NCBI GenBank assembly: GCA_949293295.1 | Contig: CASFCG010000016.1 | Location: 142,658 to 192,989, forward strand | Origin: an uncultured Cetobacterium sp. | Lineage (GTDB): Bacteria > Fusobacteriota > Fusobacteriia > Fusobacteriales > Fusobacteriaceae | Length of the DNA: 50,332 bases | Direction: 5' to 3' | In this document: positions 1 through 50,332 of the stretch, piece after piece | Position numbering within the stretch: the first letter of the stretch is position 1 | Layout of the letters: each line of letters opens with the position of its first letter | Made by a program: the position numbers and the translations under genes | The notes under the pieces: generated by a model | Database searches by the model: none | The model's input: only the letters and a program-made list of their open reading frames with translations | What the model was told of the DNA's origin: nothing

Positions 1-43
1 CAATATTCCCTACAGAAAATCTTTACTATAATGAATAAATTTT

Positions 44-77
44 AAAAGCTATAAACAAGTATTGTTTATAGCTTTTT
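44..77 (+). terminator. Rho-independent terminator of an upstream gene
   Basis: A perfect 15-bp inverted repeat (44-58 with 62-76) has a 3-nt loop and is followed by T. It probably ends a plus-strand gene lying outside the window and insulates dprA. Confidence 0.7.
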
Positions 78-92
78 CTATGAGGAGGAGAG

Positions 93-1043
93 ATGTATAC
101 AGAAAAAGAGATGTTGTTGTGGTCTTTAATATGTGCAAAAACAAAGTCAGTAGGGAGGTTAGAAGTTTTTCAAATATCCCCTTTAAAACTATTTAATATT
201 TTTAAAAAAAGTTGTGAAATTAAAGTGAATCTTTTTATTATCTCATATTCTGAAAAAGAAAAGTTTTTTAATGAAAATAATATTGAAATTAACGAGGTAA
301 TTTTTAATATTTTTTTTGATGAAGACTACAGAAACCATTTATTAAAGCAGGTTTCTTCCGAACTAGATATAATGAAAAAGAAAGGAATAAAGTTTATAAC
401 ATATTTTTCAAAAGATTATCCTTTGTGTTTAAAAGATAGTTCTCTTCCTCCATTTGTAGTATACTATTATGGTTTTTTTCCATCAGAAAGAGATTTAAAA
501 AGAAGTTTAGCAATTATAGGAACTCGAACCCCTTTAGAGAAAAACATTAAAATTTTTACTGAAAAATTAGCTTTAAATTTAAAAGAAAAGATAGTTTACA
601 ATATAAGCGGACTTGCGCAAGGATGTGATACAATAGGTCACATAGAAACATTGAAAGTAGGGATAAAAAATTTAGCTATTTTAGGACAAGGGTTGGCAAC
701 AACTACATATCCCAAAACCAATTCATTATTATTAGAAAAAATATTGGAAAGGAAAGGAGCCATTATAAGTGAAATCCCTCCTTCAATTTCAATAAAACCG
801 ATATATCTTTTGCAACGAAATAGACTACAAGTTTATTTTTCTGAAGAGATAATTGTGTTAGAAACTGGTTCAAAAGGTGGAACGATTCAAACTTTAAAGT
901 TTGCTTTTAAAGAGAAAAAAAGAGTTTTTTTTAGAGATATAGGGAGAAATCGTGAAACTGTTATAAAAAATAATCTAAAAAAAATTGGATTTATAAATGA
1001 AAAATTTATCCCTTTTAAAGAGGAGTTAACTCTTTTTAAATGA
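93..1043 (+). CDS. dprA: DprA/Smf-family DNA-processing protein
   Basis: DprA proteins bind incoming single-stranded DNA and load RecA during natural transformation. The Rossmann-like core is visible: IGTRTP near residue 142, SGLAQGCDTIGH at 172-183 (family form SGLARGIDxxAH), LGQGL at 197-201 followed by YPKTN, and a late ETGSKGGT segment. The N-terminal 100 residues are poorly conserved. At 316 residues it is near the short end of the family and has no obvious C-terminal winged helix. The ATG follows a GAGGAGGAG ribosome-binding site. It is the only clear plus-strand protein gene here, lies alone between two terminators, and converges with the pyrimidine operon. The family is confident; a competence role is inferred. 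Confidence 0.85.
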   Translation: MYTEKEMLLWSLICAKTKSVGRLEVFQISPLKLFNIFKKSCEIKVNLFIISYSEKEKFFNENNIEINEVIFNIFFDEDYRNHLLKQVSSELDIMKKKGIKFITYFSKDYPLCLKDSSLPPFVVYYYGFFPSERDLKRSLAIIGTRTPLEKNIKIFTEKLALNLKEKIVYNISGLAQGCDTIGHIETLKVGIKNLAILGQGLATTTYPKTNSLLLEKILERKGAIISEIPPSISIKPIYLLQRNRLQVYFSEEIIVLETGSKGGTIQTLKFAFKEKKRVFFRDIGRNRETVIKNNLKKIGFINEKFIPFKEELTLFK

Positions 1044-1052
1044 ATAGAAAAC

Positions 1053-1083
1053 AAAGAGTAGACAGGTTTCTACTCTTTTTTAT
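1053..1083 (+). terminator. Terminator between dprA and pyrE, possibly bidirectional
   Basis: A 10-bp stem (1053-1062 with 1069-1078) with a 6-nt loop is followed by a T run on the plus strand just after dprA stops. Read on the minus strand the same hairpin is followed by GTTTTC, so it may also serve the convergent pyr operon. Confidence 0.75.
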
Positions 1084-1130
1084 TAGAATAAATTTATATT
1101 TTTTTAATGTTTTTGAACTTAAAAATTATA

Positions 1131-1742
1131 TTATTTTCCTTTATTCCATTCCAATGCAATTTTGGAATCTTCTTCAGTTAAATATCCTTCATTTTTAGCA
1201 ATATCAATTAATATGTTAAAGTTTGATATTGATTCCCATTTAATCTCTTCTCTTGAGAAATTATCAAAAGCAGATTGGAAATTATATGAAAAAATTGATA
1301 CTACTTTTACTGATTCTGCACCAGCTTCCTTGGCAGCGAATGCCGCTTTTATTGAACTTCTACCAGTTGAAATCAAATCTTCTATAATGATTACGCTTGT
1401 GCCAAAAAGTTCAGCTCCTTCAATCTGTCTTCCAGCTCCATGTGCTTTTTTTTCACCTCTGATATATGACATTGGAAGATTTAGTTTTTGAGCAATAAAT
1501 GAAGCCCATGGAATTCCGGCGGTAGCTGTTCCAGCAACAACATCAAAACTCTCTTTTTCTAAAATTTTTAAAAATGCATCCACAATCTTTTCTCTTTCAG
1601 CAGGAAAGCCTATCATTTTTCTATTATCACAATATATTGGACTTTTTATTCCTGATACAAAAGTAAATGGTTCTTTCACGTTAACTTTAACAGCTCCTGT
1701 TTTCAATAATGCTCTTGCGATAATCTCTTTATCAGTCATCAT
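1131..1742 (-). CDS. pyrE: Orotate phosphoribosyltransferase
   Basis: Joins orotate and PRPP to give orotidine 5'-phosphate. The PRPP-binding motif VVIIIEDLISTGRSS is at residues 116-130 with the acidic pair E121-D122, preceded by GTATAGIPWA near 71-80 and a flexible-loop segment rich in G and K (about 97-105). The length of 203 residues is typical. It is the last gene of the operon and overlaps pyrC by 11 bases, so translation is probably coupled. The start is one of two adjacent ATG codons. Confidence 0.95.
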   Translation of the reverse strand: MMTDKEIIARALLKTGAVKVNVKEPFTFVSGIKSPIYCDNRKMIGFPAEREKIVDAFLKILEKESFDVVAGTATAGIPWASFIAQKLNLPMSYIRGEKKAHGAGRQIEGAELFGTSVIIIEDLISTGRSSIKAAFAAKEAGAESVKVVSIFSYNFQSAFDNFSREEIKWESISNFNILIDIAKNEGYLTEEDSKIALEWNKGK

Positions 1743-2931
1743 ATCTCACTTCCTCTCCCATTTTTTTATAAAAATCTCCTTTATTATAAACAATGTTTCC
1801 TCTGACAATTGTAGTTTCTATTGTTCCACCTGTTTCCATCCCCTCATATGGACTCCAACCAGATTTAGTAATAATATCTTTTCTTAATATTTTGTATTTT
1901 TTATTTAGGTCTATAATTATTAAATCAGCGTCAGCTCCTAAACTAATACCATATTTATTTTTTAATTTAAATATTTTTGCTGGATTTGTAGAGGTTAATT
2001 CTACTAATTTTTTTAGTTCTAATTTTCCAGTTTCGACGGCTTTCAACATCATTTCAAATGAGTTCTCAATACTTGGAATACCAAAAACTATTTTTTCCTG
2101 TTTTTCTTCCAATCTATGCGGAGCATGGTCTGTTCCGATTGTATCAATAGTTCCATCTTCTATCCCTTGCCACAAAGCTTCACAATCTATTTTAGATTTT
2201 AGCTCCGGTTTCATTCTTAAAAGATTATCTCTATTTTCTTCAGAGAAAAATAGATGATGTGGAGTAACTTCAGCATATATTTTTACTCTCTCTTTTTTAG
2301 CTTTTCTTATCAATTCCAATTCTTCTAAGGTTGAGATATGGCAAAGATAGAAAGGTTTATCATATTTTTTAGATAGATTAATAGCTTTCTTTATCATATC
2401 TCCTTCGGCGTGAACAGAGATTAATTTCGAAGAATTAACTAATTTTTCTAATACTCTCTCATCTTCTACCAACATATTTCCAGTACTCATATTGAGAAAT
2501 ATTTTGGTGGATGCAACATATTTATTTACTTTTTTTATCTCTTCTGAGTTATCCTCTCTACTTCCTCCAAAATGAAAACCAAAGTTACAGTAACATCTCC
2601 CCAAAGCTAACTCTCTTTTTAGTTTTAAATTTTCCTCTGTTGTTGTATTAGGAATAGTATTAGGCATATCTAAAAAAGTGGTTACTCCTCCTTTTACACA
2701 TGCTTTACTTCCACTTTCAAAATCCTCTTTATGCGTTAGACCAGGGTCTCTCATGTGGGTATGAACATCTATAACACCCGGAAGTATAAGTTTTTCACTT
2801 GCATCAACAATAATATCTTGAGTTGCCATTATGTTATCATCAATTTTAACAATCTTCCCATTTTCGATTAAGATATCTCTTTTTTCTATTTTCCCATTTT
2901 CAACTAGAATCTTTCCATTTTTAATTAACAT
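1732..2931 (-). CDS. pyrC: Dihydroorotase (class I type)
   Basis: Cyclises N-carbamoyl-aspartate to dihydroorotate. The metal-binding DVHTHMRDPG motif is at residues 55-64 (H57, H59), and a later GTDHAPH motif supplies the conserved catalytic aspartate. The length of about 400 residues fits the longer bacterial type found in pyr operons of Gram-positive bacteria, not the shorter E. coli type. It overlaps pyrF by 7 bases upstream and pyrE by 11 downstream. Confidence 0.95.
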   Translation of the reverse strand: MLIKNGKILVENGKIEKRDILIENGKIVKIDDNIMATQDIIVDASEKLILPGVIDVHTHMRDPGLTHKEDFESGSKACVKGGVTTFLDMPNTIPNTTTEENLKLKRELALGRCYCNFGFHFGGSREDNSEEIKKVNKYVASTKIFLNMSTGNMLVEDERVLEKLVNSSKLISVHAEGDMIKKAINLSKKYDKPFYLCHISTLEELELIRKAKKERVKIYAEVTPHHLFFSEENRDNLLRMKPELKSKIDCEALWQGIEDGTIDTIGTDHAPHRLEEKQEKIVFGIPSIENSFEMMLKAVETGKLELKKLVELTSTNPAKIFKLKNKYGISLGADADLIIIDLNKKYKILRKDIITKSGWSPYEGMETGGTIETTIVRGNIVYNKGDFYKKMGEEVRYDD

Positions 2932-3644
2932 ATCTCTTTTAAACCTTCCTCAATTTCATTTAAAATCTGTTTAGTTATCAATCTAGGATTCTCAGATTTT
3001 GTGATATCACGTCCAATAACCAGATAATTACATCCATTTTTTATGGCTTCCTTTGGAGTCATAACTCTTTTTTGGTCATTAGTATTAGAATCTTTCAATC
3101 TTATTCCAGGGCATATAGTTTTAAAGCTAGTTCCACAAATATTTTTAATCTCCTTACTTTCTAAAGCGGAACAAACAACTCCATCCATCCCGGCTTCTTT
3201 AGTAATTTTTGCCATATTTAGAACCAATTCATTTAATGATAATTTACTTTTGTATATTTCATAAATAGATTCTTCTGAAAAACTTGTAAGAATAGTTACA
3301 CCTATTATCATAGTTTCTGGATTTATATTTTTTACTGCTTTCACAACAGAATTCATCATCTCTTTTCCACCGCCAGAATGAACATCAAAGATGGCGATGT
3401 TTTTCTTTGCAGCAAAAATAGAAGCCATTGTTGTTGTATTTGGAATATCATGAAATTTCAAATCCAAAAATACCTTTTTACCTTTTGAATCCAAGTATTC
3501 TAATATTTCTCCATTCGTATTTAGATATAATTCTAATCCAACCTTATAAAAGGTTACCAAATCTTCTAACTCTTCTACTAAGTTTTTTACACTTTCTAAA
3601 TCTGAAAAATCTAAGGCGACAATCATTTTATCTCTTATATCCAT
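2925..3644 (-). CDS. pyrF: Orotidine 5'-phosphate decarboxylase
   Basis: Makes UMP from orotidine 5'-phosphate in the last step of de novo synthesis. The catalytic tetrad region DLKFHDIPNT is present with D61, K63 and D66. A phosphate-binding end (PGIRL and later GRDITKS) is also visible. The length of 239 residues is normal for the short bacterial group. It sits 9 bases after pyrD and overlaps pyrC. Confidence 0.95.
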   Translation of the reverse strand: MDIRDKMIVALDFSDLESVKNLVEELEDLVTFYKVGLELYLNTNGEILEYLDSKGKKVFLDLKFHDIPNTTTMASIFAAKKNIAIFDVHSGGGKEMMNSVVKAVKNINPETMIIGVTILTSFSEESIYEIYKSKLSLNELVLNMAKITKEAGMDGVVCSALESKEIKNICGTSFKTICPGIRLKDSNTNDQKRVMTPKEAIKNGCNYLVIGRDITKSENPRLITKQILNEIEEGLKEIC

Positions 3645-3653
3645 ATTCTCTCC

Positions 3654-4571
3654 CTATTTATGTAATATTCCTACAATTTCATTTATATTATTTAAGTTGT
3701 TTTCCTCACAATATTTAATTAATCCATTCTTTATTTCAAGTGCAAGAAGTGGATTAGAAAAAATACCTGTTCCTATTGAAATAAGGTTTGCTCCTGCCAT
3801 CATAAATTCTATTGCGTCTTCAGTTGATGAGATTCCTCCCATTCCAATGATAGGTATTTTTACAGCTTTTCTAACTTGATATACCATTCTAAGAGCTATA
3901 GGTTTCACAGCGGGACCAGAAAGACCACCAAATATGTTTCCTAATACAGGTTTTTTATTTTTTATATCTATAGCCATTCCTAGTAGAGTATTTATCAAAG
4001 AGATAGCATCTGCTCCACACTCTTCAACAATTTTTGCAATTTCTACAATATCTGTGACATTTGGAGAAAGTTTGACTATTAAAGGTTTTTTTGTAACCTC
4101 TCTAACTCGTTTTGTTACCTCTTTTACGACCTCTGGATTAACACCAAAAGCCATACCGCCATCTTTTATATTTGGACAAGAGATATTTAGTTCAATCATT
4201 TCCACTCTTTCCATTTTATCTACTCTTTTAGCTATTTCAACATATTCTTCAATTGTTTTTCCGTTTATATTTGCAATTATAGGAGTTTCAAGTCCAGCAC
4301 TCTTTAATTGTTGTAAAATTTCCTTTTCGAAATACTCTATCCCAGGGTTTTCCAATCCTACACAATTTAGCATTCCAGCTGGTGTCTCAGCTATTCTAGT
4401 TCCATAGTTTCCTTCTCTAGCCTCTAAAGTAATACCTTTTGTAACTATTCCACCTAATTCATTTGGTGAAAAATAATTGTTATATTCTAAGCCAAACCCA
4501 AAACATCCTGAAGATGTTAAAATAGGATTTTTTAATATTTTATCTAAAAAATTTGTTTTTAATCTTTCCAC
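3654..4571 (-). CDS. pyrD: Dihydroorotate dehydrogenase B, catalytic subunit
   Basis: FMN-binding barrel that oxidises dihydroorotate to orotate. The active-site segment NISCPNIKDGG places the catalytic base cysteine at residue 132, which marks the class 1 enzymes. FMN-binding glycines (GMGGISS and GTGIF) lie near the C terminus. The immediately upstream pyrK makes this the class 1B, NAD-linked heterotetramer, not the quinone-linked class 2 enzyme. That fits an anaerobe. Confidence 0.95.
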   Translation of the reverse strand: MERLKTNFLDKILKNPILTSSGCFGFGLEYNNYFSPNELGGIVTKGITLEAREGNYGTRIAETPAGMLNCVGLENPGIEYFEKEILQQLKSAGLETPIIANINGKTIEEYVEIAKRVDKMERVEMIELNISCPNIKDGGMAFGVNPEVVKEVTKRVREVTKKPLIVKLSPNVTDIVEIAKIVEECGADAISLINTLLGMAIDIKNKKPVLGNIFGGLSGPAVKPIALRMVYQVRKAVKIPIIGMGGISSTEDAIEFMMAGANLISIGTGIFSNPLLALEIKNGLIKYCEENNLNNINEIVGILHK

Positions 4572-4583
4572 TTTTTCACTCTC

Positions 4584-5384
4584 CTAATTTTTACAACAAT
4601 TAATATTTTCTGTGGGGGCGACATCTACTATAATTTCGGAATTGAACACAGGTCCATCATAGCAAACTTTTTTCATTCCCTCTAGTGTTTTTATTGAGCA
4701 TCCAACACAGGCTTTGACTCCACAAGCCATTCTTTCTTCAAGAGATATTTCACAGTTTATTTTCTGTTTATGAGCTATTGATGATACCGCTTGCATCATT
4801 TTCTGTGGGCCACAACACTTTATTTCATCAATTTTTTCTCTTTTTAAAATATCATTGAGTTCAGATACAACATTCCCTTTTTTTCCCAATGAACCGTCAT
4901 CAGTTGTAATAAAAAGTTCAACGTTATTTAGATTGATATTTTCCAAAATTTTTAACGCTTTTATATCACGTCCACCAGCTATAAAAATCACTCTATTTTT
5001 TTCTTTTAACTCTTCTATAAGTTGTTTCATTGGAGCAATTCCCATTCCGCCACCAATGATAACAATAGTTTTATCAGAAATATCTGTATTAAATCCATTT
5101 CCTAACGGACCTTGAATATCAATTATCTCTTCTGATTTAAGCTTTGAAAACTCTAATGTTCCTTTACCTTTAATCTCATAATAAAACTCTAAAATCTTTT
5201 TATCTTTGTCAGAGGCATGAAGACTAATAGGTCTTCTTAAAATTATAGCTTCATTTTTGGGTTTTAACATAAAAAATTGTCCTGCTTTTGATAGAGCAGC
5301 TGATTTATTTACTTCTAATTTCAGCAAGTAACGGTTTCTTTCAATCTCAGTATTTTCCAGAATTTTTGCTTTATCAAGATACAT
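4584..5384 (-). CDS. pyrK: Dihydroorotate dehydrogenase B, electron-transfer subunit
   Basis: Passes electrons from PyrD to NAD+ through FAD and a [2Fe-2S] cluster. Visible are the FAD motif RRPIS (50-54), the nucleotide-binding GGGMGIAPM (111-119) and four cluster cysteines at 221, 226, 229 and 241 in the family spacing. The frame is open further upstream, but I place the start at the ATG at 5384: it has a good GGAG site and begins one base after the pyrB stop, and the extra 42 residues would only re-read the pyrB end in another frame. Confidence 0.93.
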   Translation of the reverse strand: MYLDKAKILENTEIERNRYLLKLEVNKSAALSKAGQFFMLKPKNEAIILRRPISLHASDKDKKILEFYYEIKGKGTLEFSKLKSEEIIDIQGPLGNGFNTDISDKTIVIIGGGMGIAPMKQLIEELKEKNRVIFIAGGRDIKALKILENINLNNVELFITTDDGSLGKKGNVVSELNDILKREKIDEIKCCGPQKMMQAVSSIAHKQKINCEISLEERMACGVKACVGCSIKTLEGMKKVCYDGPVFNSEIIVDVAPTENINCCKN

Positions 5385-5385
5385 T

Positions 5386-6450
5386 TTATTCAATCTCCTT
5401 TCCACAATAATAACAAGATTTATTTCCATCAATTTCATAAAATTTGTTTTTGGTTTTTTCAAAATGTGTAACACATCTAGTATTTTTACAGAAAATCTTA
5501 TTATTTTCACTAACTAGATATTTACTAATTTTCTCATTTTTAAATTGTTTTACTCCTAGAGCTAATAAATAAATAGCTTTCCTAACTGGAATTCCATTTT
5601 TTGCTTGTTCAAAATAGAGAGCATGTTTTGTTTCATCCAAATCAATATCAATCTCGTCAACTCTTGGAAGTGGATGTAATATAATCATATTTTCTTTAAC
5701 TTTTCCCACTATCTCTTTTTGATTTATTTGATAGACTCTTTTAACTTTTTCATATTCAGCTGAATCTTCAAATCTTTCACGTTGTATTCTAGTCATGTAA
5801 AGCACATCAATATCTTCCAAAATCTCACTGTAATCAGAATGAAGTGAGAAATCAATACTCTCTCTCTTCAAAAACTCTTTTATATTGTCTGGAATTTGTA
5901 TGATATCTGGAGCTATAAAATATAATTTACACTTAAAATTAGCTAGAGCCTTGCTAAGCGAATGAACAGTTCTTCCATATTTTAAGTCTCCGACAAAAGC
6001 TATTTTTTTTCCAGCTATATCACCAAATCTTTTTTTTATTGTATATAGGTCTAAAAGTGTTTGACTAGGATGTTCGTTTGCTCCGTCCCCTGCATTGATT
6101 ACTGGTATTGAAGATATCTCACTTGCAAATCTTGCCGCTCCTTCTATAAAGTGTCTCATAACCATTACATCGGAATACCCTTCTATCATTTTTATCGTAT
6201 CTCTTAAACTTTCTCCTTTTTTTAAAGAGGTTGAATCAGGAGAGCCAAAACCTAAAATTTTTGCTCCTAATCTATAAGCAGCAGACTCAAAAGATAGCCT
6301 TGTTCTTGTTGAAGGCTCAAAAAAAAGAGTTGAAACAATTTTTTCATCTAAAAGTTTTTCATTTTCACAAGTGTCAAGTTCAGAAGCCAACTCTAAAATC
6401 TCTAATAACTCCTCTTTTGAAAAGTCGTTCACAGATAAAAAATCTCTCAT
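5386..6450 (-). CDS. pyrB: Aspartate carbamoyltransferase fused to a PyrI-like zinc domain
   Basis: Forms carbamoyl-aspartate, the committed step of pyrimidine synthesis. STRTRLSF near residue 50 and HPSQTLLD bind carbamoyl phosphate, and HPLPRVDEI is the late aspartate-binding motif. The catalytic chain ends near residue 305. The last ~45 residues hold C-x4-C, then 19 residues, then C-x2-C, matching the zinc domain of the regulatory chain PyrI. The N-terminal allosteric nucleotide domain of PyrI is absent and no separate pyrI is present. Two adjacent ATG codons follow GGAGGAG. The second (6450) has the better spacing, and both overlap the leader-ORF stop. Confidence 0.93.
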   Translation of the reverse strand: MRDFLSVNDFSKEELLEILELASELDTCENEKLLDEKIVSTLFFEPSTRTRLSFESAAYRLGAKILGFGSPDSTSLKKGESLRDTIKMIEGYSDVMVMRHFIEGAARFASEISSIPVINAGDGANEHPSQTLLDLYTIKKRFGDIAGKKIAFVGDLKYGRTVHSLSKALANFKCKLYFIAPDIIQIPDNIKEFLKRESIDFSLHSDYSEILEDIDVLYMTRIQRERFEDSAEYEKVKRVYQINQKEIVGKVKENMIILHPLPRVDEIDIDLDETKHALYFEQAKNGIPVRKAIYLLALGVKQFKNEKISKYLVSENNKIFCKNTRCVTHFEKTKNKFYEIDGNKSCYYCGKEIE

Positions 6451-6620
6451 CATCTCCTCCAAATAAAAAGAGAACAGAAATTATAAAAACTATAATCTCC
6501 ATTCTCTTTATAATAAATATAAATATAAATATTAATTACAATTGATAAAATAAAAAGATAGAAAGATATTGAAAAATATTCAAAGATAAACTTTTTTCGT
6601 TGTTTCTTTTTACTCAACAT
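6450..6620 (-). CDS. pyr operon leader peptide (pyrL-like), 56 residues
   Basis: A short ORF with an excellent AGGAGG site 6 bases before its ATG (6618-6620). It begins MLSKKKQRKKFIF, is rich in Phe, Ile and Tyr, and ends in IWRR with its TGA overlapping the pyrB start. Its late codons are AU repeats and run directly through the terminator hairpin. It resembles the translated leader of E. coli pyrBI, where ribosome position relative to a pausing polymerase decides termination. The frame is open 20 codons further upstream, but that part includes the likely promoter. No enzymatic function is expected. Confidence 0.7.
   Translation of the reverse strand: MLSKKKQRKKFIFEYFSISFYLFILSIVINIYIYIYYKENGDYSFYNFCSLFIWRR
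6461..6509 (-). terminator. Attenuator hairpin of the pyr operon
   Basis: On the minus strand, bases 6509-6491 pair with 6485-6467 in a nearly continuous 19-bp stem (16 Watson-Crick pairs, 3 G-U) with a 5-nt loop, followed by a U-rich tract that runs into the pyrB ribosome-binding site. The stem lies inside the leader ORF, so a ribosome close behind the polymerase would block it. Confidence 0.8.
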
Positions 6621-6651
6621 CTTTCTCCTCCTTTTATACACATTTCTAAAA

Positions 6652-6680
6652 ATGATATCATATTTTTTTAGAAATTGCAA
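6652..6680 (-). promoter_or_regulatory. pyr operon promoter
   Basis: TTGCAA (6675-6680) and TATCAT (6652-6657) are separated by exactly 17 bases. They lie about 30 bases before the leader-peptide start codon. Confidence 0.6.
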
Positions 6681-6766
6681 TACAATTTTTATGAATTTAA
6701 ACTAAAACTCCATTTAATCTTTATAACATTTATTAAGATAAAATTATTAGATATTTTAAAGATTTA

Positions 6767-8179
6767 TTATAATATAGGAGATATTAATTTTGAGATAGAT
6801 TCACAGATTCGTTCCCTTTTCTTTCTTTTTTTATAAGTTTTTAAATCCACTTGTTTTGAATTTAATTTATCTTCCTTGACTCTTTCTCTAAGCTCTTCAA
6901 TCTCGCCATATATTAATATATTTATCTCAAAATTCTGATACATACTTCTGTAGTCAAAATTTGCTGTTCCAACTAACGCTATCTCTTCGTCGATTATTAG
7001 AAGTTTGCTATGAATAAATCCTTTATTATATTTGTATATTCGAGCACCTAATCTGATTAATTCTCCATAAAAATACTGATTTGCCCAATAGACAAAAGTG
7101 TGGTCAGAAAGGTTAGGAATAATAATTTCTATCTCTATTCCTGATATTAGAGCTAATTTTAAAGCATCTAATATTGTTTCATCAGGGACAAAATAGGGAG
7201 TCTCAATTTGAATTTTTTTTTCCGCCTTTATAATCATATTTAAAATTACATCCCTTATTGTATTGAATTCATAATTTGGACCAGAGCTAACAAGTTGAAT
7301 TGCTCTTTCAACCACCTTATCTGAATGAATAAAGTTTATCTCTATATCTTTTTCACTATTTTTAGTTAAAAATTTCCAATCTCGTTCAAATTCATGGAGA
7401 TAGTAATTCACAATCTCTCCTTCTAAACAAAAGCCAATATCTTGCCAATCTCCTAATTTTCCTTTTCCAATATAATCTTTTCCGATATTAAGTCCACCAG
7501 AGAAACATAATTCATTATCAATGATAGTTAATTTTCTATGATTTCTATAATTTGCTCTTAAGTTACCAATTTTCATGAAAGGGAAATAAGAGGGGAAAAA
7601 TATCTCTATTTTTATTCCAGCTCTTTTTAACTCTTTTATACGTTTTCTTGATACTCCTCTTGTTCCAACTCCATCTATAATTATTCTTATATCTAAATCC
7701 TGTTCAGCCTTTTTAATTAATAATTCGTAGATTTTTCCTCCCACTTCATCATCATTGAATATATAATATTCCATATATATTGTTTTTTTTGCTTTTTTAA
7801 TAGCCTCTTTTACAGCTTCAAAATATTCATCCGTTTTAGAAAAAAGTTTAAATTTATTATTATAAGTTACTCTATTGTGTAGGGTTCCTTTTATGTATGA
7901 TTGTAATGTACTCCATTTTTGATATGATTCATTTTTTCTATCGAAATCTTCTTCTTCGTTAATCTCTTCATTTGCATAATATTTTGCTAATTCACGTCTT
8001 TTTTTAAATCGAATTCCAAAAAATAAATACATTATAAATCCAAAGTATGAAGTGAATAATAAAATAGTTATCCAAAATAGTGTGAACACTGGTTTTCTTC
8101 TTTCAAAGAAAATGATGATGCTAGCAAATATGATATTAATTATAATAAAATAATCTTTTAGTATTGCTAATAACTCCAT
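6767..8179 (-). CDS. cls: Cardiolipin synthase (phospholipase D family)
   Basis: Condenses phosphatidylglycerol molecules to cardiolipin at the inner membrane. Two membrane helices occupy roughly residues 8-25 and 31-56. Two HKD motifs follow: H214-R-K216 with D221, and H390-S-K392 with D397, each with the downstream G/S-x-N pattern. The length of 470 residues is standard for the ClsA type. GGAGG precedes the ATG. It has its own likely promoter and runs into the pyr promoter region with no clear terminator between. Confidence 0.93.
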   Translation of the reverse strand: MELLAILKDYFIIINIIFASIIIFFERRKPVFTLFWITILLFTSYFGFIMYLFFGIRFKKRRELAKYYANEEINEEEDFDRKNESYQKWSTLQSYIKGTLHNRVTYNNKFKLFSKTDEYFEAVKEAIKKAKKTIYMEYYIFNDDEVGGKIYELLIKKAEQDLDIRIIIDGVGTRGVSRKRIKELKRAGIKIEIFFPSYFPFMKIGNLRANYRNHRKLTIIDNELCFSGGLNIGKDYIGKGKLGDWQDIGFCLEGEIVNYYLHEFERDWKFLTKNSEKDIEINFIHSDKVVERAIQLVSSGPNYEFNTIRDVILNMIIKAEKKIQIETPYFVPDETILDALKLALISGIEIEIIIPNLSDHTFVYWANQYFYGELIRLGARIYKYNKGFIHSKLLIIDEEIALVGTANFDYRSMYQNFEINILIYGEIEELRERVKEDKLNSKQVDLKTYKKRKKRERICESISKLISPIL

Positions 8180-8200
8180 TTTTCCTCCTTTATTCCAGAC

Positions 8201-8209
8201 ATTATATCA
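8201..8209 (-). promoter_or_regulatory. Extended -10 promoter of cls
   Basis: TGATATAAT on the minus strand combines a consensus -10 with the extended TG element, about 20 bases before the cls start. No good -35 is seen. Confidence 0.45.
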
Positions 8210-8221
8210 TATATTTTGAAA

Positions 8222-8255
8222 AATCAAAAAGGATTTTGTAACAACACAAAATCCT
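8222..8255 (-). terminator. Terminator of the alarmone-synthetase unit
   Basis: A 10-bp stem (8230-8239 with 8246-8255) and U-rich tail on the minus strand follow the alarmone synthetase stop. Confidence 0.85.
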
Positions 8256-8280
8256 ATTAATATAGAGTTATTTCTAGCTT

Positions 8281-9066
8281 TTATTTAAATTTTAAATCTA
8301 GCTCTCTTATATTTAAACCCAGCTTCTTTTCATTTGATAACTGTCCCTTAATTTTTTTTATAAATGTTCCCATTTCATCTGCACTTCCAACTATTCTATT
8401 AAAAATTGCTAAATACTCAGTTATCAAGGGATTATCTATATCATAAGGGTATCTCATTAGATGGTCAATCTCACTCCAAGCCTCCTCAAAAACAGTACGA
8501 ACCTGAATTTCAACAAGAACTTCTTCTTTTTTAGTTACTGGAACACCTATCAAATAATGAATAGACCTATATCCATGGTCTCTAACTATAATTTCACATC
8601 CCATTTCCTTGATGCTATTTTCTAACTCCATCATATTATAGTCGCCTCTTCTAATATTTATTTGTGGAGTTTCTTTTGTATCCCATAAATTTGTTATTTC
8701 ACAATGAATATCTTTCCAATCATCTTTAAACAGATGTAACACTCTTATACCTATTAAATCTGTTATTATCTCTTTATAATTTTCGACTGATATATTTTTT
8801 TCTGCGTACTTAGAACCCTTTCTAATTATTTTTTCAATTAAATGAGATGGTTTTTTTACTCTTCTTCTGACAGAATGGACACTTTTGCAATCAATAAGTT
8901 TTGATACTATATGCTCAGCTTCTTTTTCTAGTCCAGGAATTAGTTCTTTATAATCTTTATATATTTTCATAAGTTCATCCCATTTTAAGCCTGTTGAATT
9001 AAAATAATCCTCACTAATTGAAAACGTCTTAAAAAACTCTTCCCTATTTTCAATATTTTCAGTCAT
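8281..9066 (-). CDS. RelA/SpoT-domain small alarmone synthetase
   Basis: Predicted (p)ppGpp-type synthetase, transferring pyrophosphate from ATP to a guanine nucleotide. Motifs in order are RVKKPSHLIEKI (69-80), DLIGIR (103-108), GYRSIHY (165-171) and EIQVRT (186-191) followed by EAWSEIDH (195-202). There is no hydrolase HD, TGS or ACT domain, so it is a stand-alone synthetase. Its length of 261 residues, with about 60 residues before the core, exceeds the ~210 of RelQ/YjbM. It is the last gene of a unit with a SIR2-like protein and an acidic protein, 12 bases after the latter. The subfamily, and whether it is a toxic synthetase, cannot be told from sequence. Confidence 0.85.
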   Translation of the reverse strand: MTENIENREEFFKTFSISEDYFNSTGLKWDELMKIYKDYKELIPGLEKEAEHIVSKLIDCKSVHSVRRRVKKPSHLIEKIIRKGSKYAEKNISVENYKEIITDLIGIRVLHLFKDDWKDIHCEITNLWDTKETPQINIRRGDYNMMELENSIKEMGCEIIVRDHGYRSIHYLIGVPVTKKEEVLVEIQVRTVFEEAWSEIDHLMRYPYDIDNPLITEYLAIFNRIVGSADEMGTFIKKIKGQLSNEKKLGLNIRELDLKFK

Positions 9067-9078
9067 CTTTTCCTCGCT

Positions 9079-10392
9079 TTATTCATATAATTTTTCTAAA
9101 CTAATTCTACATGTTTTTCTGTATGCCTTTAGTTCCTTATCTTTGAACTCTTGTTCACTAAGTGGAGCTAAAATCTTTATTTTCTCTTTTATATTAAATT
9201 TATTTCCATCAATTACATGAACTCTTTCTATTGATAATCTATCTCCTACTTCAACATTTAATTTTTCTAATTTACCACTAAGATTAACCCAGCTATCAAA
9301 CTCTGTAGTTGTTTCAAGTAGATTCAAAAGTGCTAGTTTATAGAACGAATTTTGAAAATATATCAATTTTTCTTTTTTGTTAAAGCTTAGTTGTTCAATC
9401 TCTTTACTTAAAAGTTCAAATTTCATAATCTCAATTCTATTTTCAGTTGTTATTCCTCCTGATAGTCCCTCGTTAAAAAAGCTTAATTTTTCCCCATTAA
9501 AAATATTTTTAAGTAACTCTACATTGTTTTTAAACCTTATTAAGTTAATGTTTTCATATATCTTATAGTAATAATTCCTATTTATAACTGTGAAGCTCCA
9601 GTCCTCTTTTAAATCAATCTCTAGTCCTAATCGAAACTCCCTATTTTTTATCTCTATATAGTGTTCACTATTTAGTTTCAAAATCTTTACTTGAAGCCCT
9701 CTAATAATGTTATTTGCTATTTTTATATCGGTAACTCCAAAACTTTTCACTATTGTTTTGGTAATAATCTCCTTTAGTGTAGTCATCTCAATAGGAATTT
9801 TATCAAGCTTCAAAGAGCTATATCTAATTTCCAATGCTGTTTCTAATAAATCAAATCTTTCTTCTGAAAAATTTAACTCTCTATTCTTATTAATCTCTTC
9901 TGTCTTTAGATTTTCATCTTCTTTTTTTCTTAATGGTATTTCAATAATTTTACCTATCTCTGAGTTATTTATTTTATCATTCAAGAAAATATTTTCTTCC
10001 TTCGATTCTATTTGAGTTAAATCTGCACCAGATTTTTCCAAATCCACTTTTGGATGGAAAGTTTTATCACTGTTTATAGATTCAGAAGAAAAATGACTCT
10101 CATTTAAAGAGATAATTTCTTCAGTTTCATTCTCCTCCAACCCTTGTATATAAGCTTGTGCCTTTTCAGAATCAATAGAACCAGAAGAAGAAACATCATC
10201 AAAGAATAAATTAGAAGTTGTATCTTCTATATTTTCAGTATCACTGTAAGAAACTTTATTAAAAGAGATAATCTCCTCAGAGATATTCCTCTCTAATTCT
10301 TGTATATGAGTCTCTTCGTTGCAGTTAACAGAATCAGAAGAAAAATCTGAAGATATAAAGATAACAGAATTTGTATTATCAGATTTTTGCAT
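9079..10392 (-). CDS. Acidic protein of unknown function, probable -1 frame continuation of the SIR2-like ORF
   Basis: I do not recognise a family. Residues 1-150 are highly acidic and Ser-rich, with imperfect repeats built on blocks such as EEIISFNK and EEIISLNE, each following an IQxLE element. Residues 190-437 look like a folded mixed alpha/beta domain. The annotated ATG has a weak AAGGA site. The same frame stays open upstream for 83 further codons without ATG, GTG or TTG and with similar acidic composition, back to 10641 inside the preceding gene, exactly at an A7 run. So the ORF is either expressed by -1 frameshifting from that gene, started internally at 10392, or cut off by an indel. 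Confidence 0.6.
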   Translation of the reverse strand: MQKSDNTNSVIFISSDFSSDSVNCNEETHIQELERNISEEIISFNKVSYSDTENIEDTTSNLFFDDVSSSGSIDSEKAQAYIQGLEENETEEIISLNESHFSSESINSDKTFHPKVDLEKSGADLTQIESKEENIFLNDKINNSEIGKIIEIPLRKKEDENLKTEEINKNRELNFSEERFDLLETALEIRYSSLKLDKIPIEMTTLKEIITKTIVKSFGVTDIKIANNIIRGLQVKILKLNSEHYIEIKNREFRLGLEIDLKEDWSFTVINRNYYYKIYENINLIRFKNNVELLKNIFNGEKLSFFNEGLSGGITTENRIEIMKFELLSKEIEQLSFNKKEKLIYFQNSFYKLALLNLLETTTEFDSWVNLSGKLEKLNVEVGDRLSIERVHVIDGNKFNIKEKIKILAPLSEQEFKDKELKAYRKTCRISLEKLYE

Positions 10393-10622
10393 ATTAGAAA
10401 CATCCTTTTCAGATTTTAATTCATTGAAAAATCGTTCTTCGTCTGTTTTTTCAAGAGGTTGTAAACTTGTATCTCCTTGCTCTTGGTTTATTATTTCAGA
10501 TACATCAACAGTTGATTCTTTCTCTTCATTAAAAACATATTCAAATCTACTTTCTATTAACTCTTCGTTTGACTGTTCCTCGTCATATTTTATATCTTCC
10601 GAAATATTTTCTTGATTTGGAG

Positions 10623-11447
10623 TTACCGTATATACTTTTTTTCAATTATATTATTTTTAATTCCTTTCTCTATATCAAAATCAATAGATAAAAAGTTTTT
10701 CAATTCACTGTATAACTGTTCTTCAGAATAAGGTAAAAATTTTACACCTAACCCATTTAATCTTTCAATAGTTTTAGCTTTTAATACATTAGATATTGTT
10801 GTAGCATATATATTTTCTTTATTTTTAACCCCTTTTAAAATGAACTCTAATACTTCAATAAAATCAACATCATTTAAGTCTATATCCATTATCAAAGTTG
10901 GATAATTTTCTATTTCTTCCCTAACCTTGTCAAAGAACTTTTTGTGTATCTCTAGAAGTTTTAATTTTTTAAAGTCTTGAGTTGAAGCAAACATTAAATC
11001 GTATCTCGTTACATCACCCAAAAGTTTATATAATTTAATTTCAGAAATCTCATCAGGTATTTTTTCATCTGTTGGAACTATTTTTCTCACTTTAGATAGA
11101 TTAATTTTCTCCAAAGTTAAGTCATAATCAGTAGAAAAGATAGCATTTATCTTATCATTCTCAAGAAAATCATCCAAAATTTCTACATTAGTTGCATTTG
11201 TTTCATAAGCTCTCTTTATCTTTTTTTGTAAAGTACTTTTACTACCAACAAGCCCATCTAAATATAGTTGAGCTGTTTGAAATAAAGAATTCTCATCCTT
11301 TACATATCCTCGAATACTTTCTTTCATATCTTTAGTTAAAACTCTAGATAAATCTCGTTTTGATGGATATTCTAACACTCTAGTCAAAAAACTTCCCAAA
11401 AATATATTAATTTTACTGTTATCTTGTAACATTTTAAAAAAGCTCAT
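10623..11447 (-). CDS. SIR2-like (SIR2_2) domain protein, apparently degenerate
   Basis: The pattern matches prokaryotic SIR2-like NAD-binding domains: INIFLGSFLTRVLEYPSKRD near the N terminus aligns with the glycine-rich GAGxS region, FSTDYDLTLEKI (about 105-116) with TTNYDxxLE, and KLLGDVTR (about 140-147) with the KLHGD catalytic region. A late TLIMDIDLNDVDF resembles the TLFIGYSxxDxDF closing motif. The usual Asn is Asp and the catalytic His is Leu, so NAD cleavage is doubtful. The stop lies 3 codons after an in-phase A AAA AAG heptamer, where the -1 frame opens into the next ORF. The assignment rests on motif order only. Confidence 0.55.
   Translation of the reverse strand: MSFFKMLQDNSKINIFLGSFLTRVLEYPSKRDLSRVLTKDMKESIRGYVKDENSLFQTAQLYLDGLVGSKSTLQKKIKRAYETNATNVEILDDFLENDKINAIFSTDYDLTLEKINLSKVRKIVPTDEKIPDEISEIKLYKLLGDVTRYDLMFASTQDFKKLKLLEIHKKFFDKVREEIENYPTLIMDIDLNDVDFIEVLEFILKGVKNKENIYATTISNVLKAKTIERLNGLGVKFLPYSEEQLYSELKNFLSIDFDIEKGIKNNIIEKKYIR
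10635..10641 (-). other. Candidate -1 programmed frameshift site (A AAA AAG)
   Basis: In the reading frame of the SIR2-like ORF the codons are GAA AAA AAG, so the heptamer A AAA AAG is in the phase required for -1 slippage, as in E. coli dnaX. Slippage would continue with GTA TAT ACG into a frame open for 518 residues, giving a protein of about 789 residues. AAAGGA lies about 19 bases upstream, farther than the dnaX stimulator, and no strong downstream hairpin is visible. Confidence 0.5.
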
Positions 11448-11496
11448 TTTAAATTTTACACCTCTCTTTCAATGAATTTAAGAAATCTCAGTCATG

Positions 11497-11525
11497 ATTA
11501 TAGCTTATTTTCCATTAATACTCAA
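11497..11525 (-). promoter_or_regulatory. Promoter of the SIR2-like/acidic/synthetase unit
   Basis: TTGAGT (11520-11525) and TATAAT (11497-11502) are 17 bases apart on the minus strand, about 50 bases before the SIR2-like start codon. Confidence 0.65.
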
Positions 11526-11635
11526 GTTATTTAATTAAATTTTTCAGTATTTTTTCTAGTTCAATTAATTTTCTATATTTTATAATCCTAGTATTTCCAT
11601 TATTTCTTTATTGTCTATCTCTATTCAAATTATTT

Positions 11636-11664
11636 AAAAAAACTACCAACTAAACGTTGGTAGT
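11636..11664 (-). terminator. Terminator of the OmpA-like gene
   Basis: A 9-bp perfect stem (11642-11650 with 11656-11664) with a 5-nt loop and a U run lies directly after the ompA-like stop. Confidence 0.85.
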
Positions 11665-11674
11665 CATGTTATAT

Positions 11675-13375
11675 TTATTCAAATATTCTCAATTCAACTC
11701 TTCTGTTTTTAGCTCTTCCTTCTCTTGTAGCATTAGTAGCGATTGGCTCTGACTCTCCAACTCCATCACTTTCAATCGTTACTTTAAATCCTTTTTCATC
11801 AGCCTCTAACAGAGTCATTAAATAATCTGCCACCGCTTTCGCTCTTCTTTTTGATAATTTTAAGTTATAAGAATCTGAACCAGTACTATCTGTGTGTCCA
11901 ACTACGTTTACAAGAATATTATTTTCTCTTTCATTAATTTCTGCTGCTACTTCCTCTATTTTTTCTCTATCTAGTTTTGTTAAAACAGCTTTATCACTAG
12001 CAAAATTTAAATTAAGTGTGTATCTTTTTACTTCCTCAACTGGGATTGACTCTGGTTCTGGAATTGGTTCAACCTCTATAATTGGTTCAGGTTCAGGGAT
12101 AACCTCTTTTTGAGGAATGATATCTGTATATGTTGCAAACTTATACCCTACTCCAACTAAGAAGTTATAGTTTGTATATCCGTCTTTTCCAAGTTCAAGA
12201 CCTGTTTTAAAGTTATAAATCATTCCACCAGATTGTTCTATCTCCAAATTATACGATATTCTTCCAGTAAACTCAGGAGTTTTTGTAGCTCTTATACTAA
12301 ATGGTGTTCCAACTCCACCATTATCTGCCATCATATAACCTGTTAAATTTTTATCTCTATCTCCAGTTATTGCTACACCTTCTAAAGATATAGTATTACT
12401 TACTTTTCCATCAGCATTTGAGTTTTCAAATATGAAATCAATTCCCGCTTTCGTATCAAACATATTAATTTTTTGTTTGTCTATTTTCATTAGCAGATTG
12501 TCTTTTATAACTCCATCCTCTTTTATGCTATCTTGGTTTACCCCATAGTAACTTCCTCTAACTTTTGGTTCTAATCTAAAACTATTTCCGAAAGGAATAG
12601 CATATCTAGCTTCTAAGAAACCATTATAAGATGAGATATTGTAACTATTAGAGTTTGACTCAAGTTTTTGAAGGTTATTGGCAATAACTCTGTTGACTTT
12701 AAGATGAGAAAACTGATATCCTCCACCTGCCATTAATTTAAAATTTCCAAATCTTGTTCTTCCAAAAAGTCCGACATATCCACTATTAGCACTACCTTTA
12801 GAATCTCCAGTAAAGGATATATCTTGGTCATTACCTCCAAGTGCTAATCCCAAAGATGTATCATTTGTTAAACCGTATTCTAAACTAATTATTCCAGCTG
12901 CTGCACTGGACTTAGTTTTAAAGTTTCTATCTCCTGTCCCACCTAAGCTTGTTAAAGAGAATTTATCCTCCTGTTTTACATTTGGATATGCTAGTCTAAA
13001 CTGAATAGACATATCGTATTTTTTTGGTAGTATAGTTAAATAAGTCAAGTTGTCTTCAAAAAATCTTAGGTTTTCTCTTGCTAACTTTAGAGAATAAGAG
13101 TATGGACTATTTGCATATATTTGGTCAAGTAACAAAACTCTTTCCTCTGTATTAAACAGTTCATTATGAATTACCGAATTCTTCCCAGCTGTATTAATTG
13201 AGTTCAAAATTTCATTTAGATTTTCAGTTGATGTAGACCTAACAGCTTTTGGCTGAAGTTCGCCATACTGTAAGTTTGTATCTTGATTTGTAATTGTGTT
13301 ACCGAAAGAAATTTTTCCAACAAAAAGAGACATCAATACTATAAAGCACTTTTTGTTGATATATTTTTTATTCAT
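11675..13375 (-). CDS. Outer-membrane beta-barrel protein with C-terminal OmpA domain
   Basis: A cell-envelope protein that probably links the outer membrane to peptidoglycan. The N terminus is a signal peptide (MNKKYINKKCFIVLMSLFV, cleavage probably after SFG). Residues ~110-410 alternate polar and aromatic/hydrophobic stretches with many Gly-rich turns, resembling an autotransporter-type barrel. A Pro/Glu linker of repeated PEPEPI/EPIPEPE units (about 418-445) leads to the OmpA peptidoglycan-binding domain, with NFASDKAVLT, VVGHTDSTGSD and RAKNRRVELRI. The length of 566 residues exceeds classical OmpA. It is monocistronic. Confidence 0.85.
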   Translation of the reverse strand: MNKKYINKKCFIVLMSLFVGKISFGNTITNQDTNLQYGELQPKAVRSTSTENLNEILNSINTAGKNSVIHNELFNTEERVLLLDQIYANSPYSYSLKLARENLRFFEDNLTYLTILPKKYDMSIQFRLAYPNVKQEDKFSLTSLGGTGDRNFKTKSSAAAGIISLEYGLTNDTSLGLALGGNDQDISFTGDSKGSANSGYVGLFGRTRFGNFKLMAGGGYQFSHLKVNRVIANNLQKLESNSNSYNISSYNGFLEARYAIPFGNSFRLEPKVRGSYYGVNQDSIKEDGVIKDNLLMKIDKQKINMFDTKAGIDFIFENSNADGKVSNTISLEGVAITGDRDKNLTGYMMADNGGVGTPFSIRATKTPEFTGRISYNLEIEQSGGMIYNFKTGLELGKDGYTNYNFLVGVGYKFATYTDIIPQKEVIPEPEPIIEVEPIPEPESIPVEEVKRYTLNLNFASDKAVLTKLDREKIEEVAAEINERENNILVNVVGHTDSTGSDSYNLKLSKRRAKAVADYLMTLLEADEKGFKVTIESDGVGESEPIATNATREGRAKNRRVELRIFE

Positions 13376-13488
13376 AATCTCTCCTCTTCCCCTAGTACAT
13401 ATAAATATAATTCAATCTGACCATAAATTTTCACGAGTCGTTCATTTAAGTCTAGCACATATACTTTCTATTCATTTTCCTTAAAAGG

Positions 13489-13539
13489 AAAAATAAAACC
13501 ACAAAATACCCATTCATTACAGATATGGCTATTTTGTGG
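13489..13539 (-). terminator. Terminator of the bat operon
   Basis: A 10-bp stem (13499-13508 with 13530-13539), extended by a CC/GG pair past one mismatch, is followed by TTTTATTTTT on the minus strand after batD. Confidence 0.8.
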
Positions 13540-13548
13540 ATAATTTTA

Positions 13549-14916
13549 CTATTTAACTCTTTTTTTTCTTAAAGTAAATATTATAATAATTAATTCTATT
13601 AATGCCAAAATACCTATCATTCCAAATGCTAATTTATATGGATTTTTAATTTTGCTTTTCTGTGCTTTTAAAAATTCAACATTTATACTCTCTTTAATAT
13701 TTTTTGATATTTTTTCCTCTTTTTTTATCTCTGGAGTTTTAGCTTTGGTCTCTTCTTTTTTGGTTTGAGTTATTGATTGTTCTGTAGTAGTTCCTTTTCC
13801 GTTAACTTTTATCTCTTTTGCTTGAATTGTTAATGTCTCATATTTTCCAGTTTTAGTGTTAAAATATGGAACTGTTATTTTAGGCGTTTTCAATATTCCG
13901 CTTTTCTTAGGAATAAAGGCAATTTCAAACTCCTTTTCATTGTAGTATTTTTTATCCCGTATCTCTTCCTTATAATCTTTCAAATTTTGGAATATATTGA
14001 AATCATTGTTCCCATCTATTTCTAAACTATCTAGTAACTCCAGATTACCTTCTCCATAAAAAGTTAAGTTTAAAGTTATTGCCTCTCCAACTTTTCCAGT
14101 AGTCTTACTCCACTTTTCATTCACAGCAACATCCCCTACAATTCCCTTAAAATTTGCAGGTTTATTTGGTGGTAAAGGTTTTATGTCTAACATAATTTTT
14201 TTTCTAGGAATATTCACTAATCTATTAGAGAAATAGTCTATTCCCTCCTCTTCAACTCTAACTTCACTAGATAATATTTGTTTTTTTCCACTCGAGTTCG
14301 GTTGTAAAATCCCTTTAAAAAGCTCTAATTCTAGTGCCTTTTTTCCATTATATTCTATTATTTTTTGAGAATAATTATTTCTTTGATAATTAGTCAAATC
14401 TTTCACTGAAAACTCATTAAACTCTGGTAGTTTTAGTTGGGAAAAAGAGTTTAATCTGACAAAACTTAAAAAACTTTCTTCATATGGAATTTTCTCTCCA
14501 AAATAAAAACTCTTTCTCTTTAGATTCTCATTGAAAAAATATTTATTTTTTAAATCTTGAGCTAGTTGTTTATTTTCTCCTACAATTATTTCTAACCCTT
14601 TTTTCACACCATTTGGAGCAATAAGTCTCAAAGTAAATTTTCCCTCTTTTTTAGCTTGTAAACTGTAAGTATCCGCTTTCAATGCTGTTACATTCCCATT
14701 TATATAGTTGTAACTATTTTTGCTTCCTTTGGAGATAACTTCAAAATTTTCAAGCCCTTCTATCTCATATTTTTCCTTATTTTGGTTGAGAAATTCAACT
14801 CCAATCAAAAATGTATCGTATATTTTTGGAGTAGTTGTCGATGCTCTAAATGTTACCTCTGAAAAACTTACTGTATAAAGTAGTATCATAAAAAAAACTA
14901 TTCCTATTTTCTTCAT
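13549..14916 (-). CDS. batD: BatD-like membrane protein
   Basis: Last gene of the Bat (Bacteroides aerotolerance-type) operon, thought to act in envelope stress tolerance with MoxR and the von Willebrand A proteins. It starts with a signal peptide (MKKIGIVFFMILLYTVSFS), then long beta-rich oxygen-tolerance-type repeats, a Lys/Glu/Thr-rich spacer near residue 395, and a C-terminal membrane helix (about 428-448) ending in RKKRVK. The frame is open 16 codons further upstream into batC, but the ATG at 14916 has a GAGGGTG site and starts a proper signal peptide. The family call comes from position and topology. Confidence 0.75.
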   Translation of the reverse strand: MKKIGIVFFMILLYTVSFSEVTFRASTTTPKIYDTFLIGVEFLNQNKEKYEIEGLENFEVISKGSKNSYNYINGNVTALKADTYSLQAKKEGKFTLRLIAPNGVKKGLEIIVGENKQLAQDLKNKYFFNENLKRKSFYFGEKIPYEESFLSFVRLNSFSQLKLPEFNEFSVKDLTNYQRNNYSQKIIEYNGKKALELELFKGILQPNSSGKKQILSSEVRVEEEGIDYFSNRLVNIPRKKIMLDIKPLPPNKPANFKGIVGDVAVNEKWSKTTGKVGEAITLNLTFYGEGNLELLDSLEIDGNNDFNIFQNLKDYKEEIRDKKYYNEKEFEIAFIPKKSGILKTPKITVPYFNTKTGKYETLTIQAKEIKVNGKGTTTEQSITQTKKEETKAKTPEIKKEEKISKNIKESINVEFLKAQKSKIKNPYKLAFGMIGILALIELIIIIFTLRKKRVK

Positions 14917-14932
14917 ATTACACCCTCGCTTA

Positions 14933-15607
14933 CTACCATTCATTTTCACTCTCTTTATTTTCACTAGTGTTCATAACCTTTTCATTATTTTTAAACGCTT
15001 GTCTTTCATTTCCTTCTAATCTAGTTAAAACAGCCTCTAACTCCTCCCGTTTTTGGTCTTTCTCTCCTTGTTTTATATCCTGTTGAGATGTAGAATGAGA
15101 TTGTTGATTTTGACTGTTTTTATTTTGATTATCCTGTTTATTCTTATCTTGTTGTTGCTTTTTCTGTTGCTCGTTATTCTTGTCTTGATTGTTCTCATTA
15201 TTTTGACTATTGTTCTTTTTATTTTCTTGATTCTGTTGATTTTTATTTTGATTATTTTTATCTTGTTGGTTATTATTTTGATTATTGTTTTTATCATTTT
15301 TATTATTATTTTGTTTATTCTTTTGTTGATTTTGTTTGTCATCTTGATTTTGCTGATTTTGTTGTTGTTCTAACATTTTTTTCACTATTTCGTAGTTTTT
15401 CTTAATATTTATATCACTATTCTCATCCATTGCTTTTTCATAACTATTTAAAGCTTCTTTTAGGTTTTGTTTTTTTACAAGTTCATTTCCAGCTAAAAAC
15501 TCAAGATAGGAGCTACTTTCTTTTTCTATCATATAAGATTTTAATTGAAAAATAGCAAAAATAAAAAGTAAAACTGCCAAAATAAATATAGATATTTTTT
15601 TTATCAT
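14933..15607 (-). CDS. batC: BatC-like membrane protein with Gln/Asn/Lys low-complexity tail
   Basis: One N-terminal membrane helix (about 4-20) is followed by a single TPR-like helical pair (about 35-70) and then about 100 residues made almost only of Q, N, K, D and E, such as QQNQQNQDDKQNQQKNKQ. A charged helical end (EELEAVLTRLEGNERQAF) follows. The DNA of the tail is a degenerate AAT/CAA/AAA repeat. BatC/BatE TPR proteins occupy this operon position in other bacteria. It starts immediately after the batB stop (TAG then ATG). Its low-complexity tail is unusual and may vary in length between strains. Confidence 0.7.
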   Translation of the reverse strand: MIKKISIFILAVLLFIFAIFQLKSYMIEKESSSYLEFLAGNELVKKQNLKEALNSYEKAMDENSDINIKKNYEIVKKMLEQQQNQQNQDDKQNQQKNKQNNNKNDKNNNQNNNQQDKNNQNKNQQNQENKKNNSQNNENNQDKNNEQQKKQQQDKNKQDNQNKNSQNQQSHSTSQQDIKQGEKDQKREELEAVLTRLEGNERQAFKNNEKVMNTSENKESENEW

Positions 15608-16567
15608 CTATATCACATCCTGTCTTTTCTTAGCTCTCAAAAAATATCCTAGTAGGATAAAGAAAAGCCCGATTGCTAATGGAATTTGATAATATCTTTC
15701 ATATTGCTTATGACTTTCTTCTCTTTGTGTTACTTTTGAAATAACATCCAAATCTTGTAATAATTTTTTGTATTCATTTGAAGATAAATTATTAAGTTGA
15801 TAATATTTACCTTTGCTCTCTTTTGAAAGCTCTTTTAAAAAACTATCGTTAAGTTTTGAGATAACAACATTTCCAGTTTTATCTTTCACAAATCCACTTT
15901 TTAGAGATATAACGCTTCCCTCTTGTGTACCTACTCCAAAAATATACGTGTGAATATTGTTTCTTTTTACAAACTCAATTATCTCCTCTTTTCTATCTCC
16001 ACCATCAGAAAAAATAATAACATTTCTATTTTTAGTTTCTGATTTTTTAAAAGAGTTATTTGCTAATCTTAAAGCTTCTAATAGCTGTGTTCCTCCACCG
16101 GAGATAAGCTCACTATCAATCGCATCGATATAGTTAAAAGCCATAAAATAGTCATCTGTCAGGGGCATTTGAACATATGCAGAATCTGAAAATGGAATGA
16201 TTCCTACTCTATCCCCTTTTAAACTTTCTAATATCTTTTTTAACTCTTTTTTACTTGCTTCTAATCTATTTGGATAGACATCTTGTGCCAACATAGACCT
16301 TGATATATCCATTAAAACATATATATCATTTCCTTTTACTTCAACATTTTCCTCCTCTTTCAATTTTTGTGGAGAAAGAAAAGCGATAAAAACTAAAATA
16401 ATTCCTATAGTTATCAATAAAAGTTTTATACCAGAGAATAACCAATCTTTCTTCCAGCCTATTCTTTCTAAAATATCCTCTCTTTTTCTAATTCCTAATA
16501 TCAACACCAGAATAGTTAAAAGAGGGACAAATATTAATTTAAAATCATTTATATTTCCAAACTCCAT
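15608..16567 (-). CDS. batB: BatB-like von Willebrand factor A protein
   Basis: Membrane-anchored VWA protein. Two N-terminal helices (about 10-27 and 42-65) precede a VWA domain with the metal-binding MIDAS motif DISRS (D87, S89, S91), a TPLTDD-like threonine loop (MPLTDDYF) and FSDGGD. A C-terminal helix (about 296-314) closes it. I chose the ATG at 16567, with AGGAGAGGAG just upstream, in place of a more distal start inside batA. VWA proteins usually form metal-dependent protein contacts, here probably with BatA and BatD. Confidence 0.85.
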   Translation of the reverse strand: MEFGNINDFKLIFVPLLTILVLILGIRKREDILERIGWKKDWLFSGIKLLLITIGIILVFIAFLSPQKLKEEENVEVKGNDIYVLMDISRSMLAQDVYPNRLEASKKELKKILESLKGDRVGIIPFSDSAYVQMPLTDDYFMAFNYIDAIDSELISGGGTQLLEALRLANNSFKKSETKNRNVIIFSDGGDRKEEIIEFVKRNNIHTYIFGVGTQEGSVISLKSGFVKDKTGNVVISKLNDSFLKELSKESKGKYYQLNNLSSNEYKKLLQDLDVISKVTQREESHKQYERYYQIPLAIGLFFILLGYFLRAKKRQDVI

Positions 16568-16580
16568 TTTATCTCCTCTC

Positions 16581-17540
16581 CTAAGGTATTCTAATATATT
16601 TAAAAAATTCAAAAAATACTCCTATTAAAAATAAAGTCATTGCAACTTTTAATATATTTTCAAAATACTCAGTTATATCAAATCTATTTCTACTATCAAT
16701 TTTAGTTTTTTCAAGTTTATCTATCTCTTTAAAAATCTGTCTAAACTCTTCTGAATTACTAGCTCTGAAGTATTGTCCTCCAGTTTCACTAGCTATACGC
16801 TTTAAAAGATTTTCATCTAGCTCATTATTTTTTATATATCTATTTCCAAAAAACCCGGGAACTACAAGTTCTCTTGCTCCAATTCCAATTGTATAAACTT
16901 TTATTCCTAAATCTTTTGCTAGTTTTGCTGCTCCAGTTGGACTCATTGTTCCAGAGTTATTTTCTCCGTCAGTCATTAAAATTATGATTTTTGATTTAGC
17001 TGTGGAGTTTTTAACCCTATTCAGGGCAACTCCCAATCCCATACCGATAGCTGTTCTATTATTACTCGTTATATCATCTGTTGTTATTTCAGATATTACG
17101 GTTTTTAAAACATTGTGGTCAAACGTTAAAGGAACTTTTGTGTAAGCTTCTCCTCCAAAAACAACTAGAGATATTCTATCACTATCCCTATCGTCTATAA
17201 ACTGTTTTAGTAACTCTTTTGATTTTTCGATTCTACTTGGAGTAAAATCCGTTTGCTCCATTGATTTTGATAAATCTAAAGATATAACAATATCAATTCC
17301 ATCTTTTTTTATAAATTGCCCAGTTATAACATTTTGGGGTCGAGCCAAAGCTATTATCATCAATAATGTTGATAAATAGATGAAAATTTTTCCTATCAAA
17401 TGTTTCTTACTTTTTTTAGAAAAACTTTTAAAATTTTCAACACTAGGTAATTTTATACTTCCTTGTGATTTTTTCTTAAAAAACAGATATGTTACTATCG
17501 GGATTAAAAATAATAGGTATGGCATTTGAAATTTAAACAT
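16581..17540 (-). CDS. batA: BatA-like von Willebrand factor A protein
   Basis: Paralogue of the next gene. N-terminal helices (about 6-21 and 48-66) flank a short loop, then comes the VWA domain with MIDAS DLSKS (D89, S91, S93), VPLTFDHN and MTDGENNSG, and a C-terminal helix near residue 295-313. It overlaps the upstream small membrane protein by 8 bases. The complete metal site suggests an active adhesive domain facing the periplasm. Confidence 0.87.
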   Translation of the reverse strand: MFKFQMPYLLFLIPIVTYLFFKKKSQGSIKLPSVENFKSFSKKSKKHLIGKIFIYLSTLLMIIALARPQNVITGQFIKKDGIDIVISLDLSKSMEQTDFTPSRIEKSKELLKQFIDDRDSDRISLVVFGGEAYTKVPLTFDHNVLKTVISEITTDDITSNNRTAIGMGLGVALNRVKNSTAKSKIIILMTDGENNSGTMSPTGAAKLAKDLGIKVYTIGIGARELVVPGFFGNRYIKNNELDENLLKRIASETGGQYFRASNSEEFRQIFKEIDKLEKTKIDSRNRFDITEYFENILKVAMTLFLIGVFFEFFKYIRIP

Positions 17541-18240
17541 TATTTTTCTCTCCCTTCTTTATTTTTTTTACCAACTCTGTCGCTTGCTTTTGATATATAG
17601 TTCTATCTCCAGCTTTATCCTGAGAAAACTTTAAGTAATCAAGTTTTTTTAAAAATTCAATATCATTTTCTGATATTACTCCGATAATTTTATAATCTCC
17701 ATTTAAAAAATTTGTATTATAGTTTAAATCTATGCATCTTCTCAATGCTAAACTGATCTTTTCTCTCCAATTTTCTTTAGTTACTTTTCTCATATCTTTT
17801 CTAAATATGTAAAAAGGATTTTTCAATATATCTCTAATAACTAGATATAATCCTAGAATAAGCAATATTATTCCGCTTTCAATACTATATATAGCAAGAT
17901 ACGGGTAATCTTTTTCCACATACATATTCTCTTTTTTTTCTAGATTTTCATAAATTTTTGTATCATTTTCTGATAAACTAGAAAGCACATTAAATTTCAG
18001 CTCTTTATCTCCTATTTTTATAAGATTTTCTCCGGGATTAAAGCTTGTAAATCTAACGACATACTCATCATTTGTATTTTTTTCTATATCTCTTATTTTA
18101 AAGTTTTCTAGGGATTTTTCTATCTCATTTTTTGAGGAGATACCAGAAATTTTTAATACTATATCCTCTCCTATATAATAATCATTTGAAAACGAGATAA
18201 AAGAAAACATTAGAAACATAGTTCCAAATATTTTTTTCAT
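17533..18240 (-). CDS. Signal-peptide membrane protein of the Bat operon
   Basis: I do not recognise a named family. It has a signal peptide (MKKIFGTMFLMFSFISFS), a beta-rich periplasmic part of about 95 residues, one membrane helix (about 117-136) and a basic cytoplasmic tail of about 95 residues. The layout resembles the DUF4381-type small proteins found between DUF58 and batA genes elsewhere. It overlaps DUF58 by ATGA and batA by 8 bases, so its dose is tied to theirs. Confidence 0.7.
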   Translation of the reverse strand: MKKIFGTMFLMFSFISFSNDYYIGEDIVLKISGISSKNEIEKSLENFKIRDIEKNTNDEYVVRFTSFNPGENLIKIGDKELKFNVLSSLSENDTKIYENLEKKENMYVEKDYPYLAIYSIESGIILLILGLYLVIRDILKNPFYIFRKDMRKVTKENWREKISLALRRCIDLNYNTNFLNGDYKIIGVISENDIEFLKKLDYLKFSQDKAGDRTIYQKQATELVKKIKKGEKNNV

Positions 18241-19049
18241 ATCTTTCTACCTCTATTAAAAAATTTACTAATCTCTTTGACATAATCCTCGTCTGTGTAA
18301 AGATTTATCCATTTTTCAGTATTTTTTGGTTTAAAAGTAAGATTTTTTTGATAGTTTTCAATAACTATTTGTTCGCCAGTTTCTGAATCTTCTAGAGTAA
18401 AAATTGCACCGTTTGGAAGTGTTTCATATTTTTTATCTGCTATTCTTATTGGAATTACTTCGTGTTTCTTGGATAAAACTTTTAGCTCTTTTTCATAGTT
18501 TTTATCTAAAAAGTCGGATATTACAAAGAGAACTGTTTTTCTTTTGAAAACTTTTCCAAAATATCTCAGAGCATTTTCTATATTTGTTTTTTTACTTTTT
18601 GGATTCATCAACAATATACTTTCGATAATTGATAAGATATGTTTTTTTCCTTTTTTTAGTGGTATGATTTTTTCTATTCCGTCTGTGAAAAGAATTGCCC
18701 CCACTTTATCTCCATTTTTATTAGCACTAAACGCTAAACTTCCAACAACCTCCAAGATAAGTTGAAATTTTTGAGTAAATCTATTTGAATTTGACACATC
18801 TATTAAAAAGAAAACAGATAACTCTCTTTCTTCTGTAAACTCTTTTATATATGTTTTTCTCTGTCTAGCACTGACTTTCCAATCAATTTTTTTTACATCG
18901 TCACCTATACTGTAACGTCTGATATCAGAGAACTCCATTCCATTTCCTTTTAAGATAGATTTATACTGTCCAGTGTATATATTATCAGATAATATTTTTG
19001 ATTTTATATCAATCTCTCTTATTTTTTTTAACAACTCTTTCTTGTCCAT
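18237..19049 (-). CDS. DUF58 domain protein (MoxR-associated VWA-like)
   Basis: Cytoplasmic partner of MoxR ATPases. The DUF58 signature is clear: IRRYSIGDDVKKIDWKVSAR followed by YIKEFTEERE, then FFLIDVSNSNRF, which resembles a VWA MIDAS motif, and FVISDFLD. The length of 270 residues is normal. It follows moxR by 12 bases and its stop overlaps the next start (ATGA). The molecular activity of this family is unknown. Confidence 0.88.
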   Translation of the reverse strand: MDKKELLKKIREIDIKSKILSDNIYTGQYKSILKGNGMEFSDIRRYSIGDDVKKIDWKVSARQRKTYIKEFTEERELSVFFLIDVSNSNRFTQKFQLILEVVGSLAFSANKNGDKVGAILFTDGIEKIIPLKKGKKHILSIIESILLMNPKSKKTNIENALRYFGKVFKRKTVLFVISDFLDKNYEKELKVLSKKHEVIPIRIADKKYETLPNGAIFTLEDSETGEQIVIENYQKNLTFKPKNTEKWINLYTDEDYVKEISKFFNRGRKI

Positions 19050-19061
19050 CTACATTACTCC

Positions 19062-19991
19062 TTACGGTAAAACAACTGATTTTAATACATCCTCTATTAT
19101 CATTTCAACTGTTTTTCCTTCCGCTTCCGCTTCATAAGATAAAGCTATTCTGTGTCTTAAAACATCAAATATAACCTTTTTAATATCTGCTGGCATAACA
19201 TAATTTCTTCCCGCTATATATGCTGCAGCCTTTGAAGCTACTACTAAACTTATACTAGCTCTTGGAGAAGCTCCACAGCTTATATATTCTGACTTTTCTC
19301 TTGTTTTAAAAATAATTTTTAAAATATATTCTTTTAACTTGTCGTCAATATTTACTTGCTTTACCTGCTCTTTCATTTTTCTTAACTCTTCAGCATCTAA
19401 AATTCTATTTATAAGGATATCTTTCATCTCTTTTTGTCCAGTGATTAGATTTAACATCTCTAACTCTTCTTCAAATGTTGGATATTCCACTTTTATTTTC
19501 ATTAAAAATCTATCTTGTTGCGCCTCTGGAAGTGGATATGTTCCATCTTGTTCTATTGGATTTTGTGTTGCTAAAACTATAAAAGGACTTTCTAGTTTAA
19601 AAGTTTCATTTGCTATTGTCACTTGTTTTTCTTGCATAGCCTCTAGTAATGCTGATTGTACCTTTGCAGGAGCTCTATTTATCTCATCTGCTAACACTAT
19701 ATTTGCAAAAATTGGTCCTTTTTTTATGCTAAAATCTCCAGTTTTTTCGTTATATATCTCTGTTCCAATTATATCACTTGGTAATAAATCTGGTGTAAAT
19801 TGAATTCTGGAAAATTTAAGTCCTAATGTTTCAGAAATTGTATTTATTGTCAAAGATTTTGCTAATCCTGGTAATCCTTCTAGTAATATATGATTTTCAG
19901 TTAAAATCCCTATCAGGATTTTTTCTATCATCTCTTTTTGCCCAATGACTTTCTTTGATATTTCATTTTTTAATAGTGTAACTTGTTCCAT
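19062..19991 (-). CDS. moxR: MoxR family AAA+ ATPase
   Basis: Chaperone-like ATPase thought to help mature or insert VWA proteins. Walker A is GLPGLAKS, Walker B LADEINRAP, sensor 1 LATQNPIEQDGTYPLPEAQQ, and arginine-finger residues follow at QDRF. The length of 309 residues is typical. It is the first gene of the Bat operon, with AGGAGG before its ATG. Confidence 0.93.
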   Translation of the reverse strand: MEQVTLLKNEISKKVIGQKEMIEKILIGILTENHILLEGLPGLAKSLTINTISETLGLKFSRIQFTPDLLPSDIIGTEIYNEKTGDFSIKKGPIFANIVLADEINRAPAKVQSALLEAMQEKQVTIANETFKLESPFIVLATQNPIEQDGTYPLPEAQQDRFLMKIKVEYPTFEEELEMLNLITGQKEMKDILINRILDAEELRKMKEQVKQVNIDDKLKEYILKIIFKTREKSEYISCGASPRASISLVVASKAAAYIAGRNYVMPADIKKVIFDVLRHRIALSYEAEAEGKTVEMIIEDVLKSVVLP

Positions 19992-20082
19992 TTTTCCTCC
20001 TAAATTGCAATTAATTATATTTTTTAGTCTAGTTTATTTGACGTAAATTGTTTATAAAAAGTCTGAGACATACATAGCATAC

Positions 20083-20091
20083 ATTATAACA
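20083..20091 (-). promoter_or_regulatory. Extended -10 promoter of the moxR-bat operon
   Basis: TGTTATAAT on the minus strand is an extended -10, about 90 bases before moxR. The -35 position is poor, so the start site is uncertain. Confidence 0.4.
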
Positions 20092-20161
20092 TTTTTTTAT
20101 ATTTTGTGGTTTATATTTTCTTCAATTAAATTATGCCTATTTTACTTTTATAAAATGATTT

Positions 20162-20198
20162 AAAAAAACCACCTAAAGCATAGCTTCACAGTGGTTTT
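20162..20198 (-). terminator. Terminator of pgi
   Basis: An 8-bp outer stem (20165-20172 with 20191-20198), an AAGC/GCTT inner stem and a T7 tail follow the pgi stop on the minus strand. Confidence 0.8.
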
Positions 20199-20207
20199 GA
20201 TATGGTT

Positions 20208-21557
20208 TTATTTGCTTAATCTATCTCTTAGTTCTTTTGCTCTTTCCTCATATCCTTTTTTTCCTAAAAGAGCAAACATATTTCTTTTGTAATCTTCTAC
20301 CCCAGGTTGGTCAAATGGATTTACTCCCAAAAGATAACCACTCACTCCAACAGCTTTTTCAAAAAAGTAGAATAGATATCCAAGATGATATGGTGTTGCC
20401 TCTGGTATTGTCAATATTATATTTGGAACTCCACCATCTACATGAGCAATTACAGTCCCTTCTGTAGCTTTTTTATTTACAAAATCCATTCCTTTTCCTG
20501 CAAGATAATTTAAACCATCCAAATCAAGTTCATCCTCTTCTATTATTAAATCTTTTTCAGGAGTTTCTATACTAAGTAAAGTTTCCATTAGAATTCGTTT
20601 TCCATCTTGGATATATTGTCCTACAGAGTGCAAATCTGTTGAAAAATTAGCTGTTACCGGTAAAATTCCCTTTCTATCTTTTCCCTCTGATTCAGCAAAA
20701 AGTTGTTTCCACCACTCACCAATAAAAAACAATCTAGGTTCATAGTTAATTAGCATCTCTACGTCTATACCTTTTCTGTGTAAAATATTTCTGATTGTAG
20801 CATATTTTAAACAATCATTTTCTTCAAAAGGTTTCATATAATCATTTTGTGCTTCTCTTGCTCCTCGCATCAGCTCTTCTATATCTATTCCTGCTACAGC
20901 TATTGGCAATAATCCCACAGCTGTTAAAACTGAAAATCTTCCACCAACATTATCAGGAACTACAAAACTCTCATATCCTTCATCTAAAGCTAATTTTTTC
21001 AATGCCCCTTTATTGGCATCAGTAGTAGCATATATTCTCTTTCTGGCTTCTTCTACTCCATATCTTTCTTCTAAGTTTTTTTTGAAAAATCTGAACGCTA
21101 TTGCTGGTTCAGTTGTTGTTCCAGATTTAGAAATCACATTTACCGAATAATCCCTTTCCCCTATAATTTCCATTAATTCTTCTAGATATTTTCCTGATAT
21201 ATTTTGACCAGCGAAATATATCTCAGGAGTCTTTCTTTTATTTTTTGGCAAATTGTTATAAAAACTATGAGATAGAAAATCTATTGCAGCTTTGGCACCT
21301 AAGTAAGAACCTCCAATCCCAATTACAATAAAAACTTCTGAATTACTTTTTATTTTTTCACTTGCTGCCTTTATTCTTTCAAATTCACTCTTGTCATAGT
21401 TTGTAGGTAGCTCTATCCAGCCTAAAAAATCATTTCCAGCTCCAGTTTTAGAAAGTAGTGTTTTATGAGCAAACTCAACTTGTTCTTTCATAAGATTTAA
21501 CTCTTTTTCAGATAAAAAATCCAATACATTAGAATGGTTTAAACTTAACTTCTTCAC
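20208..21557 (-). CDS. pgi: Glucose-6-phosphate isomerase
   Basis: Interconverts glucose 6-phosphate and fructose 6-phosphate in glycolysis. The first PGI signature region is visible as [20 protein letters not shown]. The sugar-phosphate site [12 protein letters not shown] and the [12 protein letters not shown] loop are intact. At 449 residues it belongs to the shorter bacterial group. It stands alone between terminators. Confidence 0.95.
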
Positions 21558-21602
21558 TTTTTTTCCTCCATATAGATATGAGATTCTAATTACTACAGCT
21601 CT

Positions 21603-21608
21603 ATTATA
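21603..21608 (-). promoter_or_regulatory. Probable -10 of pgi
   Basis: TGGTATAAT on the minus strand has a consensus -10 with an extended TG, about 45 bases before pgi and directly after the tRNA terminator. The -35 would lie in that terminator's T run. Confidence 0.4.
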
Positions 21609-21618
21609 CCACTAAAAA

Positions 21619-21646
21619 CAAAAAAAACAACCAAAAAAATGGTTGT
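21619..21646 (-). terminator. Terminator of the tRNA operon
   Basis: A 7-bp stem (21627-21633 with 21640-21646) and a long T run on the minus strand follow the last tRNA. Confidence 0.85.
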
Positions 21647-21661
21647 AGAATTTACATATAT

Positions 21662-21736
21662 TGGAGGCGACGACCAGATTCGAACTGGTGAATAGAGATT
21701 TTGCAGACCTCTGCCTTACCACTTGGCGACGTCGCC
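21662..21736 (-). tRNA. tRNA-Cys (GCA)
   Basis: Cloverleaf with acceptor GGCGACG pairing CGTCGCC, anticodon loop CTGCAAA, and encoded CCA. Last gene of the ten-tRNA cluster. Confidence 0.95.
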
Positions 21737-21742
21737 CTCTCA

Positions 21743-21818
21743 TGGTGCCCAGAGGCGGAATCGAACCACCGACACGGGGATTTTCAGTCCCCTGCTCTAC
21801 CGACTGAGCTATCTGGGC
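21743..21818 (-). tRNA. tRNA-Phe (GAA)
   Basis: Acceptor GCCCAGA pairs TCTGGGC, the anticodon loop is CTGAAAA, and CCA is encoded. Confidence 0.95.
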
Positions 21819-21845
21819 AAACTATTCTCTACTTGGAACCTTTAA

Positions 21846-21929
21846 TGGCGGAAGGTCAGAGACTCGAACTCTGAAGTCTTGCGACGCCGGTTTTCAAGAC
21901 CGGTTCCTTACCAATTAGGATAACCTTCC
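21846..21929 (-). tRNA. tRNA-Ser (TGA)
   Basis: Acceptor GGAAGGT pairs ACCTTCC, the anticodon loop is CTTGAAA, a long variable arm is present as expected for class II tRNA, and CCA is encoded. Confidence 0.93.
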
Positions 21930-21932
21930 AAT

Positions 21933-22007
21933 TGGTACCCCGTAGGGGAATCGAACCCCTGTTTATAGAGTGAAAATCTATTGTCCTAACCACTGAACGA
22001 ACGGGGC
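21933..22007 (-). tRNA. tRNA-Glu (TTC)
   Basis: Acceptor GCCCCGT pairs ACGGGGT with a G-U first pair, the anticodon loop is TTTTCAC, and CCA is encoded. Confidence 0.93.
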
Positions 22008-22013
22008 ATTGAG

Positions 22014-22090
22014 TGGTGGATCCAGCTGGAGTCGAACCAGCGACCACTCGGTTATGAGCCGAGTGCTCTAACCAACTGAGCTATGGATCC
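22014..22090 (-). tRNA. tRNA-Met (CAT), probably elongator
   Basis: The acceptor GGATCCA is fully paired and the anticodon stem-loop carries CTCATAA. It lacks the initiator features seen in the neighbouring CAT tRNA. A lysidine-modified Ile tRNA cannot be fully excluded. Confidence 0.85.
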
Positions 22091-22098
22091 TTTTTTCA

Positions 22099-22175
<77 letters not shown>

Positions 22176-22181
22176 ATCTAC

Positions 22182-22257
22182 TGGTGCGTCATACTGGAAT
22201 CGAACCAGTGACAACACGATTAAAAGTCGTGTGCTCTACCAACTGAGCTAATGACGC
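22182..22257 (-). tRNA. tRNA-Lys (TTT)
   Basis: Acceptor GCGTCAT pairs ATGACGC, the anticodon loop is CTTTTAA, and CCA is encoded. Confidence 0.95.
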
Positions 22258-22262
22258 TTTTT

Positions 22263-22338
22263 TGGAGCGGGAGACGAGGATCGAACTCGCGACATTCAGC
22301 TTGGAAGGCTGACGCTCTACCAACTGAGCTACTCCCGC
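22263..22338 (-). tRNA. tRNA-Gly (TCC)
   Basis: Acceptor GCGGGAG pairs CTCCCGC, the anticodon loop is CTTCCAA, and CCA is encoded. Confidence 0.95.
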
Positions 22339-22354
22339 ATACTAACTATTCTTT

Positions 22355-22430
22355 TGGTGGCGGGGGCTGGATTCGAACCAACGACCTTCGGGTTATGAGC
22401 CCGACGAGCTGCCAACTGCTCTACCCCGCG
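22355..22430 (-). tRNA. Initiator tRNA-fMet (CAT)
   Basis: Anticodon CAT sits on a stem with three consecutive G-C pairs (GGG/CCC), and the first acceptor position is an unpaired C-C mismatch. Both are initiator hallmarks. CCA is encoded. Confidence 0.93.
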
Positions 22431-22438
22431 TTCTGCAA

Positions 22439-22526
22439 TGGTGCCTGAGGCCGGAATCGAACCGGCACGCTATCAGATAGCTCAGGATTTTAAGTCCTGT
22501 GCGTCTACCTATTCCGCCACCCAGGC
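22439..22526 (-). tRNA. tRNA-Leu (TAA)
   Basis: Acceptor GCCTGGG pairs CTCAGGC with one G-U, the anticodon loop is CTTAAAA, there is a long variable arm, and CCA is encoded. First gene of the cluster. Confidence 0.94.
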
Positions 22527-22562
22527 ATATTTATCTTTTACCTTTTCATCAAGACATTTGTA

Positions 22563-22591
22563 ATAATATCATAATTTTTATTTTATGTCAA
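22563..22591 (-). promoter_or_regulatory. Promoter of the tRNA operon
   Basis: TTGACA (22586-22591), a 17-base spacer and TATTAT (22563-22568) form a near-consensus promoter about 35 bases before tRNA-Leu. This fits a strong stable-RNA promoter. The rest of 22592-22936 holds only one hairpin and no coding signal. Confidence 0.85.
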
Positions 22592-22843
22592 CTATTTTTT
22601 TATTTTTTTATCTAACAAAAATTTACACACCGAATTAACCTATATTCTCCTTTACTTCTCAGTGTGTTAATATAACATGTGAAATTAATGATTGAATGGG
22701 ATTAATACTATTTTTAATTAATAATAATACAGATTTTAAGAACTTTATTTTACAGATAAGTTGGATTTTTTCTTGTATTTTAATTTTTGTTTTATTAAGT
22801 TTATCATAATAGTTATTTTCATTTTCCCTTTTTTAGAAAATGG

Positions 22844-22868
22844 AAAGAGGTTGCTAAAACAACCTCTT
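22844..22868 (-). terminator. Hairpin downstream of the recombinase gene
   Basis: A 9-bp perfect stem (22845-22853 with 22860-22868) and 6-nt loop lie about 70 bases after the recombinase stop. The following tract is only moderately U-rich, so it is a possible terminator. Confidence 0.45.
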
Positions 22869-22936
22869 CAATTAAATGTTTTCTAAATTAAAACCATTAC
22901 TTTTTCATTGTTAATCATTCATCTCACAATTAAACT

Positions 22937-23506
22937 TTAAAACTCTCCTATTTCCCATCTTTTTACCATCTTGTAAAAGGTTGATTTTTTCAGATTCAGT
23001 TGTTCCCAAGCTTTTTTAGCAATTATAGTTCCTCTCTTCCAATCTTCATAAATATCCTCCCAACCTTCTGGAAAAGGTAGCATTTTTCTTCCGCTATATT
23101 TTCCATCTTTTCGAGCAATAGAAATTCCCTCTTTTTGCCTTTCCAATATATTTAACCTCTCAAATTCATTTATAGCAGCAATCATTGTGAGCATTAGTTT
23201 TCCCGTGGGAGTACTAGAATCAATATTTTCCTTAAAAGAAACTAAATGCACCCGTTTTCTGTTTAATTTTTCTACAATGTTTAATAAATCTTTCGTCGAC
23301 CTTGTTAACCTAGAAAAATCATGAACATATACGGTATCACCTCTCTTCGCAAACCTAATCATTTCTTTTAACTGTAAACTCTCTTGTACATTTTTACCAG
23401 ATATTTTCTCGCTGAAGATTTTGTCGATATTATACTCCTTCATCTTTTCTAATTGTCTGGCATCATTCTGATCCAATGAAAACACTCTCACATAACCTAA
23501 TTTCAT
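22937..23506 (-). CDS. Serine recombinase/resolvase family protein, catalytic Ser replaced
   Basis: Small site-specific recombinase of the resolvase/invertase type: GYVRVFSLDQNDARQ at the N terminus, FSRLTRSTKDLL around residue 65, the E-helix with TPTGKLMLTMIAAINEFER, and a C-terminal helix-turn-helix (STFYKMVKRW). In the family the residue after GYxRV is the catalytic serine. Here it is Phe, and Ser comes one place later. The DNA codons TTT TCA confirm this. The start at 23506 has AGGAG 10 bases upstream, and upstream codons in frame look non-coding. Its target site and activity are unknown. Confidence 0.8.
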   Translation of the reverse strand: MKLGYVRVFSLDQNDARQLEKMKEYNIDKIFSEKISGKNVQESLQLKEMIRFAKRGDTVYVHDFSRLTRSTKDLLNIVEKLNRKRVHLVSFKENIDSSTPTGKLMLTMIAAINEFERLNILERQKEGISIARKDGKYSGRKMLPFPEGWEDIYEDWKRGTIIAKKAWEQLNLKKSTFYKMVKRWEIGEF

Positions 23507-23632
23507 AATAATCATACTCCTATCAGTATAACCTTTCCAATTATACCACTTTAATTTTATTAAAACAATAAATAATCTTAAATTTGGATTATTATTGTTT
23601 TTAAGCATTAATTTTATTGGAATTTTTACATA

Positions 23633-23661
23633 AAAAAAAGCTGGAGTATCTCTCCAACTTT
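23633..23661 (-). terminator. Terminator of argS
   Basis: A 10-bp stem with one G-U pair (23637-23646 with 23652-23661) and a U7 tail directly follow argS. Confidence 0.85.
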
Positions 23662-23671
23662 TTCGCTTGGG

Positions 23672-25384
23672 TTACATTCGTTCTAAAGTTTCTATTCCTA
23701 AAAGGTGCAATCCATTTTTTAAAGTATCTGCCGTTCTGCTAGCTATAAGTAATCTCGAACATAAAATATCATTGTTTTGATTAAGTATAGAACACGAATT
23801 GTAAAAACTATTAAAAATCTTTGAAAGTTCGTATAAATAATCTGCTATCAAATTTGGTTTATAAGTTTTCGCTGCCTTTATCACTATCTCTGGAAATTGA
23901 ATAAGTTGAATAGACAACTCTCTTTCTATCTCTTGTGTAAATTTTATATCTTTTGTCTCATCAATCCCTTTTTCTTGTTCTATTGCTTTTCTTAGAATAG
24001 ATTTTATTCTGGCATAAGAATATTGAAGATATGGAGCTGTATTTCCCTCAAAATTTAAAACTTTATCCCATTCAAATATTACTGCTGTTTGCCTGTTTTG
24101 AGATAAATCAGCATATTTTATTGCTCCAATCCCTACAACTTCAGCTATATTTTGCTTTTCTTCCTCTGATAATGTTGGATTTTTTTTGTTTACTATCTCA
24201 TAAGCTCTCTTTTTTCCCTCATCTAAAAGCTCTTCGAGTCTAATTACATTGCCTTTTCTAGTTGAAAAAACTCCATCTGCAAATCTCATAATTCCAAACC
24301 AAATATGATGTTTTTCAACACTCCAACTCAACATATCTGTTATCTTAAAAAACTGCTTAAAATGGTCTTGTTGCCTCTCATCTGTAATATAAATAATCTG
24401 ATTTATATCATAATTCTCTTTTCTGTATTTTACTGTCGCTATATCAGAAGTCGCATATAAAAATGCTCCGTCTTTCTTCTGAACTATGCAAGGATATAAA
24501 TTCTCTTCTTCAGGAAAAAATACAACCTTTGCCCCTTCGTTCTCAACAGCTATGCCCTTATTTTCAAGTTCTTTCACAACATCTGGCATCATGTTGTGAT
24601 AAAATGATTCACCATAATATGTATCAAATTTTACTCCCATTCTTTCATAAAGTTTATTATATTCATTTAAAGAAACCTCAATAAACTCCTGCCATAACCT
24701 ATAATTCTCCTTGTCTCCTGCTTGTAATTTTTTTAATTCTTCCCTTGCTTTATCCTCTAACTCAGGTTCTACTTCACTATTCTTTGTAAATTCAACATAA
24801 ACTCTCTCTAACTCCTCAATAGGATTTTCTCTATAAACCTCTTCATTCAACCAATTTCTATATCCAATTATTAATTTTCCAAATTGTGTTCCCCAATCCC
24901 CTATGTGATTATCTGCTATGACATTATAACCTAAATACTGGTATATTCTTTTCAGAGAATCTCCTATAATAGTTGACCTTAAGTGTCCAATATGCATCCT
25001 CTTTGCAATATTCGGCGATGAGTAATCTATTATTACATCTCCCTTTCTATTCAACTCATTAAAATCATAACTCTCTTTCGTTATTCTCTTAACTAACTTT
25101 GCTAAATATTCATCCTTTAAAAAAATATTCAAAAATCCTGGTCCTGCTATTTCAATTTTTTCTATAACCTCATTTTCTTTCATTGAATCCTTTATTTTTT
25201 CAGCAATAACTCTAGGATTCTCACCAATTATTTTAGAATTTATCATTGCAAAATTTGTTTGAAAATCTCCAAATTTCTTGTTAGTTGTTACACTTATCTC
25301 TATCTCTTTTAAATTTTTGTCCGAATAAATATTAGAAATTATATCATTAAAAACATTTTTTAACTCTCTTTGAATTGTTAACAT
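23672..25384 (-). CDS. argS: Arginyl-tRNA synthetase
   Basis: Charges tRNA-Arg. It has the N-terminal Add-1 domain, the class I active site as SPNIAKRMHIGHLRSTIIGD (HIGH motif near residue 120), the STRKGNVIRLEEL segment replacing a canonical KMSK, as is common in ArgRS, and the C-terminal DALR anticodon-binding domain. The length of 570 residues is standard. Two adjacent ATG codons exist; the second is better spaced from AGGAG. It follows the small RNA gene's terminator directly. Confidence 0.96.
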   Translation of the reverse strand: MLTIQRELKNVFNDIISNIYSDKNLKEIEISVTTNKKFGDFQTNFAMINSKIIGENPRVIAEKIKDSMKENEVIEKIEIAGPGFLNIFLKDEYLAKLVKRITKESYDFNELNRKGDVIIDYSSPNIAKRMHIGHLRSTIIGDSLKRIYQYLGYNVIADNHIGDWGTQFGKLIIGYRNWLNEEVYRENPIEELERVYVEFTKNSEVEPELEDKAREELKKLQAGDKENYRLWQEFIEVSLNEYNKLYERMGVKFDTYYGESFYHNMMPDVVKELENKGIAVENEGAKVVFFPEEENLYPCIVQKKDGAFLYATSDIATVKYRKENYDINQIIYITDERQQDHFKQFFKITDMLSWSVEKHHIWFGIMRFADGVFSTRKGNVIRLEELLDEGKKRAYEIVNKKNPTLSEEEKQNIAEVVGIGAIKYADLSQNRQTAVIFEWDKVLNFEGNTAPYLQYSYARIKSILRKAIEQEKGIDETKDIKFTQEIERELSIQLIQFPEIVIKAAKTYKPNLIADYLYELSKIFNSFYNSCSILNQNNDILCSRLLIASRTADTLKNGLHLLGIETLERM

Positions 25385-25402
25385 CATGTACTCCTCTCAT
25401 AT

Positions 25403-25427
25403 AAAAAAAGGACATATTATGCCCTTT
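25403..25427 (-). terminator. Terminator of the small RNA gene
   Basis: A 9-bp stem (25407-25415 with 25419-25427, one G-U) has a 3-nt loop and is followed by U residues on the minus strand. Confidence 0.85.
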
Positions 25428-25622
25428 AAAATCCAGTCTACCGCTCTCTTTACGGTTTTGGTCGCCATTTTTAACAAGTGGTAACCAGTTATTATCTGCA
25501 TACAGGATCCGTAAAACTAAAATTTTCGTGATTTATCTGAGTTACAAATAACAGAGCCAATCCCATTAGCGACCTTAGGCCCAAAACCTCCAGATGTAGC
25601 AAATAGACCAGAACTATTCTTC
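25404..25622 (-). ncRNA. Structured small RNA of about 220 nt, family not identified (6S-like layout)
   Basis: The 309-base gap between aspS and argS holds a transcription unit with no ORF: a good promoter, a terminator and visibly less AT-rich sequence between. Long-range pairing closes the two ends: 25604-25612 with 25432-25440 (9 bp, two G-U), 25598-25603 with 25441-25445 (5 bp with one bulged base), an internal loop, then 25581-25588 with 25454-25461 (8 bp perfect). A long irregular stem fills the middle. A closing stem, an internal bubble and a long terminal stem in about 200 nt recall 6S RNA, but I recognise no consensus sequence. SRP RNA, tmRNA, RNase P and T-box signatures are not seen. 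Confidence 0.7.
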
Positions 25623-25628
25623 AAGAGC

Positions 25629-25657
25629 ATTGTATCATTTTAGAGGCAATTTTTCAA
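25629..25657 (-). promoter_or_regulatory. Promoter of the small RNA gene
   Basis: TTGAAA (25652-25657) and TACAAT (25629-25634) are separated by 17 bases. The expected start is near 25622, just before the closing stem. Confidence 0.7.
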
Positions 25658-25696
25658 TCCCTAAAATAGCTACACATCACTTTTTATATATTTTTA

Positions 25697-27475
25697 TTAT
25701 TTTTTATCCACCGATTTTAAACAAAGCTCCTCTAATTGTTTTTCATCAACTTTGCTCGGTGCTTCAGTCATTAAACACTGTCCTTTATTTGTTTTCGGAA
25801 ATGGAATAACATCTCTTATTGATTGTTCTTTTAACATCACCATAAGCCATCTATCTATCCCAAAAGCCAGTCCTCCGTGAGGCGGTGCTCCATATTTAAA
25901 AGCATCCACAAAAAAACCAAATTTCTCTCTTGCCTCCTCAGTTGAAAAACCTAATCTTTCAAAAACCTTACTTTGAATCTCTGGATTAAATATTCTAATT
26001 GAACCTCCTCCAATCTCTGAACCATTCAAAACTAAATCATATGAGTTTGTTCTTATCTCTTCCATCTCCCCATTTAAAAATAGGTTCATATCCTCTTCTT
26101 TTATAGAAGTGAAAGGGTGATGTTGAGCTTTATATCTTTTCTCCTCTTCATCATATTCAAACATCGGAAAGTCAACAACCCATAAAAATCTGAACTCATC
26201 ATTATTAATTAATCCTAACTCTTTTCCTATTCTAAGCCTAACAGCCCCCAAAGCTCCGTAAACAACCTTAGCTCTATCAGCTATAATCATTATTATATCT
26301 CCAATCTTAGCCTCAGTTGCCTTAACTATCTCGTTTAGTTCATCCCCAGAAAAAAACTTAGCAATAGGCGAATTTATCCCTTCTGGAGTTATCTTTAACC
26401 AAGCCATCCCTTTTGCACCGAAATATGTTTTAACATATTCCTCATAATCACTCAAATTTTTTCTCGAAAACTGTTCCGCAACGCCTGGAGCAACAACAGC
26501 TTTAACTACTCCTCCTGCTTCAATAACAGACCTAAAGCCATTAAAACTACAATTTTTTACTAGATTTGTTAAATCCTTTAGTTCAACCCCAAATCTTGTA
26601 TCTGGTTTATCAGAACCATATCTCTCCATCGCCTCTTTATAAGGCATCCTTGGAAAATCATAATCAGCTTTCTCTCCTGTAACTGTCTCAAAAACTCGTT
26701 TTGCTAATCCCTCTATCTCATTCATTATATCTTTCTGCTCAACAAATGAAAGTTCAATATCCAACTGCGTAAATTCTGGTTGTCTATCCGCTCTTAAATC
26801 TTCATCTCTAAAGCATTTTGCAATTTGATAGTATTTCTCCACTCCTGAAATCATCAATAGCTGTTTAAACAGTTGTGGAGACTGAGGAAGTGCATAGAAC
26901 TCACCTTCATTTGTTCTACTTGGAACTAAAAAATCTCTCGCGCCCTCCGGAGTTGACTTTGTTAGAATTGGGGTATCAATGTCTAGAAATCCTCTCTCAT
27001 CCATGTAGCTTCTAATTGCCATAATCATCTTATGACGCATTTTCAGATTTCTAGCCATTTGAGCTCTTCTCAAATCAAGATATCTATACCTAAGTCTAAT
27101 ATTTTCACTTAAACTCTCTTCGTTAGATATTTGGAAAGGTAATACATCACAGTTATTTAAAACCTCTAACTTTTCAGCTATAATCTCAATATCTCCCGTC
27201 GGCATATTTGGATTTTTATTCTCTCTCTCTCTCACTATTCCTTCAATCCTTATAACTGCTTCATTTCTCAACTTTTGTGCAAGTTCTACAGTCTCACTTG
27301 ATGTATAATCCGTATGAAAAATAATCTGTGTTTTTCCCTCTCTATCTCTTAAATCAATAAAAGTAAGCCCTCCTAAGTCTCTTTTTGTATCTACCCAACC
27401 TGATAAAGTTACTTTCATTCCAATATCAGCAATTCTAAGCTCCCCCAAATTATGAGTTCTATAATATGTCTTCAC
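25697..27475 (-). CDS. aspS: Aspartyl-tRNA synthetase
   Basis: Class II synthetase charging tRNA-Asp. The N-terminal OB fold ([20 protein letters not shown]) binds the anticodon. The catalytic core shows [20 protein letters not shown] (motif 1-2 region), the GAD insertion domain, and [10 protein letters not shown] (motif 3). The length of about 592 residues is the bacterial type. I prefer the GTG at 27475, 8 bases after AGGAG, over the GTG three codons upstream. It follows hisS by 15 bases. Confidence 0.96.
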
Positions 27476-27490
27476 ACTTACCACTCCTAT

Positions 27491-28729
27491 CTAAATAAAT
27501 CTATCATATATCTCTACAACACTTATCTCCTCTTGTGTCCTATCTGTGAAATTCTTTAGTAAAATCTTTCCTTTCTGTAACTCATCCTCTCCCAATATTA
27601 AAACATATTTTACATTTATCTTATCAGCTTTTTTCATATGTGATTTCAGACTTCTGTTTTCATATTCAATTATGACACTTTTTCCCTCTAATCTCAGTCC
27701 ATTTGCAATTTTAAAAGCTGTGTCTTTCGTCTCTTCCCCTAACCAAGCTATATAAATATCTGTTCCCACTTTAGGATACTCTTCCAAAAGCATCATTATC
27801 CTTTCAACCCCAGCAGCGAATCCAAAAGCTGGAATATCCTTATCACCAAGCTGCTTTAATAGATTGTCATACCTTCCACCGCCTAAAACAGTTCCCTGAG
27901 CTCCAAGTTTATTGGTTACAATCTCATACACTGTACTTGAATAGTAATCCAGTCCTCTTACCAATCTAGCATCCTCTTTAAAATCTATATCAAACAAGCT
28001 AAGATATTTTTTTACTGTTTCATAATGCTTTCTTTCCTCATCTGATAATGAATCTATAATTACAGGAGCATCCTTTGTCTTTTCTTTACAATTTTCATTT
28101 TTACAATCCAATACTCTAAGAGGATTCTTCTCAATTCTTATTTTACAATCATCACAAAGTTCCTCTTTTATAGGCATCAGAAAATCAACCAATCTACTCC
28201 TATACCTTGTTCTCGTCTCTCTATCTCCAACAGAGTTTATTCTGACTTCCAAATCTTTTAATCCCAATTTCTTTAAAAAATTATAACCCATTGATATAAT
28301 TTCTGCATCTAAGGTTGGTGAACTCTCTCCTAACACTTCAACACCTATCTGATTAAATTCACGCTGTCTTCCAGCTTGAGGTCTCTCATATCTGAACATA
28401 GAACCAAAATAAAAAAACCTAGAAACCTCCTCTTTAGTATATATTTTATTCTCTAAATAACATCTCACAACAGGAGCTGTTCCCTCTGGTCTGAGAGTAA
28501 TCTCTCTATCCCCTCTATCTACAAAACTATACATCTCTTTCTCTACAATATCTGTTCCCTCTCCAACTCCTCTTTTAAAAAGTTCTGTCTCTTCAAAGAT
28601 AGGTGTTTTAATGGATGTATAACCATATCTCGAAAAAAAATCTTGTGCCGTTTTTATAATAAAGTCATATTTTTGACTTTCCTCTCCAAATATATCTTTT
28701 GTTCCCCTAACAGCCTTTATAAGTTTCAC
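27491..28729 (-). CDS. hisS: Histidyl-tRNA synthetase
   Basis: Class II synthetase charging tRNA-His. Motif 2 region TLRPEGTAPVVRCY, histidine-binding LVRGLDYYSSTVYEIV and AFGFAAGVERI (motif 3) are intact. The C-terminal anticodon-binding domain is complete. Its 412 residues match the usual length. It sits between rarA and aspS with short spacers in one operon. Confidence 0.96.
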   Translation of the reverse strand: MKLIKAVRGTKDIFGEESQKYDFIIKTAQDFFSRYGYTSIKTPIFEETELFKRGVGEGTDIVEKEMYSFVDRGDREITLRPEGTAPVVRCYLENKIYTKEEVSRFFYFGSMFRYERPQAGRQREFNQIGVEVLGESSPTLDAEIISMGYNFLKKLGLKDLEVRINSVGDRETRTRYRSRLVDFLMPIKEELCDDCKIRIEKNPLRVLDCKNENCKEKTKDAPVIIDSLSDEERKHYETVKKYLSLFDIDFKEDARLVRGLDYYSSTVYEIVTNKLGAQGTVLGGGRYDNLLKQLGDKDIPAFGFAAGVERIMMLLEEYPKVGTDIYIAWLGEETKDTAFKIANGLRLEGKSVIIEYENRSLKSHMKKADKINVKYVLILGEDELQKGKILLKNFTDRTQEEISVVEIYDRFI

Positions 28730-28744
28730 AGTCTGCCTCCCTTT

Positions 28745-29968
28745 TCACTTCCATAATCTATTCAGTTTTTCCTCTATTAATTTTTCATTCTTATTATTTC
28801 TCGGGATATAATATCTCTTTTTATTTTTTCGATAATCTTGTTTTACAAAACTATTCTCATAACTATGAGGATAACTATAATTTGGTGCATTTGTTACTAT
28901 ATGGGATGGAACCTCCTCCATCTCTCCATTTTTAATATCCTCTAACGCACTATCTATCGCTAAATAACTTGAATTACTTTTAGTTGATATGGCTAAATAT
29001 ATAGCCGTTTGAGCTAAAACTATCCTTATTTCTGGCATTCCAATCCTCTCACTAGCAATCAACGCACTATTTGCTATTAACATCGCTTCTGGATTTGCCA
29101 TTCCAATATCTTCAGAAGCATGAACAACCAATCTTCTCGCAATATATCTCGGGTCTTCCCCTCCATGTAACAATCTTGCCAACCAGTATATAGCTGAATC
29201 TGGGTCACTCCCTCTGATACTCTTTATCATAGCTGATATTATATCATACTTATCTTGTTTTTTATCAAATGAACTTTTTCTTTCCCTAAAAAACTTTATT
29301 ATCTCATCTTTTCTTAAGCTTCCCTCTATGTTCTGATATAGCTCCAAATAGTTTAATGCTACTCTTGTATCTCCGTCAGAAATCTCTATAATAACCTCTT
29401 TTATCTCATCCAGAATGTCAACACCTAATATCTTCTCAGCTCGTTCTATAATCTCTCTAATATCCTCTTTTTTTAAAGACTCCAACTTAAAAACCAAACA
29501 TCGAGATAAAACAGCATTATTCAAACTATAATACGGATTCTCTGTTGTTGCTCCAACCAGAATTATCACTCCACTCTCTATATACGAGAGTAAAACATCT
29601 TGTTGACTCTTATTAAACCTATGAATCTCATCCAGAAAAAGAATCGTCTTTTTTCCGTATAACTCTATATCTTTTTTAGCCTGTTCAGCTATCAACTTTA
29701 AATCATTAACGGAAGCTATTGTTGCGTTTAAAACTTCAAAATTATACTCCAACTCCTGTGAAATTATCCTACCCAATGTCGTTTTTCCACTTCCAGAAGG
29801 TCCATAAAATATCATACTTGAAAGTGCTTTTTTTTCTATTAAATTTCTTAAAACACCGTTTTTTCCAACTAATCTCTCTTGCCCTTTGAACTCTTCCAAT
29901 CTTTTGGGTCTCAATCTCTCCGCTAAAGGCTTTATTAACTCTAAATTTTTACTAAATAGATTATTCAT
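28745..29968 (-). CDS. rarA: Replication-associated recombination ATPase RarA (MgsA)
   Basis: AAA+ ATPase of the clamp-loader clade that acts at stalled replication forks. Walker A is YGPSGSGKTT, Walker B FLDEIHRFNKSQQD, sensor 1 GATTENPYYSLN, and the C-terminal MgsA domain shows RGSDPDSAIYWLARLLHGGED and RRLVVHASEDIGMANP. The length of 407 residues is standard. It is the first gene of the rarA-hisS-aspS operon. Confidence 0.95.
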   Translation of the reverse strand: MNNLFSKNLELIKPLAERLRPKRLEEFKGQERLVGKNGVLRNLIEKKALSSMIFYGPSGSGKTTLGRIISQELEYNFEVLNATIASVNDLKLIAEQAKKDIELYGKKTILFLDEIHRFNKSQQDVLLSYIESGVIILVGATTENPYYSLNNAVLSRCLVFKLESLKKEDIREIIERAEKILGVDILDEIKEVIIEISDGDTRVALNYLELYQNIEGSLRKDEIIKFFRERKSSFDKKQDKYDIISAMIKSIRGSDPDSAIYWLARLLHGGEDPRYIARRLVVHASEDIGMANPEAMLIANSALIASERIGMPEIRIVLAQTAIYLAISTKSNSSYLAIDSALEDIKNGEMEEVPSHIVTNAPNYSYPHSYENSFVKQDYRKNKKRYYIPRNNKNEKLIEEKLNRLWK

Positions 29969-30049
29969 TTGAATCTGCTCTACCTCATCTATACATAAAT
30001 TTGATAAAATTCACCCTGTACACTACCTTACAATAAAGATTCTCTTAAC

Positions 30050-30078
30050 ATTTTAACATAATTTTTTTAATTACGCAA
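30050..30078 (-). promoter_or_regulatory. Promoter of rarA-hisS-aspS
   Basis: TTGCGT (30073-30078) and TAAAAT (30050-30055), with TG one base before the -10, are 17 bases apart on the minus strand. Confidence 0.55.
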
Positions 30079-30120
30079 TTTATCAAAATAAATTTTAGTT
30101 TTATTTCACTCATAAAATCT

Positions 30121-31641
30121 CTATATATACTCATCATCTATTTTTATCTTTTTAAATCTTTTCAATTTATCCCCATCAATAACAATCATACCTTTTTCAA
30201 CATCTATTTGAGCACTTTTTAGACGTTCTATTATTCTTTCATTAAATTTTTGTATAAAATTTTTCAAATCACTAAACTCTTTATTTCTCAATTCACTTCC
30301 CTCTTTCTCCTTTATCTTATTTATTATCTCCTCTATCTCCTTTTTGGATAACTCATATCTTTTTACTAACTCTCTCAATATCTCAGGATTAGTGATATTT
30401 TTTACATTGTTACGTGTAAATTTTTCATCTATTTCAAAGTCTTTCTCAAACTTTTTCAACTTAATTTTTCTATCTCTTATCTCTATTCTTCTGGGAATCT
30501 CAATTTTTAACTCCTCTATCGTTCTAAATAACCTCTCTGGTATACTCAAAACTTTACCATCATCTATCTCTGCCTCATAAAATAGATAACTTTTCTCTTC
30601 CGTTTCAAACATCTCTTTTATATCATCTTTTTCATGCTCCTTTAAATTCAAACTATTTAAAAATCTATCAAAAATCAAGCTTTTTAATTCCAAATTATCA
30701 TCAAAATATTTATTGATATATATGAGTACAATATTATTGTAAACTAAATCACACTCTCCTTTCTTTAAAGACAATATCTTTTCAAAATTAATTTTTAAAT
30801 TTTCTCTAATTTTTTCAATCTCTTTATCTCTAAAAACTCTATTATTTACAAAGTTATCCAAACGCTCTACAAAATCTTCTTTATCTTGTTCAAAAATATT
30901 TTTAAAAATCTCTTCCAACTCTCTCAATAAATTTGCTCTAGCACTATTATTTATAGTATCTAAAAGATTAGCTCCCTCTGAAAATTTAAATTTATCAATA
31001 CTTTTGTTCACATATGAAATCACTCTTAAATTTTTAAGTTGTGGAAATTCAATCACAAACAATCTATCTGTAGCTGGCTTTCTTTTTATTTTCCCATTCC
31101 ATTCTTCATATTCTGAATGCCACGCTATCAACTTTATGGCTTTTTCAATACAAAATCTATAAAAAACACCCGTTATCATTCTAAAACCTAATGTATTATC
31201 TATTACTATTTTATCTCTTTCAGTACTCTCTTTTTCTATTATCCTCTCTAGTATTTCATACAAGTTATCAAAATTTTCAGTTTCTACTTTTATAATCTCT
31301 ATCTCCTTGATTTCTGATTTCACTTTAAATTCTTCTGCTGCTTTCTTTGTTTCTTCTGTTACAAGAAAATAACATTTTTTTATTTTAGTCAAGCCTCTTA
31401 AAGATTTCTCAATCGCAGAAACATCATACCCAAAATCATTGGACATATAACTGAAAAAACTTATATAAACCTCCGCTTCTGCTATTTTCCCAAACTTAAA
31501 ATACTCTTTATCTAAGTTATTAAATATCTGATTTTTCAGCTCTTCCTTTTCTTCCTTAGTTAATTTTTCACTATTTAATACTTTCTCTGCTAAACCACTC
31601 ATTCTCCTTTTGTGTGATAAATACAATAAATATTTATTCAC
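30121..31641 (-). CDS. CARF-domain CRISPR ancillary protein without a HEPN motif
   Basis: Last gene of the type III-A block, separated from csm5 by a terminator-like hairpin. Residues 1-190 resemble a CARF domain that senses cyclic oligoadenylate: alternating strands and helices, and DNTLGFRMITGVF (about 153-165) in the place of the conserved D-x-T-G-G-x-K-x-M ligand loop. The remaining 310 residues are mostly helical and strongly charged, like the C-terminal part of Csm6/Csx1. However, no R-x4-6-H nuclease motif exists in the protein (the only histidines are early, at WHSEY, and at KEHEK). The effector activity, if any, is unknown: it may be a degraded Csm6, a ring nuclease or a new effector. 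Confidence 0.65.
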   Translation of the reverse strand: MNKYLLYLSHKRRMSGLAEKVLNSEKLTKEEKEELKNQIFNNLDKEYFKFGKIAEAEVYISFFSYMSNDFGYDVSAIEKSLRGLTKIKKCYFLVTEETKKAAEEFKVKSEIKEIEIIKVETENFDNLYEILERIIEKESTERDKIVIDNTLGFRMITGVFYRFCIEKAIKLIAWHSEYEEWNGKIKRKPATDRLFVIEFPQLKNLRVISYVNKSIDKFKFSEGANLLDTINNSARANLLRELEEIFKNIFEQDKEDFVERLDNFVNNRVFRDKEIEKIRENLKINFEKILSLKKGECDLVYNNIVLIYINKYFDDNLELKSLIFDRFLNSLNLKEHEKDDIKEMFETEEKSYLFYEAEIDDGKVLSIPERLFRTIEELKIEIPRRIEIRDRKIKLKKFEKDFEIDEKFTRNNVKNITNPEILRELVKRYELSKKEIEEIINKIKEKEGSELRNKEFSDLKNFIQKFNERIIERLKSAQIDVEKGMIVIDGDKLKRFKKIKIDDEYI

Positions 31642-31677
31642 ACAACCTCCTTTTCTCTATTTTTTGTATGATTTTAT

Positions 31678-31705
31678 TAAATAAGCTATCAACAAAATTG
31701 ATAGC
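31678..31705 (-). terminator. Terminator-like hairpin between csm5 and the CARF gene
   Basis: An 8-bp perfect stem (31685-31692 with 31698-31705) with a 5-nt loop is followed by TTATTT on the minus strand. It may lower expression of the CARF gene relative to csm genes. Confidence 0.6.
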
Positions 31706-31712
31706 CCTACAT

Positions 31713-32873
31713 TTATTCTCTAATTTTTCTTATCAATGCCCATCCAAGTGGACAGCCTTTATAAACTAACTTAGTTACTGGATTATTTCTTTTTTCATTA
31801 TATTTTTTATTTTCCAAATTAAAGGTCATAGCATTGAACCCTGAACCATAGCCAATCTTTATCATAGCTTCATCATCTTCCAATTTCGATATCATCTTTT
31901 CTATCTCTTTGCAATAATTTTCTCCATCTTTATTTTTAGCTTCTCTAAAAAACTTCAACTCATTTTCTATAATCCTTTTCGCTCTTTCCCTCAATCTCTC
32001 AAATAATATATCCTCATCAATATCTAACTCTTCATCTATCTTTTCATCTAGCTCTTTAATTTCCTTAAATACGCCACTGGAAAAATTTTTGACAGACAAT
32101 CTAAATTTTAAAGATATCTCCTTATCTGATGTTAATAATGATTCGGTTGCTTCAATCACATTTGAAACACTTCTTTTACCTTTCTTGGAAAAACGCTCTA
32201 CTTTTATCACTTTTAACATATCTTTTAAAGGAGTTGTATCACTTATCAACAAATTTTTAAAAGGGTCTATTTTGGGCTCTAATTCTTTTAATCCTAATAT
32301 TTTAGCCTCTAACTTCTTACTCTTTTTATCTGCCTCTCTCTTTCCCATTTCACGCCCATTCTCTTCAAGTGAAACAAATGGAGCTGTCCTACTATTTTTT
32401 CTTCCTAACCTGTATGATATTATCTCCTTTCCAAATTCTGAAAGGAAAGCAGTTCTTATGGCTCCCTTTATTGAACTTCCAGGAATATATTTTCCTGCAT
32501 AACTTTCAATAAACTCTTTAACTATTAGCTGATTTTCTTCATTTTGCGATTCTGTTCCCTTCAATTTTTTATTGTATAAATCTGAAAACTCTCCATCAAC
32601 TTCTACTTTATAAATATAGCCAAGATTTTCTTCATAAATCTCGTTTAAAAAAGTTCTAAAATCTACCATTCCTTTTTGAATTACTCTTTCAAACTGCTCT
32701 CTTTTTTTCTCACTCAACTTATCAAAAATCTCTGTCATTCCAATTTTATAGAATTTCTTATCTTTTACTACATAACTATCAGGATACATCTCATTACCAC
32801 TTCCTATATGTATCGGTGTTATTGGAATAAATTCATACATCGCTGTTTCAAACTGTCTTCTTATTTTTCTCAT
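31713..32873 (-). CDS. csm5: Type III-A Csm5 (Cas7-family head subunit)
   Basis: Caps the Csm complex backbone on the 3' side of the crRNA. Family motifs are FIPITPIHIGSG near residue 15-26, YIPGSSIKGAIRTAF (about 142-156), and a C-terminal G-rich loop, KIGYGSGFNAMTF. The length of 386 residues is usual. Its start overlaps the csm4 stop as ATGA, suggesting coupled translation. Confidence 0.88.
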   Translation of the reverse strand: MRKIRRQFETAMYEFIPITPIHIGSGNEMYPDSYVVKDKKFYKIGMTEIFDKLSEKKREQFERVIQKGMVDFRTFLNEIYEENLGYIYKVEVDGEFSDLYNKKLKGTESQNEENQLIVKEFIESYAGKYIPGSSIKGAIRTAFLSEFGKEIISYRLGRKNSRTAPFVSLEENGREMGKREADKKSKKLEAKILGLKELEPKIDPFKNLLISDTTPLKDMLKVIKVERFSKKGKRSVSNVIEATESLLTSDKEISLKFRLSVKNFSSGVFKEIKELDEKIDEELDIDEDILFERLRERAKRIIENELKFFREAKNKDGENYCKEIEKMISKLEDDEAMIKIGYGSGFNAMTFNLENKKYNEKRNNPVTKLVYKGCPLGWALIRKIRE

Positions 32874-33787
32874 TCCTCTATATTCACCCCCAATACAAAA
32901 GGAATTCCAATCTGGACAACTTTTGGGTCAATGTGAATTTTCTCCAAAACTCTTCCCTTTATCCTATTCTTTGCTTCTCTGAAAATTGAACCTGGCACAT
33001 AATAAACAAAAGGCTTCTTAAATGGAAATTCAGCTATCTCTGAACCCTCCGCAACCTTTCCACGTTTTGTTAAAATCTCGCCAGATATAACTTCTGAATA
33101 ATCCCCCTCCCTAGGTACATAGTTTGACAAAACTATATATCCATTATAATCAAAATTTGATTCAAAATCTTTATACTCTTCAAACTCCTTTATTTCAATC
33201 TGACCTTTTCCTGAACTACTCTTCTTTCCAAAACCATTAGCTTCTATATATTTAAGAGCTGAATACAACTTTTCAACCTCGTAATCATTTCGTAATTTTA
33301 TGTAAATAGATACTGTGCCATCTATAAATTTTTCCTCCAAATTATACAAGCTATTTTCCGTAGTTGTGCCTGCTAATCTGTTTACCGTATTGTGAGTTAC
33401 ACTACTTTCTAAAAACCCTTTTGCTCTTCCTAAGTATTTTTCTAAAGAAAGTTTATCAATCCCTTCTTTACGCATTTTATTAAAATCCGCTATCTCATAC
33501 TCTTTTATCCTCTTTAAACGCTTTATTTTCTCCAACTCTTTCACATCATTTTTAATATTTTTCTCAACTACCTTTGAGCCAAAATACGGTATATAATCAT
33601 TGATAAATCCATTCGAACATATGAAAGGTGGATTAAAACTCTTGAACTCATCTATCACATTTTTTAACTCCTCCTCTCCATATAAAAATCGAAGTGCCCA
33701 AAATATATGCCCATATATTGTATCACTTTGCCAAGGCGTTATAAAAGATGAGAGTGGCTTAATTTTCCATCTGTATATCTTATACAT
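32870..33787 (-). CDS. csm4: Type III-A Csm4 (Cas5-family subunit)
   Basis: Binds the crRNA 5' tag and joins Cas10 to the backbone. Features are the N-terminal PLSSFITPWQSDTIYGHIFW with the following helix, two RAMP-type folds, GFGKKSSSGKGQI as the glycine-rich loop near residue 195-207, and YVPGSIFREAKNRI near the end. The length of 305 residues is typical. It starts 11 bases after csm3 behind GAGGAGG. Confidence 0.88.
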   Translation of the reverse strand: MYKIYRWKIKPLSSFITPWQSDTIYGHIFWALRFLYGEEELKNVIDEFKSFNPPFICSNGFINDYIPYFGSKVVEKNIKNDVKELEKIKRLKRIKEYEIADFNKMRKEGIDKLSLEKYLGRAKGFLESSVTHNTVNRLAGTTTENSLYNLEEKFIDGTVSIYIKLRNDYEVEKLYSALKYIEANGFGKKSSSGKGQIEIKEFEEYKDFESNFDYNGYIVLSNYVPREGDYSEVISGEILTKRGKVAEGSEIAEFPFKKPFVYYVPGSIFREAKNRIKGRVLEKIHIDPKVVQIGIPFVLGVNIEE

Positions 33788-33798
33788 AAACTCCTCCT

Positions 33799-34494
33799 CT
33801 ATCCTATGGTTATTGCCTCTACATCCATTTTTCTATCCTCTCCATTTACCAGTAAACTTACAAACTCTATTTGACCATTACCTCTGGAGGTTCCTCCTCC
33901 AATCCCTTCCAATGACAGAGCTTTCAGCCCTTTTAAAACAATTTTTTCAAATAACTCTTCATCAAGTTTTCCCTTATCCTCCATATCTATTACTTTATAC
34001 GTAATAGTAAAATCGAACTCTATTCCTGCTGGAATCCTTTCTAAATTTCTTGGTGTGGCTTCCGAAGTTATTCTATTGATATTATTCTCAGATTTCCACT
34101 CTGTATCCAATCCAGTTCTATCTTTTAATCTCTCTAACTCCTCTTTACTACTCTTTGTTAAATAAGCATCTTTAACTGATATTCTTGTTGGACCCGATTT
34201 TGCTTCTCCATTATCATTAGCATTTCTTCCAAAAACTCTACATATTGGACAAACTTTATCTTTACAACTATGCACTTTTCCATCTGAATTAATTTTTCCT
34301 TCCATTAGCTCCATTAAAGCTCTCATTTTTCCTTTCAACGATGACCCAGGGATATATAACTCTGATGTTAGAGGATTTCTAACAACCGGATTATCATTCC
34401 CTCCTATCTCAATTAACTCTGCTTGTGCCCCTATTCTCGTTCCTGTCAATAGTTTCATTCTTCCTTTAATCTCTTTTATAGCTATTAATCTCAT
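33799..34494 (-). CDS. csm3: Type III-A Csm3 (Cas7-family backbone, target RNA cleavage)
   Basis: Repeated backbone subunit that cuts bound target RNA at 6-nt steps. GTRIGAQAE and the conserved GGNDNPVVRNPLT contain the aspartate equivalent to catalytic D33 of Streptococcus thermophilus Csm3, followed by YIPGSSLKGKMR and GGGTSRGNGQI. Four Cys/His residues (CKDKVCPICRVFG) may bind zinc. I chose the ATG at 34494, giving 231 residues, because GGGAGGAG lies upstream and csm2 ends one base before it. Confidence 0.92.
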   Translation of the reverse strand: MRLIAIKEIKGRMKLLTGTRIGAQAELIEIGGNDNPVVRNPLTSELYIPGSSLKGKMRALMELMEGKINSDGKVHSCKDKVCPICRVFGRNANDNGEAKSGPTRISVKDAYLTKSSKEELERLKDRTGLDTEWKSENNINRITSEATPRNLERIPAGIEFDFTITYKVIDMEDKGKLDEELFEKIVLKGLKALSLEGIGGGTSRGNGQIEFVSLLVNGEDRKMDVEAITIG

Positions 34495-34495
34495 C

Positions 34496-34966
34496 CTATT
34501 TTTCTCCTCCCGCTCCATAAAAATATCCTACTATCGCTTCAAAAAATAATATATAAGCATCAAATATCTCTTTTCCTTTTCCCTCTTTTTTATCTTTCCA
34601 TATCCTATCAACACTTGCAATCAAAAAATTCTTAAATACCTCTGGAATCTTTGCCCTTTTAGCCTTGCTTTTATACTCAGCTTTAGATTTTACCAATAAT
34701 ATCAAAGGAAACTCCTTATCATAATTAGTTCCATCACTCTTTAATCTATTTTTTATAATCTTTACTTCATTGAAGAAAGCTCTTAACTGTGTTACAGAAA
34801 GTCCTTTCTTTACAAACTCTTTTGCTATTTCTTTAGCTTCCGTTGTTATTAACTCCTCCCTTATAATCCCCTTTTCCGTTAAAAATCCTTTCTCTGAAAA
34901 ATCAAACTTCATAGTCTCTTTACTATTTTTCGACGCATTATTGTTATTTGTATTAGAACTATACAT
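34496..34966 (-). CDS. csm2: Type III-A Csm2 (small subunit)
   Basis: Helical small subunit lining the target strand. LSVTQLRAFFNEVKII is the family hallmark and PEVFKNFLIASVDRI begins the later helices. An Asn/Ser-rich N-terminal stretch (SSNTNNNNASKNS) precedes the fold. Its 156 residues fit. It overlaps cas10 by 8 bases. Confidence 0.9.
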   Translation of the reverse strand: MYSSNTNNNNASKNSKETMKFDFSEKGFLTEKGIIREELITTEAKEIAKEFVKKGLSVTQLRAFFNEVKIIKNRLKSDGTNYDKEFPLILLVKSKAEYKSKAKRAKIPEVFKNFLIASVDRIWKDKKEGKGKEIFDAYILFFEAIVGYFYGAGGEK

Positions 34967-37337
34967 CTCTTACCTCCCTTAATTTTCTTACTGAATAATT
35001 TAATACTACCCTCATATACTTAGATAAAAATTCGGATTTTACAACACTTTCATATCCAAAATATCCTGAAAGCAGATTCCAAATCTCTTTTGCTCTGTTT
35101 TTATCATCTAACTTCTCTATCACATTTCTTGTTATATCATATTCAAATTTTGAAGCATAAATCAGATTTTCTTTATTATCCAATGATTTTTCTGCCATCT
35201 CTGTATAGTTCAATAATCTATATATAAAGCTCTGTGATAGCTCTTTCCTTTCAATAAACTCACATAGTCTGTTTCCAAGCTTGAAAACTTCATTATATTT
35301 ACTCCAAGGAATATACCTATCAAAAACTGCCAATCCATTTTTTCCACTCTCCTTTACTAAATTTTCTAATTCATTTGCTAATTTTGCTGAATAATATATA
35401 GGATCACTACTTTTAACTATTGCCAGTCCCATTGAGATAGTAAAATTTTTATTCTCTCCTACATATTCATAAAATTTATCATTTATGATTTTAGACAACT
35501 CTAAAAGTTTATCCCATGCCCCCACTATCATAAAATCATCTCCGCCAGAATATATTATATAATGACTCCCTAGCTCTCTCTGTCTATTTTTTAATTGTTC
35601 TGGTAACCAATATGAAAAGAACATATCCAACATTCTACTCAAAGTCGCAACTCTAGATATGGAGGTAACATCCTTGTATATTATCCCCTCTTCACTCTCT
35701 TCCTCAATTTTAAGACCTAAATTTATTATTATTCCGAGATTATCAACATCACCTTTTAAAACTCCAAGGTTATTTGATTTTGATTCTCTGGCTATATCTG
35801 AAAAAGTCATAATTTTTTCATCTTTCAAAGGGGTAAAACCACCATAATAATCCGTTATAACAGGATATTCTCCTTTTAAATCCCCCTTATAATCAATCAC
35901 AAGATATGGTTCATTTTCAATCTGCTCTTCCTCCTTCAAAAATCTTATTTGATATCCAAAAAGAGAGAGCTCATAATCTATTTTATTTTTATATATTACA
36001 ACTCTTTTTAATTTTGGAAGAATTCCACCTATCCTCTCATCTGAATCACACTTTTCACAAACCTCTTGCGTTTTCTTTTTCAAATATCTGTTACATATTG
36101 GGCAAAGATCTACTTTTTCTTTCATTCCATACATCGGATTATCTAAAATTGGTTCTTTAAGAATCTGTTTTTCAAATTTTTTGCCTTTACTTTTTTGCAA
36201 TATCTGATTCAATCTCTCATATTTTTTGTTAAACTCTAACCCTAATTCTTCCCCTTTCAACTCTATCCATTGGAGATTTAAAAATAGCTCTGCTTCATAA
36301 TTTACATACAACTCATCATTTATTGAATCTCTTAATTTTTCTAACTTTTTAACAGTTTTCTCTGTATTTTGAGCCACTATATAAAACTTTCCACTGTTCG
36401 ATATAACTATATTACTCTGAGTTAGATTTAGTTCATCTATAATTTTATATGAAGCAACCTGTGATAAAAGTTTTATAAAAAAAGAACGTCCTCTTAATCT
36501 TTTAGCCAATCCTTCACTCTTTTTCAATGAATAAATATATTTTTGAATTCCAGATATATCTCCACCAATCAATAAAAAATGCTCTTTATCCTTTCCTTTT
36601 TTTATCTCTCTCTCATTCAAATTTTGTTTTTCAACATGATAATTGTATGAAGCTACTGCTATAGCTGATGTGGTTTTAGAATGGTCATATAGAGATAGGT
36701 CACATATACGCTTTGTTGTGTCCGAGGCTAAGCACCATAAATATTTTTTCATCACTTCCAACATTTTATTATAAAAAATGGTGAAATTCTCTGTTTTTAT
36801 CTGCTCTACTTCATTTAAAAACTCCTCTATTAACTTCTCAAACTCCTCTTGAGTGTTTTTAGATTTTGTTTCTGAAAAAATATGAGCAGTTTCCAACCTA
36901 TTTAATCTATATATTTTACTTTCTTCTGCTAAGTCCTCATTTCCAATATTGATTTTTGAAAATATTGAATCTAACTGTCTAGTTTTATAATGTCCATCCC
37001 CATCTTCAGTGTGTCTCTCCATTGACGAGTAATTATCTGCCTGAGCCACAATAGTAGCTAAACTTTTTAATCTATCATTATTTTTAATTGAAGATACAAC
37101 CAATTCAGATGGAAAATAGGCATTATCATGATGTTTTTTTACTATCTCTTTCAAATCCTCATCAAACTTAATAATCCTTTTCTCATCTAAAAAATATATA
37201 AACCACTCGGATAAAGTTGGATGCTTTCCATTTTTTACCTCTTTAGTGTATCTATTACATCTACTCAATAGTTTTCCTATATCGTGTAAAAGTCCACCTA
37301 GTGCCACTCTTTCATAATCATCTCTTACTATTAACAC
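34959..37337 (-). CDS. cas10: Cas10/Csm1 with HD nuclease and cyclase palm
   Basis: Signature subunit of type III systems. The N-terminal HD domain is intact (LLHDIGK, H18-D19), the zinc ribbon has C412, C415, C427 and C430, the first palm contains LKGDVDNLG (about 527-535), and the active cyclase palm has YSGGDD (GGDD 598-601). Both target-activated DNA cleavage and cyclic oligoadenylate synthesis are therefore predicted. That fits the CARF protein at the operon end. The GTG start lies 10 bases after AGGAGG. The 792-residue length is normal. Confidence 0.95.
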   Translation of the reverse strand: MLIVRDDYERVALGGLLHDIGKLLSRCNRYTKEVKNGKHPTLSEWFIYFLDEKRIIKFDEDLKEIVKKHHDNAYFPSELVVSSIKNNDRLKSLATIVAQADNYSSMERHTEDGDGHYKTRQLDSIFSKINIGNEDLAEESKIYRLNRLETAHIFSETKSKNTQEEFEKLIEEFLNEVEQIKTENFTIFYNKMLEVMKKYLWCLASDTTKRICDLSLYDHSKTTSAIAVASYNYHVEKQNLNEREIKKGKDKEHFLLIGGDISGIQKYIYSLKKSEGLAKRLRGRSFFIKLLSQVASYKIIDELNLTQSNIVISNSGKFYIVAQNTEKTVKKLEKLRDSINDELYVNYEAELFLNLQWIELKGEELGLEFNKKYERLNQILQKSKGKKFEKQILKEPILDNPMYGMKEKVDLCPICNRYLKKKTQEVCEKCDSDERIGGILPKLKRVVIYKNKIDYELSLFGYQIRFLKEEEQIENEPYLVIDYKGDLKGEYPVITDYYGGFTPLKDEKIMTFSDIARESKSNNLGVLKGDVDNLGIIINLGLKIEEESEEGIIYKDVTSISRVATLSRMLDMFFSYWLPEQLKNRQRELGSHYIIYSGGDDFMIVGAWDKLLELSKIINDKFYEYVGENKNFTISMGLAIVKSSDPIYYSAKLANELENLVKESGKNGLAVFDRYIPWSKYNEVFKLGNRLCEFIERKELSQSFIYRLLNYTEMAEKSLDNKENLIYASKFEYDITRNVIEKLDDKNRAKEIWNLLSGYFGYESVVKSEFLSKYMRVVLNYSVRKLREVRDV

Positions 37338-37492
37338 TTTTTCTTTTCCTCCTTTTCAAAATTATAACTTAATATCTTCCATCACTCCGTAAACTCCAAT
37401 AAAAGAAGCTATCACCAATTAAAATAAACAAATCAATATAACTATAATTCTAATAATAAACTAAAAAACTTATCAAACATAGAAAGTTTCTG

Positions 37493-38269
37493 CTACTGAA
37501 AAACTCCTCCCTTATTTTCTTTCTTTTCGATTATAATACTTCCTAACCCCAATCTTGTAAACTGCCCTACTCCAGTAAAAAAAGAGATTTCAGTCAAAAT
37601 ATCCACTATCTTTTTTAGTTCCTCAAAATTTTCTGGAATAGAATATGTAACCTTTCCTACAAAACCACAATAGGAAACACCCTCGACATAAACCTCTTTC
37701 TTTTTTATCTCTTTACTCTCTAAGACAATGTTTTTCAATAAGGATTTCGAAAAGCTCTCCATTTTCAATTCACTATTATCAAAAAATTTATTGAAATATT
37801 TTAAAACACTTGCGAAGTACAAGTAAGGTTCCGGTTCATCTATAAACTGCTCTCCTACCTTAAAGAAGGTCGGTGTTAAAAACTTGACTTCTACTTTTTC
37901 TACTCCTTCTAAATACAGTAATTCCTTTATAGAAAGTTGTTTTGCATAGATACTTTTGTTACCATCATATATAATATCTAAGATAGTAAATTCTTTATCC
38001 TGAATTGAAATTGTCTCTTTAAAAATCTTCTTTCCATGCAAAAACCTAACTAATGTTCGCATCTCCATTTGAGAAATACATGATATTCGTAAAAAATATA
38101 TCCCTCTCTCTTTAAAAAACCTATCTTTCGTTAAAAAATCTGAAACAACTGTAGCTTTTAATTTTTCTCCTATCAACTTTTTAAAATGGAAAAAATTTAC
38201 ATATTTTTTTATTTTTTCATTTCCTCCAAATTCAACTAGTTTTAGTTTTATAATAAAACTAAAGAACAT
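37493..38269 (-). CDS. cas6: Cas6 family crRNA endonuclease
   Basis: A RAMP-fold protein with the Cas6 layout: an N-terminal ferredoxin-like half, KVEVKFLTPTFFKVG in the middle (about 126-140), and a C-terminal glycine-rich region FFTGVGQFTRLGLGSI (about 231-246). Family members cut precursor crRNA in the repeat. It lies 10 bases after another Cas6-type gene and about 155 bases before cas10. Catalytic residues vary in the family and I cannot assign them. It may act with, or instead of, its neighbour. Confidence 0.78.
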   Translation of the reverse strand: MFFSFIIKLKLVEFGGNEKIKKYVNFFHFKKLIGEKLKATVVSDFLTKDRFFKERGIYFLRISCISQMEMRTLVRFLHGKKIFKETISIQDKEFTILDIIYDGNKSIYAKQLSIKELLYLEGVEKVEVKFLTPTFFKVGEQFIDEPEPYLYFASVLKYFNKFFDNSELKMESFSKSLLKNIVLESKEIKKKEVYVEGVSYCGFVGKVTYSIPENFEELKKIVDILTEISFFTGVGQFTRLGLGSIIIEKKENKGGVFQ

Positions 38270-38279
38270 CTTTTCACCT

Positions 38280-38933
38280 CTATCCGTTCATCTCAATTTT
38301 CTCTATTCCACCATACCCTATACTTTTTCTTTTTCCTAGTCCAATATGATTTGGTAGATTCACATTTGTCTTAAACTCTCCTACAAAAGCTAGTATTTTT
38401 GTATTTTTTTGAGTTATTATCATCTCCTTTAACTTAGCTTTAACATCTATCTTTTTATCTGCCCACACCCCACACAATTTAAAAAACTCAATTATATTAT
38501 TTCTTAATTGATTATTCAAATCAAACTCTCCGCTTCTATACTTTTTGTAATTTTCTTGATTTAGTGCAAACCAAGGGGTTATAAAATGATATGAGTAATT
38601 CCTTTTATCCTCTACTTTTAAATCAATTTCAACCTCATTGAGTTCCTTTTCAACACTAAAAAACTCCTCCTCAATTCTTATCTTCTCAATTTTTTCGTAA
38701 TTTTTTAGGATAATTTCTGCTCCCATATTTACTCCAACTATTGCCAAATCTCCATCTAAAACTTTATAAAATATCTGTGCAGACTGATAATTAAAAGTAT
38801 ATTTATCAACATGATTATGATAAAGAATTTCCTCCTTAAAAAGATTTCCTATATAACCTCTCAATTTTTCTGCATCTCTATTTTGGAACTTTTTTCCACT
38901 TACTTTTAATTTTAATACAACTACTTTCACCAT
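38280..38933 (-). CDS. Cas6b-like RAMP protein
   Basis: First gene of the effector block. It has a short RAMP N terminus (VVVLKLKVSGKKFQNRDAEK), a central FNYQSAQIFYKVLDGDLAIV segment, and a C-terminal NLPNHIGLGKRKSIGYGGI glycine-rich loop typical of the Cas6b type, which differs from pfam Cas6 next door. The His in PNHIGLG is a candidate active-site residue. Family assignment is by motif recall, not a search. Its promoter shares an unusual box pattern with the CRISPR leader. Confidence 0.65.
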   Translation of the reverse strand: MVKVVVLKLKVSGKKFQNRDAEKLRGYIGNLFKEEILYHNHVDKYTFNYQSAQIFYKVLDGDLAIVGVNMGAEIILKNYEKIEKIRIEEEFFSVEKELNEVEIDLKVEDKRNYSYHFITPWFALNQENYKKYRSGEFDLNNQLRNNIIEFFKLCGVWADKKIDVKAKLKEMIITQKNTKILAFVGEFKTNVNLPNHIGLGKRKSIGYGGIEKIEMNG

Positions 38934-38985
38934 TTTATCTACCTCTTTTAAAGTATCTTTTTAACTTCTTCATACTTTCTAGTTA

Positions 38986-39028
38986 AGTATATCATATATT
39001 TTTTACAACTTTTATCTTTTTTTTACAA
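38986..39028 (-). promoter_or_regulatory. Promoter of the cas6b-cas6-cas10-csm block with tandem TTGTAA boxes
   Basis: On the minus strand TTGTAA occurs at 39023-39028 and 39003-39008, exactly 20 bases apart, then 11 bases later TATACT (38986-38991). The -35 position relative to TATACT is poor. The same arrangement and spacing occur before the array, so the boxes look like an operator. Confidence 0.55.
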
Positions 39029-39085
39029 ATTTTTAATTAAAATTATAATTTATTTCAACATTTCTTTACTGGCTTTCTTTTTCGA

Positions 39086-39370
39086 TTATAAAATAAAATA
39101 CGACTTTAACATCTCGTTCAAATTTTTAGTATTTATATATTTTCCTTTTTTGTAACACTTTTCACAAATTATTAATATACATATTTTATCTTGAACTATA
39201 TTGATATTTTTTCTCAATACTTTTTTTAAATTCACTATTTTTTCATATCTTACTTGTCCTATAAAAACAGAGTTTTGTATCCTTATAAACATATTGTTTT
39301 GTAAAATCTCTACAATATTATTTCTAACTTTATCATCTACAATATCATAAATAACTATCACTTTTTTCAT
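39086..39370 (-). CDS. cas2: Cas2, second copy
   Basis: Adaptation nuclease-fold protein with the N-terminal VIVIYDIVDDKVRNNI and FIRIQNSVFIGQV core. The conserved Asp after strand 1 is present. The C-terminal part carries CYKKGKY. It abuts the first cas2 with no gap and differs strongly from it in sequence, so it is not a recent duplication. Confidence 0.88.
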   Translation of the reverse strand: MKKVIVIYDIVDDKVRNNIVEILQNNMFIRIQNSVFIGQVRYEKIVNLKKVLRKNINIVQDKICILIICEKCYKKGKYINTKNLNEMLKSYFIL

Positions 39371-39655
39371 CTAATCTATATAACTCCGCTCTCTCATTAT
39401 TGTTTTTTTTCTATACTGGTCAAAAAAATAGCTCCTCTCGAAATCGCTATCGCATATCGGAAGAACTAATAATTTATCACTCTCTTTATCTAAAACTCCT
39501 TCTATTTTTTGTAAAATTTTCTCCAAAAATCTCTCATTTTTTGTGGAAAAATAAACTGATTTCTGAACTCTAATCCAGAGATAAGAGCTCAAAATATCTT
39601 TAATCTCACTTCGTCTTTTTCCACAAGATATATCATAACTAATCATAAAAATCAT
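39371..39655 (-). CDS. cas2: Cas2, first copy
   Basis: Cas2 fold with MISYDISCGKRRSEI, then LWIRVQKSVYFS and LLVLPICDSDF. Conserved Asp is in YDIS. It overlaps cas1 by 17 bases, the usual cas1-cas2 linkage, and is followed directly by a second Cas2. Cas2 dimers bridge two Cas1 dimers in spacer integration, so two copies could form a heterodimer. Confidence 0.88.
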   Translation of the reverse strand: MIFMISYDISCGKRRSEIKDILSSYLWIRVQKSVYFSTKNERFLEKILQKIEGVLDKESDKLLVLPICDSDFERSYFFDQYRKKTIMRERSYID

Positions 39656-40661
39656 TTTTTTCTATCTCCTCAATTAATAGTTTAATTTCATCCTTTACCC
39701 TCTCTAATACCCCATTCTCTTTTTCTATCTTTGAATATAAAACTTCTGCTAGTGTAATTCGTAACTCCCTGGAGATAAATACTTTTCCTTTTACCTCTTC
39801 AAAATGGTATAGTGCAATCTTCTTTCTAGAAAACATTGAAAAAGCTATCTGAAAACATACATCTCTAAAAGGCTCTATAAAATCATAAAGTAGTGCTTTT
39901 CTATTAACACCATTTGAATGAAGTATACCATAATACGGATCTAATCCTGCAACAACTAACTCTCTTTCACAAACTATATAAAGTATTCCGAACAGATAGT
40001 TTAAAACAATATTATATGGATTTTTACTATTTCTATGCTCGCGTTTTGTAAAATTCCATCTTTTTGGAAGATATCTCTCTATCACTGAAAAATAATTTCG
40101 ACTTGACACTCCCTCATATCCCATTAATCTCTCTCTAATTTTTTCATTAGTTAAAGAAATACTCTCTATCTTTTTTAAACAACTTCTTATTCTTTGCTTC
40201 TCTTTTCGTATCTCATCGTTATCCCTATTTTTCTCTAATCTCTCAATATGTTGCAACTGATATTCTATTTTCTTTTTTATCCATTTTCTGGCAAATTCTA
40301 ATCCCTCTACTCTTCTAAAAAAACTATATTGTTTACTTTTTAAAATAAAACTTTTTGAGATATTATGGCTCCAAAATCTTCCTTTTACTCTTCGTAAATC
40401 ATCCAATACTATTATAGGAATATCATTCTCTAAAGCTAGATTTATTGCCTTTGTCGTAATACTAACTTTTCGTCCTAGAACTATTGATTTTACTAAATCC
40501 TTTGAAAAAATTGATTTTTTCTCCTCCCTATCTTTTATTATAAAACTTTCTTCTTTTGCCGTAAGTTTATTATTATTCCCCTCTACAAATATATCTATTC
40601 CTATCACCTCATCTACACAAATTTTCTCTTTAACATAATTGATGAAAAAATATTTTTTCAA
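39639..40661 (-). CDS. cas1: Cas1 integrase
   Basis: Spacer-acquisition integrase. Metal ligands are E183 (MGYEGVSSRNYF), H248 (GILHSNG) and E263/D267 (DFIEPFRD). The longest frame starts with TTG at 40661, inside an isolated CRISPR repeat. By family alignment the N-terminal strand starts near residue 21 (GIDIFVEGNNNKL), so a GTG at codon 19 is an alternative. There is no clear ribosome-binding site for either. It is associated with type III-A here and lies directly downstream of the array and HTH gene. Confidence 0.92.
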   Translation of the reverse strand: MKKYFFINYVKEKICVDEVIGIDIFVEGNNNKLTAKEESFIIKDREEKKSIFSKDLVKSIVLGRKVSITTKAINLALENDIPIIVLDDLRRVKGRFWSHNISKSFILKSKQYSFFRRVEGLEFARKWIKKKIEYQLQHIERLEKNRDNDEIRKEKQRIRSCLKKIESISLTNEKIRERLMGYEGVSSRNYFSVIERYLPKRWNFTKREHRNSKNPYNIVLNYLFGILYIVCERELVVAGLDPYYGILHSNGVNRKALLYDFIEPFRDVCFQIAFSMFSRKKIALYHFEEVKGKVFISRELRITLAEVLYSKIEKENGVLERVKDEIKLLIEEIEKNDFYD

Positions 40662-40691
40662 TCCTTGTTTTTACTGGATTTTAATTTTTAC
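40655..40691 (-). CRISPR. Isolated terminal CRISPR repeat overlapping the cas1 start
   Basis: Bases 40656-40691 are identical to 36 of the 37 bases of the array repeat; only the last base in crRNA direction (40655) is changed. It is separated from the main array by the 513-base segment carrying the HTH gene, whose stop codon touches the repeat. Confidence 0.9.
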
Positions 40692-41138
40692 TTATTTTTT
40701 TATAGATTTTTTACTGTATTTTTCTTTATTTATCTGTTTACTCACAAAAAACATTTCATTCATAGCTAATAAAAGTCTTTGTTTATCTTCTTCTGAAATA
40801 TTTTCATCGTTAAAAAATAATGTAGCTTCGTTCATCATTATATCATACTGAGTTTTGTCTTTGTAGGACATTTTATAAATTCTATCATCTTCCGGATCAA
40901 CATAACCTAATTCTTTGAAAATTTTTATATAATCAATATTATTTATTTTACATAAAGCTCTTAAAAATGTTGGATTCATATTTTTTACACTTCCATTTTC
41001 ATATCTGGATATATTGCTATTATCCAAATCTATATCAAAATCCTTTTTTAAAAGTATCTTTATATCTTCCAAACTATATCCAAGCTCTTTTCTCCTTTCT
41101 TTTAGCAAATTGCCAATTTCTTTATTCTTATTCACCAT
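40692..41138 (-). CDS. XRE-family HTH regulator lying within the CRISPR array
   Basis: The N-terminal helix-turn-helix (about 8-68) reads IGNLLKERRKELGYSLEDI and SNISRYENGSVKN, typical of Cro/CI-type DNA binders with NPTFLRALCKINNID next. The C-terminal ~70 residues are helical and unassigned. AAGGAGG precedes the ATG. A CRISPR repeat lies on each side. It is the likely regulator of the CRISPR-Cas transcription units, although no target site has been shown. Confidence 0.85.
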   Translation of the reverse strand: MVNKNKEIGNLLKERRKELGYSLEDIKILLKKDFDIDLDNSNISRYENGSVKNMNPTFLRALCKINNIDYIKIFKELGYVDPEDDRIYKMSYKDKTQYDIMMNEATLFFNDENISEEDKQRLLLAMNEMFFVSKQINKEKYSKKSIKK

Positions 41139-41158
41139 TTTTTACCTCCTTAAAATGA

Positions 41159-41187
41159 ATTATATATCAAAATTTGCGAAAAAACAA
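41159..41187 (-). promoter_or_regulatory. Promoter of the HTH regulator
   Basis: TTGTTT (41182-41187) and TATAAT (41159-41164) are 17 bases apart, about 20 bases before the HTH start, so the gene can be expressed independently of array read-through. Confidence 0.5.
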
Positions 41188-41204
41188 AAAAAGTTATTGC
41201 AATA

Positions 41205-41932
41205 GTTTCAATCCTTGTTTTTACTGGATTTTAATTTTTACTATAAAAAAAATAGAAGAGCACGGATTCAGACTATCGTTGTTTCAATCCTTGTTTTTAC
41301 TGGATTTTAATTTTTACAAGGGATATTATACATTGTATCACAAATAGTCTTTTCAAAGTTTCAATCCTTGTTTTTACTGGATTTTAATTTTTACATTTAA
41401 AAATTTATAATAAATTACAAAATTCTTTAACGATAGGTTTCAATCCTTGTTTTTACTGGATTTTAATTTTTACATGATTCTGATACCGGAAACGCCAAAC
41501 CCGATATTTTTAGTTTCAATCCTTGTTTTTACTGGATTTTAATTTTTACCTAGAATTGAACGTAGATTTTTGAATTTAACCCCGGAGATGAGTTTCAATC
41601 CTTGTTTTTACTGGATTTTAATTTTTACAAACCATTCGACCTATTGAAAAAAAAATACGGATTAAGTTTCAATCCTTGTTTTTACTGGATTTTAATTTTT
41701 ACCCATTTTGGCACTTCCGCTTACGAAGCGGAAAAGTACTATGTTTCAATCCTTGTTTTTACTGGATTTTAATTTTTACTCCGTGAAAGTTGTTAACCTG
41801 GAAGAAATTCCAGAAGAATTGTTTCAATCCTTGTTTTTACTGGATTTTAATTTTTACCTTGAAGATTAGCTAAAATAACAGAAATAGGAATCCAAGTTTC
41901 AATCCTTGTTTTTACTGGATTTTAATTTTTAC
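41205..41932 (-). CRISPR. CRISPR array: 10 identical 37-nt repeats, 9 spacers
   Basis: Repeats start at 41205, 41281, 41358, 41437, 41513, 41592, 41666, 41743, 41821 and 41896 and are identical. Spacers are 37-42 bases. In crRNA direction the repeat ends in ATTGAAAC, the usual 8-nt tag, so transcription is on the minus strand, the same as the cas genes. The leader is to the right and the newest spacer is 41858-41895. No degenerate repeat occurs inside the array. I saw no spacer match within the window, though I did not align exhaustively. Confidence 0.97.
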
Positions 41933-42165
41933 TCATCTTTTTGTTTCACTTCTTAATATTCCTAGGTTTTCTCCCTTTTTACATGCGCTCTTTCTATTCT
42001 TTTTTCATTGTCCAAGGTTTAGATAATCCTTTTTTCTCTGCGTAATATTTTTGGCTTGCGCTCTCTTTTTATGAGAACTGTTCTATCTTTTTTGCTTTCT
42101 TTATTTGAAGCGCTCTCCCATGTTATCACTTTTGTTTGTTTTTTCAATCTCTTTTTCCACTGACA
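41933..42165 (-). other. CRISPR leader
   Basis: AT-rich, ORF-free sequence upstream of the first transcribed repeat. It contains three copies of GCGCTCT (plus strand, at 41985, 42058 and 42110), which stand out as GC-containing islands, and a degenerate repeat-like element at 42142-42165. Integration-host or Cas1 recognition sites are expected here, but I cannot name any. The rest of the gap to 42435 shows no further feature. Confidence 0.7.
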
Positions 42166-42170
42166 AACTT

Positions 42171-42213
42171 ATTCTATCACACTAATTTTACAACTTCTTT
42201 TATTTTTTTACAA
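42171..42213 (-). promoter_or_regulatory. CRISPR array promoter with tandem TTGTAA boxes
   Basis: TTGTAA at 42208-42213 and 42188-42193 (20 bases apart) is followed after 11 bases by TAGAAT (42171-42176). An alternative reading is TTGTAA, 17 bases, TAAAAT (42185-42190). The box spacing equals that before cas6b. Confidence 0.55.
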
Positions 42214-42435
42214 CTTTTTTATCTAGTTCGAAATTAGTTTTATCTATTATCCAAAAATCTAGAGATTTTTTTGATTAAAAGAAAGTTGTATACTACAAAA
42301 ACTAATAATCACACATCTCCATTTCAAGTAATAATCTACCAACAACTGTATATTATATCTAAATGAGTTTGTCTAAATTTTTAAAGCAAATACCTTTTAT
42401 ACAACAAAATATCAAAATTACATTGTCAGTTACTT

Positions 42436-43200
42436 TTAATTTTGTTGATAACTTTTATTCTTATAGATTTCATATAGCTTGTAATATTTTGCCATAGTAT
42501 AAAGAGAGCTTGTACATGCTAACAAAAATCCCTCTTTTCCATCTAAAAATCCCAACCTTAGTAGATACATTCTTATAAACTTGAATATCGGATTAAAAAC
42601 TAATTGAAAAACACCAAACTTTTTACCTCTCTTATAATATTCAATAGCTCCCTCTGTAGTATAACGATTAAATTTTGTAAAATAATCCGCTAAAGTAGAA
42701 TAACTGTGATGATAAATTTCTTCCTTTATTGTATAGATTTTCTTAGTTGTTTGAAAAGTCTCATGAACAGTGTTAGTATTAAACTTTCCTGCATTCTTTT
42801 TAAAAAGCCTTATATGATAACTATTGCTCCAACCTCCATATTTTATCTTTTTTCCAAAACAAACAGAAGTAAAATTAACATCAAAAACCTCTTTATCATC
42901 ATCTGAACTTTTTATCTCTTTTATTTTTTCCTGAAGCTCTAATGATAACTCTTCATCTGCATCAATATTCAATATCCACTCCCCACTTGCTTTATCTATT
43001 GCTGAATTTCTCTGTAAACCATAGCCTTTCCACTCCTCTACATAAAACCTTGCTCCATACTTCTTAGCTATCTCTTCCGTTCTATCAGTAGAACCACTAT
43101 CCACTATTACTATCTCATCCGCTATTTTCTTAACTGATTCCAACGTTTTTGCTAAAATTCTTTCTTCATTCATTGTTATCATTGCAACTGTCAATTTCAT
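42436..43200 (-). CDS. Family 2 glycosyltransferase (LPS-core WaaE/KdtX type)
   Basis: GT-A fold sugar transferase for envelope polysaccharide: TVAMITMNEERILAKTLESV at the N terminus, VIVDSGSTDRT, WILNIDADEEL with the metal-binding DAD, and a GGWSNSYHIRLFKK acceptor segment, followed by HHSYST and an amphipathic C-terminal region. The WaaE-type is suggested by DSGSTDRT plus LQRNSAI. The start at 43200 has AGGAGAG upstream and is preferred to a distal one overlapping the deacetylase. It forms a two-gene unit with the upstream deacetylase. Confidence 0.82.
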   Translation of the reverse strand: MKLTVAMITMNEERILAKTLESVKKIADEIVIVDSGSTDRTEEIAKKYGARFYVEEWKGYGLQRNSAIDKASGEWILNIDADEELSLELQEKIKEIKSSDDDKEVFDVNFTSVCFGKKIKYGGWSNSYHIRLFKKNAGKFNTNTVHETFQTTKKIYTIKEEIYHHSYSTLADYFTKFNRYTTEGAIEYYKRGKKFGVFQLVFNPIFKFIRMYLLRLGFLDGKEGFLLACTSSLYTMAKYYKLYEIYKNKSYQQN

Positions 43201-43211
43201 ACTACTCTCTC

Positions 43212-44288
43212 CTATGATATCCAACCATATATTTTTCCTAAAATATAATTTTTCGCTACAAAAAGATTAATTCTAAATTTTTCTGGAGTGAATTTTCTTA
43301 ATTCAATCCTTCTCATCATATCATAATTTGGAATCTTTCCGTTTGTTCCTTTCTTTGTAGTAACAAATCCTTTTATTCCCTCTTTTTTTAGCATTTCTAT
43401 CACTTTTTTATTTCTATGACCCCAAGGCCAACAAAAATACTCTATTCTATTTCCTAGATTAGCTTCTATTATTCTCTTGTTTAATAAAAACTCCTCTCTC
43501 ACTCTATTTAAAAACTCCTCTTCACTCTCATAATGAAAATATTCACTCTTATTGTTATCTATATATACTTGAGCTAGTTTTAACCGCTCCTTTTCATCTT
43601 TTTTTTCCAATTCTTTGTCATAGTACTCTTTAAATATTTCAAAAAACTCTTTCTTTATAATCACTGCCTGCGACGAATACTCTCCTCTTTTTCTGAATTT
43701 AGGATATCCCCTCTCTATTTTTCCGTAAAGATATAGGTCAGTTGTATCCTCCTCATTTCCCTCAAAGAAACCCTCTATTTTATCACTCACAAATACCGCC
43801 GTGTGCTTATGAGAGTGTGCTTGAAAATCAACAAGTCCACTTTGATACATCTCTTTTATCTCCCCCCAAGAGAGATATTGCTCTGTTTTTCCCTCTCCAG
43901 TTTCAATATACTCTTTCATCGCTTCATAATTAGCCTTTCCACTGGACAAAATTTTTGTATCTTTTTCTCTTCTGTCCTTTATATAAAGAGTATTTAAAAA
44001 TATAGTAGCTTTCATATTATATTTTTTTAGAAGTGGAAAAACTTTAGAATAGTTATCATAATATCCATCATCCAGAGTAATAAGAGCTGAATTATCTTTT
44101 ATATCTCCTTTTCCATATTCTTTCAAGGTAATTGTGTTAACCTTACTTTTTTTCAAAATCTCTAAATGCTTTTCAAATAGTTCAGGAGTTACTCCACTTT
44201 TTTCATTTACTTGATGATATAAAAATATCGGTACCCCTTTATTTCTGAAATATATTAGCAACAATATTATAACTATTATTAGATACAT
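43212..44288 (-). CDS. Polysaccharide deacetylase (NodB/CE4 family)
   Basis: Membrane-anchored carbohydrate deacetylase. An N-terminal helix (about 1-13) anchors it. FLYHQVNEKS and LITLDDGYYDNY carry the NodB motif 1 Asp pair, a long insertion (about 105-220) contains the HSHKH metal-binding motif 2, and YFCWPWGHRN is the late motif 3-like segment. The length of 358 residues exceeds the bare domain. The substrate is unknown; an LPS or surface sugar is inferred from the glycosyltransferase next to it. Confidence 0.82.
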   Translation of the reverse strand: MYLIIVIILLLIYFRNKGVPIFLYHQVNEKSGVTPELFEKHLEILKKSKVNTITLKEYGKGDIKDNSALITLDDGYYDNYSKVFPLLKKYNMKATIFLNTLYIKDRREKDTKILSSGKANYEAMKEYIETGEGKTEQYLSWGEIKEMYQSGLVDFQAHSHKHTAVFVSDKIEGFFEGNEEDTTDLYLYGKIERGYPKFRKRGEYSSQAVIIKKEFFEIFKEYYDKELEKKDEKERLKLAQVYIDNNKSEYFHYESEEEFLNRVREEFLLNKRIIEANLGNRIEYFCWPWGHRNKKVIEMLKKEGIKGFVTTKKGTNGKIPNYDMMRRIELRKFTPEKFRINLFVAKNYILGKIYGWIS

Positions 44289-44314
44289 ATTAACTCCTTT
44301 TTCATTTTTATAAT

Positions 44315-44343
44315 ATTATAGCAAATCTAATTAGAAAATACAA
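44315..44343 (-). promoter_or_regulatory. Promoter of the deacetylase-glycosyltransferase pair
   Basis: TTGTAT (44338-44343), a 17-base spacer and TATAAT (44315-44320) with TG one base before the -10. The gap 44344-44606 otherwise holds only one terminator-like hairpin. Confidence 0.65.
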
Positions 44344-44439
44344 AAGTCTATTTGTTTTATAATTTATTTTCAAATTCATAATACTAATAATCTTATAAGC
44401 ATATTTAATTTTTCTAAATCCTTACTCTGAAAATTAATA

Positions 44440-44470
44440 AAAAAATACTGCTTTACCTACAGTACTTTTT
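44440..44470 (-). terminator. Terminator-like hairpin downstream of the HNH gene
   Basis: An 11-bp stem with one G-U (44440-44450 with 44460-44470) is flanked by A and T runs on both sides. It lies 160 bases after the HNH stop and could end read-through on the minus strand. Confidence 0.5.
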
Positions 44471-44606
44471 TATAAATATTTTATCTATGCTATATATCCA
44501 AATAAAAATATCATTACTCAATTATTCCTTGATAATCCTCAATCTCTTTCAATATTTTTGTTTATTAAGTAAACTCAAAACAAATAGGTAAATCTCTTCT
44601 ACACAA

Positions 44607-44628
44607 AAATAAAGAAATTCTCTTATTT
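44607..44628 (-). terminator. Weak terminator at the HNH gene stop
   Basis: An 8-bp stem with one bulge (44621-44628 with 44607-44615) and a U tail begins 3 bases after the stop codon. Confidence 0.4.
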
Positions 44629-44630
44629 TT

Positions 44631-45464
44631 TTAATGTTTTAAGTATTTCATAAACTTAGGGTTAGTCAGCATATGTTGATGCATCGGCTTTCTAGAATGA
44701 CACTTAACACACACCACTTCTAAATTTGATGGAAGATTATTTGATTTTACTCCATCAATATGATGAACATGAAGTTCCTCTTTATCTTTTGAACAATCTT
44801 TTCCACAATCTTGACAAATAAATTTTTTACTCTCTTTATAACTAGAACTTATTTCATTCCAATCTTTACTATATTCATTTAAAGGTTGAGTATTTTCTGT
44901 ATGAGTGGGCTCAATATAAATCTCAGTATTATACATATCTAAAAACTCTTGAATATTAAAAGAATTATATATTTCTTTATCTTTTTTATAACTTACTAAA
45001 CTATATTCTCTATATTTTAATTTTTTTAGACAGTTTTTACAAACTAAAAGTTTTAACTCTATATCTTTTTCTACGACTTTTCCGGCAACCGTCTTATTCA
45101 ACAAAAATATCCCATCATTTCTCTGACTAATTACATATCTTTCAAACTTTCCACTTCTATGCATTTGCTCTAAAGTTTTACACCAAGCTATATGAAATTT
45201 AGGCGGGCCGTATTCTTCTCCAAAATCTCTAATATAAACTAACATTTTTTGTCCTGGAAAATCTTTATGTTCTAATGTACCATCCTTAGCATATAAAAGT
45301 TCATGTGTTGGGATATCTAATCCTTTTGTCCTAATCTCTTCAAACTTCATCTTTATTGAAATCGCTTCTGGAGTTTTGAAATTAGGTTTATAATCCTTTG
45401 AAATTCCCATTTTTTCGCGAATTTTATTAAAAGCTAAAAACTTATTAAAATCAATTAACTTCAT
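44631..45464 (-). CDS. zorE: HNH endonuclease, Zorya type II effector-like (ZorE)
   Basis: The C-terminal ~55 residues are an HNH nuclease: C-x2-C in FICQDCGKDC, LHVHHIDGVKSNNLPSNLEV with the HH pair and Asn, and CVKCHSRKP with the last His. About 220 residues before it form an unassigned domain with another C-x2-C (KNCLKKLK region) and a WCKTLEQMHRSGKFERYV stretch, perhaps for substrate recognition. The ATG at 45464 lies inside the end of zorB (14-base overlap) and has AAGGAAAG upstream. ZorA-ZorB-HNH is the composition of type II Zorya. Identity as ZorE is inferred from operon position. Confidence 0.7.
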   Translation of the reverse strand: MKLIDFNKFLAFNKIREKMGISKDYKPNFKTPEAISIKMKFEEIRTKGLDIPTHELLYAKDGTLEHKDFPGQKMLVYIRDFGEEYGPPKFHIAWCKTLEQMHRSGKFERYVISQRNDGIFLLNKTVAGKVVEKDIELKLLVCKNCLKKLKYREYSLVSYKKDKEIYNSFNIQEFLDMYNTEIYIEPTHTENTQPLNEYSKDWNEISSSYKESKKFICQDCGKDCSKDKEELHVHHIDGVKSNNLPSNLEVVCVKCHSRKPMHQHMLTNPKFMKYLKH

Positions 45465-46170
45465 TTTTATCACTTTCCTTATTAACTTTTTCTAAAATTT
45501 GCTCTAATTTTCTCTCAGCCCTTGTTCTAATTCTAAATTCTACTCTTCTTGATAATTTCTTATCCTCTTTTCCATTTAATATTATTCTTTTACTGTACGA
45601 AAGTCCATTAGCAGTAACTTTTTCTATCATAAAATTTTCATGCTTTTTCATAGAATTCAAGCTCATAACATAATGCAAAGTTGACCTTGTCCGATTTTGT
45701 GATAACTCCATATTTTTAAAATAAGATTCTATAGGAGTAGAACGGTTTGTCCACTCCGTCGAAGTATGTCCTTCTATTCTTACCTCTTCTATCTCATCAC
45801 GATATTTTCCAGAATTTAAAATTGCTATATATCTTGGAAAAAAATCATTTAATATCTCTTTAAATTTATTATTTAGCCTACTACTTCCTTGCTCAAAAAA
45901 TACATCCGGCTCCTTGAACTTAATAGATAATGTTTCTTGGTCTATGTAAGCATTCCATTCATTTAAATCCGCTTCAAACTCTTTAAATAACTCCCTATAA
46001 ATAGAGATTTTAATTCTTTTGTACTCACTCGCTATATCCGTCAATATCTGTTTTTCATTAGATATTTGTGTCATAAAAGAGATTGCAATAAACATAAAAA
46101 TTATCATTAAGCCAGACATTAAATCTGAAATTGACGGCCAGAAGTCATCATTTTTTATATAGTTGCTCAT
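45451..46170 (-). CDS. zorB: ZorB-like MotB/OmpA membrane protein
   Basis: Stator-type partner of ZorA. A single membrane helix (about 14-35) carries the conserved Asp (WPSISDLMSGLMII), as in MotB and ZorB proton channels. The periplasmic OmpA-like peptidoglycan-binding domain shows VFFEQGSSRLNN, EGHTSTEWTNR, NRTRSTLHYV and RRVEFRIRT. The length of 239 residues is typical. It overlaps ZorA by ATGA and the HNH gene by 14 bases. In Zorya the pair senses phage damage at the envelope and signals inward. Confidence 0.8.
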   Translation of the reverse strand: MSNYIKNDDFWPSISDLMSGLMIIFMFIAISFMTQISNEKQILTDIASEYKRIKISIYRELFKEFEADLNEWNAYIDQETLSIKFKEPDVFFEQGSSRLNNKFKEILNDFFPRYIAILNSGKYRDEIEEVRIEGHTSTEWTNRSTPIESYFKNMELSQNRTRSTLHYVMSLNSMKKHENFMIEKVTANGLSYSKRIILNGKEDKKLSRRVEFRIRTRAERKLEQILEKVNKESDKNEVN

Positions 46171-47681
46171 TTAGTCTCTCCTACCTTTTTTGCTAAATTA
46201 ACCACTTTTTGTAGCTCTATCGTCAAAGGAGTATAGTCATTAACAAATTTCTCCGACACCGCTGCTAATTGTTCTCCTAAAGATTGAAGTGACACATTCA
46301 AAGTATTTTCTAAAGCTGTATTTAGATTTTTTACACTTGTTTCTAAGTTAGAATTATTATTTTTTACCATAGTCTGAATATTATCTGATATTTTCTTCGT
46401 CAATGTAAATCCTTCATTTTCAAATTTAACAAAAGCTTTATTTATACTTTCTATTTGAGCTTCCATCATCTGAATATTAAGTTCACTTGTAGTTTTAATT
46501 GTTGTAGTTACCTCTTTTAAAGTTTCCACTATTCCTTCTTGCTGCTTTCTTATATTTTCCGTTGAAAATTTTGTTAACTCCTCAAAATAATTTTGAGTTC
46601 GATTAGCAATAGAAATTATACTTTCATTAAACTCTGAACTATACTTGTCCAAATTAGGTAACAACTCCCTAGCTTCCATAGAAATTTTGTTTAAGATTTC
46701 TATTGAGTTATTTAGAGATTTTTGTTGAGTATCAAACGTAACTATTTTGTCTCCTAATCTATTTGTAATCTCCACAATAGAATAGCTTCTTTCACTAATC
46801 TCTACTACCAACTCTTTAGCTTGTAACATTCCTTTATATATCTCAACTTGATTTTCATTCGTTTTTTCTACGGTTTCTTTATAGTGCTCTTGCCATTCTA
46901 ATAATCTCTCTACCGCTCTGTTTAAATGTTTAAAATTTTCTCCAAACTGTTCTTGTAACTGATTATTCAAGTCCCTTATACACTCTTGAATAGCTTCTGT
47001 AAAAGCTTTCATATTATTTTCCGCCATATTTTTAGCAAATACTCTAAATTCATCAATTAATATATTATTTCCTCTCTCTATTTCAACACCAATAGCCTCA
47101 TTAGTCTGAACTAATTTTCCAAATTGTTGTTCCATACTTTGCAGACCTAAATTTAAACACTCTTGTGCTTCTATTTGAGTCTTTCTCATATCATCTTTTA
47201 AACTTTTCATCTGTTCTACTAAGGAGGTTTCTTTATTTCCTACCAATTCCTCCCTTAAGATTTCTATTGAACTAATTAATTCTCTATTACTATTTGTTAT
47301 TGACTCTTTTATACCAAACATTAAATTAGTAATTTTCTCTAGAGATGTTTCACCTATATTCTCTTCTTTTATAACCTTTTTTACTCTGTTTGACTGGACA
47401 CTTTTTAAAATACTTGAAAATCCTAGTCCTAAAATAGAAGTAAAAAATGCTGTTTTCATTCCATCTAATAAAACTGGAATACTTGAGTCTAACTTCGTAG
47501 TATCAAATTTTAAAAGCCCATAAAATATTCCTACAAACGTTCCTATTATTCCCAAAACTGCTATTGAATTAGGAATTGTACTGCTTTCTTTTGGATTTCT
47601 TCTTATTTTCCAAAGCGAAATCATAAATAAAACTAACATAAGAACCGTAAAAGTTAAATTCATTGGTGTTAATAATTTCAT
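46167..47681 (-). CDS. zorA: ZorA-like MotA/TolQ/ExbB membrane protein with long coiled-coil tail
   Basis: Three membrane helices (about residues 8-23, 35-56, 70-95) include GMKTAFFTSILGLGFSSIL, the MotA/ExbB channel segment. About 400 residues of heptad-like, charged helices follow, with many Glu-Asn-Leu repeats, which fits the long cytoplasmic tail known for ZorA. The start at 47681 is behind AGAGGAGAG; the further upstream frame is unlikely. Long tails separate ZorA from flagellar MotA and from TolQ/ExbB. First gene of the operon. Confidence 0.8.
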   Translation of the reverse strand: MKLLTPMNLTFTVLMLVLFMISLWKIRRNPKESSTIPNSIAVLGIIGTFVGIFYGLLKFDTTKLDSSIPVLLDGMKTAFFTSILGLGFSSILKSVQSNRVKKVIKEENIGETSLEKITNLMFGIKESITNSNRELISSIEILREELVGNKETSLVEQMKSLKDDMRKTQIEAQECLNLGLQSMEQQFGKLVQTNEAIGVEIERGNNILIDEFRVFAKNMAENNMKAFTEAIQECIRDLNNQLQEQFGENFKHLNRAVERLLEWQEHYKETVEKTNENQVEIYKGMLQAKELVVEISERSYSIVEITNRLGDKIVTFDTQQKSLNNSIEILNKISMEARELLPNLDKYSSEFNESIISIANRTQNYFEELTKFSTENIRKQQEGIVETLKEVTTTIKTTSELNIQMMEAQIESINKAFVKFENEGFTLTKKISDNIQTMVKNNNSNLETSVKNLNTALENTLNVSLQSLGEQLAAVSEKFVNDYTPLTIELQKVVNLAKKVGETK

Positions 47682-47809
47682 CTTAGTTTTCTCTCCTCTA
47701 CATATTTTATAATTTTTATAACTTCCACACACTTTACTATAACTTTGGATTTTATATTTATCATTTATAGCCTATTAAAACTAGTTACAAAATAAATTGT
47801 TTTCCACAT

Positions 47810-47838
47810 AAAAAACCCACAAACTTGACATTTGTGGG
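47810..47838 (-). terminator. Terminator of the rplM-rpsI operon
   Basis: An 8-bp stem (47816-47823 with 47831-47838), 7-nt loop and T6 tail directly follow rpsI, separating it from zorA. Confidence 0.9.
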
Positions 47839-47847
47839 ATATAAAAC

Positions 47848-48246
47848 CTATCTCTTTGAAAATTGAGGCGATCTTCTTGCCTTTTTCTTTCCGTATTTTT
47901 TTCTTTCTACCATTCTTGAATCTCTTGTTAAAAATCCTGCTTCTCTTAAAGCTCCTTTTAAGTTTTCATCAGCCTCAACTAAAGCTCTTGAAACACCATG
48001 TCTGATTGCTCCAGCTTGACCAGAATTTCCACCACCAATTACATTTACTTTAACTTCATATTTATCCAATGTTTCAGTTAATGCCAATGGTTGCTCAACT
48101 ATTTTAGATAGAATATCTCTTCCTCCAAAATATTCAGACATATCTTTTCCATTTATTTTTACTCCCTTTCCTCCAGGGATAAGTATAACTCTTGCTACTG
48201 AAGTTTTTCTTCTTCCAGTTCCTCTAAATTGAATCATCTCTGCCAC
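47848..48246 (-). CDS. rpsI: Ribosomal protein S9
   Basis: Small-subunit protein whose C-terminal tail reaches the P-site t[18 protein letters not shown] at the N terminus, [14 protein letters not shown] in the middle and the basic end [18 protein letters not shown] with the conserved terminal Lys-Arg are all present. The length of 132 residues is normal. It follows rplM by 15 bases. Confidence 0.97.
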
Positions 48247-48261
48247 TCTAAATCCCTCCTA

Positions 48262-48696
48262 TTAAAATTCTACCTTTACTGGTTTTTGTGCAGTATGAAT
48301 ATGTTCAGCTCCAACAAATATTCTTAATCTTGTTAATTGCTGTCTTCCTAATTTATTTTTTGGAAGCATTCTTTTTACAGCAAGCATTAGAGCTTCTTTA
48401 GGATTTTTAGCCAAGATTTCTTCCAATCTTCTTTCTCTTAATCCTCCAGGAAAACCAGAGTGGTTGTAATAAATTTTATCTGTTAATTTCTTACCTGTAA
48501 CCGCAATTTTCTCAACATTAGTAACGATTACAAAATCTCCTCCATCAACATGAGGTGTATAAGAAACTTTATCTTTACCCATTAATTTCTTAGCTATTTC
48601 AGCAGCTAATCTTCCTAAAATTTTTCCTTCTGCGTCATAGTGAACAAATTCTCTTACAACGTCTTCTTTTCTTTGCATAGCAGTGTATTTCTTCAC
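48262..48696 (-). CDS. rplM: Ribosomal protein L13
   Basis: Large-subunit assembly protein. It carries the signature core: DAEGKILGRLAAEIAKKLMG, VDGGDFVIVTN, GGLRERRLEEIL and AVKRMLPKNKLGRQQL. The length of 144 residues is standard. The start is GTG behind GAGGAGG. It is first of the rplM-rpsI operon and has a structured leader. Confidence 0.97.
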   Translation of the reverse strand: MKKYTAMQRKEDVVREFVHYDAEGKILGRLAAEIAKKLMGKDKVSYTPHVDGGDFVIVTNVEKIAVTGKKLTDKIYYNHSGFPGGLRERRLEEILAKNPKEALMLAVKRMLPKNKLGRQQLTRLRIFVGAEHIHTAQKPVKVEF

Positions 48697-48774
48697 GTTT
48701 TTTCCTCCTCGAAAATAGTTATATTTACATCATATAACGAACGGCGTCCTTTGTGGGAAAGGATTATAATATAC
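48697..48774 (-). promoter_or_regulatory. Structured 5' leader of rplM, possible L13 autoregulatory element
   Basis: The mRNA leader of about 75 nt includes a 6-bp hairpin TCCTTT-GTGGG-AAAGGA (plus strand 48747-48763) followed in the mRNA by ACGCCGTTCG, unusually GC-containing for this genome. L13 leaders that bind the protein exist in other bacteria. I could not match a known consensus. Confidence 0.4.
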
Positions 48775-48780
48775 CCATTT

Positions 48781-48809
48781 ATTATATAGATTTTTTCTAA
48801 TATTGTCAA
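48781..48809 (-). promoter_or_regulatory. Consensus promoter of rplM-rpsI
   Basis: TTGACA (48804-48809) and TATAAT (48781-48786) with a 17-base spacer, a perfect consensus. The -35 abuts the satP stop codon and no terminator separates the genes. Confidence 0.9.
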
Positions 48810-49427
48810 TTATTTTTTAAATATTCCCAGTGGTTTTCCTAATGGTAAAAACTCTCTTCCAAATGTTTTATTTAATACATTTGCTGCTGAACCATAGAAA
48901 GATACCATTGCTATTAAAAACTCAGATATTGCAGCTAAAGTATGCATGAAATGTTCTGCTATTCCAAAAGTTGAACAAGCTAATCCTAAAAATAATAAAT
49001 CTATTAATATAAATATAATCAATAATGTTTTATTTGTCTCAATTGAACCTATTGTCATATACAGAGTGAATATTAAATATCCTATAAATACAAAACCAAA
49101 CGCTTTCGGATCCGCCATTTTTTGCATCTGTTCACCGAATGCACCAAGCTGAATCATCCAACTCATAGCCATCCCAAACCAAAAAAATGCATATCCTCCA
49201 AATGCGGTAGTACCAAACACATTCCCGTGCTTAATATCATTTAAACATGCAATCAATTGAACAAAAGCTCCTAAAAATATTGCCCATGGTATTACTAAAG
49301 AAACACCACTTACAATTCCAAACTTACTAGATGATGCAACTAAAGTTACAATTGCAAGACCTAATAACCCTAACGCTGATGGGTCAGCAACCTCAATTTT
49401 TACGCTACTATTTTGATCCATTTCCAA
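48810..49427 (-). CDS. satP: Acetate/succinate transporter (GPR1/FUN34/SatP family)
   Basis: Six-helix inner-membrane transporter for acetate and succinate. The N-terminal family motif appears as DPSALGLLGLAIVTL (usual form NPAPLGLxGFA). Hydrophobic spans follow near residues 20-37, 47-65, 75-92, 105-122, 129-147 and 163-183. The length of 205 residues is typical. The SatP type fits a fermenting bacterium handling acetate. Confidence 0.9.
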   Translation of the reverse strand: MEMDQNSSVKIEVADPSALGLLGLAIVTLVASSSKFGIVSGVSLVIPWAIFLGAFVQLIACLNDIKHGNVFGTTAFGGYAFFWFGMAMSWMIQLGAFGEQMQKMADPKAFGFVFIGYLIFTLYMTIGSIETNKTLLIIFILIDLLFLGLACSTFGIAEHFMHTLAAISEFLIAMVSFYGSAANVLNKTFGREFLPLGKPLGIFKK

Positions 49428-49457
49428 AATCCCCTTTTTTATTTTTTTACAAACTAT

Positions 49458-49486
49458 ATTCTAATATTTTAATTCTATTTTATCAA
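49458..49486 (-). promoter_or_regulatory. Promoter of satP
   Basis: TTGATA (49481-49486) and TAGAAT (49458-49463) with a 17-base spacer, about 30 bases before the satP start. Confidence 0.6.
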
Positions 49487-49537
49487 TAATTCTTTCAATT
49501 CAACCATATAATCATAATCCCATAAAATCTCTTAATT

Positions 49538-50158
49538 TTAATCCATTTGTAGATACCTTGTCAGATATTGAAATAAGTAATGACTATAATTATATACAAA
49601 ATCCCCTATCACTTTATATTTTAATGCACTACCGACCAATAAAGTTATAAAATATAATGATATGGGTCTAAAAAATTTTTCCTCTTTTTTTATACTTTTT
49701 ACTAATACATACCCACATAACACAAAAAGTAATAATAACTCTTCAATAACTTTTGAATATTTTATTGAAAGGAATATTGAATAAATTGCTGTTAAAAATA
49801 TAAAAATTTTACTTCCTCTTACTCCCAATCCTCTTTTGACAACTGGAAAGTATATCAATGCTCCCCGCTTCCAAGACTTAGGAAAAAAGTCATATACCAT
49901 ATGCAAACCTATTGCTGTGGAAAAACCCATTATTATAAATCTAAAAATTTCAACATTATTATTAAGATTTTGTGTTTTATAAAAAAAGATTAATACCCAT
50001 AAAATTAACGGACTATGAGTTAAAATGTTTCTGTGTTTCAACCTCATTTTAAAATCCCAATCTGGAAATTTTATCCCTATTAAGAAAGACATCCACATTA
50101 AAGTTATGCTAATAAAATCAATAGTTTTAATCTCTTTTAGTATTTCTATAATTTTCAA
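49538..50158 (-). CDS. Membrane protein of the YdjM/DUF457 metal-dependent hydrolase type
   Basis: Small membrane protein with several hydrophobic spans. FPDWDFK, then KHRNILTHSP, then AIGLHMVYDFFPKSW give the ordered Asp/His residues of the YdjM-like metal-dependent membrane hydrolase family. The middle and C-terminal parts have repeated Ile/Leu/Phe helices. I place the start at a TTG at 50158, 8 bases after AGGAG, giving 206 residues. A more distal start would reach back towards the 5S gene. No physiological role is known for the family. It stands alone between the 5S gene and satP. Confidence 0.65.
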   Translation of the reverse strand: MKIIEILKEIKTIDFISITLMWMSFLIGIKFPDWDFKMRLKHRNILTHSPLILWVLIFFYKTQNLNNNVEIFRFIIMGFSTAIGLHMVYDFFPKSWKRGALIYFPVVKRGLGVRGSKIFIFLTAIYSIFLSIKYSKVIEELLLLFVLCGYVLVKSIKKEEKFFRPISLYFITLLVGSALKYKVIGDFVYNYSHYLFQYLTRYLQMD

Positions 50159-50192
50159 TTTTAAACTCCTTTTATTTCTCAAAAACAAAAAA

Positions 50193-50310
50193 GATTGGCA
50201 ACTTCCTATCCTCCCAGAGGGCTGCCCCTCAAGTACTTTCGGCGTTTATGGGCTTAACTTCCAGGTTCGATATGTTTCTGGGTGTACCTCCATAGCTTTC
50301 GTCACCAATC
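50193..50310 (-). rRNA. rrf: 5S ribosomal RNA
   Basis: Reverse-complement reading gives the typical 118-nt 5S: terminal GATTGG/CCAATC stem, the conserved CGAACCTGGAAGTTAAG loop region, and GAGGGGCAGCCCTCTGGGAG in the second half. A T run after the closing stem ends transcription. The upstream rRNA genes would lie beyond the window end; none of 23S is seen in 50311-50332. Confidence 0.95.
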
Positions 50311-50332
50311 ATTCTTTTCTTTCCGTGTCTTC

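Follow-up and report, generated by a model that had tools for sequence, protein, structure and literature searches.

A SIR2-like gene of Cetobacterium and related Fusobacteriaceae is probably expressed through a conserved -1 ribosomal frameshift with a distant helix as candidate 3' stimulator

Two overlapping reading frames in a 50,332-nucleotide stretch of DNA from an uncultured Cetobacterium species (the window, whose numbering is used for all positions below) raise the question whether they represent two genes, one gene interrupted by an insertion or deletion, or one gene that is read with a change of frame. ORF1 (10623..11447, minus strand) encodes a SIR2-like protein of 274 aa, the predicted short product, and its 3' end reads ATT GAA AAA AAG TAT ATA CGG TAA on the minus strand, with the stop codon TAA at positions 10623-10625. 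The heptamer A_AAA_AAG (GAA AAA AAG in the phase of ORF1) is located at 10635..10641 on the minus strand, three codons ahead of this stop, and ORF2 (9079..10641, minus strand) extends over 520 codons in the -1 frame. No start codon is present in the first 77 codons of ORF2 past the ORF1 stop, and the first ATG, GTG or TTG follows 230 nt beyond it. A sequence-only reading of the window had described the heptamer as a correctly phased slippery site of the dnaX type, ORF2 as lacking a start upstream of its first ATG, and the -1 frame as adding 518 residues to give a fusion of about 789. All of these descriptions were borne out, the predicted length of the fusion being 271 + 518 = 789 aa. The junction peptide of this fusion is predicted to be NNIIEKKVYTVTPNQENISED, and the short product is predicted to end with ...KKYIR. 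The genes of the window contain 15 in-frame copies of A_AAA_AAG in 14,469 codons; the heptamer alone is therefore not rare and the case for frameshifting rests on comparison. Another in-frame copy was noticed near position 46185, 18 nt before the end of the gene at 46167-47732 (minus strand) and followed by a gene in the -1 frame. That following gene starts independently at ATGA, preceded by GGAG, and ordinary coupling is likely there.

Homologues of ORF1 were identified in 51 of 61 genomes of the family and homologues of ORF2 in 44, and searches of the remaining phylum outside the family returned only weak SIR2 matches. Of the split loci, 31 from seven genera could be framed, and every one of them places ORF2 in the -1 frame of ORF1 with an overlap of 19-70 nt; ORF2 opens in the -1 frame at a 32nd locus (G052) as well. 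In 27 of these 31 loci a heptamer precedes the ORF1 stop by 2-3 codons (A_AAA_AAG in 25, A_AAA_AAA in two). The remaining four, from genera g3 and g6, contain no heptamer and keep the -1 arrangement. The sequence-only reading had named a phase and split shared by several species as support for frameshifting, and its proposal of programmed frameshifting gains support from the conserved frame and heptamer phase seen in this comparison. The two g3 junctions, L074 (G014) and L070 (G015), both end with TAT GCC TRA without a slippery heptamer, and the g3 hairpins TGAGGAT/ATCCTCA and GAGGAA/TTCCTC lie only a few bases downstream. At the g6 junctions, L061 (G036) and L064 (G037), CAA AAA CAG replaces the classical heptamer and precedes a perfect 11-bp hairpin, GTAGAAGAAGA/TCTTCTTCTAC, that includes the stop codon.

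One uninterrupted ORF with the same order of parts and a length of 541-1114 codons was found in 13 genomes from five genera, and a 14th (G051) carries both halves within one frame of 1154 codons. The existence of fused homologues in 13 genomes indicates that a fusion product of the same order is used elsewhere in the family. The fused state needs five changes on the ORF1 tree, so that split and fused states have been interchanged repeatedly. The peptide that follows the heptamer, KK-x-x-x-V, is kept in the split genera and is absent from all fused homologues except G002, which suggests that the RNA and the stop codon are what is conserved.

Local folding gave strong hairpins downstream of the g4 heptamer and, in g6 and g3, at the equivalent position. 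A local hairpin after the heptamer of the window and its genus was rejected because z-scores were near 0 when 55-95 nt were folded, and a long-range search was therefore undertaken, in which the best helix beginning 4-9 nt after the heptamer was selected for each sequence. In the window this helix consists of the 5' arm CGGTAACTCCAAA (10616..10628, minus strand), which begins 6 nt past the heptamer and contains the ORF1 stop codon, and the 3' arm TTTGGAGTTACCG (9729..9741, minus strand), which is located 893-905 nt past the heptamer and encodes F-G-V-T-(D); the arms are complementary at 13 of 13 positions. Helices of 10-18 bp were found in all 12 comparable Cetobacterium loci (ten from g1 and both from g2), beginning 4-8 nt past the heptamer, with 5' arms that take in the ORF1 stop codon and with 3' arms inside ORF2, 157-905 nt downstream. 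The Cetobacterium element can be written as (T)CGGTAACTCC or CGGTAATTTC pairing with GGAGTTACCG(A) or GGGATTACCG(A), and in every genome its 3' arm encodes the same homologous stretch of protein (F/L-G-V/I-T-D/E). Shuffled downstream DNA yielded an equally good helix in none of 200 trials for eight of the ten g1 genomes, including the window, and in one of 200 for the other two, and only one of 780 control positions along ORF1 reached the observed helix score. The minimum free energy (MFE) structure computed by RNAfold includes the helix core in 12 of 12 loci with mean pair probabilities of 0.94-1.00, even over 932 nt, and the helix of the window is present with a probability of about 1.

Covariation was analyzed over 25 loci (Cetobacterium and the hairpin genera), of which the selected positions were 97% paired, a fraction that is biased upward by picking the best helix at each locus. 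Six of nine pairs were altered on both sides and the covariation score was 0.485, compared with 0.218 after shuffling (0 of 500 shuffles as high); when the partner was displaced by one to three columns, the pairing fell to 18-64%. Within Cetobacterium alone, pairing was 99% (3 of 500 shuffles), with only two pairs altered on both sides. Genus g8 keeps the heptamer and no clear helix was found there. A second perfect complement of 14 nt, TCAAGAAAATATTT/AAATATTTTCTTGA, was noted in the window immediately downstream of the 5' arm (minus strand, 10602-10615 with 9981-9994; +19..+32 with +640..+653) and was set aside, as it lies outside the MFE fold. By these comparisons, what is above chance is a heptamer kept at the same place across genera together with a covarying helix, and this helix is likely to be the 3' stimulator of a frameshift.

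Codon usage provides a further view of the two arms. The codon ACC accounts for only 13 of 285 threonine codons in the g1 genes and ten of these 13 lie within the 3' arm, while CGG is used 11 times, ten of them as the last codon of ORF1 in the 5' arm. The homologous threonine is encoded by ACC in 12 of 12 Cetobacterium sequences and in one of 14 elsewhere, and in G015 the same residues G-V-T are written GGA GTA ACT without a helix. The simplest reading of this bias would be that selection acts on the nucleotides and not on the protein alone. An SD-like GAGG is located exactly 10 nt upstream of the heptamer in nine of ten g1 genomes, the window being the exception, and GAGG or GGAG is found 12-13 nt upstream in six other loci. 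The window has no well-placed SD-like element, only AGGA 20 nt upstream of the heptamer. In Cetobacterium of this genus other than the window, GAGG is the likely 5' stimulator. Neither the helix nor the SD-like sequence had been noted in the sequence-only reading. In dnaX-type shifting a single tRNA-Lys (UUU) would read both AAA and AAG; in the relative G005, whose 82 tRNA genes were read in part, the five tRNA-Lys genes seen all carry a UUU anticodon and none CUU.

The sequence-only reading had considered an A7 insertion or deletion, real or due to sequencing, to be the simplest alternative, in which the gene would properly be one ORF, and had taken uninterrupted ORFs in relatives as a sign of it. 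The window does contain an A7 run, it stems from a metagenome-assembled genome (MAG) of 1.18 Mb that is 83% complete, and fused relatives do exist. Among them, Cetobacterium sp. 2A (G002, L085; the L013/L085 junction) is the sole fused Cetobacterium and is fused only through an A10 run, compared with A6-A7 in its relatives. Apart from A10, its junction DNA matches the split genus and retains both the hidden stop and the long-range helix. The peptide KKKALSVTSD, which G002 encodes across the junction without a change of frame, is the one predicted for the Cetobacterium fusion (GKK|ALSVTP). G002 may have a one-base error in its homopolymer, or may represent a variant of this switch that works by slippage. 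A private indel in the window is nevertheless excluded as the explanation: 31 independent loci, whose runs are A6, A7 or longer, share the -1 split and its position, single-contig genomes (G024-G026) are among them, and conserved rare codons and a covarying helix surround the site. An indel is thus scarcely credible. It is also very improbable that ORF1 and ORF2 are separate genes with ORF2 translated from its own or a coupled internal start. In some g4 and g5 loci a GTG or ATG start overlaps the ORF1 stop, where re-initiation could contribute, and translation from the first ATG of the window ORF2 would yield a protein of 437 aa. Start positions, however, are not conserved and range from -7 to +863 nt relative to the ORF1 stop, G026 having no start codon at all for 863 nt, just as the window has none for 230 nt. 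In addition, the frame is always -1 and natural fusions occur in five genera.

Transcriptional slippage on the A-run, instead of ribosomal frameshifting, would suit the A9-A10 runs of some relatives (G052, G002 and g8), as this is the run length at which such slippage is known (PMC5009743). Most loci, however, have only A6 or A7 and so fall short of nine, with A6 in nine Cetobacterium and A7 in the window. A ribosomal mechanism is further indicated by the conserved AAA AAG phase, by the SD-like sequence 10 nt ahead of the heptamer and by the helix that starts 4-8 nt after it, which makes a transcriptional origin improbable. A different objection accepts the frameshift and regards the long-range helix as incidental to codon and amino-acid constraints. 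The 3' arm does encode the conserved G-x-T motif of the C-terminal domain and two-sided changes affect just two pairs within Cetobacterium; yet the same residues are coded otherwise outside the genus, as in G015, the rare codons ACC and CGG are confined to the arms, and in sister genera this 5' arm pairs locally, in hairpins that also covary. An incidental helix is accordingly regarded as unlikely. The reading preferred here, with a probability of roughly 0.87, is that ORF1 and ORF2 form one gene that is expressed through a conserved programmed -1 ribosomal frameshift with the distant helix as its 3' stimulator. The comparison of sequences supplies the frame, the heptamer, the covarying helix, the SD-like element, the codon bias and the collinear fused homologues; we infer slippage itself, its stimulation by the helix and a ratio of two products.

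In the proposed mechanism, both lysine tRNAs at GAA AAA AAG would re-pair one base back, from A_AAA_AAG to AAA_AAA. Unshifted ribosomes would terminate three codons on and release the SIR2-like protein of 274 aa, whereas shifted ribosomes would produce the 789-aa fusion with an acidic linker and a C-terminal domain. As the stop codon lies within the 5' arm, the mRNA entrance of a ribosome positioned on the heptamer would abut the base of the helix. Hundreds of bases must be transcribed before the 3' arm exists, so that ribosomes following closely behind the polymerase could not feel the helix, and a switch that depends on coupling is possible. In the cell, with ribosomes translating the 0.9 kb between its arms, such a helix may form only rarely. 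It seems somewhat probable that the shift is stimulated by a helix closed over up to 0.9 kb of coding sequence; stimulation would then be restricted to transcripts that extend to the 3' arm and in which this arm is free. Hairpins formed locally in the sister genera would be the same element, with a loop size that tracks the linker-coding sequence.

The assignment of ORF1 as SIR2-like held, with a match to PF13289 (SIR2_2) at an E-value of 2.9e-11. The AF2 model of ORF1 (pLDDT 85.7) matched ThsA, DSR2 and KomC in Foldseek (E about 1e-9, TM about 0.65), and the sequence matched ThsA at E 3.2e-13; ORF1 is a SIR2 fold of the ThsA/DSR2/KomC type. The catalytic histidine at the H-G-D position (H of YKMHGD in ThsA) is replaced by L, F, M, N or Y in 49 of 49 family members examined, and NADase activity is therefore not expected. 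The acidic linker is encoded in the -1 frame (9847..10634, minus strand) and differs greatly in length between species. It is followed by a conserved C-terminal domain of about 255 aa (9079..9846, minus strand; AF2 pLDDT 89.5). No Pfam, NCBIfam or PADLOC match above cut-off was obtained for ORF2, and neither ORF1 nor ORF2 matched a transposase family. For the C-terminal domain, a PDB sequence profile search revealed no relative, Foldseek against PDB and viral models returned nothing below 1e-3, and the best VIA-align hits were PH/EVH1-like chains with a Z-score of 4.3, which is not interpretable. We tentatively suggest that the short form might serve as a SIR2-fold scaffold without the C-terminal domain and that the shift might set the ratio of two forms in one complex.

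A RelA/SpoT-domain gene (8281..9066, minus strand; PF04607, E 9.9e-22) begins 12 nt downstream of ORF2 and is the usual neighbor in most genera. Its product is 61-81% identical across the family and far better conserved than the preceding SIR2-like protein. An obligate pairing of the two was considered and rejected, since genomes of g9 and g10 have this gene without ORF1 and those of g8 and g14 carry it elsewhere. A phospholipase-D-family gene (cardiolipin-synthase-like; 6767..8179, minus strand; PF13091) adjoins in most genomes, with varying side and orientation. The gene upstream of ORF1 in the window (11675-13375, minus strand) codes for an outer-membrane protein that combines an autotransporter-type barrel with an OmpA domain at the C-terminus; this gene was not seen upstream of ORF1 at the other loci examined.

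The closest known arrangement is E. coli dnaX (tau/gamma), which shares the A_AAA_AAG heptamer, short and long products with a common N-terminus, an SD-like element about 10 nt upstream (here in the genus, not in the window; such an element is optional in known cases) and a 3' stem 4-8 nt downstream, inside the 4-10 nt expected for this type. It differs in that the gene is unrelated, the long product here needs the shift, which is the reverse of E. coli, and the local hairpin of dnaX stands against a Cetobacterium stem closed over 157-905 nt. No dnaX was found above cut-off in the incomplete genome of the window, and dnaX of three relatives, considered as an internal control, showed no clear E. 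coli-like shift site. A bacterial -1 shift with a distant pairing partner is also known from IS3411-type ALIL elements, in which a loop pairs with an internal loop 44-104 nt away (PMC5009743); in the element described here a simple long helix joins arms separated by as much as 0.9 kb, and the gene is chromosomal and encodes no transposase. That distance of 44-104 nt was given as the longest for a bacterial structural partner in a 2016 review, which also mentions T7 gene 10, where an effect exerted from more than 200 nt away is left unexplained (PMC5009743). Stimulation that requires pairing with a distant downstream element is shared with barley yellow dwarf virus and relatives, which are plant RNA viruses with loop pairing over 4 kb and translation by 80S ribosomes (PMC5009743). 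The fold of ORF1 is that of the SIR2 NADase domains of ThsA, DSR2 and KomC, but here the catalytic histidine is absent, the C-terminal domain is another one, and the gene is nearly universal in the family and not a sporadic defence gene. The main text of a frame-transition survey of 1106 prokaryotic genomes does not mention SIR2 (PMC3711429). Among open-licence papers, none was found that links frameshifting to the ORF1/ORF2 gene, to a Fusobacterium SIR2 protein or to Cetobacterium. As far as searched, the kind of system is known, and the gene and the long-range form are new.

To our knowledge, few conserved -1 frameshifts are known in bacterial chromosomal genes beyond dnaX and mobile elements. 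The gene described here spans several genera, and all three classical elements are present in most Cetobacterium. Together, these loci would offer a natural series with a tight hairpin as the stimulatory stem at one end and a helix spanning 0.9 kb at the other, and stimulation of 70S frameshifting by a distant helix becomes directly testable. If the long-range stimulation is true, frameshift efficiency could report on transcription-translation coupling or on ribosome traffic. For the family as a whole, current annotation likely splits one protein family into two wrong genes.
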